Of a stretch of DNA of 64,000 nucleotides, positions 1-64,000 are shown in pieces; the first letter of the stretch is position 1, and each line of letters starts with the position of its first letter. The notes under the pieces were generated by a model. That model saw only the letters and a program-made list of their open reading frames with translations, had not been told where the DNA came from and searched no databases. The stretch covers positions 868,001 through 932,000 of the forward strand of contig NZ_CP016477.1 in NCBI RefSeq assembly GCF_001693275.1, in the 5' to 3' direction. The position numbers were made by a program, and so were the translations under genes. The DNA comes from Picosynechococcus sp. PCC 7117. Lineage in GTDB: Bacteria > Cyanobacteriota > Cyanobacteriia > Cyanobacteriales > MRBY01.

Positions 1-1
1 G

Positions 2-478
2 GGAAATTTTCGCAGTAGTATGGCCGGGGTTGTTGCGGAGGATGAAATGGCCCGGCGCGGCACCATTGGGGTGGTGGCTCTGGACCAAAATGGTCGGGTT
101 GCAGCGGCCACATCTACGGGCGGGAAAGGTTTAGAGCGGATTGGTCGGGTGAGTGATTCGGCGATGCCTGCGGGAAATTACGCGACCCAGGTGGCTGGGG
201 TCAGTTGCACGGGCATTGGGGAAGACATTATTGACGAATGCCTTGCGGCGAAGGTGGTTATTCGGGTCACGGATGGTTTAAGTTTGCCAACCGCCATGGA
301 AAAATCAATCCAGGAAGCAACGGTAAATAAACGGGATCTGGGGGCGATCGCCTTGGATGCCGGGGGCAATATTGTCTGGGGAAAAACCAGCGAAGTGCTT
401 TTGGCGGCCTACCACGACGGTACTGCTGTGGGGGATACCCTGGAATGGCAACTGGAACCGGGGGTCGGCTCCCTTTAG
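2..478 (+). CDS. Isoaspartyl peptidase / L-asparaginase, 3' part (truncated by window edge)
   Basis: The reading frame is open from base 2, so the 5' end lies outside the window; 158 residues are visible. The product is the C-terminal half of a plant-type asparaginase / beta-aspartyl peptidase, an N-terminal-nucleophile hydrolase that removes isoaspartyl dipeptides and L-asparagine. Residues G-T-I-G-V-V-A-L-D mark the autocleavage point: the Thr becomes the N-terminal nucleophile of the beta subunit. The following A-T-S-T-G-G and the later G-D-T segment are typical of the family. The ATG at 20 is inside the protein, not a real start. A peptide-type ABC permease follows 13 bases downstream on the same strand, which suggests linked peptide turnover. 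Family call is firm; the substrate preference is not visible. Confidence 0.88.
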   Translation, partial: GNFRSSMAGVVAEDEMARRGTIGVVALDQNGRVAAATSTGGKGLERIGRVSDSAMPAGNYATQVAGVSCTGIGEDIIDECLAAKVVIRVTDGLSLPTAMEKSIQEATVNKRDLGAIALDAGGNIVWGKTSEVLLAAYHDGTAVGDTLEWQLEPGVGSL

Positions 479-491
479 GGAGTAAGGACGG

Positions 492-1445
492 ATGGTGCGC
501 ACCCTCCTGAAACGTTTGGCGATCGCCCTGGGGACATTGCTTGCCATTAGTTTTGTGATTTTCACGATTTTGGCCTTGGCACCAGGAGACCCCCTCAGTG
601 AATTTGCGAATAACCCAGCAATCACCGCCGAGGTGCGGGAAAATATTCGGCGATCACTGGGCCTGGATCGGCCCTTTTATCTTCGTTATGTCAAATGGCT
701 CTGGGCGCTGTGCCAGGGGAATTTGGGCTATTCTTTCACCAGTAAAAGTCCTGTGCTGGGTCTGATTTGGCAACGCCTGCCGACAACCCTCTGGGTGGTG
801 GGTCTTGCCTACGGTCTGAGTGTGGCGATCGCCTTACCCCTGGGGATTATCTCTGCCCTGCGCCGCAACTCTCTTTTGGATCAACTGGCCACCACCTTTG
901 CTTTCTTGGGGTATTCCCTACCGACTTTTTTTACGGGTTTGCTGGCGATCATTGTCTTTAGCGTGAAATTGCAGTGGCTCCCCTCGCTATACAACAGCAC
1001 CCTGGTGGTCAATGATTTCCAGAGTTTTTGGCAGCAGATCCAGCAATCGATCCTGCCAATCACCGTCCTCGCGTTGTACCAAACGGCGATTTTGACCCGG
1101 TTTGTGCGCAATGCGATCCTCGAAGAGCTGCCCCAGGATTATGTGCGGACGGCTTATGCCAAGGGCTTAGGGGAATTTGCTGTGCTCCGCAAACATATTT
1201 TGCGCAATGCTTTGATTCCCGTTGTCACCCTGATTGCCATTGACGTGCCGAGCATTGTGACGGGGGCCTTGGTGACAGAGCAAATTTTTCGGGTGCCAGG
1301 GATCGGCGCGCTACTCATTGAATCCATTAACCGCAACGATACACCTGTAATTATGGGGATTACGATTATCTATGCGGCCTTGGTGGTGATTTTTAATGCG
1401 ATCGCCGATCTAAGTTATCGTTTCCTCGACCCCCGCATTAAGTAA
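492..1445 (+). CDS. ABC transporter permease, DppB/OppB type (peptide or nickel)
   Basis: 317 residues. An integral inner-membrane permease of the dipeptide/oligopeptide importer class. The start lacks a cleavable signal and opens with a hydrophobic helix. Residues 20-80 carry the class-typical L-A-P-G-D-P segment and the L-G-L-D-R-P-F-Y-L-R-Y pattern. The EAA loop that contacts the ATPase is seen near residues 212-235 (D-Y-V-R-T-A-Y-A-K-G-L). About six membrane helices are present. AAGGA at 484-488 supports the ATG at 492. The gene lies 13 bases after the peptidase, so the two are likely co-transcribed. No partner permease, ATPase or binding protein is adjacent, which is common for cyanobacterial importers. 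The substrate is not determined. Confidence 0.88.
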   Translation: MVRTLLKRLAIALGTLLAISFVIFTILALAPGDPLSEFANNPAITAEVRENIRRSLGLDRPFYLRYVKWLWALCQGNLGYSFTSKSPVLGLIWQRLPTTLWVVGLAYGLSVAIALPLGIISALRRNSLLDQLATTFAFLGYSLPTFFTGLLAIIVFSVKLQWLPSLYNSTLVVNDFQSFWQQIQQSILPITVLALYQTAILTRFVRNAILEELPQDYVRTAYAKGLGEFAVLRKHILRNALIPVVTLIAIDVPSIVTGALVTEQIFRVPGIGALLIESINRNDTPVIMGITIIYAALVVIFNAIADLSYRFLDPRIK

Positions 1446-1446
1446 C

Positions 1447-1470
1447 AAAAAAATCCTCCCTTAAGGGAGG
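1447..1470 (-). terminator. Rho-independent terminator downstream of gyrA
   Basis: A perfect 16-base palindrome, CCTCCCTTAAGGGAGG at 1455-1470, is followed on the minus strand by seven T residues (A-run 1447-1453 on the plus strand). The orientation fits gyrA, which ends 141 bases upstream on the minus strand. A second short GC-rich hairpin (7-base arms at 1516-1522 and 1525-1531) lies between them without a T-run. The palindrome may also serve the converging permease gene. Confidence 0.7.
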
Positions 1471-1610
1471 TGTCGTAGGCGGAGGGTGTTATTCCTTGAG
1501 TTAACACTCCCCTGACCCCTCTCAAGAGGGGAAACAGTTGCCGGTGTGTTGGCAAGCTCCACAAAATTCTTTCCTCTAGGGAAGCTAGAGAAGTGTTACT
1601 AAAGGGGAGG

Positions 1611-4220
1611 TTATTCTTCCTCAGCTGTGACCTCCACCATGTCTAAATTGTCTTCCTCGGCGGCAATATCCACAGTTTCTAAACCGTCTTCTTCTGCTGG
1701 GGGCGGTACTAGGGCCACCGCCACAATCGCATCATCTCCATCCAGGCGCTGCACCCTGACCCCGGTGGCACTGCGGGATTGGAGCGAAATCGACTCCACA
1801 GCCTGACGGATCATAATGCCGCGCCCCGTGACGAGCATCAGTTCATCTTCGGGATTGACAATTCTCAGGGAAGCCAACCGATCTGCCTTAGATTTGAATT
1901 TAATCGCCCGGAGGCCGACCCCAGCGCGGTTTTGCAGGCGGAATCGTCCCACGGGCACCCGCTTGCCGAAGCCTTTTGTGGTTACGGCAATCACCCAAGG
2001 CCCCTGGTCAACATTTTCGGTGACTTCTTCGTTATCGTCTTCGTCTTCTGCTGTATCCGCAGCGGCGATCGCCGCCGTAATTTGAGACGACACAATATCC
2101 ATACTTACCAATTTGTCATCGTCGGATTTGAGTTTCATCGCCCGCACGCCTCTCGTAGAACGGCCCAAGGGACGTAACTGGTTATGGTCAGCCTGGAAGT
2201 GGATCGCCATCCCTTCACTACTGGCCACAATGATGCTGTCCTCCTGTCGCGCGAGGCGTACCCAACGGAGTTCATCGCCATCTTCGAGGGAAATGGCAAT
2301 TAGACCGTTCGAGCGAATTTTGGCAAAGGCAGACAGGGCGGTTTTTTTGATGTAGCCGTTCTGGGTGAGCATGACGAGGTATTCATCCTCGGTAAACTCA
2401 CTCACTGCCAGCATCGCTGTAATTTTTTCATCCTTCGGGATGGGGAGCAGTTGAATGGCTGGTAAACCTCTGGCCGTGCGGGAACTCTGGGGGATTTGGT
2501 AAGCGTTTAGAGAATAAACGACGCCGCGCTCCGTAAAGAACAGCACATGGTCGTGATCGCAGCAGGTGAGGAAGTGATCGACGCCATCGTCTTCCTTCAT
2601 TTTGGTGGCGGCTTTGCCGCGAGTGGCGCGGTTTTGGGCGTCAAAGGTGGCCACGGGCATGCGTTTGATATAGCCTTGTTCGGTGAGCAAAATAGCCGCT
2701 TGCTCATTGGCAATTAGGTCAATATCCTGGAGATCACCATCATCCAAGACCAATTCTGTGCGGCGATCGCTCTGGTGGATAGTCTTAATTTCGGTGAGCT
2801 CTGCTTCGATAATCGCGTAAACCCGTTCCCGACGCGCGAGAATATCTTCGAGATCCGTAATCTTCAGCAACAGATCCTGGTGTTCTGCTTCGATCTTGTC
2901 CGCTTCTAGGGCCGTGAGGCGACGCAATTGCATCTGTAAAATGGCATCGGCCTGGGCTTGGCTGAGGTTGTAGCCGTCCATCAACCCCTGACGGGCGATC
3001 GCCGTATCCGCTGCCTGACGAATTAAGTGAATCACCGCATCGAGATTATCGAGGGCAATGAGTAATCCCTGGAGAATGTGATCCCGTTCCTGGGCCTTGC
3101 GCAGTTCGTAGCGGGTGCGCCGGGTAATTACTTCCACCCGGAAATCCAGGAACACCTGGAGGAATTGCTTCAGATTGAGCAGTTGGGGTTCGCCGTTCAC
3201 CAGGGCCAGCATATTCGCGCCAAAGTTGGCCTGGAGGGGCGTGTGTTTATACAGATTATTTAAAACAACGCGGGGATAAGCATCACGCTTGAGTTCGATG
3301 ACAATCCGCATCCCTTGGCGATCGCTTTCATCGCGGATATCAGAGATGCCATCAATTTTCTTATCGTTGACCATATCGGCAATGCGTTCGATCAGCGCCG
3401 CCTTGTTGGTCTGGTAAGGCAGTTGGGTGACGATAATTGCTTCTTTTTCCCGACCATTTTGGCGGAGCGTTTCAATTTCAGCGACTCCCCGCATCGTGAT
3501 CGAACCCCGACCCGTCATGTAAGCATCTTTAATCCCCGAACGACCGAGAATCTGTGCCCCCGTTGGAAAATCAGGGGCCGGAATGAATTGCATTAATTCT
3601 TTGATCGTGATCTCAGGATTGTGGATCAGCGCTGTCACCCCATCAATAATTTCCCCAAGATTATGGGGCGGGATATTGGTCGCCATCCCCACCGCAATCC
3701 CCGAAGAACCATTCACCAAAAGCTGGGGAATCCGAGAAGGGAGAACAACGGGTTCCTGTTGGGAGCCATCAAAGTTATCCGCAAAGTCAACGGTTTCTGA
3801 TTCGATATCCCGCAGCAGGGCGTTGGTCGCCAAGGACTGGAGCCGACATTCGGTATAACGCATCGCCGCCGCTGGGTCGTTATCAATGGAGCCAAAATTA
3901 CCGTGGCCATTGATCAGCGGGTCTCGCATGGAGAAATCCTGAGCCATGCGCACCAGGGCATCATAGACCGCTGTATCCCCGTGGGGGTGATATTTACCGA
4001 GGACTTCCCCCACGACCCGGGCACATTTCCGGAAAGGGCGATCTGGGGTCAAACCCAATTCATACATCGCATACAAAATACGACGGTGTACGGGTTTTAA
4101 GCCATCCCGTGCATCGGGTAACGCCCGCCCCACAATCACACTCATGGCGTACTCTAGGTACGAGCGTGACATTTCATTGCTTAAATCGGTGGGAATAATG
4201 CGCTCCTGGGGGGAGGTCAT
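1611..4220 (-). CDS. gyrA: DNA gyrase subunit A
   Basis: 869 residues, full length. GyrA cuts and rejoins both DNA strands in the gyrase heterotetramer and introduces negative supercoils with GyrB. The N-terminal breakage-reunion domain has the catalytic tyrosine at residue 122 in A-A-M-R-Y-T-E, the same number as in E. coli. The quinolone pocket reads D82-T83-A84-V85-Y86-D87, with Thr where E. coli has Ser83. A coiled coil lies around residues 370-480, then a six-bladed C-terminal domain. The GyrA box is divergent (Q-N-R-A-T-R-G-K) compared with Q-R-R-G-G-K-G. An acidic tail ends the protein. ATG at 4220 is preceded by no strong ribosome site. gyrB is not in the window. Confidence 0.95.
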
Positions 4221-4379
4221 AGGATTTCGGCTCCGCTAGGTCAAAAAAGGTTAAAAACCAGAGAAAAAGACGTTAAGGAAGATTATTTTGCGTTTTTTAA
4301 CTGGATTTTTTCGGTCAAATAGACTCCTATTTTACCACAGTCTTTGGGGCATAAACTGGCTCAGGAAAAGGCTTTGGGC

Positions 4380-6575
4380 CTAGGGGAGATTGGGCGAAAG
4401 GCTGCTTAAACCCTGGCGGGGCGTCCATTGAATCGTGCCGTCGGTTTCGCTCCAGTAAACGATGCGGTTGGGCGCTAAAAAATGGCCCTGGGGAGAACCA
4501 ATGGCGATCGCCTTTTGGGGTTTGAGGGTCTGCCAGATTTTGAAATCGAGATCAGCGGCCTTTGCAATGAGAATGGCCGGATTCCACTGGGCGATAAAGT
4601 CGGCGTCGGCGGTTTGTTTACTGAGGAGATAAAAAGCTTGGCCCTGGAGACGAATTTCTAAAATATGCAAATCTTCCTGGAGGAGTTGCAAGCGGATCGG
4701 GCCGAGGCGTTTCGGTTCGAGGGGGCGGAGGATTGTAACCTTGTCGGTTGGAGATTGGGGGAGTGAAAAATACTGTTTGATGGGCAGTTCACCGGAAAAA
4801 TTAACGGTTTGGGCGGCGGGGTCGGGGGGCGTCAGGGAAAGCAAGCCATCAATTTGATTGAGGCCGCTGCGACGTAAAAAAGGTTCGAGGGTATATTCCC
4901 AAAATCCAGGGGAACCGACATTAATTACCAGGGTTTTACCGCCCGCTTGAGCGACAATTACAGGGGTTTGGCGATCGCCAAAAATCGTCACTTGAGTGGT
5001 ATTGAAATGGCGATAAACCAGCACTGTAACGAAAAGGATTAGTAAACCGCCGATAAGGGGCCTGGCCTGTTTTTGGGCCCAGGGAGAGCGCCAAATCAAC
5101 AGCATCACTCCATAGAAAACAAGCAGTTGCGGCAAAGGTAGCGCGGCGACACTCGCTTGGCTCCCAGGCAACGCCACAACCTGTTCCACGAGCCAAATCA
5201 TCCCCCGCAAAGGCCAACCCAGTCCATAGGCGATCGCCCCACCAAGTTCTGGGATGAATAGACCGACGGCACCGCTGACCATACCGCCCAAACTGACCAG
5301 GCCAATAATGGGCGATAGCACAATGCTGGTGGGGATCGAGTAGGTGGCGATCACATTAAATTTGTAGGCCAGTAAGGGTAATGTCCAAATACTGGCGGCA
5401 ATAGGAATGGCGATCGCCGTTGCCACCGTTGGGGGAAGAAAATCTAGCTTTTTTTGAAGCGGCTCTAGGGTCGTAAACAGGCCAAAGGTTGCCAAAAAAC
5501 TGAGTTGAAAGCCCAAGTCCCACAGCCATAGCGGTTTAATGAGGAGCAACACCGTTGCCGTCACTAGCAAAAGACCAATGGGCCTGACCTTGCGATCAAG
5601 CACTAGGGCCACTAAACCCCCCATCCCCATTAAGGCCGCCCGGAGAATCGAAGCCTGGAAACCCGTCAGCAGCACGTAACCGAGTAAAGTTCCTGCCGCG
5701 CCATAGAATTGTGTTTTCTCTTGTTGATCACGCAGGAGCCACAACACGACCCCCAACAACAGCGACACATGAAACCCAGACGCGGCAACGGTGTAGGCCA
5801 AGCCCGCTTTGACCCACAAATCATAAATTTCGGGGTCTAAATTGGTGGTCTGACGCCCCAACACCATAGAACTGAGCAAGCTAGCGGGTTTGTCTGGTAA
5901 AAATTCCCGATGGCTCCGTTGAATCCGTTGGCGCAGTATTTCTGTGAGCGACTCTTCTCGCCGAATTAATGCCGCTTCCCAAGCACTAAAACCCAGAAAA
6001 GTATTGTTTTGGCGTAGGTAATCCGGAAAACTGAAGGCAAATTTATTTTGAGGCGGTCGGGGTTTGTATAAACGCCCTGTCAACTGGAGGCGATCGCCAA
6101 GCTTAAATTGAGAAAAATCTCCGCTTAACGTGACATATAAATTTTCTTTTTGGGGAGCAACATTTTGCCCTAACTTTACATTTTGCACCCGAAACCAAAA
6201 CCGTTGTCTATCTGGTTCTTGTGTGGTGATGGAGCGGTAAATTTGCCCTTGGATTTCTACGGGACTTTGTAATAAACTGGGCTGACTTTGGGTGAGACTG
6301 TAGAGACCATTGGTCGCCGGACGGGGTAGACGCCCTTGACTATAAACTACAGCCAGCAGCATCACCAATCCCAGCATCGGCCAGAAGCGGCGCGGCACTT
6401 GCCAGAGATGACGGGGAAGAAAAATTGTTGCGAGGATTGTCCCCAAGGCGATCGCCCCAACCAATAACCCCCACTGCAGCAAAGAAGGTTGCGGGTTCAG
6501 TGGCCCCCAAAATCCCGTTAAACCAAGACCAATGAGATATCCAAGACAGAGGACGATACCACGCTGAAAAACCAT
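4380..6575 (-). CDS. comEC: ComEC/Rec2 DNA-uptake channel
   Basis: 731 residues from ATG 6575; a TTG at 6590 is an alternative start but neither has a clear ribosome site. ComEC forms the inner-membrane channel that brings single-stranded DNA into naturally competent cells. The order is N-terminal membrane helices, a DUF4131/OB-like soluble loop (around residues 100-210), the Competence membrane domain (V-A-A-S-G-F-H-V-S-L-L, then about eight helices), and a C-terminal beta-lactamase-like domain. In that last domain the expected T-H-x-D-x-D-H metal motif reads T-P-P-D-P-A-A (about 4811-4845), so the nuclease site seems lost. Natural transformation is well known in the PCC 7002 group. The family call is firm. 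Confidence 0.9.
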   Translation of the reverse strand: MVFQRGIVLCLGYLIGLGLTGFWGPLNPQPSLLQWGLLVGAIALGTILATIFLPRHLWQVPRRFWPMLGLVMLLAVVYSQGRLPRPATNGLYSLTQSQPSLLQSPVEIQGQIYRSITTQEPDRQRFWFRVQNVKLGQNVAPQKENLYVTLSGDFSQFKLGDRLQLTGRLYKPRPPQNKFAFSFPDYLRQNNTFLGFSAWEAALIRREESLTEILRQRIQRSHREFLPDKPASLLSSMVLGRQTTNLDPEIYDLWVKAGLAYTVAASGFHVSLLLGVVLWLLRDQQEKTQFYGAAGTLLGYVLLTGFQASILRAALMGMGGLVALVLDRKVRPIGLLLVTATVLLLIKPLWLWDLGFQLSFLATFGLFTTLEPLQKKLDFLPPTVATAIAIPIAASIWTLPLLAYKFNVIATYSIPTSIVLSPIIGLVSLGGMVSGAVGLFIPELGGAIAYGLGWPLRGMIWLVEQVVALPGSQASVAALPLPQLLVFYGVMLLIWRSPWAQKQARPLIGGLLILFVTVLVYRHFNTTQVTIFGDRQTPVIVAQAGGKTLVINVGSPGFWEYTLEPFLRRSGLNQIDGLLSLTPPDPAAQTVNFSGELPIKQYFSLPQSPTDKVTILRPLEPKRLGPIRLQLLQEDLHILEIRLQGQAFYLLSKQTADADFIAQWNPAILIAKAADLDFKIWQTLKPQKAIAIGSPQGHFLAPNRIVYWSETDGTIQWTPRQGLSSLSPNLP

Positions 6576-6923
6576 AGGCAAAGAAAGCAAAGGTACAAAA
6601 ACTTGCCCACAAGCTTAGCTCGACTTTATCCATGGGAATTAGTGAGGAAACAGTAGAAGGACTCAGAGTAGAAAATTTGTGTGAATCAATGACTATGCCG
6701 TTGAGCACCAAGAATGGGCCATCCTCTATATTGCCGTCGATTTTCGCGAGCCATCCCCAAATGAGCGTCATAAAAATCCGCATTGACATTGCTAAAGACC
6801 TCCAAGGCAGAACCCTATGCGCGTCATAGTGTTGTTTCCTTCACTCGTGACCAGGGTTGTCCGTTGACTCCCTAAAAAGGCGATCGTCAAGGTAGCCCAA
6901 AAATATCACTCCATTTTCATGGC
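6576..6923. other. Intergenic region between comEC and TA island; nothing recognised
   Basis: 348 bases without a recognisable gene. Short open frames cross it on both strands (65 codons on plus at 6632-6829; 149 codons on minus at 6340-6789, mostly antisense-frame to comEC), but neither resembles a known family or has a good ribosome site. A single near-HIP1 core (GGCGATCG) lies at about 6879. It is the boundary between the core comEC gene and AT-rich accessory DNA. Confidence 0.4.
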
Positions 6924-7190
6924 CTATGGGAAAAATCGATAAATCTCTTTCCGATGCAAGAAGCGGGTAAAAATCAATGTATTCTCCGAAAGTTCAATGC
7001 CAATGCGATAATCACCTAGCCGGATGCGATAAAAAGTCTGATAGCCTTGCATTTTTTTGAGATTATTAATTTCGTTTAATTGCCCGGCCTGTTTACACTG
7101 TAAAATAACTTCTTTGGCTTTTTGGCGAATTTTTTTATCTTTGATTTTTTTGAGATCTTTTTGAAAGCGAGATTCAAACAGTATTTCCAT
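6924..7190 (-). CDS. RelE/ParE-superfamily (YafQ-like) toxin
   Basis: 88 residues. Small basic mRNA-interferase-type toxin of a type II TA pair. It shows the family layout: an N-terminal strand (M-E-I-L-F-E-S-R-F), a Lys-rich helix pair (Q-K-D-L-K-K-I-K-D-K), then G-D-Y-R-I-G-I-E in the sheet, and a C-terminal F-L-H-R-K-E-I-Y segment where catalytic basic residues sit in RelE-type toxins. Its ATG overlaps the antitoxin stop by one base (TAATG), the usual translational coupling. Base composition is more AT-rich than the flanking core genes. RNase or gyrase target cannot be decided from sequence. Confidence 0.85.
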   Translation of the reverse strand: MEILFESRFQKDLKKIKDKKIRQKAKEVILQCKQAGQLNEINNLKKMQGYQTFYRIRLGDYRIGIELSENTLIFTRFLHRKEIYRFFP

Positions 7191-7393
7191 TATTCTTCAT
7201 CTAACAAAGTAAAGATCCCTTCTTCGCTCACAAAATCATTTTGTCTACCTTCAATGATTGCTTTTCCGAGTCCCACTTCTTCAAGAGCATCAAGGAGAAT
7301 TTCTCGAATAACTTCCTGACGATTTTGAATCAGATCAATCACAATTTCTGTTAATAGCTCTTTTGTTTTACTGTCATCAAGTTGGATTTGCAT
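7190..7393 (-). CDS. Antitoxin of the RelE-type pair
   Basis: 67 residues, acidic (many Asp/Glu, ends L-L-D-E-E). It precedes the RelE-like toxin and overlaps it by one base, so it is the cognate antitoxin by position. The N-terminus (M-Q-I-Q-L-D-D-S-K-T-K-E-L-L) followed by a long helix resembles small cyanobacterial antitoxins with an N-terminal dimerisation/DNA-binding part and an extended toxin-wrapping C-terminus. An interrupted palindrome one base upstream of its start codon (7394-7407) is a candidate autoregulation site. The family is not recognised precisely. Confidence 0.75.
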   Translation of the reverse strand: MQIQLDDSKTKELLTEIVIDLIQNRQEVIREILLDALEEVGLGKAIIEGRQNDFVSEEGIFTLLDEE

Positions 7394-7407
7394 TGTATTT
7401 TTATACA
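7394..7407. promoter_or_regulatory. Inverted repeat before the TA operon (putative operator)
   Basis: TGTAT-TTTT-ATACA, perfect 5-base arms with a 4-base spacer, touching the antitoxin start. TA operons are usually autorepressed at such palindromes. Its role here is inference. Confidence 0.4.
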
Positions 7408-7463
7408 GAAAATATATTAATTATCATAACTTATTTTTTACTTATCGCCTGTGTGGAGAACAG

Positions 7464-7673
7464 TTAACCCCACAAGTTCATCATTTTTCCATACCGAATA
7501 ATCACATCATCATCCATTAATTCAGTATCATCACTCGACACCGGAGGATTATAAAAATCGATATAAAGAACATCTGCTTCAGCGTCATAGAAGAGATACA
7601 AGAGACGCTTCTGCAAATCCTGTAGCAACGGTACAAACTTTAAATAACTAAGGCTTTCTTCCACTACGACCAT
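7464..7673 (-). CDS. DUF2283 family protein (putative antitoxin)
   Basis: 69 residues. The central Y-D-A-E-A-D-V-L-Y-I-D-F segment is the signature of DUF2283, a small family that often accompanies a short toxin-like partner. The rest (P-P-V-S-S-D-D-T-E-L-M-D-D-D-V-I-I-R-Y) follows the family pattern, but the usual C-terminal helix after this is missing: the protein ends soon after at N-L-W-G. It may be shortened. The preceding gene overlaps it by 10 bases. The antitoxin role is inferred from family and context. Confidence 0.75.
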   Translation of the reverse strand: MVVVEESLSYLKFVPLLQDLQKRLLYLFYDAEADVLYIDFYNPPVSSDDTELMDDDVIIRYGKMMNLWG

Positions 7674-7882
7674 ACTTCAATCCTTTGATTGAGTGAGTTA
7701 AGACGACGAGTCAGAAATGCAGTAATCATAAAACCATCATCTGGTCTTTTTTCTTTATAAATCACAACTAAAACCTTTCCTGCTTCCATTTCTCGAATGG
7801 CCATCAAAGCTCCATCATTACCAAAAATAATCTGATCATAATTGGCGATAACTAAGGTTCTTTTGAGACTTGTTCTTCCCAA
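7664..7882 (-). CDS. Putative toxin partner of DUF2283, apparently 5'-truncated
   Basis: 72 codons from a TTG at 7882; no ATG start precedes the conserved part. The segment G-K-V-L-V-V-I-Y-K-E, then D-D-G-F-M-I-T-A-F-L-T-R-R-L matches small cyanobacterial proteins encoded beside DUF2283 genes. Those proteins normally begin with an H-P-E-I-type helix that is absent here. The frame overlaps the 3' end of the abortive-infection gene by 31 bases and stays open farther upstream without a start codon. I infer that the 5' end was replaced when the abi gene became adjacent, leaving a damaged pair. Function as a toxin is inferred from context only. Confidence 0.55.
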   Translation of the reverse strand: MGRTSLKRTLVIANYDQIIFGNDGALMAIREMEAGKVLVVIYKEKRPDDGFMITAFLTRRLNSLNQRIEVWS

Positions 7883-8763
7883 GTCGAGATTAAAAATGCA
7901 GCCATTGAGCCAGCTAAATTAACCGCAAGCTCTGCATGCCGATTAGATGGTTTAATTGCTTTTTTTCCTATTCCATGAGCATCGCTTAATTGATTGCGTA
8001 ATGTTCCTAGTCCTTGAATTACTGAGTGGCAACCACTGAAGATTTGCTTGAAAGTATGTTCCTGATAATCTTGCGGCGCCATTTGAAGTTGTTTGGCAGT
8101 TTTCTTATAAAGTTGAGGTAACTCATCCTGATTATTGTAATCAACATTTGCTTCATCTAAAATATGCTTACAAACTGACTCAATTAATGTTCGAGCCATT
8201 GTAATTGCGGCATCTGGATCAGTATTGCGTCTTTCAAGAGCCTTTTCCCATGCAGCATGAATATTTTGGCCATCGAAACTAGTAAGAATAGTCGAGATAT
8301 TATTATCTAGTGGTTGAATTCCCATCAATAGTGGAAGCTGAATATTAAGTTGGCCAAGCTCTTTGTCTAAATCAACTTCCTTAATTGACCAATGAGTCCT
8401 ATCCATTTCATAATGTTTAGTGTCAATTTTAAGCTCAAATTTTTTTTCTAAGAGTTGAGAATGAGAGAGAAATTTATCAATATCAACGATTTTATATTCT
8501 ATTTTTACCATGCCCTGAAATTCAATGATATTTGTGATGTATCCAAATTTTGGATCTTGATTGCATCGAGATTCATAGGCAAAAATGCATGGCAATTTAC
8601 AAATAGAGTCAATCTCTTTTTTTCGAAACGAGCCATATTTTTGAGTGATCTCGCTGGTTGTGTATTCACGTATACATCGACTTAATTCGAGCTTAAATGG
8701 TGAACCATTCCAAGCAGATTTTTGAGAGGAAACTAGTAAATTATACAATTTTTTCTCTAACAA
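7852..8763 (-). CDS. Abortive-infection family protein (Abi C-terminal domain)
   Basis: 303 residues from a TTG at 8763; a stop codon directly precedes it in frame, so no longer start is possible. The C-terminal third (about 185-295) has the Abi_C pattern: A-R-T-L-I-E-S-V-C-K-H-I-L, then G-L-G-T-L-R-N-Q-L-S-D-A-H-G and H-A-E-L-A-V-N-L-A-G. The conserved R-N...D-A-H-G residues recall HEPN-type RNase folds, although that link is inference. The N-terminal two thirds are not recognised. Genes of this family occur in phage-defence settings. It heads an AT-rich minus-strand cluster with two TA-like pairs. Confidence 0.75.
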   Translation of the reverse strand: MLEKKLYNLLVSSQKSAWNGSPFKLELSRCIREYTTSEITQKYGSFRKKEIDSICKLPCIFAYESRCNQDPKFGYITNIIEFQGMVKIEYKIVDIDKFLSHSQLLEKKFELKIDTKHYEMDRTHWSIKEVDLDKELGQLNIQLPLLMGIQPLDNNISTILTSFDGQNIHAAWEKALERRNTDPDAAITMARTLIESVCKHILDEANVDYNNQDELPQLYKKTAKQLQMAPQDYQEHTFKQIFSGCHSVIQGLGTLRNQLSDAHGIGKKAIKPSNRHAELAVNLAGSMAAFLISTWEEQVSKEP

Positions 8764-8848
8764 TCAGAATGACTAAATATAAAAAGAGAAGAGTGGAATA
8801 ACAATTATGCTAACCACCCTTCTGAAAATATAAAGTACAGAAATTAAG

Positions 8849-10240
<1,392 letters not shown>

Positions 10241-10255
10241 TTAATCCTCTATTAA

Positions 10256-10343
10256 CAGCTTCCCTACGCTGGTATTACCCAGTCTCAGGTTCTAAGGGAC
10301 TATCTCAGTCTGATTCCTATGACAGACACCCCTAGCTATGGCA
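10256..10343 (-). promoter_or_regulatory. TPP riboswitch in the thiC leader
   Basis: On the minus strand the leader has the diagnostic blocks in order: GGGGTGTC, C-T-G-A-G-A, then C-C-C-T-T-A-G-A-A-C-C-T-G-A, TGGGTAATACCAGCGTAGGG-A-A. These match the conserved thiamine pyrophosphate aptamer. It ends about 22 bases before the thiC start. High TPP is expected to lower thiC expression. Mechanism (translation or termination) is not evident; no clear terminator with a T-run follows. Confidence 0.93.
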
Positions 10344-10696
10344 ATAAATTCTAACATCACTCCTTAGCAAAGTCTTGGGAAGTATGGCGGGGCTGGGATC
10401 AGGGTCTGACGGGATTTGGGCAGATTTAAGGATTTTTGGACAGCAGTCTGGAAAATCGCTATTTTCTGGGGAAAAAGCTAAAAATCAACAATTCATCACC
10501 GGATGTATGGCGGAACTGGTTACAATGATGGACAAATTTTTCAGGTTAAGATTGCTAATGGGTTAATTAGAATGGGTAGCTTTTTTAGCTATTGTTCTTT
10601 TGCACTCGCGATCCGCCTGTCCTAGAACATTCCCGTGGGACAAGGAAAGGGTTGCCCTGGGTGTTTTTGTTTTATTCCCTCTGCGTCTAAAAGGCT
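10344..10696. other. Intergenic region between thiC leader and GNAT gene
   Basis: 353 bases that must hold the divergent promoters of thiC and the GNAT gene. A 63-codon plus-strand frame at 10375-10566 has no family resemblance and a Gly/Ser-rich start; I do not call it a gene. No repeat or RNA gene recognised. Confidence 0.4.
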
Positions 10697-11179
10697 ATGA
10701 ATAAAATTTCGGATTGCAGCAATATTTTATTTTCTGTGGATAAGGCCAGGGTTGATCTGGTGCAATTGCAGGCGTTGTTTAATGCGACGGCCTTTTGGGC
10801 GAGGGAACGCTCTTTGGCGGATCTAGAAACGGCGATCGCCTACAGTGATCCGGTGGTGACGGTGTGGGATGGCGATCACCTGATTGGGTTTACGAGGGGA
10901 ACCTCAGATGGTGTCTTTCGGGCGACGGTGTGGGATGTGGTGATCCACCCGGATTATCAAGGGTTGGGCCTAGGCCGTAAGTTAGTGGAAACGCTGATTA
11001 GCCACCCACGGATGTGCCGAGTCGAGCGGGTTTATTTGATGACGACCCACCAACAGACGTTTTATGAGCGCATTGGTTTTAAAGAAAATGCGACGACTAC
11101 CATGGTGCTCCACAACCACGAGCATCCGATCAGCGTGATTACCTGTGCGGTTGAGGAAACTGCCCCATTACCTGCATAG
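10697..11179 (+). CDS. GNAT-family N-acetyltransferase, Ycf52-like
   Basis: 160 residues. The acetyl-CoA binding motif is visible as H-P-D-Y-Q-G-L-G-L-G-R-K-L-V (about residues 91-104), with the upstream strand W-D-V-V-I and the C-terminal Y-E-R-I-G-F block. Overall it matches the cyanobacterial/plastid Ycf52 type, some members of which acetylate arylalkylamines such as serotonin. The substrate here is unknown. AAAAGG before ATG 10697 is a good ribosome site. Its last 41 bases overlap the end of the converging histidine-kinase-like gene. Confidence 0.85.
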   Translation: MNKISDCSNILFSVDKARVDLVQLQALFNATAFWARERSLADLETAIAYSDPVVTVWDGDHLIGFTRGTSDGVFRATVWDVVIHPDYQGLGLGRKLVETLISHPRMCRVERVYLMTTHQQTFYERIGFKENATTTMVLHNHEHPISVITCAVEETAPLPA

Positions 11180-11900
11180 TTTGGTCTTGGTAATGGCGGG
11201 TTAGGGTACCCCCGTAGCTCGCCAGCAGCTTTTTGCACAGTTGCCACTTTAGGGCTGGAGAAAATTCAAGGGCTTGGGCTAGTTGTTGAACTTCTTCGAG
11301 GCTGGGGCGATCGCCTAGGGTTAAATCCGGCACTTGGGTTTCACGCCAAAAGTCCGTGGTCTGGGTTGAGGTCAGTTGAAACGTGATTTTATTGGGTTGT
11401 TGTAGCCCGTAACTGAGGTGAATTGTGCCTTGTTCAGCCCGTTGTAGAGTGGTGTCGATGAGGGTGAGGAAAAATTGGTGTAGGTGGTGGCGATCGCCAA
11501 AAATATCCAGGGTAGCGCCGACCGGATGGGCAATGGCCAAACACAAATTATTATTTTGGGCTTTCACCCTGAGCAGGCTTTCTAGTTCTGCGAGGAGCGT
11601 TTCGAGATCAAACCACTCCGCCTGTTTCGAACTTTGACCATAATCTAACTTTGAAACGGCGATCGCCAAATCAAGTAACCCCAGTAATTTTTGGCTGGCG
11701 GCATAACTTTCGGCAATAAAAGCCCGTTCTTCAGCGGGATTTTCACACAAATCACTCAAAATGAGCTGCTGCAGCCCCATGATCGTGCTCAAGGGCGATC
11801 GCAATTCGTGGGCCACTTGGCCAAAAAACCGCGCCTGAAATTGTCCCCACTGGAGGGCGATCGCCAAATCCGTATTCAAAGCAGAAGGACCATTAGACAT
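11139..11900 (-). CDS. Histidine-kinase-like protein with degenerate ATPase domain
   Basis: 253 residues. The dimerisation/phosphoacceptor domain is clear: F-F-G-Q-V-A-H-E-L-R-S-P-L-S (His about residue 32). The following region looks like a shrunken HATPase domain, but the N box Asn is replaced (L-I-D-T-T-L-Q-R-A-E-Q-G-T-I) and no D-x-G-x-G (G1) or G-x-G-L-G (G2) boxes are present. No sensor domain or membrane helix is found. It probably cannot bind ATP in the normal way and may act as a phosphotransfer or scaffold protein. Its 3' end overlaps the GNAT gene by 41 bases. ATG 11900. Confidence 0.7.
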   Translation of the reverse strand: MSNGPSALNTDLAIALQWGQFQARFFGQVAHELRSPLSTIMGLQQLILSDLCENPAEERAFIAESYAASQKLLGLLDLAIAVSKLDYGQSSKQAEWFDLETLLAELESLLRVKAQNNNLCLAIAHPVGATLDIFGDRHHLHQFFLTLIDTTLQRAEQGTIHLSYGLQQPNKITFQLTSTQTTDFWRETQVPDLTLGDRPSLEEVQQLAQALEFSPALKWQLCKKLLASYGGTLTRHYQDQTMQVMGQFPQPHR

Positions 11901-11986
11901 AACAAAACATAACTATTTTCACAGACTACGAAACGACCAACGATAAGATGAACCTACATCCTCCAAGATCCTAAGGTTTGGCTGAA

Positions 11987-12880
11987 ATGTTGCGCTATGC
12001 TTATTTTCCCGGTTGTGTCGCCCAAGGAGCCTGTCGGGAACTGTACCTCTCCACGGCGGCCCTCACCCAAGCCCTCGACATTGAATTAATCGAACTCAAG
12101 CAAGCTGCCTGTTGTGGCTCTGGCACCTACAAAGAAGAATCCCAACTCCTAGAAGATAGCGTCAATGCCCGCAACATCGCGTTGGCTGAATCGCTTAATT
12201 TACCCTTACTAACCCACTGCAGCACTTGCCAAGGGGTAATCGGCCATGTCGATGAACGCCTCAAAGCAGCCAAAGACAATAATCCAGATTATTTTTCTCA
12301 GGTCAATCATCTCCTGAGTGAATCCCACTGTTCACCCTACAGAGGCACTAGCGAAGTCAAACATCTGCTCTGGGCGCTCGTGGGAGATTATGGCCTTGAT
12401 AAGCTCACCCAAAAAGTAATTAAGCCTCTCCGAGGACTCAAATGTGCCGCCTTTTATGGCTGTTATCTCCTCCGGGTTCAAAATAGTCTTCCCTTTGATG
12501 ACCCTGTCCAGCCCCATTCTCTGGAGTCTGTTTTCTCGGCGGTTGGGGCAACGCCAATTATCTATGATGGTCGCACCCAATGCTGTGGTTGGCCCCTCTC
12601 TAGTTATGCCACAGAACAAGCGTTTCGTCTCGCAGGGAAACATCTACAAGCGGCGATCTCCGCCGGGGCAGATTGCCTTGTGACCCCCTGTCCCCTCTGT
12701 CATCTCAATTTAGACTCGCGCCAACCAGAAGTCGAAAAAGTCATTGGCCAGAAATTGGAAATTCCTGTGCTCCATTTGCCCCAATTAGTAGCTCTTGCAT
12801 TGGGCATTTCTCCTAAGGAACTCGGCCTCGGCAAACATATTGTTTCCGCGAAGCCGCTCCTCGAAAAGTTGGGTTTTTAA
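11987..12880 (+). CDS. HdrB/SdhE-like CCG-domain protein
   Basis: 297 residues. Two cysteine-rich CCG domains are visible: Y-F-P-G-C near the start with A-C-C-G-S-G (about 44-49) and C-S-T-C at about 78-81, and a second set with F-Y-G-C-Y, Q-C-C-G-W-P and P-C-P-L-C-H. This is the heterodisulfide-reductase subunit B fold, which binds [4Fe-4S] clusters; in cyanobacteria such proteins are annotated as HdrB or as a succinate-dehydrogenase membrane-anchor-like subunit. I chose ATG 11987 because CTAAGG sits ten bases upstream; TTG 11978 would be too close. The last codons lie in a 60-base direct repeat, the second copy of which overlaps the icd stop. Confidence 0.82.
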
Positions 12881-12881
12881 G
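12822..12881 (+). repeat. 60-bp direct repeat, proximal copy (3' end of hdrB-like gene)
   Basis: Matches 13470-13529 in 52 of 60 positions with no gaps. This copy is the true 3' end of the HdrB-like gene and ends with its TAA. The two copies bracket the YoeB/YefM module. Confidence 0.9.
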
Positions 12882-12896
12882 AAAAGAGTCAAATGT

Positions 12897-13154
12897 TTAT
12901 TCGTAGTGACTCCACATCCGCAAAATTTTAATCATTCTCTCGGATTCTAAAACTTGGTAAACCAGACGATGTTGAATGTTAATGCGGCGTGAATAATAGT
13001 CTTTTAAATCGCCCACTAATTTTTCGTAGGGAGGTTGATAGGGGTTTTCTTGGAGAATTTCTAGAAGTTTTTGAACTTTTGGCTTCAAACCAGCAGATGC
13101 AATCTTTTTGGCATCTTTAGCTGCTTGCTTTGACAAGACTATTTTCCAGCTCAC
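12897..13154 (-). CDS. yoeB: YoeB/Txe-family toxin
   Basis: 85 residues from a GTG start at 13154 (S-W-K-I-V-L-S-K-Q-A-A-K-D). A longer open frame upstream is antisense-frame to the antitoxin and is not used. Family features are K-D-A-K-K-I, P-Y-Q-P-P-Y-E-K-L-V-G-D-L, Y-S-R-R-I-N-I-Q-H-R-L-V-Y and the C-terminal R-M-W-S-H-Y-E. YoeB toxins are ribosome-dependent mRNA interferases; the conserved Glu, Arg and the terminal His-Tyr fit an active enzyme. The start overlaps the antitoxin stop by four bases (GTGA). It lies convergently downstream of the HdrB-like gene. Confidence 0.93.
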   Translation of the reverse strand: MSWKIVLSKQAAKDAKKIASAGLKPKVQKLLEILQENPYQPPYEKLVGDLKDYYSRRINIQHRLVYQVLESERMIKILRMWSHYE

Positions 13155-13399
13155 CAGTCCAGATTCTCCAAGGCAATGCATTCTTCTAGAGGTTCTCTGG
13201 CTGCCTCTTGAATGGATGCCTTCATGCCTGGAATATTGACTAAATAAAGGGTTTCTTGGATCGCGTCCCAATCAGCTTGTGAAATCATCACAGCTTTATT
13301 GTGTTCACTAGAAATCACAATCGGTTGATGGCTATCAGCAATTTCATCAATGAGTCGCTGGAGTTTATTTTGCGCTTCTTGAACTGTGAGCAAATCCAT
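13151..13399 (-). CDS. yefM: YefM/Phd-family antitoxin
   Basis: 82 residues from ATG 13399 (M-D-L-L-T-V-Q-E-A-Q-N-K-L). A TTG-initiated extension to 13465 exists but lacks family similarity. The N-terminal Phd fold (L-I-D-E-I, then Q-P-I-V-I-S, K-A-V-M-I-S-Q-A-D-W-D-A-I-Q-E-T-L-Y-L) binds operator DNA; the C-terminal tail (A-I-Q-E-A-A-type, ends E-N-L-D-W) neutralises YoeB. The four-base overlap couples translation with the toxin. The module is inserted between the HdrB-like gene and icd, flanked by a direct repeat. Confidence 0.92.
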   Translation of the reverse strand: MDLLTVQEAQNKLQRLIDEIADSHQPIVISSEHNKAVMISQADWDAIQETLYLVNIPGMKASIQEAAREPLEECIALENLDW

Positions 13400-13469
13400 C
13401 GCTTTTTTCGTGGGCTTTAAAATTATTCCTAGTATATCTTTTTTGCTAGATAAACCAGTGATCAAAAAA

Positions 13470-15798
<2,329 letters not shown>

Positions 15799-15966
15799 CT
15801 AAATGATACATGGCACAGGGTCTAGCCTTGACGCTTCTCCGTCTGGAAATGCTGATAGGGGTCACGCAAAAGGCGATCGCCATCGTTTAGCCGGAGCCAA
15901 AGGGGGCGATCGCCAATCTGTTTAGAAATGAAAAATAAAATTAGTCCAAAAAATTAGGCGTGGGTT

Positions 15967-16449
15967 TTAGAACAGGCCCAAAGTCAAAGACTCATCAATA
16001 GGGAAACAAGCACCCGCACCGAGCCAGAGAGTGACCGCAGTCCCAAAGAGGAAAACAGCCATCGCCACCGGACGACGGAAGGGGTTTTGGAATTTGTTGA
16101 CGCTTTCAATGAAAGGCACCATCATCAAACCCAACGGAATCGCCCCTTGACAAGCAATACCCAGCAGTTTGTTGGGTAGTACCCGGAGGATTTGGAAGAC
16201 GGGGTAGAGGTACCACTCCGGCAAAATTTCCAGGGGTGTTGCGAAAGGATTACCCGGTTCACCGATCATCGCTGGATCGAGAATCGCCAAGCCGGTAATT
16301 AAACCGATGGTTCCCGCAATACAGATGGGGAAGGTAAAGAGAATGTCATTGGGCCAAGCCGGCTCACCATAGTAATTGTGTCCCATGTTTTGAGCCAGTT
16401 TTGCCCGGAGTTTTGGATCGCTAAGATCCGGCTTTTTCATGATAGACAT
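15967..16449 (-). CDS. petD: Cytochrome b6f complex subunit IV
   Basis: 160 residues, the normal length. PetD pairs with cytochrome b6 to form the quinol-oxidising core of the b6f complex in the thylakoid membrane. Three membrane helices are seen, and the Q-o-site P-E-W-Y motif ([11 protein letters not shown]) is intact around residues 76-86. Start M-S-I-M-K-K-P-D is the usual cyanobacterial one. It follows petB by 56 bases on the minus strand, forming the conserved petBD operon. Confidence 0.97.
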
Positions 16450-16505
16450 GAGTAAAAGTTCTCCTCAACAAGAACGTTGTTTTGAGCAAACGGAAAACCT
16501 GATCC

Positions 16506-17174
16506 TTACAAAGGACCAGAAATACCTTGCTTACGGATCATGAGGAAGTGGGCCAACATGAAGACCGCAATCAACCAAGGTAAAACAAAAGTATGAAGAC
16601 TGTAGAAACGGGTTAAGGTTGCTTGGCCAACGCTTGCGCCACCCCGGAGCAACTCAACCATTTGGTCGCCCACGACAGGAATCGCCGCAGGTACACCAGA
16701 CACAATCTTGACTGCCCAGTAACCAACTTGGTCCCAAGGCAAGGAGTAACCAGTTACACCGAAGGAAACGGTGATCGTCGCCATGATGACCCCAGTAATC
16801 CAAGTCAGCTCACGGGGACGCTTAAAGCCACCAGTGAGGTACACCCGGAAAATGTGGAGAATCATCATTAAGACCATCATGCTGGCAGACCAACGGTGGA
16901 TCGAACGGATCAACCACCCGAAGTTCACTTCATTCATGATGTATTGAACGGAAGTAAATGCCTCTGCTACGGTGGGTTTGTAGTAGAAGGTCATTGCGAA
17001 TCCAGTGGCGAACTGGATAATGAAACAGGTAAGGGTAATACCACCCAGACAATAGAAGATATTGACGTGGGGGGGAACGTATTTACTAGAAATGTCGTCA
17101 GAGATCGCTTGGATTTCTAGTCGTTCGTTAAACCACTTATATAATTTGGAGTCGGTAACTTCTTTTGTAAACAT
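16506..17174 (-). CDS. petB: Cytochrome b6
   Basis: 222 residues, usual cyanobacterial length. It carries the two b hemes of the b6f complex through paired histidines in helices B and D (R-S-I-H-R-W and [14 protein letters not shown] and A-H-F-L-M-I-R). Cys42 in N-I-F-Y-C-L-G-G is the covalent attachment point of heme c-i. Four membrane helices are present. First gene of petBD. An interrupted palindrome TTACA-AAAA-TGTAA lies about 29-42 bases upstream of its start. Confidence 0.97.
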
Positions 17175-17404
17175 GAAGCCTGATTAGAAACGAAAAATCT
17201 CTTTACAAAAATGTAACACAGCTTGCTCTGTCAAGTGGTGAAGTAACAGGATTATCGGGCTTTTTGGCGGATATGACCTTAATGGCGTTAGGGCAAATTT
17301 TTATGGACGGCGATCGCCCCAGGATAACCTCAAAAACCGTCAAAGGGCTGTTAATTTCGCTATAGTGTTAAAAATAATCAAGTATTTTTCATAAAACTCG
17401 ACGG

Positions 17405-18649
17405 ATGCTGAGAAAACGTTTACAGGCTGGTCTTTGCAGTCTTTTGCTGGTGTTGGTATTGGTCTTTGGGCCTATGGAGCGGGCGATCGCCTTTACCGAC
17501 GAACAAGATTTACTGCTCCAGGCCTGGCGTTACGTCAGTCAAGCCTACGTCGATGAAACCTTTAACCACCAAAATTGGTGGCTCATCCGGCAAAAATTCC
17601 TGAAGCGGCCTCTCAAAACCCGCGACGAAGCCTATGAAGCTGTGGGTGAAATGTTGGCCCTCCTCGATGATCCCTACACGCGTCTATTGCGCCCAGAGCA
17701 GTACCGCAGCCTAAAAGTCAGTACCTCTGGCGAACTGTCGGGGGTCGGTTTACAGATCAATGTCAATCCAGAAGTCGATGTTTTAGAAGTGATTTTGCCT
17801 CTGCCTGGCTCCCCAGCAGAAGCGGCGGGCATTGAAGCCAAGGATCAAATTTTAGCTATCGATGGCATTGACACCCGCAATATTGGCCTTGAGGAGGCGG
17901 CGGCAAGAATGCGTGGCAAAAAAGGCAGCACCGTTTCCCTCACCGTAAAATCTCCGAAAACAGACACGGTACGCACCGTCAAAGTGACCCGCGACACCAT
18001 TGCTTTAAATCCTGTCTATGACAAATTAGATGAAAAAAATGGCGAAAAAGTGGGTTACATTCGCCTCAATCAATTCAGTGCCAACGCCAAAACAGAAATT
18101 ATCAAATCCCTGAATCAGTTGCAAAAACAGGGGGCTGACCGCTATGTCCTCGACCTGCGCAATAATCCCGGTGGTTTACTCCAGGCTGGCATCGAGATCG
18201 CGCGCCTCTGGCTTGATCAAGAAACCATTGTGTACACGGTCAACCGCCAAGGGATTTTTGAAAGTTACAGTGCTGTGGGCCAACCCCTCACCGATGCGCC
18301 CCTGGTTGTCCTCGTGAATCAAGCGACCGCTAGCGCCAGTGAAATTTTAGCTGGGGCACTCCAAGACAATGGCCGGGCGGTGCTCGTGGGCGAAAAAACC
18401 TTTGGGAAAGGGCTGATTCAATCGCTGTTTGAATTGCCGGATGGGGCGGGTATGGCCGTCACCGTTGCGAAATATGAGACGCCTCTCCACCACGACATTA
18501 ACAAGTTGGGGATTATGCCCGATGAGGTGGTGCCCCAGGAGCCGATCGGCTATGCAATGATGGGGAGTGAGACGGATCTGCAATATCAAGCCGCCCTCGA
18601 TCTGCTAACCCAAGACCAGGCGATCGCCCAAATTTCCCAAGCTTCCTAA
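17405..18649 (+). CDS. ctpA: Carboxyl-terminal processing protease (S41 family)
   Basis: 414 residues. An N-terminal signal peptide (hydrophobic stretch residues 9-28, ending before F-T-D-E-Q) sends it to the lumen/periplasm. A PDZ domain follows (around 105-185; S-G-V-G-L-Q-I, G-S-P-A-E-A-A-G-I). The S41 domain has the catalytic Ser in T-A-S-A-S-E and Lys in F-G-K-G, 25 residues apart as in D1 processing protease. CtpA removes the C-terminal extension of pre-D1 so that the manganese cluster can assemble. It ends in a four-base convergent overlap with the MFS gene. The other Ctp paralogues cannot be fully excluded. Confidence 0.9.
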   Translation: MLRKRLQAGLCSLLLVLVLVFGPMERAIAFTDEQDLLLQAWRYVSQAYVDETFNHQNWWLIRQKFLKRPLKTRDEAYEAVGEMLALLDDPYTRLLRPEQYRSLKVSTSGELSGVGLQINVNPEVDVLEVILPLPGSPAEAAGIEAKDQILAIDGIDTRNIGLEEAAARMRGKKGSTVSLTVKSPKTDTVRTVKVTRDTIALNPVYDKLDEKNGEKVGYIRLNQFSANAKTEIIKSLNQLQKQGADRYVLDLRNNPGGLLQAGIEIARLWLDQETIVYTVNRQGIFESYSAVGQPLTDAPLVVLVNQATASASEILAGALQDNGRAVLVGEKTFGKGLIQSLFELPDGAGMAVTVAKYETPLHHDINKLGIMPDEVVPQEPIGYAMMGSETDLQYQAALDLLTQDQAIAQISQAS

Positions 18650-20088
18650 ACCGTTGAATCGACAACCGAAGGCTCTGCCATTTGTTGTGGTGATGTTTGT
18701 AGACCCGCTAATTGTTTTGCCTCCGTCGGCACAAATAACATCAAAGCCGCTGCAATCACGAGAAAACTTCCCCCCAAGACCACAGCAGTCAGTCGATTAT
18801 CCTGGAGCCAATGTTCCATGATCCAGCCAAAGCCTAGGGAAACGGCAATTTCTGGTAACACAATAAAAAAGTTAAAAATGCCCTGGTAAATGCCCCGTCT
18901 TTGGGTCGGTAAAGCGTAGGTCAAAATGGCATAGGGGATCGCTTGGGCACTGGCCCAGGCCAAGCCAAAACCAACCATCGAAGGCAAAAGCAGCCAGGGT
19001 TGCTGAATTTTTAAGAGGGCAATAAGACTCAAACCCCCACACAAAAGACAAATGATGTGGATCACCTTGCGACCAAGGCGACGGGTTAACCAGGGTAACA
19101 GGAACGAAAAGGGAATACAGACGGCATTAAACACCGCAAAACAAAGTCCCGCCCATTCAATGCCTTGGTTATAGAGGGTTGATTGAATATCCACAGCCCC
19201 AAAAATATTCCGGGCCACCGCTGGCGGGAAGTAAATAAAAAAACAAAAAATTCCTAACCAGGTAAAAATTTGCACCCAAGCAAGTCGATACATCGTCGGT
19301 GGCATTTGTCCCAACACTTGCCAGGTTTCACTGAAGCTCTGGCGGATACCACCCCGTTTTTCCTTGAGTTGGTCGAAGCGGTCTAAATCCGGAGGGGGAG
19401 ATTCTGAGGTGGTCAGCACCGTCCACAGTACAGTGGTGAGAAAAAGCCCGGCACCAATATAAAAAGACCAGGTGACAGATTGGGGAATTTGCTGATCTGG
19501 GCCAGTGGTGGAATTGACAGCAAATAAGTGACTCAGGAGCCAAGGCAACATCGAAGCGGCGATCGCCCCTAGCCCAACCATCACGCTCTGCATGGCAAAC
19601 CCTTTTGTCCGTTGCTGCTGGGGCAGTAAATCCCCAACGAAAGCCCGAAACGGCACCATACTTGTATTGGCACTGGTATCTAAGATCCACAGGAGTCCCG
19701 CCGCCATCCAAAGGCTGCCACACTGGGGCATAAGGACTAACGCCATGGACGCTAAGATGGCCCCCACGAGAATGTAAGGGCGACGGCGTCCCAGGGGAGT
19801 CCAAGTGTAATCACTTAAATTGCCAATGACCGGTTGTACCAAAAGACCCGTTAGGGGGGCCGCCAACCAAAGAATCGGAATACTGTGGGCACTAGCGCCG
19901 AGATGTTCAAAAATAGAGCTCATATTGGCCATCTGCAGGCCCCAACCAAACTGAATTCCCAGGAAGCCAATGCTCATGTTCCACAGTTGCCAGGCATTAA
20001 ACTCTTGTTTTTGTTGCGGGGAATTGTCCGTTGATGGGGTTGCGATGGTTGGATTTTGGGAAGATTTTTCTTCCCCAGTAAAAGCCAT
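18646..20088 (-). CDS. MFS transporter, SLC45 / sugar-cation symporter type
   Basis: 480 residues with about 12 membrane helices. The first helix pair reads F-L-G-I-Q-F-G-W-G-L-Q-M-A-N, followed by L-V-Q-P-V-I-G-N-L-S-D and R-R-R-P-Y-I-L, the features of SLC45-like/GPH sugar transporters (sucrose or related disaccharide with protons). The soluble N-terminus (about 30 residues, Gln/Ser-rich) and the central loop near residue 215-245 are cytoplasmic. Substrate unknown; such strains synthesise sucrose and glucosylglycerol as compatible solutes, so salt-related sugar transport is possible. The gene converges with ctpA, overlapping by four bases. Confidence 0.82.
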   Translation of the reverse strand: MAFTGEEKSSQNPTIATPSTDNSPQQKQEFNAWQLWNMSIGFLGIQFGWGLQMANMSSIFEHLGASAHSIPILWLAAPLTGLLVQPVIGNLSDYTWTPLGRRRPYILVGAILASMALVLMPQCGSLWMAAGLLWILDTSANTSMVPFRAFVGDLLPQQQRTKGFAMQSVMVGLGAIAASMLPWLLSHLFAVNSTTGPDQQIPQSVTWSFYIGAGLFLTTVLWTVLTTSESPPPDLDRFDQLKEKRGGIRQSFSETWQVLGQMPPTMYRLAWVQIFTWLGIFCFFIYFPPAVARNIFGAVDIQSTLYNQGIEWAGLCFAVFNAVCIPFSFLLPWLTRRLGRKVIHIICLLCGGLSLIALLKIQQPWLLLPSMVGFGLAWASAQAIPYAILTYALPTQRRGIYQGIFNFFIVLPEIAVSLGFGWIMEHWLQDNRLTAVVLGGSFLVIAAALMLFVPTEAKQLAGLQTSPQQMAEPSVVDSTV

Positions 20089-20218
20089 ATAAAATTCTCC
20101 AGTTGCCGAGCGATCGCCCTATGAATGAAGTTGAGGACTAGAGGACCATCGCCCATTAGTTGTCATAGTTTCATTCTAGCGGCCCAACTTGGTCGCCCCA
20201 GGGAAATCGCTTTAATGC

Positions 20219-20407
20219 TTAGGAGTGAAATGCTTGATCAATATGGGGCTGGGCAAAAACGCTGATCGTTGTCGGGAGCATCTCCACCATCGGCGCGGGT
20301 TTCATTTCGCCGCGAAAATCTAGAATTTGGACGAGCAGTAAATAGGCGATCGCCAACAAAAGAGAAATCGCTCCGGTAATAATAGCGGTCAGTTTTCCGC
20401 GTTGCAT
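20219..20407 (-). CDS. Small conserved single-helix membrane protein
   Basis: 62 residues, ATG 20407. One hydrophobic helix (residues 7-28, L-T-A-I-I-T-G-A-I-S-L-L-L-A-I-A-Y-L-L) after a short basic start (M-Q-R-G-K). The polar tail is proline-rich (M-K-P-A-P-M). I believe this resembles a conserved cyanobacterial hypothetical protein, but no function is known to me. It is transcribed divergently from rpmB with 79 bases between the starts. Confidence 0.65.
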   Translation of the reverse strand: MQRGKLTAIITGAISLLLAIAYLLLVQILDFRGEMKPAPMVEMLPTTISVFAQPHIDQAFHS

Positions 20408-20486
20408 GAATTTGGCCTCGCTTCGTTAATGCATTATGATTGTAGATTGGATTACTTATTATAAAAATTGCTAGGAGATCTTTCGT

Positions 20487-20723
20487 ATGTCCCGTAAGTG
20501 CCAGATTACCGGCAAGAAAGCCAATAATGCGATGGCGGTGTCCCACTCCCACCGTCGGACGAAAAAGCTACAAGAAGTTAATTTGCAGTGGAAAAGAGTC
20601 TGGTGGCCCGAAGGCAATCGCTTTGTCCGCCTACGTCTTTCCACCAAAGCCATCAAAACCCTTGAAAAGAAAGGCATCGATGCCATGGCGAGAGAAGCTG
20701 GTATCAACCTTAACAAACTCTAA
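20487..20723 (+). CDS. rpmB: 50S ribosomal protein L28
   Basis: 78 residues. [11 protein letters not shown] and the block H-S-H-R-R-T-K-K are diagnostic of L28, a small basic protein of the large ribosomal subunit. Single gene with its own terminator just downstream (20758-20792). GGAG at 20473-20476 is the ribosome site for ATG 20487. Confidence 0.98.
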
Positions 20724-20757
20724 GGTCAAAAACGCCAGTTCTTTATTACTTTCACCA

Positions 20758-20792
20758 GACTTCCATGGGTTGCTATGGAGGTCTTCTTTATT
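20758..20792 (+). terminator. Rho-independent terminator of rpmB
   Basis: A nine-base stem (GACTTCCAT at 20758-20766 with ATGGAGGTC at 20775-20783, one G-T pair) is followed by a T-rich run, TTCTTTATT. Confidence 0.75.
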
Positions 20793-20863
20793 TATTCCTA
20801 AAATTTTATAAAATTCAGATCTTTTTTCGCCTCGTCAGCCTACGCATCAAAAGCTCAAGCCAC

Positions 20864-20886
20864 AAAAAAAGAGGGGCGATCGCCCC
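20864..20886 (-). terminator. Terminator of sqdB built around a HIP1 palindrome
   Basis: GGGGCGATCGCCCC at 20873-20886 is a perfect 14-base palindrome containing HIP1. On the minus strand it is followed by TCTTTTTTT (20872-20864). It sits 48 bases beyond the sqdB stop. Confidence 0.7.
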
Positions 20887-20933
20887 CCACCCCATTACGC
20901 CAAATATCTAATTAAGCCTATAAATTTTAAGCT

Positions 20934-22136
20934 CTAGACTTTTGCATGAACTTTCAGGGGTTCTGAGGTCGTACTTTGGTTCCACTTAGAAGTACAGAGG
21001 ATTCGGGAGCGATCGCAGCGATCCACATATTTCTTCGCGATTTCTGTGACCTCTAACATCAATCCCTTATCGAGCTTGGTCGGTTCTAGGCCCATATCGA
21101 GGAAACACTGATTATCCACATACAGTTCGTTTTCTGCTGCTTCATTCCGGGGATTTTCTAAATATTGAATTTCTGCCCCAGCGATATTCGCCACCATCTG
21201 CGCCAGATCCCGGACGCGGTGGGTTTCCGTCATCTGGTTGAGAATTTTGACTCGTTCCCCTTTCGCTGGAGGATTACTGATCGCCAGTTCAACACAACGC
21301 ACCGTATCTTGAATATGAATAAAAGCACGGGTTTGGCCGCCAGTACCATGGACAGTCAACGGATGGCCTACAGCTGCCTGCATCAAAAAGCGATTCAGCA
21401 CGGTGCCATAGTCGCCGTCATAGTCAAAGCGATTGATGAGCCGCTCGTCCATTGCTGTTTCTGCGGTGTTCGTACCCCAAACAATCCCTTGGTGCAAGTC
21501 AGTGACGCGGACTTGGTCGTTTTTGTTGTAGTAGGCAAAAAATAGTTGATCCTGGGTTTTGGTCATGTGATAGATGCTGCCAGGATTTGCCGGGTGCAGA
21601 ATTTGCTTCTCGATCACTTTGCCTTCTTCGGTGACCACCTGAACATCGAGGTAGCCTTCGGGGATCTTCATCCCGGCGGTACCGTAACCATAAACCCCCA
21701 TGGTGCCGAGGTGTACCACGTGGATATCAAGGCCGGATTCCACAATGGCACAAAGTACGTTATTGGTTCCGTTTAGATTGTTATCGACGGTATAACGCTT
21801 GTGCTTGGGAGACTTCATGGAATAAGGAGCGGCCCGCTGTTCGGCGAAGTGAACGACCACATCCGGTTGATAGTCAACGAATAGCTTGAGAAGCTGGTCA
21901 TATTCGTGGGCAATATCGAAGTTGAAGAACTGAATTGTTTTGCCAGTGAGTTCTTTCCATGCTCTGAGCCTGACCGACATTGGGCTAATCGGCGTCAGTG
22001 ATGTTACTTCCAGTTCGTTATCAATGTTTCTTCTGGAAAGGTTATCAACAATAACAACATCATGACCTGTTTTCGACAGATGCAATGCTGTGGGCCAGCC
22101 GCAAAACCCATCTCCACCCAGAACAATAATTTTCAT
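20934..22136 (-). CDS. sqdB: UDP-sulfoquinovose synthase
   Basis: 400 residues. SqdB converts UDP-glucose and sulfite to UDP-sulfoquinovose, the head-group donor of the thylakoid sulfolipid SQDG. It is an extended SDR enzyme: G-G-D-G-F-C-G-W (residues 8-15) binds NAD; the catalytic triad is Thr145 with Tyr189 and Lys193 (Y-H-M-T-K). The R-R-N-I-D and S-M-K-S-P blocks are typical of SQD1. AAGGAG ahead of ATG 22136 is a strong ribosome site. The sulfolipid glycosyltransferase sqdX is not adjacent. Confidence 0.96.
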   Translation of the reverse strand: MKIIVLGGDGFCGWPTALHLSKTGHDVVIVDNLSRRNIDNELEVTSLTPISPMSVRLRAWKELTGKTIQFFNFDIAHEYDQLLKLFVDYQPDVVVHFAEQRAAPYSMKSPKHKRYTVDNNLNGTNNVLCAIVESGLDIHVVHLGTMGVYGYGTAGMKIPEGYLDVQVVTEEGKVIEKQILHPANPGSIYHMTKTQDQLFFAYYNKNDQVRVTDLHQGIVWGTNTAETAMDERLINRFDYDGDYGTVLNRFLMQAAVGHPLTVHGTGGQTRAFIHIQDTVRCVELAISNPPAKGERVKILNQMTETHRVRDLAQMVANIAGAEIQYLENPRNEAAENELYVDNQCFLDMGLEPTKLDKGLMLEVTEIAKKYVDRCDRSRILCTSKWNQSTTSEPLKVHAKV

Positions 22137-22509
22137 GGATTCAACTCCTTAGGTTTTTTATTTTGGTGCTTTAAAAAGTAATGTGCATGGTGTGTACTCC
22201 CGGAAAATTTTTTGGGGTTCATGGTACGCCATACATATATTCCCGAGTTTGTAGAAAAGGATGACTTCAAAGGGGATGTCGGGTATTTGGATCAAAACAA
22301 AATGCTCGAAATTAAAGCAAATCGTTGAAATCATCCCACATTATAGACGGTTGGGTCGTTCCCTGAGATCATCTTGCACGGGGTTAATGGACTTTTAATC
22401 CAGGCTAGCGTAGGGATAAATCGCTGTTAATCTGGGCTTAAAACCTAGGGACTAACAGATCATGGGCAAGGCGATCGCCACCTAATGCCTTTGGACTAGC
22501 GCCTTTCGA
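22137..22509. other. Intergenic region upstream of sqdB
   Basis: 373 bases. It must contain the sqdB promoter. One HIP1 site lies near 22470. No gene, hairpin with T-run, or RNA recognised. Confidence 0.4.
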
Positions 22510-23713
22510 CTAGGGCAAATGGGGAAACTCAGACTCTCCGGCGACAACAATGCGATTACGCCCCTGTTGTTTGGCTAAATAGAGAGCTTGGTCGGCTTTT
22601 TTCACAAACGTTAGGGGTTTTTCCTGGCTCTGGGGGATACCACTGACAACACCAAGGCTGACGGTAACAATTGCCTCATTTATCTCCGTTGCATTGTGGG
22701 CAATCTGAAGCTCTAAAACAGTTCGTCGAATCCGCTTGGCGACGATGGTTGCGCCTTCCTGAGTCGTATTCGGTAAGACAACCACAAACTCCTCTCCCCC
22801 ATAGCGAGCCACTAAATCTGCCGGTCGTTTGAGGAGGTGTTTCACTGCTTGGGCAATTTGAATCAGACATTCATCTCCCTGTTGGTGACCATAGGAATCG
22901 TTGTAGCGCTTGAAGTAGTCCACATCAAAGAGAATTAAAGCGAGGGGTTTTTGCTCGCGGTAGAGACGATGCCACTCCGCCGCGAGCCGTTGATTAAAAC
23001 AACGTCGGTTGGCAATTTGAGTTAAACCGTCTAAATGGACTAATTTTTGTAATTCTTGGTTGGTCTGCCGGAGGAGTGCTTCACTGCGACGTAATTCTTT
23101 TGTTCTTTCTAAAATGAGCTTTGTGGAATTATCCAGAGCTTTCTTTAGGGAAGCTTGGGCGCGGCTCCGTTCTTCCACGACCGCTGAGAGGAGCAGAGAA
23201 CTGAGGGCAAATACCCCCATAAAGGACTGTAAAAACAATAAAGATTGATTTTGGGACTCTAAAACAAAGACACCCAAACCATGGGCAGTTGTATAAATAG
23301 CCAAGATAGAAACAATGCTGACCAATAGGCTTGACACAAAAGCACCGTAGCGAAACACTGTCCAATTTAAGATCAGCAGCAATAGGTAAGCAACGGGATA
23401 ACTTTGAATAAAAATACTCCAGCTCACACTGATGAAAACAGCTAAAATCAGCAACATCTCGATGACATGGTAGGGGATTTTTCGGCTAAAAAAGTCCTTC
23501 CCCAGGAGAATTACCGGGGTGAAAATCAAGTGAGCCAAAGTGCTCGCCAGCCACCAAGTAAACCAATTTAAGCCATACTGTCCCCATTCCATACGTTCTG
23601 CAAACACAATACTGGTGACACCAATGAATGCAGAGGCCATTGGCGAAAGGGTTGCAGCCGTGATGTAGGTTAAAACGCCTCGAACTTGATTAAAAAAATG
23701 TCGGCTCTGGGAA
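22510..23713 (-). pseudogene. MASE1-GGDEF diguanylate cyclase gene, 3' part (split by IS element)
   Basis: The 3' part of a diguanylate cyclase gene. From the first internal ATG (23640) a 376-residue product could be made. It keeps the last helices of a MASE1 membrane sensor (to about residue 160), a coiled coil, and a full GGDEF domain with the catalytic G-G-E-E-F (Y-G-G-E-E-F-V-V-V) and F-D-V-D-Y-F-K metal/substrate residues. The 5' part is at 24501-24847 beyond the IS element. Joining at the seven-base target duplication gives an unbroken 516-codon frame. The remaining fragment could still make cyclic di-GMP if expressed, without normal sensing. Confidence 0.9.
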
Positions 23714-23720
23714 TATTTTT
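23714..23720. repeat. Target-site duplication, left copy
   Basis: TATTTTT, identical to 24501-24507 on the other side of the IS element. The neighbouring sequence is T-rich, so the exact length could be seven or eight. Confidence 0.75.
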
Positions 23721-23783
23721 GGTGGTACTAAAAGGGTAATGACGGTTTTGTTAAGGTAGAACGGAAGTCATTGACTCCGACCC

Positions 23784-24083
23784 ATGCCTCAATGTCCCAG
23801 CTGTCAATCCCAACATACAGTCAAAAATGGGCACATCCACAACGGTAAACAGCGCTTTCTCTGCAAGCAATGCGGTCGTCAATTCGTGGAACATCCCACC
23901 AATAAACTCATTGATGCTGAAACCCGCGCTCTGATTGACCGTCTGCTTTTCGAACGTATTTCGATGGCCGGCATCGCCAGAGCTGTTCAAGTTTCTGAAC
24001 AATGGCTGCAAAATTACGTCAATATGAAAGCAGCACAAGTACCAAGAAGGGCCAAAGTTGTCCCCAAAAAAAGGGGTCTTTAA
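23784..24083 (+). CDS. insA: IS1-type InsA (DNA-binding, zinc ribbon)
   Basis: 99 residues. Two CxxC pairs (C-P-S-C at 4-7 and C-K-Q-C at 28-31) form a zinc ribbon, followed by a helix-turn-helix (S-M-A-G-I-A-R-A-V-Q-V-S). In IS1 this product binds the ends and represses transposition. Near its 3' end seven A residues (24066-24072) provide the slippery site for -1 frameshifting into InsB. ATG 23784. Confidence 0.9.
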   Translation: MPQCPSCQSQHTVKNGHIHNGKQRFLCKQCGRQFVEHPTNKLIDAETRALIDRLLFERISMAGIARAVQVSEQWLQNYVNMKAAQVPRRAKVVPKKRGL

Positions 24084-24493
24084 AGGTGCAGTGTGACGAA
24101 CTCTGGTCTTTTGTTGACCACAAAGGCAATAAACAGTGGGTCTGGCTGGCCCTTGACGTTCAAACCCGGGAAATTATTGGTCTGCACGTTGGTTGCCGTG
24201 GTCGAGAGAGTGCAAAAGCACTGTGGGCGTCATTGCCTGGGGTATATCGGCAATGTGGAGTCTTCTACACGGATGAGTGGGAAGCCTACCGTGGCGTATT
24301 CCCTTCAAAGCGTCATCGGGTGGTTAGCAAACAGAGTGGTAAAACCAGTTATATTGAGCGCTTTAATTGTACTGTGAGGCAAAGGATGTCACGGTTTGTG
24401 AGACGCAGTCTAGCCTTCTCCAAGTGTGTATTTAATCACATTGGACTATTGTGGAATTTCATCCATCACTACAATTCCTCATTACCCCTTTAG
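24002..24493 (+). CDS. insB: IS1-type InsB transposase (expressed by -1 frameshift from insA)
   Basis: The catalytic part, in the -1 frame to insA. The DDE residues are seen as C-D-E-L-W, Y-T-D-E-W and Y-I-E-R-F-N; a final R-R-S-L-A-F-S-K block is typical of IS1. The natural product is a fusion reading 23784 to 24493 through the A7 run at 24066-24072; the apparent start at 24002 is only the first in-frame start-type codon. The stop lies within the right inverted repeat. Confidence 0.9.
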   Translation: MAAKLRQYESSTSTKKGQSCPQKKGSLKVQCDELWSFVDHKGNKQWVWLALDVQTREIIGLHVGCRGRESAKALWASLPGVYRQCGVFYTDEWEAYRGVFPSKRHRVVSKQSGKTSYIERFNCTVRQRMSRFVRRSLAFSKCVFNHIGLLWNFIHHYNSSLPL

Positions 24494-24500
24494 TACTACC

Positions 24501-24847
24501 TATTTTTTTAGGATAAAACGAGCCAACAGAGGCTGTACTAAATTGCCAGCAATGCAACCAAAGTTAACCCAAAAGAAAGCCTGAATACTAATATTTGGAT
24601 CCCGCTCGATCAAATCAAAAGAAATAACCCAAAGGGAACCTAGGGCAATGCTCGGTAAGATTTTATTGCCAAAAAGAAGAATTAAACCCAATGTCAATCC
24701 CGAAGGAAGCCATACTGAAGCGACGGTTCCCGGCAGGGTGGTAAAAACTAGACTGATTTCCGCGGTCCAGGCATAGGCGATCGCCAAGCAGATATTGAGG
24801 CCGAACCATCGCAGCCATCGACTGTGTAGCAGTTGGAGAAAATCCAT
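24501..24847 (-). pseudogene. MASE1-GGDEF diguanylate cyclase gene, 5' part (split by IS element)
   Basis: Encodes about 115 residues of an N-terminal MASE1 sensor: helix 1 (L-N-I-C-L-A-I-A-Y-A-W-T-A-E-I-S), then V-W-L-P-S-G-L-T-L-G and further helices. The frame runs into the IS end and stops there (L-K-K-stop). The same MASE1 pattern (A-Y-Y-G-T-A-E-I-S ... P-I-W-P-P-D-G) is present in the hybrid kinase at 44614. With the IS removed, this part joins 23713-22510 in phase. Confidence 0.9.
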
Positions 24848-25030
24848 AGTACCAGTAATTGGGGAGGAACGTTAACAAGAATTAAACAGCAAAAAGAAAC
24901 TGGTTTCTACCAGCTCAAAATCAATTTCACAACGGGTTATTGAGAGTTAAAAGATAGTCTGTCAAATAGGAATATAGTTATTATCATAGGTGAGAAATTG
25001 GGTTTCAAAAAATATGATTTTTATGAGTTT

Positions 25031-26272
25031 TTAAGGTGGAGAAAGACGGCGACGGCGTGGCACTAAATGTCGCGGAATTTCCCAATATTGACTAGCTTGC
25101 CCAAGGGGAGACCATAAAGCATCAGTTTGGGTAATATGAATTGTTTTTTGGGGGAGAAAATTCGGCTGAATGTCTAAGGTGTGAATAATTTCTTGGGCAA
25201 TTTTTTGGGCCAGGAGCGGCAGCACGGCATTGCCAATTTCTCGGAAGCCATGCCAAACCTTGCGATGAAACTGAAACCAATCGGGGAAGGTATGTAGGCG
25301 GGCGGCTTCGCGGATCGAAATGCAGCGGGGCAGTTGGTAATGAATCGGTCTAGGGGCAGTAAAGGAGCCTTTTTCGGTGGGAGTACCAGCGCGGAGGGTG
25401 TTGCTGAGACCCTGGGCATCCAGCTTAAAGAGGCGACTAATGGCTTCTTTTTTGCCGGGGGGAGTCGCTCGGAAACGGGCTTGGATTTCGGGTTGATGCT
25501 GAGAACCGAGGTGGCCCCAAAGAAAATGAGTGTCTAATTGGCGGGAATGGCAATGGTGAAACTGCTCATGGAGCGATCGCCCAAAGGTTCCCAAAGGTTC
25601 GGGGGGGACAATGCCCCGGTCAATGTCTGTAAAAACAGGGATAGTTTCTAAATCGGCGATCGCCTCGTGGACAGTAACATAGGGTGCTAGGCCGGGGCCA
25701 TGGCTCGGCGCTGGATAGGCCACCGGGGGGACATCCCGACGATATCCCAAGAGAATTAAGCGTTTACGTCGTTGGGGAGCGCCGTAGTCAGCACCATTAA
25801 GCACCTGGGGGGGCAAAACATGGTAGCCAGCCTCCCCTAAAGATTGGCAAAGCTGTTGTAGCATCCCTTGGTGGCGTTGCCCAGTCAGGCCCTGGACATT
25901 TTCAAAAATGAAATATTTGGGTTGAATATCCCGCAACAGACGGACATATTCAAAGATCAATTGATTGCGCGGGTCACCCAATTGTCGTTTGCCCATCACC
26001 GAAAATCCCTGGCAGGGAGGGCCACCCGTGAGTAAATCAATGTCTGCCGTTGGATAGCCACGCCGTTCGATGGCTTGGCGCATTTCTGGCCATTGCAGGT
26101 GACGAATATCCCGGCAAAAGGTGACGCCATAGGGAAAATTGACTTCGTGAACGAGGGCATGGACGGGATCAATCTCTACCGCTGCGACCACATCAAAGCC
26201 CGCCGCTTCTAGCCCCAGGGACATTCCGCCGCATCCGGCAAACAAATCAATGGCTAGGGGCCTTTGGTTCAC
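25031..26272 (-). CDS. DNA (cytosine-5) methyltransferase, orphan
   Basis: 413 residues from a GTG at 26272, with GGGAG eight bases upstream. All m5C motifs are present in order: motif I D-L-F-A-G-C-G-G (9-16), motif IV G-P-P-C-Q-G-F-S with catalytic Cys87, motif VI E-N-V (124-126), motif VIII Q-R-R-K-R (167-171), and motif X G-N-A-V-L-P near the C-terminus. It methylates a cytosine at C5; the target is set by the variable region between VIII and IX. No restriction endonuclease is adjacent. A related orphan enzyme in Synechocystis methylates CGATCG, the core of HIP1, which is abundant here; this target is inference. Confidence 0.92.
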   Translation of the reverse strand: MNQRPLAIDLFAGCGGMSLGLEAAGFDVVAAVEIDPVHALVHEVNFPYGVTFCRDIRHLQWPEMRQAIERRGYPTADIDLLTGGPPCQGFSVMGKRQLGDPRNQLIFEYVRLLRDIQPKYFIFENVQGLTGQRHQGMLQQLCQSLGEAGYHVLPPQVLNGADYGAPQRRKRLILLGYRRDVPPVAYPAPSHGPGLAPYVTVHEAIADLETIPVFTDIDRGIVPPEPLGTFGRSLHEQFHHCHSRQLDTHFLWGHLGSQHQPEIQARFRATPPGKKEAISRLFKLDAQGLSNTLRAGTPTEKGSFTAPRPIHYQLPRCISIREAARLHTFPDWFQFHRKVWHGFREIGNAVLPLLAQKIAQEIIHTLDIQPNFLPQKTIHITQTDALWSPLGQASQYWEIPRHLVPRRRRLSPP

Positions 26273-26326
26273 AGTGCGCTCCCAGTAAGTGTTTGCAATT
26301 CTCTTTAATGCTAAAGGGTTTTGGCC

Positions 26327-27673
26327 CTATAGAGCTTGGCAAAGATGACGAAAATGATCGCCCCGGTGCTCGAAACTGCGGTATTGATCGAAGCTGGCAC
26401 AGGCGGGAGAGAGGAGCACTGTTTTCGGTTGATAGGTCGGAATTAAGGCAACACTGCGGGCGATCGCCTTTTCTAGGGTTTCAACGATTTCGTACTGGGT
26501 GTAATCGCTCTCTTGGAGTAACTGAGCAAACTGGGGGGCCGCCTCACCAATTAAAAGCACCGTCGCTGCCTTTTCTTTAATTTTTTTGATCCAGGCCTCG
26601 GCATTACCGGCTTTGGGTTCGCCCCCAGCAATGAGAATCACCGGGCCAGGGGCCGCATTTAAGCCCACCTCAGCAGCATCATAGTTCGTTGCTTTACTGT
26701 CGTTGATAAAATCAACCCCCTGATGCTGGCAAATGAACTCGAGACGATGGGGCACCCCAGGAAAAGTAGCAATAGCCTCGGCGATCGCCCCTTTGTCAAT
26801 ATTTGCTAACCGGGCGGCGGCGATCGCCAAGAGTAAGTTCTGGAGATTATGGTCGCCGACCATTTTGAGTAGAGAAACAGGAATTACCAATTCCCCAAAG
26901 GCTTTCACCCAAGCATCCTGGATAAATACCCCCCGTTTAGGATCGCACGGTAAATGTTCTGCTCCCTTGATGCTTGTCCAATAGGCGTCAGGCCATTGCT
27001 CTGCCTGCGATCGCAAAAACGGATCATCCCCATTCAAGACTTGGCGGCGACTGCGCTCAATGAGGGACGCTTTGATGCTGTGATAATTGTCGAGGGTGTA
27101 GTGGCGGGCGAGGTGGTCTGGTGTGAAGGTCGTCCACACGCCAATTTGAGGACAGAGGGTCGGCGCAGATTCGATTTGATAGCTACTAATTTCGGCCACA
27201 ATCCACTCTGGGGTGGCTTCTCCCAACGCAAGCTCACAGGCGGCATGGCCAATATTCCCGCAGGCAGGGCCACCCCGACCCGCTACCTGAAAAATTGCTT
27301 CGACCAGGGCCGTAGTGGTGGTTTTACCATTTGTGCCCGTAATGCCGACCCAGGGTTTTTGGTCTAAATTGCGCCAGGCCAGTTCCATCTCGCCGATGGT
27401 GTCAATGCCTTGATCCCGCGCCTCTTTCAGAAAAGGAATATCCCAGGGTACCCCCGGACTGACGACGATTAAATCCGGGCGATCGCCTTCTTCCAAACTG
27501 GGGGTATGGCCGAGTTTGACCGTAATCCCTTGGGCCGACAGCTCCTGTTGCACTGCCACGAGGGATTCATCCGTTTGGCGATCGCCTAAGACCACCTCCC
27601 AACCTTGCCGCTTTAAAAGCCGTGCTGCCGCAATTCCTGAACGACCAATGCCAATGACGAGCGCCTGAGCCAT
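26327..27673 (-). CDS. murD: UDP-N-acetylmuramoylalanine--D-glutamate ligase
   Basis: 448 residues. Adds D-glutamate to UDP-MurNAc-L-Ala in peptidoglycan synthesis, in the cytoplasm. The start has a Rossmann motif (V-I-G-I-G-R-S-G). The Mur-ligase P-loop is [12 protein letters not shown] (about 110-121), followed by H-L-A-R-H and N-D-S-K-A-T-N at about 325-331, both Mur signatures. Single gene between the methylase and the response regulator. Confidence 0.96.
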
Positions 27674-27730
27674 ACCATCTCTGTCGAAATAATGTGATCG
27701 CTGATTGTACCGAATTATGGCTGCTTTCCC

Positions 27731-28486
27731 CTAACCAAATCGATAGCCAAAGCCCCGCACTGTGATCAAATATTCCGGCTGACTCGGATCTAACTCTAGC
27801 TTTTCCCGTAACCAGCGGATATGCACATCGACCGTTTTTGTATCCCCTAGAAAATCAGCACCCCAAACCTGTTCAATTAACTGATCCCGTGACCAGACCC
27901 GGCGCGGATAGCTCATAAACAATTCCAATAAACGATATTCCTTGGGCGATAAACTCACTTCCTCACCCCGCACCGTCACCCGACACTCCTCCGGGAACAA
28001 AGAAATATCCTTAAACTGACGTACCGAATTTTTAGGCGTGCTCCGGATAAACTGCTGACGCCGCAACAGCGCACGGCACCGGGCCACCAACTCCCGCAGA
28101 CTAAACGGTTTGGTTAAATAATCATCTGCACCCACCTCTAGGCCCAATACCCGGTCTGTTTCACTTGCCTTGGCACTTAGAACTAAAATCGGAATTGTGT
28201 TTCCCTGATATCTCAAAAAACGACACAGGTCTAAGCCATTCACTTCCGGCAACATAATATCTAGAATCACCAAATCCAGAGGCATATCCGGGGCATTGAA
28301 TTCTGGATTTTGCAGCATATTCAAGCCTGTGCGGCCATTATCCGCAAAAAAGACCTCATAGCCTTCTTCCTCTAAACCCATCACAATCATGTCACGAATG
28401 ACTGCCTCGTCCTCCACTACTAGGATCCGTGCTTTCGTCGATAGCTCAGCATCTAGGGTATGTGACATCAAATCAAGGGAGAGCAT
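27731..28486 (-). CDS. OmpR/PhoB-family response regulator
   Basis: 251 residues. The receiver domain (residues 20-135) has the acidic pair E-D-E, the phosphorylated Asp in V-I-L-D-I-M-L-P and the conserved Lys in T-K-P-F. The winged-helix DNA-binding domain follows (about 155-250), ending T-V-R-G-F-G-Y-R-F-G. It resembles the cyanobacterial SphR-type regulators, but the exact orthologue is not certain. No histidine kinase is adjacent; the gene lies 114 bases downstream of the GAF-domain protein on the same strand, so a light- or bilin-linked input is possible. ATG 28486; a second ATG at 28468 is an alternative. Confidence 0.88.
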   Translation of the reverse strand: MLSLDLMSHTLDAELSTKARILVVEDEAVIRDMIVMGLEEEGYEVFFADNGRTGLNMLQNPEFNAPDMPLDLVILDIMLPEVNGLDLCRFLRYQGNTIPILVLSAKASETDRVLGLEVGADDYLTKPFSLRELVARCRALLRRQQFIRSTPKNSVRQFKDISLFPEECRVTVRGEEVSLSPKEYRLLELFMSYPRRVWSRDQLIEQVWGADFLGDTKTVDVHIRWLREKLELDPSQPEYLITVRGFGYRFG

Positions 28487-28600
28487 AAAAATAAATTATT
28501 TACAGGGTTACGCCAACATATACATCAAAAGGCAGAGATTTGGCTAGTACATTGTGATTTCCTATACATTCACACTGCCAAGTTTAGCCAGGGTCAGGAT

Positions 28601-29089
28601 TTAGTCCATGAGTTGTAAATCACCAGCTAGGGTTTGTGCCTGTTGTCGCACAAACTCCACCTCCTCCGCTAGCCAAGTCCGGACTTCATGGTGATGAGCC
28701 GCTAACAATCCCCACAAACGTTGATCGACAATGATTGGCGCAACCAGATCGGCCCGCACCCGAATTGATCGTAAAAAGTCCAGGTGACAAGGGTCAAAAT
28801 CACTTGCCTCAATATCTGTAATTTGTAGGATTCTGCCTTGGAGATACCGTTGGGCATAATCACCATTAAAACAATCATCGGCCCCCGTCGAGCCTAAAAT
28901 CGAAAATTCACTCTGGCTCAGGGATTCAATGATCACCTGCCCTTTCCATTCCCGGTAGAAATAATAAATGACAACCCGACTCACCCGGAGTTGCCAGCGT
29001 GTTTGATCAGTGGCCTGTTGTAACAATTGATTACGAGTCAGGGTGCGATTTAATCGCTCGTTCACTCGATTAAGACTTCGATCAAACAT
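28601..29089 (-). CDS. Stand-alone GAF protein with cyanobacteriochrome-like cysteines
   Basis: 162 residues, a single phytochrome-type GAF domain and nothing else. Residues 71-74 read D-D-C-F (the DXCF motif with the second cysteine, Cys73); residues 101-102 are C-H, where the canonical bilin-binding cysteine sits (Cys101). The 28-residue spacing equals that of DXCF cyanobacteriochromes such as TePixJ (Cys494/Cys522). The following V-R-A-D-L-V-A-P-I and L-W-G-L-L-A-A-H-H blocks are also family-typical. It could bind phycocyanobilin and sense blue/green light, passing the signal by protein contact. It lies just upstream of an OmpR-type regulator. A non-photochemical GAF sensor is the alternative. 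Confidence 0.75.
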   Translation of the reverse strand: MFDRSLNRVNERLNRTLTRNQLLQQATDQTRWQLRVSRVVIYYFYREWKGQVIIESLSQSEFSILGSTGADDCFNGDYAQRYLQGRILQITDIEASDFDPCHLDFLRSIRVRADLVAPIIVDQRLWGLLAAHHHEVRTWLAEEVEFVRQQAQTLAGDLQLMD

Positions 29090-29312
29090 ATTCGGCTGCT
29101 AGTTTTATTACCTTCGATTTTATAAAGATCTCCTTCACTTTGGGAATTAATGATGAATTTCCTCGGAGGGCGCTCCAGTTTTAACCTGCTTTGGCAAGGG
29201 ATCTGTCTTGAACAAAAAAGCCCTGACAAACCGTAGTGGCTCCCAGGGCAGAGATTAACAACTTGCTGAAATTGCACGATAGTGTGACTAGCAGAAGCTC
29301 ACAGCAATGTTT

Positions 29313-31201
<1,889 letters not shown>

Positions 31202-33196
31202 ATGGAACCGCTTTATCAATATGCATGGTTGATTCCGGTGCTGCCTCTGTTGGGGGCAATGGTTATCGGGATCGGCTTAATCTCCTTAAACAAATTCACG
31301 AACAAGCTACGGCAACTCAATGCGGTATTTGTTCTGTCGCTCATCGGTACTTCGATGGCCCTCTCTTTTGGGCTACTCTGGAGTCAAATTCAAGGTCATG
31401 AAGCCTTTACCTACACCCTAGAATGGGCAGCGGCAGGCGATTTTCATCTGCAGATGGGCTATACCGTGGATCACCTGAGTGCCTTGATGTCGGTGATCGT
31501 AACCACGGTGGCCTTGCTGGTGATGATCTATACCGATGGTTACATGGCCCACGATCCGGGTTATGTCCGTTTTTATGCTTATTTGAGCATTTTTAGCTCG
31601 TCGATGTTGGGTCTGGTGTTTAGCCCAAACCTTGTGCAGGTTTACATTTTCTGGGAATTGGTGGGGATGTGTTCCTACCTCCTGATTGGCTTCTGGTATG
31701 ACCGCAAGGCGGCGGCCGATGCTTGCCAAAAGGCTTTTGTCACAAACCGTGTCGGCGATTTTGGTCTCTTGCTAGGGATGCTCGGTCTCTATTGGGCCAC
31801 GGGCAGTTTTGAGTTTGATCTGATGGGCGATCGCCTGGTGGATCTCGTCTCAACGGGGCAAATCAGCTCCCTCCTGGCCATTGTCTTTGCTGTACTCGTT
31901 TTCCTTGGCCCTGTGGCTAAATCCGCCCAATTTCCGCTCCATGTGTGGCTCCCCGATGCCATGGAAGGGCCAACCCCCATTTCCGCTTTGATCCACGCGG
32001 CGACCATGGTTGCTGCTGGAGTGTTCCTCGTGGCGCGGATGTATCCCGTGTTTGAGCCGATCCCAGAGGCGATGAATGTCATTGCCTGGACGGGAGCAAC
32101 CACCGCTTTTCTAGGGGCGACCATTGCCTTAACCCAAAACGACATCAAAAAAGGTCTTGCCTATTCCACCATGTCCCAGTTGGGCTACATGGTGATGGCC
32201 ATGGGGATCGGTGGCTACACCGCTGGGTTGTTTCACCTAATGACCCATGCCTACTTCAAGGCGATGCTCTTCTTGGGTTCCGGTTCTGTCATCCATGGTA
32301 TGGAAGAGGTGGTCGGCCATAACGCTGTGCTGGCCCAGGATATGCGGCTGATGGGTGGCCTGCGGAAATATATGCCCATCACTGCCACAACGTTTCTCAT
32401 TGGCACCCTCGCTATCTGTGGGATCCCGCCCTTTGCTGGTTTCTGGTCGAAGGACGAAATTTTAGGCTTGGCGTTTGAGGCTAATCCAGTGCTCTGGTTC
32501 ATTGGTTGGGCCACCGCTGGCATGACCGCTTTTTATATGTTCCGGATGTACTTCCTGACCTTTGAAGGGGAGTTTCGCGGCACGGATCAGCAACTGCAAG
32601 AAAAGCTCCTGACGGCGGCAGGTCAAGCCCCCGAAGAAGGCCACCATGGCTCTAAGCCCCACGAGTCTCCTTTAACGATGACTTTCCCGTTGATGGCTTT
32701 GGCGGTTCCGTCGGTATTGATCGGTTTGCTGGGGGTTCCCTGGGGTAATCGGTTTGAAGCTTTTGTCTTTTCTCCCAACGAAGCAGCAGAGGCCGCTGAG
32801 CATGGTTTTGAATTGACAGAATTTTTGATCATGGGTGGTAATTCTGTGGGGATCGCCCTCATTGGGATTACCATCGCCTCGCTGATGTATCTCCAGCAGA
32901 AAATTGATCCGGCTCGTTTGGCCGAAAAATTCCCGGTGTTGTATCAGTTGTCTTTGAACAAATGGTACTTCGACGATATCTACAACAATGTTTTTGTGAT
33001 GGGTACCCGGCGCTTAGCCCGACAAATCCTTGAGGTGGACTATCGCGTCGTCGATGGGGCCGTAAACCTCACGGGGATCGCCACCCTCTTGAGTGGTGAG
33101 GGCTTGAAATACATTGAAAATGGCCGCGTCCAGTTCTATGCGCTCATTGTGTTTGGGGCGGTGCTAGGCTTCGTCATTTTCTTTAGTGTGGCCTAG
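31202..33196 (+). CDS. ndhF: NAD(P)H-quinone oxidoreductase subunit 5 (NdhF1)
   Basis: 664 residues, about 15-16 membrane helices. The NDH-1 subunit of the proton-pumping membrane arm, used in cyclic electron flow and respiration. Conserved features are W-E-L-V-G-M-C-S-Y-L-L-I-G-F (about 150-163), K-S-A-Q-F-P-L-H-V-W-L-P-D-A-M-E-G-P-T-P in the antiporter-like helices, and a lateral amphipathic helix region near the C-terminus (K-W-Y-F-D-D-I-Y). The type is NdhF1 rather than the CO2-uptake NdhF3/F4 forms, judged by length and sequence; that distinction is less certain. A terminator follows. Confidence 0.95.
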   Translation: MEPLYQYAWLIPVLPLLGAMVIGIGLISLNKFTNKLRQLNAVFVLSLIGTSMALSFGLLWSQIQGHEAFTYTLEWAAAGDFHLQMGYTVDHLSALMSVIVTTVALLVMIYTDGYMAHDPGYVRFYAYLSIFSSSMLGLVFSPNLVQVYIFWELVGMCSYLLIGFWYDRKAAADACQKAFVTNRVGDFGLLLGMLGLYWATGSFEFDLMGDRLVDLVSTGQISSLLAIVFAVLVFLGPVAKSAQFPLHVWLPDAMEGPTPISALIHAATMVAAGVFLVARMYPVFEPIPEAMNVIAWTGATTAFLGATIALTQNDIKKGLAYSTMSQLGYMVMAMGIGGYTAGLFHLMTHAYFKAMLFLGSGSVIHGMEEVVGHNAVLAQDMRLMGGLRKYMPITATTFLIGTLAICGIPPFAGFWSKDEILGLAFEANPVLWFIGWATAGMTAFYMFRMYFLTFEGEFRGTDQQLQEKLLTAAGQAPEEGHHGSKPHESPLTMTFPLMALAVPSVLIGLLGVPWGNRFEAFVFSPNEAAEAAEHGFELTEFLIMGGNSVGIALIGITIASLMYLQQKIDPARLAEKFPVLYQLSLNKWYFDDIYNNVFVMGTRRLARQILEVDYRVVDGAVNLTGIATLLSGEGLKYIENGRVQFYALIVFGAVLGFVIFFSVA

Positions 33197-33233
33197 CCGT
33201 CACTGTATTCCGAAAGTTGAGAAGATAAAATTC

Positions 33234-33266
33234 CCCCTTGCCTGAGTGGTGAGGGGTTTTGTTTTT
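33234..33266 (+). terminator. Rho-independent terminator of ndhF
   Basis: A nine-base stem (33234-33242 with 33248-33256, two G-T pairs) with loop TGAGT, followed by TTTTGTTTTT. It also separates ndhF from sipA. Confidence 0.75.
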
Positions 33267-33314
33267 CCTGATAAGATTTGCAGTGGCGTTGTTACAGGGG
33301 TTAGCAGAAAAATT

Positions 33315-33539
33315 ATGGCTGGATTTAAACAAGGAACCCAGGTAAAGCTGACACAGTTGCCCCCCTATCTTAAGACCGCAGACCCGATGCCGATGTTGCG
33401 TCCGGCGGATTTGTTGGCGGTGGGGGCGGTTGGCACCCTAGGCGATCGCCGCCCTGGTGGTTATTGGGCGGTTAAGTTCGAGCGGGGCTCTTTTTTGCTT
33501 GAAGAAACCTATCTGGCAGTCGCCACTGGGACGGCCTAA
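33315..33539 (+). CDS. sipA: SipA, NblS-interacting regulator (DUF3148)
   Basis: 74 residues from ATG 33315 (M-A-G-F-K-Q-G-T). A GTG-started extension to 33246 would run through the ndhF terminator and is not used. SipA is a small beta-barrel protein that binds the ATPase domain of the sensor kinase NblS (Hik33) and stimulates the NblS/RpaB stress pathway. Blocks G-T-Q-V-K-L and G-Y-W-A-V-K-F-E-R-G-S-F-L-L are typical of DUF3148. Convergent with the next gene. Confidence 0.85.
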   Translation: MAGFKQGTQVKLTQLPPYLKTADPMPMLRPADLLAVGAVGTLGDRRPGGYWAVKFERGSFLLEETYLAVATGTA

Positions 33540-33541
33540 AC

Positions 33542-33877
33542 CTAGGAATTGGGCAGATCGACAGTCGGACTCAGGGGGACAAAATCGCCGTGAATGGTAA
33601 GGCCGAGGCACATGGTTTCGCCTGTTTGGATGCGTTTTCCCGTGAGGGCACAGGTTTCATCCTTTTGGGCGATCGCCTCAAGGGTCGCCCGAATATCTGC
33701 TTCGCTAAACTGGGGGCGATAATCCCCTGAGTTGTGATTGACGTAGTTCCAGAGAATATCGCGGATTAGGGCCTGGTATCCTTGGTTTCCAGCGAGTTCC
33801 TTGAGTTTATCTTTCAGTTTGCGCTCTAGGCGAATACTGGTGACTTCCATTTCTGTCGTGCTAGTTGCCCGAGTCAT
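33542..33877 (-). CDS. Conserved cyanobacterial protein with ribbon-helix-helix-like N-terminus
   Basis: 111 residues. Residues 12-50 (T-S-I-R-L-E-R-K-L-K-D-K-L-K-E-L-A) follow the pattern of a ribbon-helix-helix DNA-binding motif. The C-terminal half has C-A-L-T-G-K-R-I, G-E-T-M-C-L-G and H-G-D-F-V-P-L-S; the two cysteines could bind a metal. No function is known to me. It may be a transcriptional regulator. Two bases separate its stop from the converging sipA stop. Confidence 0.7.
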   Translation of the reverse strand: MTRATSTTEMEVTSIRLERKLKDKLKELAGNQGYQALIRDILWNYVNHNSGDYRPQFSEADIRATLEAIAQKDETCALTGKRIQTGETMCLGLTIHGDFVPLSPTVDLPNS

Positions 33878-34008
33878 AATCTTCGCTAATCCCCTTACAT
33901 TTAAGACTTTACTAAATATCTGTCCTCGGAATGAGGCAAAATATCAAAAGTTGTAGTGTCAGTGTAGTGAAAATGTTTTAGAAAAAAAAGCGCGATTTGG
34001 CTGAATTG

Positions 34009-35616
34009 TTACTCATTGACAATATCTAAGGCGATCGCCTCCGCCACTTTGACCCCATCGATGGCTGCCGAGAGAATGCCCCCTGCATAACCAGCTCCCT
34101 CCCCCGCAGGATAGAGGCCCTGGGTATTAATACTTTGGTAATCTTTGCCCCGTTTAATGCGAATTGGCGAAGAGGTGCGCGTTTCCACCCCCGTTAACAT
34201 CGCCTCGGCCATAGCAAACCCCTTAATTTGTTTGTCAAAAGCGGGTAGAGCTTCCCGAATCGCTTCAATGGCGTAGTCCGGGAGCGCGGTGCTGAGATCC
34301 GTTAGCTTAACTCCCGGTGCGTAGGAAGGCTTAACTTTGCCCAACGACTCAGAAGAACAACCCGCGAGAAAATCCCCCACCAATTGGCCCGGTGCACTGT
34401 AATCTCCACCACCCAGTTCAAAGGCCCTGGCTTCTACTTTTCGTTGGAGATCAATGCCTGCGAGGGGATGCCCTGGAAAATCTTCTTCTGGGGTAATGCC
34501 AACAACAATCCCCGCATTGGCGTTACGTTCGTTGCGGGAATATTGGCTCATGCCGTTGGTGACGACTTTGCCAGCCTCGGAGGTGGCCCCAATCACCAAA
34601 CCCCCCGGACACATACAAAAACTATAGACCGAGCGCCCATTTTGACAGTGGTGGACGAGCTTGTAATCGGCGGCACCGAGAATTTTATTGCCAGCAAATT
34701 CCCCGTAGCGACATTCATCGATCAGGGGTTGGGGATGTTCGATCCGAAAGCCAATGGAAAAGGGCTTGGGCTCAATGTAAACACCCTGGTCATGGAGCAT
34801 CTGGAACGTATCCCGCGCACTGTGTCCCATGGCCAGCACCACGTGGGAACTGGGAATAAATTCGCCATTTTCGAGGGTGACGCCTTTGACCTGATGGTTT
34901 TCTAGTTCGAGGGTTTTGACCTTGCTTTGGAAACGAATTTCGCCACCCAGGGATTCGATGGTTTTGCGGATGCTTTGGACGATGCCGACGAGCTTAAAGG
35001 TGCCAATGTGGGGTTTGGCGATGTAGAGGATTTCGGGATTGGCCCCGGCGGCGACAAATTCTTCGAGGACTTTGCGTTTGTAATGGTGGCGATCGCGCAC
35101 CTGGCTGTAGAGTTTCCCATCGGAAAACGTCCCTGCGCCTCCTTCTCCAAATTGGGCATTAGATTCGGGGTTAAATTCTCCCTTCTTTTTCCAGAAATTA
35201 AAGGTGTCTTTGGTGCGCTCATTGACGGTTTTTCCCCGTTCTAGCACAATCGGCCGAAAGCCCATTTTGGCTAGCATTAATCCCGCAAACATCCCACAAG
35301 GCCCCATGCCAATGACGATGGGCCGCGTCGCACAATCTGCCGGTGCTTGGGCCACCATTTTGTAACTCATGTCTGGGGTGGGGAGCACGTGGGGATCTTT
35401 TTTGAAGCGTTTTAGCAAAGCTTGATCCTTCGTGGTGTGCACATCAAAGATGTAGACGAGGTAAATATTGCTCTTTTTACGGGCATCGTAGCTGCGTTTG
35501 AAAATCTGATATTCCAGCAAGTCATCCGGCTGAATTTTCAACTTCTGGCAAATGGCCTGGGCGATCGCCTCTGGGCTGTGGTCGAGGGGCAGTTTGATTT
35601 CCGTAAGACGAAGCAT
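34009..35616 (-). CDS. FAD-dependent dehydrogenase (COG2509-type flavoprotein)
   Basis: 535 residues from ATG 35616; the longer start at 35694 adds a Phe-rich stretch without family similarity. An N-terminal soluble domain (M-L-R-L-T-E-I-K-L-P-L; residues 1-80) precedes an FAD-binding fold with V-I-G-M-G-P-C-G-M-F-A-G (about 97-108). G-G-A-G-T-F-S-D-G-K-L is conserved in this family, as is C-M-C-P-G-G. Ends with the second FAD contact Y-P-A-G-E-G-A-G-Y-A-G-G. Substrate unknown; members are widespread in cyanobacteria and plastids. Confidence 0.85.
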   Translation of the reverse strand: MLRLTEIKLPLDHSPEAIAQAICQKLKIQPDDLLEYQIFKRSYDARKKSNIYLVYIFDVHTTKDQALLKRFKKDPHVLPTPDMSYKMVAQAPADCATRPIVIGMGPCGMFAGLMLAKMGFRPIVLERGKTVNERTKDTFNFWKKKGEFNPESNAQFGEGGAGTFSDGKLYSQVRDRHHYKRKVLEEFVAAGANPEILYIAKPHIGTFKLVGIVQSIRKTIESLGGEIRFQSKVKTLELENHQVKGVTLENGEFIPSSHVVLAMGHSARDTFQMLHDQGVYIEPKPFSIGFRIEHPQPLIDECRYGEFAGNKILGAADYKLVHHCQNGRSVYSFCMCPGGLVIGATSEAGKVVTNGMSQYSRNERNANAGIVVGITPEEDFPGHPLAGIDLQRKVEARAFELGGGDYSAPGQLVGDFLAGCSSESLGKVKPSYAPGVKLTDLSTALPDYAIEAIREALPAFDKQIKGFAMAEAMLTGVETRTSSPIRIKRGKDYQSINTQGLYPAGEGAGYAGGILSAAIDGVKVAEAIALDIVNE

Positions 35617-35743
35617 GGCAGTTACTGACAAAAATAGCGATGATAATCCCTGGGGCCGGGGATTCTTATTAAAAACGAAAAAAATCTTCCCCACAATGGC
35701 GAGGAAGACCCGGACTCAATAAATAAAGAATTAGTCAGCGGCC

Positions 35744-35914
35744 TTAGATCAACCCCAACCAGCTCAGGACGCCTTCTTTGGTGAATAATTCGATGGCGAT
35801 CGCAATGATGATCCCGATCATCGCCGCCCGGCCATTGAGCTTCTCGGAATAGAGATTGAAGCCAAACTTCGGATCTTCAAGATTGGGCTTAACGGTGGGT
35901 TCTGGAGCTGCCAT
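35744..35914 (-). CDS. hli: High-light-inducible protein (Hli/Scp)
   Basis: 56 residues, short enough to be easily missed. The single chlorophyll-binding helix carries E-K-L-N-G-R-A-A-M-I-G (residues 24-34), the ExxNGR motif of the light-harvesting-like family; the N-terminus is proline-rich (A-P-E-P-T-V-K-P) with F-G-F-N just before the helix, and the end is W-L-G-L-I. Hli proteins bind chlorophyll and carotenoid in thylakoids and protect photosystem II and chlorophyll synthesis under stress. ATG 35914. They are controlled by NblS/RpaB; sipA lies 2.4 kb away. Confidence 0.93.
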   Translation of the reverse strand: MAAPEPTVKPNLEDPKFGFNLYSEKLNGRAAMIGIIIAIAIELFTKEGVLSWLGLI

Positions 35915-36428
35915 GGTAAAAACCTCGTCTTATCGAAATTAATGTAATAATTCTTAATATGTAGTGTAGCGCACAAAAGCCACAGTCGTACATTTCGCTA
36001 TTTCATGGCTCAATCGTTTTATTTATCTATCGCCATAGACTTTTGCACTTAGTTGTTGCCAAGTTTATTCGCCTTAGAAATAGATGGCGATCGCCATTGA
36101 GGTTATCCAAAATGCTAGGGCATCTTTACTCTAATTGTTACACGACCAAACTGCGATCGCCTGCTGATCAGAGGAGCCGAGGGCGAACGGTCACACAACA
36201 CCTTGGGGCTTAATTCGACAATATTTTTCCAAGTTGATCATTGCGATCGCCCCTATTTTGTATAGCGGGATACATCAGGCTGACCATAATTAAAGGCTAA
36301 TAAAGCTTAAGTTGAGTGCAGTGATTACATCTAAACAAGAACACAATATCAATTTGCTCTTTAAGCCCTAGGGAATAGGGGGCTTTACTTGGCAGCATAA
36401 ATGATCAATTTTTGGAAACAAGAAGGCA
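35915..36428. other. Intergenic region between hli and the AraC-type regulator
   Basis: 514 bases with divergent promoters. It holds three or four HIP1 or near-HIP1 sites (about 36087, 36155, 36243). An imperfect hairpin (36363-36385) precedes the regulator gene. I found no convincing high-light (HLR1) repeat upstream of hli. Confidence 0.4.
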
Positions 36429-37229
36429 ATGACGAAAATTTTGATTATTGAGGATGAAGCAGAAACCCGTAATGTTTTCCTTAAGTGCCTAGAATTTGAA
36501 GGCTTTAAAACCTGTGCTGCAAGTAATGCTTTAGATGGGATTGAACTGGCATTAAACGAACAACCAAATTTGATTGTGTGTGACATTCTCATGCCCGACA
36601 TGGATGGTTACTTCGTGTTGTCAAAAATACGCCGCTCACCTAAAACAACCGCGATTCCTTTTATCTTTCTCACTGCCAAAGTTACTATGGCCGAGCTTCG
36701 CTATGGTATGCAGCTCGGAGCAGATGATTACCTGACCAAGCCTTGCACGGTTGAACAATTTCTAGGCGCGATTAATGTCCGACTAAAGCGACAACAAGAC
36801 ACGATTGAAAATCACCATCTAGATTCGACAAAAAATAAAACAGTTGTTTCTTCTGGTGCCGAAATCGACTTTCCATTAACAGATATCGATCGCGATTTTT
36901 CTTTCCCCTACTCCAGCAATTTAAATCGAGCGTTTGATTTTATTGAAGATCATTACCATCAACCCATTAAAATAAAGGCGATCGCCGAGGAAGTTGGCTA
37001 TTCTACTTCCTACCTGAGTAATTTAGTCCAAAAAGAAACTGGCTATACAGTCAAGCAGTGGATTATCGCAAGGCGCATGCTGCAGGCTCGCAAACTATTG
37101 AAAAATACAAACAAGCCAATTCATAAAATTGCAGAATTATGTGGCTACCATGATGCTGGCTACTTTACCAACCAATTCCGGCGATTCCATGGAAAAACAC
37201 CATTAAATTGGCGTTCTGAGCAAATATAG
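36429..37229 (+). CDS. Response regulator with AraC-type DNA-binding domain
   Basis: 266 residues. The receiver domain (1-120) has E-D-E-A, phospho-acceptor D in L-I-V-C-D-I-L-M-P-D and Lys in L-T-K-P-C. A linker of about 45 residues follows, then two helix-turn-helix motifs of the AraC/XylS type (I-K-A-I-A-E-E-V-G-Y-S-T-S-Y-L and I-H-K-I-A-E-L-C-G-Y-H-D-A-G-Y-F), ending F-R-R-F-H-G-K-T-P. AAGG is just before ATG 36429. It precedes the cyanate operon by 297 bases in the same direction, with a terminator between. It is the best local candidate to control that operon, with the PAS kinase at 42148 as possible partner. Confidence 0.88.
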   Translation: MTKILIIEDEAETRNVFLKCLEFEGFKTCAASNALDGIELALNEQPNLIVCDILMPDMDGYFVLSKIRRSPKTTAIPFIFLTAKVTMAELRYGMQLGADDYLTKPCTVEQFLGAINVRLKRQQDTIENHHLDSTKNKTVVSSGAEIDFPLTDIDRDFSFPYSSNLNRAFDFIEDHYHQPIKIKAIAEEVGYSTSYLSNLVQKETGYTVKQWIIARRMLQARKLLKNTNKPIHKIAELCGYHDAGYFTNQFRRFHGKTPLNWRSEQI

Positions 37230-37230
37230 C

Positions 37231-37262
37231 CTGTCTTCTTGTGGGTTGCCAGGACAGTTTTT
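37231..37262 (+). terminator. Terminator of the AraC-type regulator gene
   Basis: CTGTC at 37231-37235 pairs with GACAG at 37253-37257 (stem about seven pairs with wobble) and is followed by TTTTT. It separates the regulator from cynA. Confidence 0.6.
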
Positions 37263-37344
37263 CACAAAAACCAACTGAGAATAACATCTTCGGAAAAGAC
37301 TTTTCTGTAATTGATTTAACAAAAAAAGCAGGATATCAAGGGAG

Positions 37345-37380
37345 TTGAAAAAACAGCCTAAAAAAATGACATTTTTTCAA
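37345..37380. promoter_or_regulatory. Inverted repeat upstream of cynA (putative operator)
   Basis: TTGAAAAAA (37345-37353) and TTTTTTCAA (37372-37380) are perfect inverted arms with 18 bases between. A second pair of the same TTTCAA/TTGAAA half-site occurs at 37469-37494. Operator function is inference. Confidence 0.4.
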
Positions 37381-37468
37381 AAAAAAATCTAATGTTTATT
37401 ACGAAAGTGGCTGCTACTATAGACCGCAACTCTTAATAAATAAAAGTACTTTTCTGAGTTTTAGGGCT

Positions 37469-37494
37469 CTTTCAAAATTCTGCGGTTTTGAAAG
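37469..37494 (+). promoter_or_regulatory. Perfect stem-loop in the cynA leader
   Basis: CTTTCAAAA (37469-37477) and TTTTGAAAG (37486-37494) form a nine-base stem with the loop TTCTGCGG, 32 bases before the cynA start. No T-run follows. It may act as a leader RNA hairpin or as an operator related to the repeat at 37345-37380. Confidence 0.45.
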
Positions 37495-37526
37495 TTTAAG
37501 TTGTTATTTTTGGGTAGATATAAATT

Positions 37527-39164
37527 ATGACTCTGATTTCAGCACAGCAGGCTTTACAGGGACTAGGGGGTTCCGACTCTTTCGGTGGCAGGCGCTCAAA
37601 CTTACAGTCTTTGTGTCATGTTTGTGGAAAATACCATGGCGCGAGTGATCACTGGCAGTTTATGCAGACGATGCCGCAAGATCCTGTAGAAATGGTCGAG
37701 GACCTCGTAAAAATGGGGATTTATAAAGAGAATCAGTTGCGGGCTGCAGAAGGAGTAAATGCCTACGAACTGAGAAAAACTTTATTTTTGAAGCGCATTG
37801 GTCGCAGTGATCCAAAGCGAGAGAAGCTGATCTTGGCCCTCTGTAAGCAGGCTGGCGGGATGGAAAATGCTTTTGCGGCAGCCTTTGGGCCCCAAGCTGG
37901 TCTATTTTTTGCAGACTCAATTCGTAGTAGTCAACAGACCCGTCGAGAATTTCTGCGGAATATGGCCGTCGGTGCTGCCCTTGTGAGTTTAGCGAGTTGT
38001 GGGCAGGATACAACGCCCCCTGCGGCAGACGCTCCGGCAGATGCGCCAGTGGGTAATTTGGAGAAAACTGATTTACAGATTGGTTTTATTCCCATCACTT
38101 GTGCGACGCCCATTATTATGTCTGAGCCTTTGGGCTTTTATGAAAAGTATGGTTTTAATGCCAAGGTCGTCAAAATGCCGAGCTGGGGGGCCGTCAGAGA
38201 TTCGGCGATCGCCGGCGAATTGGATGCCTACCACATGCTGGCTCCGATGCCCATTGCGATGACTTTAGGTCTTGGTTCCGAGGCATTTGGCGTGAAGCTG
38301 GCAAGTATCGAAAATATTAACGGTCAAGCAATCACCGTTGCCGAAAAATATAAGGGGCAGGTAAATGGACCTGCCGACTTTAGGGGCTTTACCATTGGGG
38401 TTCCCTTCCCTTACTCAATGCACAATCTCCTGTTACGTTACTACCTCGCGACGGGCGGCATTGATCCTGATGTGGATGTACAGATTCGTCCTGTTCCCCC
38501 ACCAGACAGCATTGCTCAGCTAGTAGCGGGTGATATCGACGCATACTTGATGCCTGATCCGTTTAACCAGCGGGCCGTGTACGAAGGTGCAGGCTTTATC
38601 CACATGTTGACCAAAGAAATTTGGCCAGGTCATCCTTGTTGCGCCTTTGCCGCCAGTGACCAGTGGATTGACGCCAACCCCAACACTTTCCGCGCCCTAA
38701 ACAAGTCCATTATCGAAGCGGCTGCTTACGCTCAAGTCCCTGAAAATCGTCCTGAAATTGCCAGAGCGATTTCCGAGCGGGCCTTCCTTAACCAGCCTGT
38801 GGAAGTTGTCGAAGCAGTTCTCACTGGCAAATTTGACGATGGTAATGGCAATAGCCTTGATATTCCTGACCGAATCGGCTTTGACCCCTATCCTTGGCAG
38901 AGTTTTGCAAACTGGATTTCTTCCCAGCTTGTGCGTTGGGATCTTCAGGGTGACGGATTGGCTCCCACAATTATTCCTGAGACTGGCTATGACACCGTTG
39001 GTACAGATGTCTTCCTCACCGATTTAGCAAGAGAACTGGCAACTGAGCTTGGTCAGACACCGCCCACTGAGATCTATCGCGAGGAGACCCTCAAATTTGA
39101 CACCTTCGATCCCGCTGACCCTGCGGCTTATGTGCAACAGCAAATCGATGAATATGGCGTGTAA
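37527..39164 (+). CDS. cynA: Cyanate ABC transporter, substrate-binding lipoprotein (with N-terminal extension)
   Basis: 545 residues, longer than usual for NrtA/CmpA/CynA (about 440). A signal of Tat-lipoprotein type is internal: R139-R140-E-F-L-R-N-M and lipobox L-A-S-C with Cys158. The binding domain (about 175-545) has the family blocks G-F-I-P-I-T-C-A-T-P-I, D-A-Y-H-M-L-A-P-M-P and F-T-I-G-V-P-F-P-Y-S. Before the signal lie about 135 soluble residues with C30-H-V-C33-G-K-Y-H, a possible metal knuckle. The role as cyanate binder follows from cynS three genes downstream; nitrate or bicarbonate cannot be excluded by sequence alone. Confidence 0.85.
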   Translation: MTLISAQQALQGLGGSDSFGGRRSNLQSLCHVCGKYHGASDHWQFMQTMPQDPVEMVEDLVKMGIYKENQLRAAEGVNAYELRKTLFLKRIGRSDPKREKLILALCKQAGGMENAFAAAFGPQAGLFFADSIRSSQQTRREFLRNMAVGAALVSLASCGQDTTPPAADAPADAPVGNLEKTDLQIGFIPITCATPIIMSEPLGFYEKYGFNAKVVKMPSWGAVRDSAIAGELDAYHMLAPMPIAMTLGLGSEAFGVKLASIENINGQAITVAEKYKGQVNGPADFRGFTIGVPFPYSMHNLLLRYYLATGGIDPDVDVQIRPVPPPDSIAQLVAGDIDAYLMPDPFNQRAVYEGAGFIHMLTKEIWPGHPCCAFAASDQWIDANPNTFRALNKSIIEAAAYAQVPENRPEIARAISERAFLNQPVEVVEAVLTGKFDDGNGNSLDIPDRIGFDPYPWQSFANWISSQLVRWDLQGDGLAPTIIPETGYDTVGTDVFLTDLARELATELGQTPPTEIYREETLKFDTFDPADPAAYVQQQIDEYGV

Positions 39165-39184
39165 TTTTTAGGAGGTTTTTTATT

Positions 39185-40021
39185 ATGGCAGTCACAAGTA
39201 AACGACTACCAACATCAGCTTACGCTAGGCCGAAAGAGTCCCTTTGGCAAAATGAGAATTTTCTCGCATTTGCACTATTTGTTGCTTCCCTTATTGTCTT
39301 TTTAGGAGGATGGGAAATTAGTGCTCGCATAGGAATCCTGGCGAATATGCCTACTGCTTCTTTGACTCTCAAGGAGTTGTGGTGGTGGACGACTAATCCT
39401 TTTTTCGACAATGGGCCTAACGACCTGGGCATTGGCTGGAATCTGTTAATCAGTTTGCGACGGGTGGCGATCGGCTATCTTGCGGCTTCTTGTGTTGCTG
39501 TTCCCCTCGGAATCTTGATTGGTATTTCACCGATCGCCAGAAAAGGTTTTAACCCATTCATTCAGTTGTTAAAACCTGTATCTCCCCTAGCTTGGTTACC
39601 TCTTGGTTTATATGTCTTGCGCGATTCTGAGCAAACTGGCGTTTTTATCATCTTCATTTCCAGTATTTGGCCGACTTTGATCAACACGTCTTTCGGTGTG
39701 GCAAATGTTAGTAAAGAATATTTGGATGTGGCAAAAACCCTGGGGGCTTCGAGTTTCCGCACTATTTTTAAAGTGATTATTCCTGCTGCTCTGCCCAACA
39801 TCTTGTCGGGTTTAAGGATCAGTATGGGGATTGCTTGGCTGGTCATTGTGGCGGCAGAAATGTTGCTGGGTACAGGTTTAGGCTACTTCATCTGGAATGA
39901 GTGGAATAACCTTTATATTCCGAACATTTTGGTGGCGATTCTGATCATCGGTTTAGTTGGTCTCATTCTGGATAGTTGCTTTGCGGCTGTCGAAAAATTT
40001 GTTGCATTTGGTCGAAAATAA
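39185..40021 (+). CDS. cynB: Cyanate ABC transporter permease
   Basis: 278 residues, six helices, of the NrtB/SsuC/CynB type. The EAA loop is seen as Y-L-D-V-A-K-T-L-G-A-S-S-F-R-T-I-F-K (about 181-198). It starts 20 bases after cynA with AGGAGG seven bases upstream of ATG 39185, and its stop overlaps the cynD start by one base (TAATG). Forms the inner-membrane pore of the importer. Confidence 0.9.
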   Translation: MAVTSKRLPTSAYARPKESLWQNENFLAFALFVASLIVFLGGWEISARIGILANMPTASLTLKELWWWTTNPFFDNGPNDLGIGWNLLISLRRVAIGYLAASCVAVPLGILIGISPIARKGFNPFIQLLKPVSPLAWLPLGLYVLRDSEQTGVFIIFISSIWPTLINTSFGVANVSKEYLDVAKTLGASSFRTIFKVIIPAALPNILSGLRISMGIAWLVIVAAEMLLGTGLGYFIWNEWNNLYIPNILVAILIIGLVGLILDSCFAAVEKFVAFGRK

Positions 40022-40914
40022 TGAGTGTTACTCCTGTGAATTACGCAACTCCCCTAACGCCGGAAGATACTTTTTCGGATACGGCTCAACTTTCAATTCG
40101 TAATTTGACCAAAGTCTTCCACGGTAAACAAAGTTTATTGGGTAAGGTTACTGGTAAAAAATCGAGAGATTATGTGGCGATCGAGGATATTAGTCTCGAT
40201 ATTGAGCCGAATACGTTTGTTTCGATTATTGGGCCTTCTGGCTGTGGTAAGTCCACTTTGCTGGATATGATTGCGGGTCTTTCGCCTGTTACCTCTGGTG
40301 AGATTCGTCTCAATGGCGTACCGATTACTGGCCCGGGGCCTGACCGGGGTATGGTGTTCCAAAGTTATGCGCTGATGCCTTGGATGACGGTGGAGGAAAA
40401 CCTCTACTTCGCGGTGGAAACGGTTTATCCGGATATGCCGAAAAAGCAGATTAAGCGAACCATCAAAGAACATATTCAGCTCGTGGGTTTAACGGGTGCA
40501 GAGAAAAAGCATCCCCACCAAATTTCGGGTGGTATGAAACAGCGGGTCGGTATTGCCCGTGCTCTGGCGATTAATCCCCAAATTTTATTGATGGATGAGC
40601 CGTTCGGAGCATTGGATGCGCTAACGCGTGGGTTCTTGCAGGATGAGATTGAACGCATCTGGGAGCGGGAACGGAAAACGGTAATCATGATTACCCACAG
40701 TATTGATGAGGCTTTATTGCTTTCTGATCGGATCATTATGATGACCCGTGGCCCGGCTGCTGGTGTGGATGAAATCTTGGATGTGCCTTTCCCTCGTCCT
40801 CGTAATCGTGAGGAGCTGGATCAGTATCCGGAATATCACGATCTGAAGGTTGAAATGGAGAGTCATCTTTCTCGCGAAACCCGCGCGGTTGAGGCAGCAA
40901 GAATTAGTCGTTAA
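40021..40914 (+). CDS. cynD: Cyanate ABC transporter ATP-binding protein
   Basis: 297 residues from ATG 40021. Walker A G-P-S-G-C-G-K-S-T (about 75-83), the signature I-S-G-G-M-K-Q-R, Walker B L-L-M-D-E-P-F-G-A-L-D and the switch His in M-I-T-H-S are all intact. It belongs to the NrtD/SsuB group. It drives transport by CynA/CynB. Longer in-frame starts upstream lie inside cynB and are not needed. Confidence 0.92.
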   Translation: MSVTPVNYATPLTPEDTFSDTAQLSIRNLTKVFHGKQSLLGKVTGKKSRDYVAIEDISLDIEPNTFVSIIGPSGCGKSTLLDMIAGLSPVTSGEIRLNGVPITGPGPDRGMVFQSYALMPWMTVEENLYFAVETVYPDMPKKQIKRTIKEHIQLVGLTGAEKKHPHQISGGMKQRVGIARALAINPQILLMDEPFGALDALTRGFLQDEIERIWERERKTVIMITHSIDEALLLSDRIIMMTRGPAAGVDEILDVPFPRPRNREELDQYPEYHDLKVEMESHLSRETRAVEAARISR

Positions 40915-40970
40915 GCGACATGATTCGATTTGGTTACGTTGTAATTTTGATTTTTTAGAGGATTTAAAGA

Positions 40971-41414
40971 ATGGCAATTTCTGAGGTTACAGAGAAGCTT
41001 TTAGCTGCGAAAAAGGCTGCTGGTATTTCCTTTGCAGATTTGGAAGCGAAAGTCGGTTGTGATGAGGTTTGGATTGCTTCCGTGGTTTACCGTCAGGCCA
41101 GTGCATCTTTAGAAGAAGCAACCAAGATTGTGCAAGCGATTGGGGCGGATGAGTCTCTAATTGAGCCGTTGACAGAATGTCCTTTAAAAGGTTCGCTTGA
41201 GCCTGTTATTCCGACGGATCCTCTCATCTATCGTTTCTACGAAATCATGCAGGTTTACGGTATGCCCATTAAAGCGGTTGTCCATGAGAAATTCGGCGAT
41301 GGCATCATGAGTGCGATTGATTTTTCCATTGATGTTGAGTGCGAAGAAGATCCCAAAGGCGATCGCGTTAAGGTGATCATGTGCGGTAAGTTCTTGCCCT
41401 ACAAGAAATGGTAA
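40971..41414 (+). CDS. cynS: Cyanate hydratase (cyanase)
   Basis: 147 residues. Converts cyanate and bicarbonate to ammonia and CO2 (via carbamate), giving nitrogen and inorganic carbon to the cell. The catalytic residues Arg88, Glu91 and Ser114 keep the spacing of E. coli Arg96, Glu99, Ser122. The N-terminal helix-turn-helix-like bundle and the C-terminal dimerisation part ([15 protein letters not shown]) are complete. AGAGGA upstream of ATG 40971 is the ribosome site. Last gene of the transport unit cynABD-S. Confidence 0.97.
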
Positions 41415-41518
41415 GTAGAGCTCCTGCTATGAATTAATGGCGTTTGCATGGATCGGGGCTGTTAGTGATTGGCTGGCAGCCTCTTTTTTAAACAGAATTT
41501 GTGTTGAGGCTTTGAAAT

Positions 41519-41995
41519 ATGACATCGACTCCAAAAAAGTTAATCCCTCCTTTTGATCGAGAAACGGCGATCGCCAAAGTGCGGATGGCGGAAAATGCGT
41601 GGAATGGTCGCGATCCGGATAAAGTGTGCATGGCCTATACAGAAGATAGTTTTTGGCGCAACCGTGCTGAAATTTTTCAAGGTCGGGAAAATATCCGTGA
41701 ATTTCTGCGCCGCAAGTGGGATAAAGAGCTAAATTATCGTCTCGTCAAAGAAATGTGGGCCTTCGACGAAAACCGGATTGCGGTACGCTTTCAATACGAA
41801 TGGCAGGATGATGCAGGGCAATGGTATCGCGCCTATGGCAATGAAAATTGGGAGTTTGACGAAAATGGTTTAATGCGCCGTCGAGAAGCCAGCATTAACG
41901 ACAAACCCATTGCCGAATCTGAGCGTCGCTTTTTTTGGGATGCCCCTGGCGATCGCCCCCTCGATCATCCCGGATTGATTAATTCCCCTGAATAA
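41519..41995 (+). CDS. NTF2-like protein, DUF1348
   Basis: 158 residues. The blocks [20 protein letters not shown] and F-L-x2-K-W-x-K-E-L-x-Y-R-L-x-K-E are those of DUF1348 in the SnoaL/NTF2 superfamily, a cone-shaped fold that often binds small molecules. No enzymatic function is established. It lies 104 bases after cynS on the same strand and may be part of the cyanate operon; its link to cyanate use is only positional. Confidence 0.85.
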
Positions 41996-42147
41996 ATACA
42001 AAATTTCCAGCGTTCCCATCATCTGCAAGCGGTAATTAGCCCATTGATTCACATCAGTCTGAGTTGACTCAATGGGTAACGGCAGCCGAGTGATAGAGTC
42101 AGTCATAATACTCTCTACTGTACTGATGTCGAGGATAATAACGTTTC

Positions 42148-43365
42148 TTGTCTAAACCATTTGCCCAAGAATTAAAACAGCTCCGTCGCCAGCACCAACT
42201 CATTTTAAATGCCGTTGGCGAAGGGGTTTATGGCCTTGATTTAGATGGCAATGTGACCTTTATTAATCCCGCTGCCGCTAAGATGATTGACTGGCCAGTG
42301 ACAGAGTTGGTCGGCAAGTCAATGCATACGGTATTGCACCATTCCCATGTGGATGGTTCGCCCTATCCCCGTGAAGATTGCCCAATTTATGCCGCCCTCA
42401 AAGATGGTAGTACCCATCGCGTGATTTCCGATGTATTTTGGCGCAAAGATGGCACCAGTTTTCCGGTGGAATATATCAGCACCCCCATGAAAGATGAAGA
42501 TGGCACTTTAATTGGGGCTGTTGTCACATTTCAAGATATTAGTCAGCGGCGTTGGGCAGAAAAAATTCTTGAACAGGCCAATGAAGATTTAGAGCAAAAA
42601 ATTCAAGAGCGGACCCAAAAGTTGCAACGAGCCAATCAACAGCTAAGGGAACTTAGCGAAATGCGTTCACGCTTCATCACCATGGTTTGTCATGAATTTC
42701 GTAATCCCCTTAATAACATCACCCTGTCTGTTTCTTCCCTGAAACGTTATGACACCCATCTTTCCTTAGCAGAAAAAGCAGGTTATCTTTCCAGTATTAA
42801 TGCGAATGTTGAGCGCATGACTCAAATCATTGACGATATTTTAGTGATTGGTAGGATTGAAGCCAAAGTTCTAGAAGTTAACCGAACAAAAGTTGATGTA
42901 GTGGCATTTTGCCGTCGGTTATTAGAGGAAGGAGAATTTATTCGTCAGTCTGATCCCATTAAATTGATTTGCCCCAGCCATTCGATTATCACTGAGCTTG
43001 ACGAACGCTTACTCTATTCAATTTTAGGAAATTTACTTGCCAATGCGATTCGCTATACCCACGCGAGTGGCGCAATTACTTTGAGCTTAAGAAAGTGGAA
43101 ACAAATACTAATTATCAAAGTCCAAGATGAAGGGATTGGCATTGCCTTAAAAGATCGAAAATATCTTTTTGAACCGTTTCATCGGGGTTGTAATACCAGT
43201 AATATTCCTGGTACAGGACTAGGGCTAAGTATCGTTAAACAGTTTGTGGATCTCCTTGGAGGCAATATTCATGTGTCCAGCCGAATCAATAAAGGAACGA
43301 CTTTTACTGTGAGATTACCAATGTTTAATAACAGTAAAAACAATATTTCAACTTCCACCAGTTAA
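42148..43365 (+). CDS. PAS-domain sensor histidine kinase
   Basis: 405 residues from TTG 42148, with GAGGA 12 bases upstream; the only nearby ATG (42126) is out of frame. A PAS domain (about 15-130: V-G-E-G-V-Y-G-L-D, then W-R-K-D-G-T-S-F-P-V-E-Y) is followed by a coiled coil, HisKA with phospho-His in C-H-E-F-R-N-P-L, and HATPase with N-L-L-A-N-A-I-R-Y-T, D-E-G-I-G-I and G-T-G-L-G-L-S. No membrane helix, so a cytoplasmic sensor. It closes the cyanate cluster and could pair with the response regulator at 36429. Confidence 0.9.
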   Translation: MSKPFAQELKQLRRQHQLILNAVGEGVYGLDLDGNVTFINPAAAKMIDWPVTELVGKSMHTVLHHSHVDGSPYPREDCPIYAALKDGSTHRVISDVFWRKDGTSFPVEYISTPMKDEDGTLIGAVVTFQDISQRRWAEKILEQANEDLEQKIQERTQKLQRANQQLRELSEMRSRFITMVCHEFRNPLNNITLSVSSLKRYDTHLSLAEKAGYLSSINANVERMTQIIDDILVIGRIEAKVLEVNRTKVDVVAFCRRLLEEGEFIRQSDPIKLICPSHSIITELDERLLYSILGNLLANAIRYTHASGAITLSLRKWKQILIIKVQDEGIGIALKDRKYLFEPFHRGCNTSNIPGTGLGLSIVKQFVDLLGGNIHVSSRINKGTTFTVRLPMFNNSKNNISTSTS

Positions 43366-43430
43366 TTAAAATCAAAAAATATCATCTTGAGTCCATTAAA
43401 AAATATTTCTTGTCAACTCAAGGATTCAAG

Positions 43431-44342
43431 CTAATGATTAGATGTGATTGGGATTAAAGTTTGGCAAAAGCGAAGAATGTGTTCGGCGACGAGGGTTGTT
43501 TGCTCCACATGGGGGAGATGGCCACAATTGGGAATCCAGTGGAGGGTGCTATTGGGTAAGCCCTGTTGAAAGCGATGGGCTGCTTTTGTGCCAAGGATTC
43601 GGTCTTGTTCACCCCAGAGAATTAAGGTGGGTTGCTGGATCTGCTTCAATTTGGGATAAAAAGAGCCATAGCCACCGCCTTTTGTAAATTGAATCAAGGC
43701 TTCCTGCCAGCGATCGCACTGGACATGCATCGCGCCACAGAGCACCGCATCTGTTGTGACTTTTGTTTTATCGAAATAGGCACTCTGGCAAATCTTTCGG
43801 CGGATATTCATGCTCCCTAAAAATTGTGTAGCCCACCGATCCAAAGGCGGTACCATTGCAAAGCGGCTGAGGGGTTTTGGGGCCAGACCAGCACTATCTA
43901 AGAGGACAATTTGCTTGACCGCGTCGGGGTAGCTCAGGGCAAAATCGAGGGCCACCGCCCCACCCATGGAGGCACCAACAATCACTACCGGGCGATTAAT
44001 TTGCTGTTGCCAAAACTGGTAGAGGTGGGTTTTGATGGTTTCTGGGGTAAAGGGAAGCTGTTCTGGTCGCTCCGTAAAACCGAAACTGAGCAAATCCACG
44101 GCCCAAACAGGATGCTGCTGGGCTAATTTGGGCAAAAGATAGCGGTATTCTAAAACTGAGCTATCAAAGCCATGGATGAGGAGAATGTCTTGGTCGCCGC
44201 TGCCCTGTTGGACAAAGCTCGTCAAGATGGGATCTGTCTGAAGCGGAGTGGCGATCGCCACCTGTTGGAGCTGCTGGGCGAGGCGAATCGCATCAAGTTC
44301 CGTAAGCTGATTAACCAGAGGCGGTAAAAAAGAAGGATACAT
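43431..44342 (-). CDS. Alpha/beta hydrolase
   Basis: 303 residues from ATG 44342 (a TTG at 44357 adds five). H-G-F-D-S-S near residue 62 is the oxyanion region; the nucleophile is Ser in V-G-A-S-M-G-G-A; the acid lies in G-E-Q-D-R-I-L-G and the His in C-G-H-L-P-H-V-E. A cytoplasmic hydrolase of unknown substrate, similar to esterase/haloperoxidase-type enzymes common in cyanobacteria. Stands alone on the minus strand. Confidence 0.85.
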   Translation of the reverse strand: MYPSFLPPLVNQLTELDAIRLAQQLQQVAIATPLQTDPILTSFVQQGSGDQDILLIHGFDSSVLEYRYLLPKLAQQHPVWAVDLLSFGFTERPEQLPFTPETIKTHLYQFWQQQINRPVVIVGASMGGAVALDFALSYPDAVKQIVLLDSAGLAPKPLSRFAMVPPLDRWATQFLGSMNIRRKICQSAYFDKTKVTTDAVLCGAMHVQCDRWQEALIQFTKGGGYGSFYPKLKQIQQPTLILWGEQDRILGTKAAHRFQQGLPNSTLHWIPNCGHLPHVEQTTLVAEHILRFCQTLIPITSNH

Positions 44343-44613
44343 AGGGGATTTCAACAAATGCAGCCAAATTGCCTACTTATTGTTACAGGTTTGCCCCTGG
44401 CCTACAAGCAAACGGTGTCCGAGAAAATTTAGGGAGCTAGGGCACGCTCAAGCAAAATTGTATGCTTGGGTAGTTGTGGTTTTTCGACAATAATAGAATA
44501 GTAGGACTTAGTTCCTTAGAGCTCTTTGTGCCAGTTGACATTTCCCAATTTAAGTTACAGCTACCCATTGTGATTCACCTGCCAAAATCTGTCCAAGCTC
44601 CATCAGGATCGTC

Positions 44614-46908
44614 ATGTTCCATTTCCCGCAACCGCCCTTGAAACTATCTCGACGGTTTATCCTCATTATTTTGCTTGCCTTAGCCTATTACGGGACCGCA
44701 GAAATTTCTCGCCAGGTTGCTTCGACCCCCCAATCCGTTACCCCTATATGGCCCCCCGATGGCATTGCCCTGGCAGCAACATTTATCTATGGCTATCAAG
44801 TATTACCAGGGGTATTTCTTGGCTCTTTTTTAGCGAATATTTGGGCTTTTTTTCAGGGGGGAAATCTCAATCAAGCCCTCACTTCAATTGTGCAGGTATT
44901 GGCGATCGCCCTAGGCACCACAAGCGGTATGGGCTTGGGAAAGTACTTACTAGATACCAAAATTCAGCGCAAAAATCCCCTCAAAAAGCTTGACGATCTC
45001 TGCAAATTTCTTCTATTTATCGGTATTTTAACCCCGGCAATCAATGCCACAGCCGGAGTTTTTGCCCTTGCCATCGGCAATACAGTCACTTGGGCAAACT
45101 TTGGAGCATCTTGGTTAACTTGGTGGATTTCTAACGTTTCTGGAATCTACATTTTCACCCCGGCCCTAATTAGTTGGTATGAGCTATTTCAACCACAAAC
45201 CTTAAATCGTCTCATTCAAAAAGCAATTTTCACTTTTAACAAGCTTTATAAAAAGCCTAGTAAACTTGCCTGGAAATTATTGTTTGAAACAAGATTTATT
45301 GAGGCCCTAAGCCTACTCACAATTATTTTGTTAATTAGTTATATTTCTTTTTCTCAAAATTTCCATTTGGAATATATGCTCATTCCCTGTCTGGTGTGGG
45401 CCGTGATTCGTTTTGGTCAATTTGGCGCGACAAATCTTATTTCCCTCGTGACAATGTTAGCGGCACTCGGCACTGTGCGGGGACTGGGTTCCTTTGCCAG
45501 TGAAGATATCAACGAATCTTTACTACGCTTGCAGTTATTCACCGTGGTCATCGTGGTGACTAATTTGAGCTTAATGGCGACTTTACGAGAAAAAAAAGAA
45601 GCCTTTAACAATTTGCGCCAATCTAAACTCCACCTCCAAGAAAAATCATCACAACTTGAACAAAGCAAAATAATCCTGAAAGAAAATGCCTTTTTATTAG
45701 AGCAACAAAACTTAGAGCTCATCGAAGCCAAACAAGCAGCAGAAAATGCGAATCGCACCAAAACGCGGTTTCTGTCTAGTATGAGCCATGAGTTGCGCAC
45801 CCCTTTAAACGCTATTTTAGGGTTAGTGGAACTGCTCAAAGATTCTGATAATTTAGACGAATACGAACGGGGAGATTTACAAACCATCAGTGACTCAGGG
45901 ATTCACCTACTCCATCTCATTGAAGATATTTTAGATATTTCTCGCATTGAAGCGGGAAGAGTCGAACTTCATTTTCAAGAAGTAGATTTTCCAAAATTTC
46001 TCCAAGGGATTAAGGGCATTATTCAAGCGCAAATTAATACCGATGCCATTGAATTCATTTGTGAATTCCCCCCCCAGTTGCCAGCAGTGGTGAGCATTGA
46101 TGAAAAAAAGCTTAAGCAAGTATTGTTAAATCTCTTGCATAATGCGGCGAAATTTACAGAAAAAGGCCAGATTATTTTTCGCTTAAAACTTCATTCTTTT
46201 CCCGATTTGAGTGAGACCTATACATTGCTCAATTTTGAAGTTGAAGACTCTGGGATTGGTATCGAGCCTGATAAGCTCAACTTGATTTTTCTGCCTTTTG
46301 AACAAACTGGTAAAGCCAAATTCAAAACCCAAGGGACTGGTTTGGGTCTCGCCATTAGTCAAGAAATTGTCCGGATGATGGGCGGCAAAATTTCGGTGAC
46401 GAGTCAGCCGGGCGTCGGCAGTAAATTCGAGTTTATGATCTGTACTCAAATTGTCAATAAGCCTAGTGACTCCCTTGAAAAAAAGCAAAATCCTTTGTTT
46501 GTTTTTGATCGAGAGTTGGCGACGAAATTGCCCCTGAAGATCCTCTTAGCGGAAGATAATTTAACGAATCAAAAGGTTGTCGCAAAAATCCTAAAGAATT
46601 TAGGTTATCAGGTGGACATTGTAAGTAATGGTTTAGAAGTCCTAGAGGCAGTTGAACAGCAAATTTATGATGTGATTTTGATGGATATTCAGATGCCTGA
46701 AATGGACGGCTTAGACGCCACCAAAGCATTACTTAAACTAAATTTGGAGCCACATCCCTATGTCATTGCGCTGACGGCCAATGCCATGCAGCATGATCGG
46801 TTGGCTTGTTTGGAGGTTGGGATGGATGATTATATTACCAAGCCTGTGCGGTTGGATTTGTTGGTACAGGCCCTGTGGCGATCGCAATGTTGTCGCCTCG
46901 TATTTTAA
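44614..46908 (+). CDS. MASE1 hybrid histidine kinase
   Basis: 764 residues. MASE1 membrane sensor with eight or so helices (residues 12-325; A-Y-Y-G-T-A-E-I-S, P-I-W-P-P-D-G-I-A), a coiled coil, HisKA with phospho-His in S-M-S-H-E-L-R-T-P-L-N (about 392), HATPase with N-L-L-H-N-A-A-K-F-T and G-T-G-L-G-L-A, then a C-terminal receiver (about 640-755: L-A-E-D-N, phospho-Asp in L-M-D-I-Q-M-P, Lys in I-T-K-P-V). Ligand unknown. It shares MASE1 with the IS-disrupted diguanylate cyclase at 22.5-24.8 kb. Confidence 0.92.
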   Translation: MFHFPQPPLKLSRRFILIILLALAYYGTAEISRQVASTPQSVTPIWPPDGIALAATFIYGYQVLPGVFLGSFLANIWAFFQGGNLNQALTSIVQVLAIALGTTSGMGLGKYLLDTKIQRKNPLKKLDDLCKFLLFIGILTPAINATAGVFALAIGNTVTWANFGASWLTWWISNVSGIYIFTPALISWYELFQPQTLNRLIQKAIFTFNKLYKKPSKLAWKLLFETRFIEALSLLTIILLISYISFSQNFHLEYMLIPCLVWAVIRFGQFGATNLISLVTMLAALGTVRGLGSFASEDINESLLRLQLFTVVIVVTNLSLMATLREKKEAFNNLRQSKLHLQEKSSQLEQSKIILKENAFLLEQQNLELIEAKQAAENANRTKTRFLSSMSHELRTPLNAILGLVELLKDSDNLDEYERGDLQTISDSGIHLLHLIEDILDISRIEAGRVELHFQEVDFPKFLQGIKGIIQAQINTDAIEFICEFPPQLPAVVSIDEKKLKQVLLNLLHNAAKFTEKGQIIFRLKLHSFPDLSETYTLLNFEVEDSGIGIEPDKLNLIFLPFEQTGKAKFKTQGTGLGLAISQEIVRMMGGKISVTSQPGVGSKFEFMICTQIVNKPSDSLEKKQNPLFVFDRELATKLPLKILLAEDNLTNQKVVAKILKNLGYQVDIVSNGLEVLEAVEQQIYDVILMDIQMPEMDGLDATKALLKLNLEPHPYVIALTANAMQHDRLACLEVGMDDYITKPVRLDLLVQALWRSQCCRLVF

Positions 46909-46990
46909 AAGCCTTGTGTTTGCCGATGAACCCCTAGATTTAGCAAAAATCTATACCCCTAGTATTTGTCTTTAGAATAGTAACGACTAA

Positions 46991-48124
<1,134 letters not shown>

Positions 48125-48180
48125 ATCCTCAAAATTGGTAGGGGTTTACCATAGTAAGCCCCCACAGCACGATCAAATTA

Positions 48181-49029
48181 ATGATGACAAACCTTGTTTT
48201 AACGAAAGAAACCCTCTGTTTTGGCGGCAAAGTGCAGTATTACCAGCACAATTCCGAGGTGTGCGGTGTACCGATGAATTTTGCGGTATTTGTGCCGCCC
48301 CAAGCCGAAACTCGACCCATACCAACCCTCTATTACTTATCAGGTTTGACCTGTACTGAGGAAAATTTCACCACGAAGGCGGGCGCCCAAAAATATGCCG
48401 CAGACTATGGCTTAATGCTCGTGGCCCCCGACACCAGCCCCCGCAATACGGGCATCGCCGACGAGGATAAAGATTGGGATCTTGGCAGTGGCGCCGGTTT
48501 CTATGTGGATGCAACCCAACAGCCCTGGGCAAACCATTACCAAATGTACAGTTACATCATCGAGGAACTGCCCCAACTCATCGAAGCGAACTTTTCCGTG
48601 ACGGCGAAACGGGGAATTTTTGGCCATTCCATGGGAGGTCACGGGGCGCTCGTTTGTGCCCTCCGGCAGCCTGATTTCTACCAGTCGGTTTCCGCCTTTG
48701 CGCCGATTGTTGCGCCGAGTCAGTGCCCCTGGGGAGAAAAAGCGTTTACTGCTTATCTGGGCACGGATAAAACCCTCTGGGAAAATTATGATGCGACGGC
48801 TCTCTTACAAAAAAATGGCCCTTTAAAGTACCCAATCCTGGTGGATCAAGGCAGCGCCGATGGTTTTTTGGAGAAACAATTACTGACAGAAAAATTGGCG
48901 ATCACCTGTGAAAAAGTCGGTCAACCCCTCACCCTCCGCTACCAAGACGGCTATGACCACAGCTATTTTTTCATTGCCACTTTTATGCTTGACCATGTCC
49001 GGCACCATGCCCAATTCCTGATTGGCTAA
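48181..49029 (+). CDS. fghA: S-formylglutathione hydrolase
   Basis: 282 residues. Hydrolyses S-formylglutathione to formate and glutathione, the second step of formaldehyde removal. Nucleophile Ser in G-H-S-M-G-G-H-G-A (about residue 146), acid in D-Q-G-S-A-D, His in D-H-S-Y-F-F. It follows frmA by 56 bases, a likely operon. Its last 34 codons lie in a 264-base direct repeat, a second copy of which stands 3.2 kb downstream. Confidence 0.95.
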   Translation: MMTNLVLTKETLCFGGKVQYYQHNSEVCGVPMNFAVFVPPQAETRPIPTLYYLSGLTCTEENFTTKAGAQKYAADYGLMLVAPDTSPRNTGIADEDKDWDLGSGAGFYVDATQQPWANHYQMYSYIIEELPQLIEANFSVTAKRGIFGHSMGGHGALVCALRQPDFYQSVSAFAPIVAPSQCPWGEKAFTAYLGTDKTLWENYDATALLQKNGPLKYPILVDQGSADGFLEKQLLTEKLAITCEKVGQPLTLRYQDGYDHSYFFIATFMLDHVRHHAQFLIG

Positions 49030-49192
49030 ATGTTTTCGCCGAACCTGTTCCATAATGGGAACATCAGTTTAGGTGTGAGCCAAGCATTACAGAGATTATG
49101 ATTGGGCAGTTACTCGATGGCCGCTATCGCATCGTCAAATCCTTGGCGGCGGGAGGCTTTGGGCAAACCTTTATCGCCGAGAACATTAAACA
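48929..49192 (+). repeat. 264-bp direct repeat, proximal copy (fghA end + kinase start)
   Basis: Matches 52100-52363 with seven mismatches and no gaps. It covers the last third-codons of fghA, the 68-base spacer and the first 95 bases of a Ser/Thr kinase gene. It is joined to an intact fghA but a broken kinase. Confidence 0.93.
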
Positions 49193-49217
49193 GCAACTCA
49201 CTGTTCACATATCCTGA
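49098..49217 (+). pseudogene. Ser/Thr kinase, 5' fragment
   Basis: A 39-codon remnant: M-I-G-Q-L-L-D-G-R-Y-R-I-V, then the glycine loop A-G-G-F-G-Q-T-F-I-A-E. It matches the start of the intact kinase at 52269 and stops soon after the repeat boundary, where unrelated sequence begins. Confidence 0.9.
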
Positions 49218-49267
49218 TTAAGCCAAAACTTTATAAGATTGGTGTAAGTGTTCTCCCGTTGTTATGA

Positions 49268-49432
49268 CCATTTGTCAGCCCCCAACAAGTCCTCAAAAAC
49301 CGTTATCGTATCGATGCAAGCTTGACCCCCAGCGGCTGTGGGCTGACCTACCGCGCCTTTAATCTCGAAAAAAATCAACCCGTCGCGATTAAAACTCTCA
49401 ACCGTCATCTCCACGGCGATCGCCTAAAGTGA
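49268..49432 (+). pseudogene. Second Ser/Thr kinase fragment (N-lobe)
   Basis: An open stretch without a start codon that reads V-L-K-N-R-Y-R-I-D, S-G-C-G-L-T-Y-R-A-F and P-V-A-I-K-T-L-N, ending L-K-stop. This is the N-terminal lobe of another kinase, with the ATP-binding Lys in V-A-I-K. It is not the same gene as 49098-49217 or 49520. The reading is truncated on both sides. Confidence 0.75.
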
Positions 49433-49519
49433 TCGCATTTTTTTGTTTAAAATTGTCAGAATACACCACGAAAATTCTGTAAGTTTCACTGTTTTCCAAT
49501 CCCAGCAAGTTCTTACACC

Positions 49520-51319
49520 ATGACCTACCACCAAAGTCAGTGTCTAGCTCCCGATTGTCAAACTATCAATCCCTATGATCATAAATTTTGCCAGCGTTGC
49601 GGTAAAAGGTTGACCCTAAGAAATCGCTATCGTTCGGTGCAGTTTTTAGGGGAAGGTGGTTTTGGAAGAGCATTTTTGGCGATCGACTCGGATACCTGGG
49701 ACACACCCTGCGTGATTAAGCAGTTTTTGCCGAACTTGGGAGGAGCATCTGGCAGTGCGGTGCTCGAAAAAGCGAAAGAATTGTTTAAACGGGAATCGAA
49801 GCAGTTGAAAGAGTTGGGCAAACATCCCCAAATTCCTGATCTGTTGGCATTTTTTGAAGAAGAGAGCAAGCTTTATATCGTTCAAGAATATATAGAAGGC
49901 AAAAATCTACTAGATCTAGTACTGTCTCAAGGGCGTTTTCCTGAGGCAAAGATCCGGGAATTTTTGGCTAGTCTGCTCAAGGTTTTAGAATTTGTCCATG
50001 GACAAAAGGTGATTCACCGAGACATTAAGCCGGAAAATATTATTTATCAAACGGAAAAACAACAATATGTACTAATTGATTTTGGGGTGTCGAAGCAGGT
50101 GGGCAGTACTTTAACTCAGGTGGGGACGACTGCGGGGACTACAGGATATGCGCCACCAGAACAAATGCGAGGGTATGTGGATTATTCCTCTGATCTTTAT
50201 GCTTTAGCGGCGACAACAGTTCGGTTATTAACGGGGAGATTTGCGCAAGAGGTCAATGGCTTGCTCGAAGATGAGGTCTATGACATTCCTAATTGTGAAT
50301 GGGTCTTTGGGGATTGGTGTCGGCGCAATCGGATTTCTCTAAGCAAAGAACTAGAGCAGATACTTTTGAAAATGTTGAGCCTGCGTCCAAAGGAGCGCTT
50401 TGCTGCAGCAACGGAAGTTTTATCAGTCTTAAACACAAACAAGAATCAACCACAGCAGATTACTACGCCACGGGTATCCTCTGCTAGAAATCAGCCCTCA
50501 ATGCCATCTTCTTTCGTGGAGGACTTGGGTAATGGGGTCAAGCTAGAAATGATATTGATCCCAGCGGGAAGCTTCATGATGGGGACACCGTATGATGAAA
50601 TCACTAAACTGTGCAAGGAATATAAAGTCGATTACTTTAAGCGCGAACGCCCACAACATCACGTAAAGATCAAAAAACCCTTCTACATGGGAAAATTCTT
50701 AGTCACCCAAGGACAATGGCAGGCGGTGATGGGAAATAATCCGTCGTATTTCAACGATGGAGACAACTATCCGGTAGATTCAGTATCGTGGAACGACTGT
50801 CAAAAGTTTATCGAGGAAATTAATAAAAAAACAAGAAAAACCTATCGACTTCCCAGTGAAGCGGAGTGGGAATATGCTTGTCGTGCTGGCACAAAGACAG
50901 CGTTTTATTTTGGGAATACCATCAGCACAGACCAAGCCAACTACGATGGAAATTATTTCTATGGCAAAGGGAAAACCGGGGTCTATCGACGAAAAACAAC
51001 GGCTGTAGGCAGTTTCCCTGCTAATGCTTTTGGGCTGTACGATATGCACGGTAACCTATGGGAGTGGTGTGCAGATCCTTGGCACGATAGCTATATGGAA
51101 AAGTCAAAGCGAGTGAGCGAAAATGGCAACGCTACATGGCCATCTATTTATGAAAGGCTTCGTATACTACGGGGCGGTTCTTTGAACAACAGTCCGAGGT
51201 TTTGTCGCTCGGCATATCGCTTCAGGGTCAACCTGAACGGCTCCTACGGGGGGGTCTGGGTTGGGTGTCGAGTGGTTTGCGTTGGCTCCAGTGCTCCCAA
51301 TTTTTACCAGAATCAATAG
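49520..51319 (+). CDS. Ser/Thr protein kinase fused to FGE/C-lectin-type domain; candidate DGR target
   Basis: 599 residues. An N-terminal zinc ribbon (Cys8, 13, 24, 27) is followed by a eukaryotic-type kinase (35-305): G-E-G-G-F-G loop, Lys67, catalytic H-R-D 165-167 and D-F-G 186-188. A Pro/Ser/Gln linker leads to an FGE-sulfatase/SUMF1-type domain (about 335-590; P-A-G-S-F-M-M-G, V-T-Q-G-Q-W, L-P-S-E-A-E-W-E-Y-A, M-H-G-N-L-W-E-W). The last 40 residues, L-R-G-G-S-L-N-N-S-P-R-F-C-R-S-A, then V-G-C-R-V-V-C-V, look like the variable region of diversity-generating retroelement targets. Such proteins use the lectin-like fold for ligand recognition; here this may control a kinase. No reverse transcriptase is nearby. 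The gene lies in a block bracketed by direct repeats. Confidence 0.88.
   Translation: MTYHQSQCLAPDCQTINPYDHKFCQRCGKRLTLRNRYRSVQFLGEGGFGRAFLAIDSDTWDTPCVIKQFLPNLGGASGSAVLEKAKELFKRESKQLKELGKHPQIPDLLAFFEEESKLYIVQEYIEGKNLLDLVLSQGRFPEAKIREFLASLLKVLEFVHGQKVIHRDIKPENIIYQTEKQQYVLIDFGVSKQVGSTLTQVGTTAGTTGYAPPEQMRGYVDYSSDLYALAATTVRLLTGRFAQEVNGLLEDEVYDIPNCEWVFGDWCRRNRISLSKELEQILLKMLSLRPKERFAAATEVLSVLNTNKNQPQQITTPRVSSARNQPSMPSSFVEDLGNGVKLEMILIPAGSFMMGTPYDEITKLCKEYKVDYFKRERPQHHVKIKKPFYMGKFLVTQGQWQAVMGNNPSYFNDGDNYPVDSVSWNDCQKFIEEINKKTRKTYRLPSEAEWEYACRAGTKTAFYFGNTISTDQANYDGNYFYGKGKTGVYRRKTTAVGSFPANAFGLYDMHGNLWEWCADPWHDSYMEKSKRVSENGNATWPSIYERLRILRGGSLNNSPRFCRSAYRFRVNLNGSYGGVWVGCRVVCVGSSAPNFYQNQ
51168..51288 (+). 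other. Putative DGR variable region (VR)
   Basis: Encodes residues 550-590 of the FGE domain. The frame between R-G-G-S and C-R-V-V-C-V holds many positions where related proteins have Asn (AAC): here TTT, TAT, TTC, GTC, GGC, TCC, TAC and GTC. Seven of the eight are NNY codons lacking A in the first position, as expected if adenines of a template were randomised. The template repeat is not in the window, so this remains a prediction. Confidence 0.55.
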
Positions 51320-51370
51320 ATGTGTAAATGTATTGAGCGTGCCTAGTGGGGAGTCCAGCCTAAATCCAGC

Positions 51371-51388
51371 GATGAGAGCAATCTCATC
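51371..51388 (+). other. Perfect 7-bp stem with GCAA tetraloop downstream of the VR
   Basis: GATGAGA-GCAA-TCTCATC, about 50 bases after the stop codon. DGR target genes often carry a short stem with a four-base GNRA-like loop just downstream of the variable region; in the best-studied phage case it is closer to it. No T-run follows, so it is not an ordinary terminator. Confidence 0.5.
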
Positions 51389-51550
51389 CAAAAATCACCT
51401 TGGGGCCGCGTGGTAGAGTAGCTTGGTTGAAAGGCTATGCTGTCTCTATTGATGGCAGGATTCAAATTTTGTGCTGATGAACAACCTCAAATACCAACCA
51501 GAGTAAAATTGTGGAAGTTGCACGCTCCTAATCCTTCTCCTAGAAATACG

Positions 51551-51766
51551 ATGAGTATTCTCCAACAACAAATCCAAGAATTAAGTCTTGCTGAAAAAAT
51601 TCAACTCGTACAAGACCTGTGGGACGACATTGCCACCACAACAGATGACCTTCCCCTCACTCAACTTCAAATAGCAGATCTCGATCGCCGTCAAAAGCAA
51701 TACCAAGCCCATCCGACAGACGTTTCCCCTTGGGCAGAAGTACAGCAGCGCATTTTAGACCGATGA
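51551..51766 (+). CDS. Antitoxin of a ParE/RelE-type pair (addiction-module component)
   Basis: 71 residues from ATG 51551 (M-S-I-L-Q-Q-Q-I-Q-E-L-S-L-A-E-K-I-Q-L-V-Q-D-L-W-D). The L-S-x-x-E-K-x-x-L-x-x-x-L-W-D pattern is that of small addiction-module antitoxins (the 'putative addiction module component' family). A GTG/TTG-started extension from 51437 has no similarity. The stop overlaps the toxin start by four bases (ATGA). Confidence 0.85.
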   Translation: MSILQQQIQELSLAEKIQLVQDLWDDIATTTDDLPLTQLQIADLDRRQKQYQAHPTDVSPWAEVQQRILDR

Positions 51767-52059
51767 AACGACCTGTTGTTCTAACTCCTCAAACAGAACA
51801 AGACTTAGAAACAATCTATGATTGGTATGAACAGCGGAGCAAAGGACTTGGGTCAGAATTTATCCGGATCATCGATGCGAACCTCGCCCAAATTCAACGT
51901 TATCCCGAAGCTCACCCTGTCGTTAGAAAAGACATCCACCGCAAAATTATCCGCCGCTTTCCCTACGCTCTGTTTTACATCATCGCAGAAACGCAAATAG
52001 TTATTATTGCTTGTCTTCACCTCAAACAAGATCCCCAACAGCAATCCCGTTTACAGTAA
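51763..52059 (+). CDS. ParE/RelE-superfamily toxin
   Basis: 98 residues from ATG 51763 (M-K-R-P-V-V-L-T-P-Q-T-E-Q-D-L). Family features: D-L-E-T-I-Y-D-W-Y-E-Q-R-S, L-A-Q-I-Q-R-Y-P-E-A-H-P, I-R-R-F-P-Y-A-L-F-Y-I-I, and the final L-H-L-K-Q-D-P. Such proteins poison gyrase (ParE) or cleave mRNA (RelE). The pair lies at the right end of the inserted block, 41 bases before the distal 264-bp repeat. Confidence 0.9.
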   Translation: MKRPVVLTPQTEQDLETIYDWYEQRSKGLGSEFIRIIDANLAQIQRYPEAHPVVRKDIHRKIIRRFPYALFYIIAETQIVIIACLHLKQDPQQQSRLQ

Positions 52060-52099
52060 TTTAGTTTTCCTTTTGCCCTTTGTCCCATGCCCACCAGCA

Positions 52100-52363
52100 T
52101 CACCCTCCGCTACCAAGACGGCTATGACCATAGCTATTTTTTCATTGCCACTTTTATGCTTGACCATGTCCGGCACCACGCCCAATTCCTGATTGGCTAA
52201 ATGTTTTCGCCGAACCTGTTCCATAATGGGAACATCAGTTTAGGTGTGAGCCAAGCATTACAGAGATTATGATTGGGCAGTTACTCGATGGCCGCTATCG
52301 CATCGTCACATCCTTGGCGGCGGGGGGCTTTGGGCAAACTTTTATCGCCGAGGACATCAAACA
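52100..52363 (+). repeat. 264-bp direct repeat, distal copy (fghA remnant + kinase start)
   Basis: The copy joined to the intact kinase at 52269. Its left part (52100-52200) is a remnant of the fghA 3' end, still reading [12 protein letters not shown], with stop TAA. Seven mismatches to 48929-49192. Sequence before 52100 has no fghA similarity. Confidence 0.93.
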
Positions 52364-53678
52364 ATTCAACAAGCCCTGTGTCGTTAAGCAGTTTAAACCC
52401 AGTTTTTCTGATCCCGAAGCCCTGAAGGTAGCGCGGCGGCTTTTTGAAGCGGAAGCCCAACTGCTCAATCGCCTGGGCGATCATGATCAAATTCCCCACT
52501 TGCTCGCCTATTTTGAAATCAATCAAGAATTTTTCCTGGTTCAGGATTTTGTTGAAGGCCACAGCCTAGAGCGGGAAATCACCGTCGGCAAAAAACTCAG
52601 TGAAGCCTATGCGATCGCCCTGTTAAAAAGTATCCTCGAACCCCTCAGTTTTATCCATAGCCAAAACGTGATTCACCGGGATATTAAACCCGCAAATCTG
52701 ATTCGGCGGAAACAGGACGGCAAAATTGTTCTGATCGATTTCGGCGCTGTGAAAGAACTGGCAGGCACCCAAATTAATGCCCAGGGTCAAACCCGTGTCG
52801 GCACCATTATTGGCACCCCTGGCTATATGGCCAACGAGCAAGGCCGGGGCAAACCTAAACTCAGTAGTGATATTTACGCCACAGGCTTGATTATTATCCA
52901 GGCCCTGACCGGGAAGTTGCCCCCCATGGGTTATCGCAGTGGCGACGAGCTCTACGAAGATCCCCAAACTGCAGAGATTCTTTGGCGTCAGGATGCCCAG
53001 GTGAGTCCAGAATTTGCGGCGATCCTAGACCGAATGATTTGTTTCGATTTCCGCAGTCGTTATCCATCGGCCATGGCCGTAAAAGCCGCTCTCCAATCCC
53101 TGACGGGGGCCGCCCAACCCGTCGCCCAGCCAGCCATTAATCTCCAAAAAACGAATTTGCAGGAAGCAGCAGTGCCCGCAACGGTGGTGAGTGGTGGCTT
53201 GGGTCAAAACATTCAAGGACAAGCGCCCCTCGCCGCTCCCCCAAAAACCCACTGGGCGAAGTTTCTGTTCCGTGCCATGCAACGGTTTATCGGGGTGTCT
53301 TTGCTAATTATGGGGCTGCCGATTGCGATCTACGGTCTCGTGGAAGGGGTCAATGAAAATGTCTCCCAGGAGGACCGCGAAGGGGCGATCGCCGCTTTTA
53401 TTATTTTCGGGGTTCCCTTTACTGGAACAGGCTCATTCATGCTGTGGCGGTTAAATCGCCAAGTGCGGAAAGAAAAGTTTGACTCCGACTGGCTGCGGCA
53501 AAATTTCTACCAAACCCTCAGTGAGACCAATGGCGAAGTGACGGTGCTTCGTTTCGCCCAAAGTACCCAACTTTCCGGCAAAGAAGCGCAAAAATATCTC
53601 GACGCCAGGGCCAAGGAATTTAACGGCACGACCCGGCGATCGCCTGATGGGGAAATTCTTTATTCTTTTAAGCTCTAG
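52269..53678 (+). CDS. Ser/Thr protein kinase with C-terminal membrane helices
   Basis: 469 residues. The kinase domain (8-275) is complete: A-A-G-G-F-G loop, Lys40, catalytic H-R-D 136-138, D-F-G 157-159, and G-T-P-G-Y-M in the activation segment. An Ala/Pro/Gln linker follows, then two membrane helices (about 340-365 and 385-405) and a soluble tail of about 55 residues. This is a common cyanobacterial transmembrane STPK of unknown input. It is the ancestral downstream neighbour of fghA, judging from the repeat. Confidence 0.92.
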   Translation: MIGQLLDGRYRIVTSLAAGGFGQTFIAEDIKQFNKPCVVKQFKPSFSDPEALKVARRLFEAEAQLLNRLGDHDQIPHLLAYFEINQEFFLVQDFVEGHSLEREITVGKKLSEAYAIALLKSILEPLSFIHSQNVIHRDIKPANLIRRKQDGKIVLIDFGAVKELAGTQINAQGQTRVGTIIGTPGYMANEQGRGKPKLSSDIYATGLIIIQALTGKLPPMGYRSGDELYEDPQTAEILWRQDAQVSPEFAAILDRMICFDFRSRYPSAMAVKAALQSLTGAAQPVAQPAINLQKTNLQEAAVPATVVSGGLGQNIQGQAPLAAPPKTHWAKFLFRAMQRFIGVSLLIMGLPIAIYGLVEGVNENVSQEDREGAIAAFIIFGVPFTGTGSFMLWRLNRQVRKEKFDSDWLRQNFYQTLSETNGEVTVLRFAQSTQLSGKEAQKYLDARAKEFNGTTRRSPDGEILYSFKL

Positions 53679-53687
53679 CCCAAATTT

Positions 53688-54752
53688 TTAGGACGCAGCA
53701 AATACTTGGGGGGTCGCCGATTGGATCTTAATTTCGACCCGCGACCCGACGGGAACCAATTGGTTGACTCCCATGCGGGCATGGAGACATTTCCCCGAAT
53801 CTGTCTGGAGACAATAGCGGTATTCCCGGCCCAAAAATTGCCGCTCCTTCACAATTACCGGGGATTCTGGCTGGGGAATCAATTCCAATTCCTCCTCCCG
53901 CACCATTAATTCTCCCTCTGCGGCCTGTTCTGGGGGGGCGATCGCCACTTTAAATTCACCGATCTCCGTGCGCCAAACCCCACCGATCCACTGGGCTGGT
54001 AGAAAATTCGCATGGGTGACAAATTCCGCCACAAACCGAGAGGCCGGGCGGGTATAAATTTCCTCTGGTGTGCCCAACTGCTCTAAATTCCCCTGGCGCA
54101 TCACTGCAATCCGATCCGAAATGGCCAGTGCTTCCTCTTGGTCGTGGGTGACGAAAATCGCCGAAATGCCCGCCGCTTTAATAATTTGGCGAATTTCATG
54201 GCGGAGGTGATGGCGCACCTGCACATCCAAATTACTCAGGGGTTCATCTAACAAAATTAACGAAGGACGGGGTGCTAGGGCGCGGGCGAGGGCGATCCGT
54301 TGCTGTTGCCCCCCAGATAGCTCGTGGGGATAGCGCTTTTCTAGGCCCGCAAGTCCCACTAAATGCAAAATTTCTTGAATTCGTTGGCGAATTTCCTGGC
54401 GGGAAAATTTGCGTTCACGGTGGCGCAACCCAAAGGCAATGTTATCGGCGATGGTGAGGTGGGGGAACAGGGCATAGTCTTGGAAAACCATCCCGGTATT
54501 CCGTCGCTCTGGGGGAAGGCAATTTTCTGGGGTACTAACGGGTACGCCGTTGAGAATAATTTGTCCTGCGCTGGGCTGCTCAAACCCGGCGATTAAGCGC
54601 AGTAACGTCGTTTTACCGCAACCGGAAGGCCCTAAAAGTCCGAGAATTTCCCCCTGTTTGAGTTGAAACTGAATATCTTTGACCGCTGGTAGATCTTGGG
54701 CACTGAAACGTTTACAAAGACTTTCGACGCGTAGGATGGGGGAATCATTCAT
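53688..54752 (-). CDS. ABC transporter ATP-binding protein, FbpC/PotA type (iron or polyamine)
   Basis: 354 residues. Walker A G-P-S-G-C-G-K-T-T (about 40-48), Q-loop Q-D-Y-A-L-F-P-H, signature L-S-G-G-Q-Q-Q-R, Walker B L-I-L-L-D-E-P-L-S-N-L-D and switch His in V-T-H-D. A C-terminal TOBE-like regulatory part (about 260-350). Closest in type to FbpC/FutC ferric-iron transporters, judged by the spacing and the R-R-N-T-G-M-V-F-Q-D-Y block. No permease or binding protein is adjacent. Substrate uncertain. Confidence 0.85.
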   Translation of the reverse strand: MNDSPILRVESLCKRFSAQDLPAVKDIQFQLKQGEILGLLGPSGCGKTTLLRLIAGFEQPSAGQIILNGVPVSTPENCLPPERRNTGMVFQDYALFPHLTIADNIAFGLRHRERKFSRQEIRQRIQEILHLVGLAGLEKRYPHELSGGQQQRIALARALAPRPSLILLDEPLSNLDVQVRHHLRHEIRQIIKAAGISAIFVTHDQEEALAISDRIAVMRQGNLEQLGTPEEIYTRPASRFVAEFVTHANFLPAQWIGGVWRTEIGEFKVAIAPPEQAAEGELMVREEELELIPQPESPVIVKERQFLGREYRYCLQTDSGKCLHARMGVNQLVPVGSRVEIKIQSATPQVFAAS

Positions 54753-55003
54753 GGGGGTTTAACGGTGACTCTAATGGCAGGGCCTTGAGACAATTCCCAG
54801 AGGCGATCGCCAATCAATTAAGAACTATTCTCAACTGCTGCATCATAACATAGGAATATTTAGTTTGATCGATCAACAGCAAGATATTTTGCACAATCGG
54901 AGGAAAGTGCCTTTGTTCTCCCTGGGGTGCTGTGGGGGAGATTCCACGGTAAGCTAGAAGAACAATTATTTTTGCTCTATTGATATTCACAACAGAACCG
55001 TTA

Positions 55004-55387
55004 ATGACTCTACCGAAAACCCTTGAAGCCCATGAAAATGGACGTTTAGTCTGGGATATCGCGGCTGCGGCCGATGACCGGAAAGCCGAAGATATTACGA
55101 TTTTGAAGGTAGATCAAATTTCCTATCTGGCGGATTTTTTCGTTGTGGTGACAGGATTCTCGCGGACTCAGGTGCGGGCGATCGCCGATGCCATCGAAGA
55201 AAGATTAGAAACAAAATATGGCAAAGTGCCCCTACGGATGGAGGGCAAAAGCGAAGGGATGTGGATTCTCCAAGATTATGGCGAAGTGATTGTACACATC
55301 TTCTTACCCCAGGAACGGGAATTTTATAACCTCGAAGCCTTCTGGGGCCATGCCGAACGCATTGAGTTTGAACCGGCACTCCCTTAA
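55004..55387 (+). CDS. rsfS: Ribosomal silencing factor RsfS
   Basis: 127 residues from ATG 55004. RsfS binds ribosomal protein L14 and keeps the subunits apart when nutrients are short. Typical blocks are [32 protein letters not shown] and [15 protein letters not shown] longer TTG start at 54980 is possible but not needed. Confidence 0.94.
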
Positions 55388-55900
55388 ATCTTAAAGCTGT
55401 TTTCTGTCAAAAAAACATCAATTTTCCGGTAGCTAGTGGCCTTTATACTGAGTCAGATCGCAAGGATGTCTCGAATGTCATTGCGATATATTGCATTGTC
55501 TGTTTATTTTCTCAGGAAAGTGCTGCGTAATACTCCGATGACAAGGCCATTAATTTTCCTTTCAGAAATCACGAAAAGCTTTATTTCTTTACAGGTAGAC
55601 CTCACTCAAAAAACTTTTTCAAAGCATTATTTGTGAGTATTTCTGGGAAAATAATTGATATTTCTTTAAGAAGAAATGTAACGCCAAATCTCAATTTCTC
55701 CGGCATTTCCAACCCCAGAGAAAGTTATTAAGTTTCCCAAAATCTTCGTGAATTTTTTTGGCGATCACCCTGGAGATTCCCTTTTAAGAATTTTTTAAGA
55801 TATAGAATAAACGTGAATTGAAATAGCAGCCCGTCACCGTGATTCTGTCCAGTCATGGCATGGAATTAGCGCTATTTTTTTGTTTTGTGGGTCGAAATCC
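55388..55900. other. Intergenic region; nothing recognised
   Basis: 513 bases between rsfS and the pentapeptide-repeat gene. A 66-codon frame at 55436-55636 shows no family similarity or ribosome site. AT-rich stretch 55640-55820 likely holds the promoter of the next gene. No RNA gene or repeat seen. Confidence 0.4.
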
Positions 55901-56743
55901 ATGAATGTTCAACAATTACTACGCGCCTACGAACATGGGGAACGAAACTTTGCCGGGATTAACCTGCAGGGAGCCGATCTCCGGGGTGAGGCATTAATTG
56001 GCGTTAACTTCCAGGAGGCCAACCTCATGGGTGCGAATCTGAGTCGAACATTTTTACTGAAAGCCGATTTGTCTGGGGCGGCATTAAATTGGGCAAACCT
56101 CGCCCATGCCAAACTAAACGATGCCCAGCTTGTTGGTACAGATTTAACGAAAGCGACCTTAGACGGGGCTTTTATGGTCAACGCTCAATTGGTCGAAGCG
56201 CGTTTGTGTGGAGCCAGCCTAGACCATACCAATCTACGGGGCGGGAATCTCCGGCGGGCTAATCTGTGCGGCGCGAATCTCGCCCGGGTGAACCTATGCC
56301 AGGCAAACTTAAATCAGGCAAATTTAGCTTGGGTCAATGCCCAGGAAGCACGCCTAGGCCATGCGGATCTCCAGCACGCTAATTTACACCATGGCAATTT
56401 TAGCCGCGCTTTTTTACGGGATGTGAATTTGCTGGGCATGGATTTAGCCGGGCTAAATTTTTCAGGGGCGAAACTTTATGGCGCTAATCTCCAGCAGGCG
56501 AATCTCCAGGGGAGTAATCTCGTCGAAGCCAATCTAAAGCTCGCCTGTTTAGTCGAGGCAGATCTGCGGGGAGCAAAGATCGTCGGAGCAAAATTAGAAG
56601 GGGCAGACCTGCGGAATGTGTTGCTCGAGCCAGAAATTTTAGCGTATTTACCGGGAATCGATCGTCCGGTGCTGGCTAATTTGACCTATCATTCACCGGA
56701 TGCCCACGGGGGCTGGCAAGGTTTACCCCAGGCCGTTGGTTAG
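55901..56743 (+). CDS. Pentapeptide-repeat protein
   Basis: 280 residues from ATG 55901. From about residue 18 to 245 it consists of A(D/N)LxX five-residue repeats (A-N-L-x-x, A-D-L-x-x), about 40 units, which fold into a right-handed quadrilateral beta-helix. Start (M-N-V-Q-Q-L-L-R-A-Y-E-H-G-E-R-N-F) and end (P-E-I-L-A-Y-L-P-G) are non-repetitive. Such proteins are abundant in cyanobacteria; functions are mostly unknown, with some involved in DNA mimicry or lumen proteins. No signal peptide is seen. Confidence 0.92.
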   Translation: MNVQQLLRAYEHGERNFAGINLQGADLRGEALIGVNFQEANLMGANLSRTFLLKADLSGAALNWANLAHAKLNDAQLVGTDLTKATLDGAFMVNAQLVEARLCGASLDHTNLRGGNLRRANLCGANLARVNLCQANLNQANLAWVNAQEARLGHADLQHANLHHGNFSRAFLRDVNLLGMDLAGLNFSGAKLYGANLQQANLQGSNLVEANLKLACLVEADLRGAKIVGAKLEGADLRNVLLEPEILAYLPGIDRPVLANLTYHSPDAHGGWQGLPQAVG

Positions 56744-56833
56744 TTGTCAGTCAGACCTCGCCCAGAGATAGGCAGGGACTGCAAGTTCTGTTATGTTTAA
56801 GGACTTAGACAGTCTGGGAGACAGCCGAAGGGA

Positions 56834-58159
56834 ATGGCTATTTTGCGCAGTGTACGGTTGGCGATCGCCTGTGGTTTAGGCAAAACAATTACAGCGGTGG
56901 TACGGGGCCTCAAGCTTAGTGCGGGCAGTGTCTTACCGGGGGCGATCGCCCGACGCATTTTTCCAGAGATTCTGCCGGATCTGTTCCAACAGGCGAAAAA
57001 AGGCGTCATTTTGGTGGTGGGCACCAATGGTAAAACCACGACTTCTCTGCTGATTAAAGCAATCCTCACGGCCCAGGGCTATAAGCTCGCCCACAATGCT
57101 ACCGGGGCAAATTTGATCAATGGTTTAACGACGGCCCTCCTGGAGCACGCGAATCTTTTCGGCCAGCTCGACATTGACTACGCGATCCTAGAAGTGGATG
57201 AAAATATTATTCCGATCCTCCTCAAAACCTGCTCCCCGACCCATATCCTCGCCCTCAATTTATTCCGTGACCAACTCGACCGTTACGGCGAAGTCGATAC
57301 CATTAGTCAGCGTTGGCAAACGGCGATCGCCCCCCTCCCGCCGGAAACCACGATTATCGTCAATGGCGACGACCCGACCCTCAATGATCTGGGGCAAAAC
57401 CTCAGCCAGACGGTGAAATTTTTTGGCCTCAACGAGCCAGACCTATACCTAGAGGCCATCCCCCACGCTGTCGATTCCATTTATTGTCCCCGCTGCGGTG
57501 CGCCTCTCACCTACAAAGGCGTTTACCTCTCTCACCTCGGCGATTACCACTGCGATAGTTGCGGCTTTGCCAAAAATCCCCTCGACATCCACAGTCCAGA
57601 CTGGGGTCAAATCCTCATCGGCGTTTATAACAAATACAACACCCTTGCTGCCGCTCTCTTGGCGGAAACCCTGGGCATTCACCGGGACATCATCAACGAG
57701 CAGATTCAGTCGTTTAAAGCAGCCTTTGGTCGGGCGGAAGAATTAACCGTCCAAGGAAAATCGGTGCGGATTCTCCTCTCCAAAAATCCCGTGGGCATGA
57801 ACGAAACAGTCCGCGCTGTCACTGATTTACAGCAGCAAGGGAAAACGAGCACCGTCCTCGTCGTACTCAATGACCGCACCCCTGACGGCACCGATGTGTC
57901 CTGGATTTGGGATGTGGATCTCGAGAAGCTCACCCAATCCCCCGGCAAAATTATCATCAGCGGCGATCGCACCTACGACATGGCCCTGCGGCTGCGCTAT
58001 TGCGAAGGGGCTGCCGAATTAATTGTGGAACCGGATTTAACAAAAGCCCTCGACCAGGCGATCGCCCTCAGTCCAGCCGAGCAAACCCTCCATATCCTGC
58101 CCACCTATTCAGCGATGTTAGAGGTGCGCCAAATGTTGACGGGCCGCAAAATTTTGTAG
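56834..58159 (+). CDS. murT: Lipid II isoglutaminyl synthase subunit MurT
   Basis: 441 residues. With GatD, MurT amidates D-glutamate of lipid II. It is a Mur-ligase homologue: P-loop [11 protein letters not shown] (about 61-71), D-V-N-type block and a zinc ribbon inserted in the middle domain (C-P-R-C at about 219-222 and C-D-S-C at about 238-241), a feature of MurT. C-terminal DUF1727 domain (N-D-R-T-P-D-G-T-D-V-S-W-I-W-D) binds GatD. AAGGGA precedes ATG 56834. No gatD gene is adjacent, unlike many operons. Confidence 0.88.
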   Translation: MAILRSVRLAIACGLGKTITAVVRGLKLSAGSVLPGAIARRIFPEILPDLFQQAKKGVILVVGTNGKTTTSLLIKAILTAQGYKLAHNATGANLINGLTTALLEHANLFGQLDIDYAILEVDENIIPILLKTCSPTHILALNLFRDQLDRYGEVDTISQRWQTAIAPLPPETTIIVNGDDPTLNDLGQNLSQTVKFFGLNEPDLYLEAIPHAVDSIYCPRCGAPLTYKGVYLSHLGDYHCDSCGFAKNPLDIHSPDWGQILIGVYNKYNTLAAALLAETLGIHRDIINEQIQSFKAAFGRAEELTVQGKSVRILLSKNPVGMNETVRAVTDLQQQGKTSTVLVVLNDRTPDGTDVSWIWDVDLEKLTQSPGKIIISGDRTYDMALRLRYCEGAAELIVEPDLTKALDQAIALSPAEQTLHILPTYSAMLEVRQMLTGRKIL

Positions 58160-58204
58160 GCTAGCAAAAATAAATTCTGCTCTCCAGCGCCACCGTTTTT
58201 TTTG

Positions 58205-58705
58205 ATGGATACCACGACGCAAATTTTGTTTGAAACTGGCAAGGATGCTTTTCTTCAGGGGGAATATCGCCAAAGCATCGACTATTTCCAGCGCACCGTT
58301 GCAAATCTACCTCCCTATTCCCGCGAATCTGGGGAAGTGCAACTCTGGCTTGTCAGTGCGTACCAGGCGAACAATCAAGGGGAAAAGGCGATCGCCCTCT
58401 GCCGCGAACTAATGACCCATCCCTTTGCCAGCACCAGCCAACGGGCCCAGCGACAACTGTACATCCTCGAAGCTCCCAAACTTGAACGGCCCAAGGAGTG
58501 GCTCACGGAAATCCCCAGCTTAGATAACCTTGATCCGGCAAAATCGCTCTACGTCGAAGGCAAGAAAAAAGTGGAAACCAAAGCACTTGCCATCGAGGAT
58601 TTGGAAGATCTATCCCAAATTGAAACCCAGGATAATCAGTTTCTCTGGTGGGCTTTGGGCTTGGGTCTCATTGGCTTGACCAGTTGGGGCATTTGGGGCG
58701 GTTAG
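58205..58705 (+). CDS. TPR-like protein with C-terminal membrane helix
   Basis: 166 residues from ATG 58205. Residues 5-85 form tetratricopeptide-like helices (F-E-T-G-K-D-A-F-L-Q-G-E-Y-R-Q-S-I-D-Y-F-Q, then A-Y-Q-A-N-N-Q-G-E-K-A-I-A-L-C). An acidic linker and one final membrane helix (F-L-W-W-A-L-G-L-G-L-I-G-L-T-S-W-G) anchor it. A small conserved cyanobacterial protein; function unknown to me. Located between murT and the O-antigen-ligase-type gene on the same strand. Confidence 0.78.
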   Translation: MDTTTQILFETGKDAFLQGEYRQSIDYFQRTVANLPPYSRESGEVQLWLVSAYQANNQGEKAIALCRELMTHPFASTSQRAQRQLYILEAPKLERPKEWLTEIPSLDNLDPAKSLYVEGKKKVETKALAIEDLEDLSQIETQDNQFLWWALGLGLIGLTSWGIWGG

Positions 58706-58776
58706 AATCTCCAGCAATCCAAGAAGAGTGGGGTGGTGCGGTAGGATTTGAAAGCTGTGGCTCCCTTCCCCTCGGT

Positions 58777-60072
58777 ATGATCAAACATTCGTCAGCCTCA
58801 ACTTTAGAATATTTACCACCCCTAACAGAACTGGGGATGGTTCTCCTGCCGATCGCCCCTGGCTGGGGGGTCGCTTGTCTGGGGATTCAAATGATTATGT
58901 TGTTAAAACAGGCTGGACGACAGCTATGGCAGCAACCGTTAACTTGGATTTTTGGGGCCATTTCAATTTGGCTATTCGGAGTAACGGCGATCGCCCCCTA
59001 TCCTTTGGAATCGTTGTTGGGGGTTGCTAACTTTGTCCCGTTTTTCCTAGTTTTTCTCGCTTTCTCGACCCTCTTTAATACCTTGGAGCGTTTGGATCGC
59101 TTGGCGTGGCTGATTGTGGCCCCTTCTTTGGCGATCGCCGTTTTAGGTTTAGGGGAGCTTTGGTTTGGCTGGCGGACGCCCCCTCTGATTTGGCAACTGT
59201 TTGGCTGGGGTTTGACAGGGGAAGGAAATCCCCCCACGCGGTTGTCCTCCACGTTCATGTATGCCAACATTTGCGCCGCCTATCTGCTGATGGCTTTTTT
59301 ATTGGGGGTGGGGCTGTGGTTGCGGGATTTCGCTTGGGGAAAGTTACGGCAGTCCCGAATTTTTCTTTATCTCACTGTGACCCTACTCCTCGATGGTGTT
59401 GCCCTGATTTTGACAAATTCCCGGAATGTCTGGGCGATCGCCTTTTTAGGGCTGTTTATCTATGCCATTTATGTGGGTTGGTGGTGGATTTGTGGCTTTG
59501 CAACGGGCTTCGGTACCGCCATTCTCGGCGCATCTTTTGGCCAAACCCCCTGGCGCGATCCCCTGCGTCAGATTGTGCCTTACTATTTTTGGGGGCGTTT
59601 ATCGGATCAAATGCACCGTGGCCGTGCCATCGAAGATCTCCGCATTACCCAATGGCAGTTTGTCCTAGACATGATTCGTCAGCGGCCTTTGACGGGGTGG
59701 GGCATCCGCAGTTTTACCCCCAGCTACGAAGTGGCGATGAACCGTTGGCTGGGCCACCCCCACAATTTTTATCTGATGCTCACTTCTGAAATTGGCATTC
59801 CCTTCGCTGCTTTACTGATCGGTACCATCGGCTGGCTCTATGCCCAGGGAGTGTTGGCCTGGCGCAGGTTATCTGATCGGGGCGATCGCCTGTTGTTGTT
59901 CAGTTATCTGATGGCTTTTGGCGGTTATATTTTGTTTAATACCCTTGATGTGACGGTGCTGGATTTGCGTTTAAATCTATTTACTTGGCTCCTCCTGAGC
60001 GCGATCTGGGGTTTGGGGCAACAGGTAAATTACCCCAGAAATCAAAGTCAAAGCGACAGCCAGCCAGAATAA
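58777..60072 (+). CDS. O-antigen ligase / polymerase-type membrane protein (Wzy_C family)
   Basis: 431 residues from ATG 58777; earlier in-frame starts overlap the preceding gene. About 11 membrane helices. The Wzy_C/IctB blocks L-T-N-S-R-N-V-W-A, P-L-T-G-W-G-I-R-S-F and H-P-H-N-F-Y-L-M-L-T-S-E-I-G are present, the last with the conserved His needed in ligases. It could join or polymerise surface polysaccharide; some cyanobacterial relatives were first named IctB. Its 3' end overlaps pgsA on the other strand by 96 bases. Confidence 0.82.
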   Translation: MIKHSSASTLEYLPPLTELGMVLLPIAPGWGVACLGIQMIMLLKQAGRQLWQQPLTWIFGAISIWLFGVTAIAPYPLESLLGVANFVPFFLVFLAFSTLFNTLERLDRLAWLIVAPSLAIAVLGLGELWFGWRTPPLIWQLFGWGLTGEGNPPTRLSSTFMYANICAAYLLMAFLLGVGLWLRDFAWGKLRQSRIFLYLTVTLLLDGVALILTNSRNVWAIAFLGLFIYAIYVGWWWICGFATGFGTAILGASFGQTPWRDPLRQIVPYYFWGRLSDQMHRGRAIEDLRITQWQFVLDMIRQRPLTGWGIRSFTPSYEVAMNRWLGHPHNFYLMLTSEIGIPFAALLIGTIGWLYAQGVLAWRRLSDRGDRLLLFSYLMAFGGYILFNTLDVTVLDLRLNLFTWLLLSAIWGLGQQVNYPRNQSQSDSQPE

Positions 60073-60513
60073 ACCGAAAGCCAATATTTCCCCTTGGGCG
60101 GTAATTGGGTAAATTAACAAGGCGATCGCCGCAATTTGGGTCACTGTTTTCGCCTTTCCCCAGAGATTGGCCCCCTGAATTTTCTTTTCCCCGGTGACGC
60201 GCCAGCCAGCAATGGTCAGTTCCCGCGCCAAAATCAGGAAAACGCCCCAAGCAGGAATTTGTTGTAGATGAACCAAAGATAATAGCGGCGCTGTGACCAG
60301 CAGTTTATCCACGAGGGGATCGAGAAATTTGCCTAAATCTGTCACCTGATCCAGTTTGCGGGCTAAATAGCCATCCAGCCAATCGGTCAGGGCCACGACG
60401 AGAAAAATAATTAGGGCAATGAGACGTAGTCTCGGCGTCGGATTTTCTAACAGAAATAAGAGGAAAGGCACACCCGCCAATCGAGAAACCGTGATCCAAG
60501 TGGGTAAATTCAT
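59977..60513 (-). CDS. pgsA: CDP-diacylglycerol--glycerol-3-phosphate 3-phosphatidyltransferase
   Basis: 178 residues. Makes phosphatidylglycerol phosphate, precursor of phosphatidylglycerol, the only phospholipid of thylakoids. The CDP-alcohol phosphotransferase motif is complete: D-W-L-D-G-Y-L-A-R-K, then G-K-F-L-D-P-L-V-D-K-L (about residues 43-72). Several membrane helices. Convergent to the Wzy-type gene with a 96-base overlap. Confidence 0.94.
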   Translation of the reverse strand: MNLPTWITVSRLAGVPFLLFLLENPTPRLRLIALIIFLVVALTDWLDGYLARKLDQVTDLGKFLDPLVDKLLVTAPLLSLVHLQQIPAWGVFLILARELTIAGWRVTGEKKIQGANLWGKAKTVTQIAAIALLIYPITAQGEILAFGLFWLAVALTLISGVIYLLPQTPDRAQEEPSK

Positions 60514-60556
60514 ATAAACTTCTCAGAACAACCTAACCTCCCATCATGTCACACCA

Positions 60557-61138
60557 ATGTCTGTTTCCATGACACGCGTTGCCCTCTTTGGTACCAGTGC
60601 TGATCCGCCTACGGTGGGCCACCAAGCGATCCTCCGCTGGCTCAGTGAACATTACGATCAAGTGGCGGTTTGGGCTGCCGATAATCCCTTTAAAAAGCAT
60701 GGGGCATCCTTGGCTCAACGGTCGGCGATGTTGCAGTTGGTGATCGAAGATTTAGGTTGCGACAATGTTTTGGTGGATGAACGCCTCAGCGATCGCCGCA
60801 GCTTACATACCCTCCAGCACGCCCAGACTATTTGGGGTCAAGAAACAGCGTTTTTTCTGGTAATTGGCTCTGATCTAGTCAGTCAAATTCCCCGTTGGTA
60901 CCGGGCCAAGGATCTCCTCCGACAAGTTACTCTCCTCATCTTTCCCCGCCGGGGCTACCCTCTCCAACCAGAAGCACTCCAACAACTAGAAGCCCTCAAG
61001 GGTTCCTGGGAAACGGCTACCTATGTGCCGCCTTCGGTTTCTTCCAGTGAATATCGCAGTGAAGGCAAACAAAAGACAGTTATTCCCGCTGTTACTGAAT
61101 ATATCCAGACCCACAAGCTGTATCAAGAGCTTTCTTGA
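60557..61138 (+). CDS. nadD: Nicotinate-nucleotide adenylyltransferase
   Basis: 193 residues. Adenylates nicotinate mononucleotide in NAD synthesis. Nucleotidyltransferase signatures: G-T-S-A-D-P-P-T-V-G-H (about 11-21; TxGH) and S-S-S-E-Y-R near the C-terminus (the IS-S-T-x-I-R motif). Start ATG 60557; a second Met four codons later is an alternative. Divergent from pgsA with 43 bases between. Confidence 0.9.
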   Translation: MSVSMTRVALFGTSADPPTVGHQAILRWLSEHYDQVAVWAADNPFKKHGASLAQRSAMLQLVIEDLGCDNVLVDERLSDRRSLHTLQHAQTIWGQETAFFLVIGSDLVSQIPRWYRAKDLLRQVTLLIFPRRGYPLQPEALQQLEALKGSWETATYVPPSVSSSEYRSEGKQKTVIPAVTEYIQTHKLYQELS

Positions 61139-61143
61139 GTCGT

Positions 61144-61860
61144 TTAAAAATTACGCATCAGTCGGGGCGATCGCCGTTTTGGATAGGGTCTTGGGGGAGG
61201 ATTATTGGGATTTTTGCTGTAGCGTACCCGCAGTTGTTCCCGCACATCCCAAAACACATCCCGTCGCAAATAGGGATATAGCCCTACCCAAAGATTCAGT
61301 CGAGGTACATAGGCATCCGTCACCTTTAGTTTGGGGCCGAGATTGCGCTGATTCGATAACACCAACAGTTCAACGGCTTGGCCTGGTTTGAGGTTGCGAT
61401 GGATGGGGGCGACTGGGGCTTGAATGCGGGCCAAATAGCCTTCTTTGTCGCCGACTTCTAAGTTAATGCGGCGTTCTCGATTTTCGACCCGCAACAAACG
61501 ACCAAGTTTATCGACTTCTTCCTGGGTACGGACAATTTCTTCGGTGAGGTAAACATCGAGAATCTTGCCTCGCCAAAAAAAACAGTAGGCTTGCCGTCGA
61601 TATTCTGCGTTTTTCAGACTGGCTGAGTAAATGGGCGACCAAAACCAATACAAACCACCAATGATTTGGGTCAAGAGCCGCAGGGAATCGGTTTCTCGCA
61701 GCAAGAGGCCCAGTAAATAAAACAAGACCACCAAAATAAAGGAGATTAGGGCGCGTCGTAAAAAATCTTCGGTTTTCCCCCAGTAATATTGGTATTGCTC
61801 GGCGCTGGCGACCAGGGGAATCAGTTGTTCAAATTTCTCTTGGGTAATGGGAATGAGCAT
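61144..61860 (-). CDS. Conserved membrane protein of unknown function
   Basis: 238 residues. Two membrane helices (about 36-54 and 62-80) after a short cytoplasmic start, then a soluble part of about 150 residues and a basic, proline-rich tail (P-P-P-R-P-Y-P-K-R-R). I take it to be a conserved cyanobacterial hypothetical protein; no domain with known function is recognised. It follows the Rpn-like gene by three bases, so the two may be translated from one mRNA. Confidence 0.72.
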   Translation of the reverse strand: MLIPITQEKFEQLIPLVASAEQYQYYWGKTEDFLRRALISFILVVLFYLLGLLLRETDSLRLLTQIIGGLYWFWSPIYSASLKNAEYRRQAYCFFWRGKILDVYLTEEIVRTQEEVDKLGRLLRVENRERRINLEVGDKEGYLARIQAPVAPIHRNLKPGQAVELLVLSNQRNLGPKLKVTDAYVPRLNLWVGLYPYLRRDVFWDVREQLRVRYSKNPNNPPPRPYPKRRSPRLMRNF

Positions 61861-61863
61861 TGG

Positions 61864-62694
61864 TTAATCTTGGGTGCCCTCTTGTGGCGATCGCCCTTGA
61901 TGATCCTGAATGATTTTGGTCACCGCTTCAACAGAATCATCGACAATCTCGGCAATTTCCTCCACCGAAAAATTCCTTTGTAAAAGACGAAGTACAACTG
62001 AAATTTCTTTTTCTCGCTGACCTCGACGCTGACCTCGACTAAGAATTTCGTTATACCAAGGCGATTCCCGAAGTACAGTCATATCCCACCTCATAATTTG
62101 TTGAACAAGGGGCAGATCCAATACAAAGCTAGCAAAAAAGGCCAACAGCGGCTCCAATTCATCGAGTCGTTCCTCTTGACGGAGTTGGTAGACCGCTTCC
62201 CGAATTAAGCTTTCATCATTGCCCCCGGCGAGAATCGGAACAAAGGGCAACAATGAGGTTAGGGATTGGGCCAAAACCAAATTAGCTTCCACCTCCCAAA
62301 GATTAATCACCTGATAGTCCTGCCTCGTTTGCAACCCTTTAAACACCGCTTGGTAGGAAGTCGGAATCTGGGGTTTGCTTGCCGGGGGCAGAATATTGAT
62401 CAGTACTGGGTAAACGGGCAAGTTGAATTTTTCCCGCGCTAAGGCTGCATAGGCCGTCATCCGACGGGGCATCTGGGCGGTATAACGCAACTGCAATTCG
62501 TTGAGCAGCAGAAAATCGCCATCCTGGGGACAGGTCACGCGCAACAGCACATCGCTATCCCGGCTGACCCACTGGAATTGGGGATCGATAAATTCCTGGG
62601 CCTGGAGCGTTTGATCCCCCATGACCCACTGCACCCAGGCATCGGGGTTAAGACTAATGAGACGTTTACTGCCAATATCGGCGGATTTAGCCAT
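61864..62694 (-). CDS. Rpn/PD-(D/E)XK nuclease-family (transposase-like) protein
   Basis: 276 residues. The N-terminal half has the predicted endonuclease core: Asp in S-D-V-L-L-R-V and the E-x-Q in L-L-N-E-L-Q-L-R-Y, then R-R-M-T-A-Y-A-A-L and P-V-Y-P-V-L-I-N-I-L. The middle resembles many cyanobacterial 'Rpn family recombination-promoting nuclease/putative transposase' proteins. The C-terminus is helical with S-R-G-Q-R-R-G-Q-R-E and a short helix-turn-helix-like end. No element ends or target duplications are seen, so it is treated as a chromosomal member. Confidence 0.75.
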   Translation of the reverse strand: MAKSADIGSKRLISLNPDAWVQWVMGDQTLQAQEFIDPQFQWVSRDSDVLLRVTCPQDGDFLLLNELQLRYTAQMPRRMTAYAALAREKFNLPVYPVLINILPPASKPQIPTSYQAVFKGLQTRQDYQVINLWEVEANLVLAQSLTSLLPFVPILAGGNDESLIREAVYQLRQEERLDELEPLLAFFASFVLDLPLVQQIMRWDMTVLRESPWYNEILSRGQRRGQREKEISVVLRLLQRNFSVEEIAEIVDDSVEAVTKIIQDHQGRSPQEGTQD

Positions 62695-62708
62695 AATTTT
62701 GGCAAGTA

Positions 62709-63536
62709 CTACAGGATATTTTCTAAGCCGTAAACAAGGGTATTTAACTCAGTCACTTTACGAATCGAGAGCAGTACACCGGGCATATAGCAGGAGCGAT
62801 CGCTGGTGTCATGGCGTAGGGTATAGATTTGACCAGGAGCACCGAAAATCATTTCCTGGTGGGCGATTAAACCAGGTAACCGAACGCTATGGATGCGGAT
62901 ATTATCTTCGGTGACAGCTCCCTTTGCACCGGGCATCTCTTCTTTTTCTTCTACTTCAGCGGGATTGAATTGCTTGCCGAGTTCCGCCAACATCTGCGCC
63001 GTTTTAATCGCAGTGCCACTGGGGGCATCGGCTTTTTGGTTGTGGTGTAGCTCGATGATTTCGACGTGATCAAAATATTTAGCGGCCTGTAATGAAGCCT
63101 GTTGCATGAGGACGACGCCAATGGAAAAGTTGGGAATAATCAATGCTCCGGTGCTGGCTTTTTCGGCAAATTCCTTGAGGTCATTGATTTGTTCTTCGCT
63201 TAATCCTGTGGTTCCCACAACAGGACGCACCCCATAGGCGATCGCCGCGCGCGTATTCGCATAAACCCCACTGGGATGGGTAAAGTCCACCATCACCCCT
63301 TGGATTTTGCTCTGGGTCGCCATGACCAGGGAAGCCTCTAAATCATTCACAATGGGCACTTCAATCGCACCACAGCCCGCAACTTCCCCTGCATCCTGAC
63401 CGAGGAGCGCCGGATTTTTATCCACAGCAGCGACAATTTCTAGATCCGCTGCCCCAGCCACTGCTTTGACCACTTCCCGGCCCATTTTGCCACCGGCACC
63501 GTTGATCACCACTGGGATTTTGTTGATATTTTCCAT
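62709..63536 (-). CDS. dapB: 4-hydroxy-tetrahydrodipicolinate reductase
   Basis: 275 residues. Second committed step of lysine/diaminopimelate synthesis. NAD(P) motif N-G-A-G-G-K-M-G-R (12-20), V-G-T-T-G-L (at about 106-111), and the catalytic E-L-H-H-N-Q-K-x-D-A-P-S-G-T block are complete. ATG 63536; divergent from purA with 92 bases between. Single gene. Confidence 0.96.
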
Positions 63537-63610
63537 GACTTCCCTTAGAAAACTTTTTTAAAAAGCTTGACACAAGATCGCCAAAGTCACAATAATTGAA
63601 GTTTGTGTGA

Positions 63611-64000
<390 letters not shown>

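Follow-up and report, generated by a model that had tools for sequence, protein, structure and literature searches.

A kinase with a lectin-like C terminus in Picosynechococcus sp. PCC 7117 as a candidate orphan, frozen product of a diversity-generating retroelement

In cyanobacteria, diversity-generating retroelements (DGRs) act on CLec modules, which are most commonly fused to kinases, and one survey counts 219 CLec genes in 21 genomes, 121 of which appear to be DGR diversified (PMC7517822). The same survey describes a paralog, all3226, that has remnant homology between template and variable region (TR-VR) and no proximal reverse transcriptase (RT), suggests that DGR parts are removed once a variant has been selected, and states that Synechococcus spp. 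and Prochlorococcus spp. lack DGRs (PMC7517822). Related DGR targets are proposed elsewhere to be antigen sensors (PMC10907252). Our literature search found no paper that links Picosynechococcus with DGRs, nor any that is worded around orphan variable regions and template repeats.

The gene studied here lies in a 64,000-nucleotide stretch of the Picosynechococcus sp. PCC 7117 genome, which we call the window; G000 denotes its genome, and G001 to G004 denote other genomes of the same genus, G001 and G002 being those of sister species. An earlier note on this DNA described a kinase whose FGE/C-lectin C terminus carries a DGR-like frame, and the gene structure bears this out. Positions 49520 to 51319 on the forward strand, which also carries all features listed in this paragraph, form one uninterrupted reading frame that encodes 599 aa. 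In the protein, Pfam places a kinase domain (PF00069; residues 37 to 297, positions 49628 to 50410, E = 1.3e-41) and an FGE-sulfatase/CLec domain (PF03781; residues 343 to 586, positions 50546 to 51277, E = 2.6e-46). The translation has the kinase motifs VIKQF, HRDIKPEN, and DFG, preceded by a zinc-ribbon-like N-terminal stretch with four cysteines (C8, C13, C24, and C27; 49541 to 49600). The VR frame sits at the extreme C terminus of the CLec/FGE module, at residues 551 to 589 of 599 (51170 to 51286); this tail reads RGGSLNNSPRFCRSAYRFRVNLNGSYGGVWVGCRVVCV, and its codons at the variable positions are those that the note had listed. The kinase half (49535 to 50476) also matches PADLOC PD-T4-6 models, with a best E value of 2.7e-94, scores that may reflect plain kinase homology only.

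An AlphaFold2 model of residues 331 to 599, built from 54 aligned sequences in which the G002 row stops before its tail, had a mean pLDDT of 87.0. Its matches to Treponema TvpA (2y3c; Z = 29.7, rmsd of 1.8 Å over 225 residues) and to PvdO (5hha; Z = 29.7, rmsd of 2.0 Å over 232 residues) were tied, and the DGR proteins TaqVP (5vf4) and Mtd (1yu2) were matched with Z scores of 12.8 and 12.5.

A complete DGR is present within the genus. The element in G001 (L037:8441-18424) comprises an RT with the motif IGNLTSQ, a bAvd gene (E = 1.2e-18), a template that translates to GDWNNNPRNCRSAYRNNNSRDNRNNNIGFRVA, and three VRs that differ from the template at 13 to 16 adenines and at no other base over 96 nt. 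Proteins with an RVT_1 domain occur in three of six genomes of the genus, G000, G001, and G003. The G003 protein, a 736-aa frame that is 29% identical to the G001 DGR RT over the RT part, was rejected as a DGR RT; it is an RT-Cas1 fusion (L035:136-2346, reverse strand; PF01867, E = 5.8e-89). The single RVT_1 protein of G000, 351 aa long and encoded outside the window at C1:2575271, is of retron type, scoring as PADLOC RT-TIR_XII (E = 5.3e-133) and reaching 386.7 bits with NCBIfam Retron_TIR_antiphage, under the cut-off of 600. It carries QGAPTSP and not a motif of the IGxxTSQ type, a difference that we take to separate retron-type from DGR-type RTs. There was no sign that this RT works as a DGR: its scores are retron type, and the DGR RT query did not bring it up as a candidate. 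At L001:50-2403 it stands downstream of an AlbA_2-TPR protein, with which it could possibly form a defense unit.

The absence of an RT and template from the window, as noted earlier, held genome-wide in our searches for DGR-type parts. Queried with the G001 DGR RT, the 3.43-Mb, 99.99% complete genome of PCC 7117 returned 0 candidates. The tail DNA, searched against the same genome at E values up to 10, found only itself, barring matches of 23 nt or less (the next best was 21 nt, E = 0.37). The G001 template gave nothing above 31 bits in G000, and at E values up to 1 its matches did not include the window's own tail, which makes the tail-DNA search the stronger template test; elsewhere, the template search reached G001 tails down to 71 to 72% identity and the G002 ortholog tail (E = 9e-6). 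In a 36-kb set, blastn with the window tail matched the G001 template at 37 of 47 nt (E = 3e-6). For G002, neither RVT_1 nor the G001 DGR RT query found a DGR RT, and the template search yielded short matches and, beyond these, just the tail of the ortholog. We therefore rejected an active DGR in G000, having found no DGR RT and no template. Lack of an RT, which the note had regarded as grounds for dismissing a DGR target, speaks against activity and is silent on the history of the tail, because hypervariable pairs of tails also link genomes without a detected DGR RT.

Presence of the frame was likewise rejected as proof of a DGR. Of 388 genomes sampled from the order, 329 have an FGE relative (E ≤ 1e-40) and 74 a G001-type DGR RT (E ≤ 1e-80); FGE proteins thus commonly occur where no DGR is detected, and the frame, a trait of the large FGE/CLec family, is not diagnostic alone. 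Beyond it, the informative parts are column-specific divergence and a codon footprint. Nor is the surrounding frame fully conserved in the window, contrary to the earlier description. Among 101 FGE tails, 7 of which lack the standard 32-residue frame and were left out of frame and codon counts, leucine at column 5 occurs once, in the window, with tryptophan there in 93, and "GC" at columns 30 and 31 occurs once, again in the window, with "GF" in 87. The window tail has thus changed Trp to Leu and Phe to Cys, and it has two extra codons. Retrohoming would overwrite such changes, and adenine mutagenesis cannot make them, so the tail is at most a frozen, eroding product and not a working target, unless the lost template itself carried those changes. 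Given this non-adenine damage and the failure to find an RT or template in G000 or G002, a retroelement acting on the tail today is not supported.

Pairwise comparison of the same 101 tails, taken from fetched loci, was used to examine divergence by column; 679 of 5,050 pairs were dropped, as they included a tail without the standard frame. The 12 template-Asn columns were picked by the analyst, with columns 19 and 29, which are Asn in some templates, excluded, and two codons were removed from the window tail to keep register. At body identities of at least 0.76, the 112 pairs, which are not independent of one another, fell into two classes: 94 shared 0 to 5 of the 12 template-Asn columns, 18 shared 10 to 12, and none shared 6 to 9. 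The window tail and its G002 ortholog (body identity, 0.78) agreed at 2 of 12 template-Asn columns and at 14 of 20 frame columns. Pairs of the fixed class at like body identity, such as L016/L027 (0.79) and L051/L125 (0.78), kept 12 of 12 loop columns. At codon positions 1 and 2, window and G002 differed at 13 of 24 sites in template-Asn columns versus 6 of 40 in the frame (Fisher P = 0.0016), and the fixed control pair L016/L027 differed at 0 of 24 and 2 of 40. Comparison with this sister species, the note having proposed sister strains, found divergence concentrated in the template-Asn columns, together with change in the frame.

Codon usage at the 12 columns followed the same division. NNC, the third-base trace to be expected from AAC template codons, averaged 0.66 in 36 tails seen only in hypervariable pairs (window and G002 included) and 0.20 in 11 tails seen only in fixed pairs, and it was 0.57 in the 8 tails found in both classes. 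This footprint is present in the window tail (0.58; body, 0.235) and in the G002 tail (0.58; body, 0.18). When NNC was corrected for body NNC, hypervariable-only and fixed-only tails differed even with window and G002 excluded (Mann-Whitney P = 7e-6, from sequences that are not independent).

Two other measures were less telling. The window tail, for which no own template was found, was compared with six foreign ones and had 19 non-A mismatches over 63 sites with the nearest; six fixed-class tails had 18 to 32, four hypervariable-only tails 13 to 17, L050 (in both classes) 19, G002 13, and three G001 cassette VRs 0. Adenine-mismatch counts of this kind do not discriminate for the window tail, whose adenine specificity is not demonstrable in a comparison lacking its own template. 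DNA identity to G002 was 0.65 to 0.75 at 51170 to 51289, 0.83 to 0.87 at 50870 to 51109, and 0.88 to 0.97 after 51290. However, the dip at the tail is not unique, since identity was also 0.70 to 0.78 in the first FGE part (50510 to 50869) and 0.72, with gaps, in the linker (51110 to 51169), and it lends DGR ancestry weak support.

Similar patterns recur in other genomes, among relatives of the window kinase that are mostly cyanobacterial. Near homologs were followed at 36 loci in 33 genomes. Six of these genomes gave a DGR RT match at E ≤ 1e-40, one match covering only 160 residues, and none was found in the other 27, which are partly drafts and include two that were only partly scored; DGR products are possibly more widespread than DGRs themselves, given so many homolog-bearing genomes with no RT detected. 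The tails of L050 and L053 share 2 of 12 loop columns at a body identity of 0.89, in genomes without a DGR RT match, as do L058 and L065 at 0.88, with 62 of 75 candidates scored for the L058 genome. The Arthrospira sp. PCC 9108 FGE kinases L085 and L101 have bodies 97 to 100% identical and tails that share 1 to 4 of 12 loop columns, with NNC at 0.92; among 62 of 145 candidates scored in that genome, no DGR RT reached E ≤ 1e-40. One relative, 39% identical, is encoded on a viral contig, and a phage origin was considered.

In both G000 and G002, the FGE-kinase lies between an esterase gene and the gene for a 469-aa kinase. In the window, a 264-nt direct repeat, which holds the esterase 3' end, intergenic DNA, and the start of the 469-aa kinase, occurs at 48929 to 49192 and again, 97% identical, at 52100 to 52363 (both forward), as a duplication of the junction that is single in G004, where the 469-aa kinase directly follows the esterase and the site is empty. 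The insert also contains, on the forward strand, an antitoxin-like gene (PF09720, Unstab_antitox; 51551 to 51766, start codon inferred) and a ParE-type toxin-like gene (PF05016; 51730 to 52059), and this pair is 88 to 97% identical in DNA to G002 per 60-nt step. In G002, 250-nt repeats (96%) flank a larger insert that has the toxin-antitoxin pair and an FHA-kinase too. Between window and G002 (L039:8174-10030), the kinase halves (window 49520 to 50464) are 30% identical in protein, versus 75% for the FGE bodies. The layout would fit integration of a circle by a single crossover, or duplication of the junction, followed by exchange of modules. The motif CGATCGCC, presumably HIP1 of cyanobacteria, occurs 163 times in the window versus about 2 expected, which, along with the mostly cyanobacterial relatives of the kinase, marks the DNA as cyanobacterial. 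The insert (49193 to 52099) holds 4 of the 163, somewhat below its share, a count compatible with foreign origin. Elsewhere in the window, a TPP riboswitch (RF00059, 69.6 bits) lies at 10244 to 10343 on the reverse strand.

We consider it probable, if well short of settled, that the window kinase is an orphan, frozen DGR-type variable protein whose loop residues were set by a DGR, be it of an ancestor or of a donor genome. Its place in the hypervariable class, with 2 of 12 columns in common with an ortholog of 78% identity, and its NNC footprint support, without proving, that the tail descends from a DGR target; the earlier proposal that a retroelement retunes the recognition domain of this kinase may therefore stand for the past, and for the present it is not supported. 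One possibility, to which we assign a clearly lesser chance, is that this is an ordinary FGE-kinase, never a DGR target, in which the usual course of mutation and diversifying selection changed an exposed ligand loop. The template-Asn columns coincide with that loop and could be open to ordinary selection, the frame is common in the FGE family, the frame losses and the non-A mismatches to the nearest template fit plain divergence, the first FGE part is nearly as divergent in DNA from G002 as the tail, and no RT or template was found in either genome. Yet fixed-class pairs at equal body identity keep every loop column, and fixed-class tails are without the footprint seen in window and G002.

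Two further explanations invoke DNA from elsewhere. Recombination could have brought in the whole tail from another FGE gene, in which case its divergence marks a recombination tract and not mutation in situ. This locus does recombine, as the kinase halves and FGE bodies (30% versus 75%), the junction duplicated on both sides of the insert, and a gap zone of 84 columns just upstream (51110 to 51169) attest. But frame codon positions 1 and 2 agree with G002 at 34 of 40 sites, and sequence after the tail is about 90% identical, down to a common ...QNQ ending, which leaves import improbable. Remote or trans targets of DGRs are described in PMC7517822 and PMC10907252, and a DGR on an unassembled or mobile element might on that precedent still retune the kinase in trans; an almost complete genome with no DGR RT candidate or template found, an eroded frame, and a sole RVT_1 protein of retron type make this very improbable. 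The earlier note had left the element either acting from elsewhere or gone, and of the two the second is the likelier.

If the kinase is indeed a frozen DGR product, the FGE-type C-lectin domain at the C terminus of this Ser/Thr kinase would display a ligand-binding loop, from a family in which cyanobacterial DGRs vary the residues that template AAC codons specify. The DGR of an ancestor or donor would most likely have supplied the loop residues, and the gene may then have arrived in, or stayed in, G000 without RT and template. The binding tip would now be frozen while frame positions slowly erode, and ligand binding by the loop would probably regulate the kinase or select its substrate. More tentatively, DGR-bearing cyanobacteria might serve as workshops, from which sensor modules, once tuned, reach DGR-free genomes as frozen cassettes and are joined to differing kinases at a recombination site with duplicated junctions. 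Were this so, sister species with one common locus would differ both in the signal read and in the kinase driven. The two-class split at template-Asn columns, together with the NNC footprint, suggests how frozen DGR products could be distinguished from ordinary lectin-like domains when no template is at hand, and the locus is a testable case, with an empty site, an ortholog, and an active sister DGR within one genus.

Among known systems, formylglycine-generating enzyme and PvdO (2aft, 5hha) have the PF03781 family and fold in common with the window domain. Compared with the human sequence, an Asn apparently replaces what we take to be one of the two copper-binding cysteines of FGE, and the window domain is for that reason probably no oxidase. 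Treponema denticola TvpA (2y3c), which we assume to be without a kinase, unlike the window protein, has a fold that the model predicts to be common with the window FGE domain along the whole domain. According to PMC6328139, TvpA is a DGR variable protein of the CLec type, and its variable region is C-terminal; it belongs to a DGR, whereas the window kinase was found without one in its genome. The G001 DGR has the tail frame in common with the window kinase, and full-length FGE relatives in G001 are 39 to 56% identical to the window FGE domain, but in G001 an RT, bAvd, and a template accompany three cassette VRs that differ only at adenines, whereas searches of the window genome found neither a DGR RT nor a template. 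Closest are the kinase-CLec paralogs of Vallota-Eastman 2020, which combine a Ser/Thr kinase with a C-terminal CLec and are also dispersed from any RT (PMC7517822). DGR retuning of a kinase recognition domain is not new but the main published picture of cyanobacterial DGRs (PMC7517822), and the window kinase, in a genome without a detected DGR and with an eroded frame, would be a new orphan member under this known mechanism.
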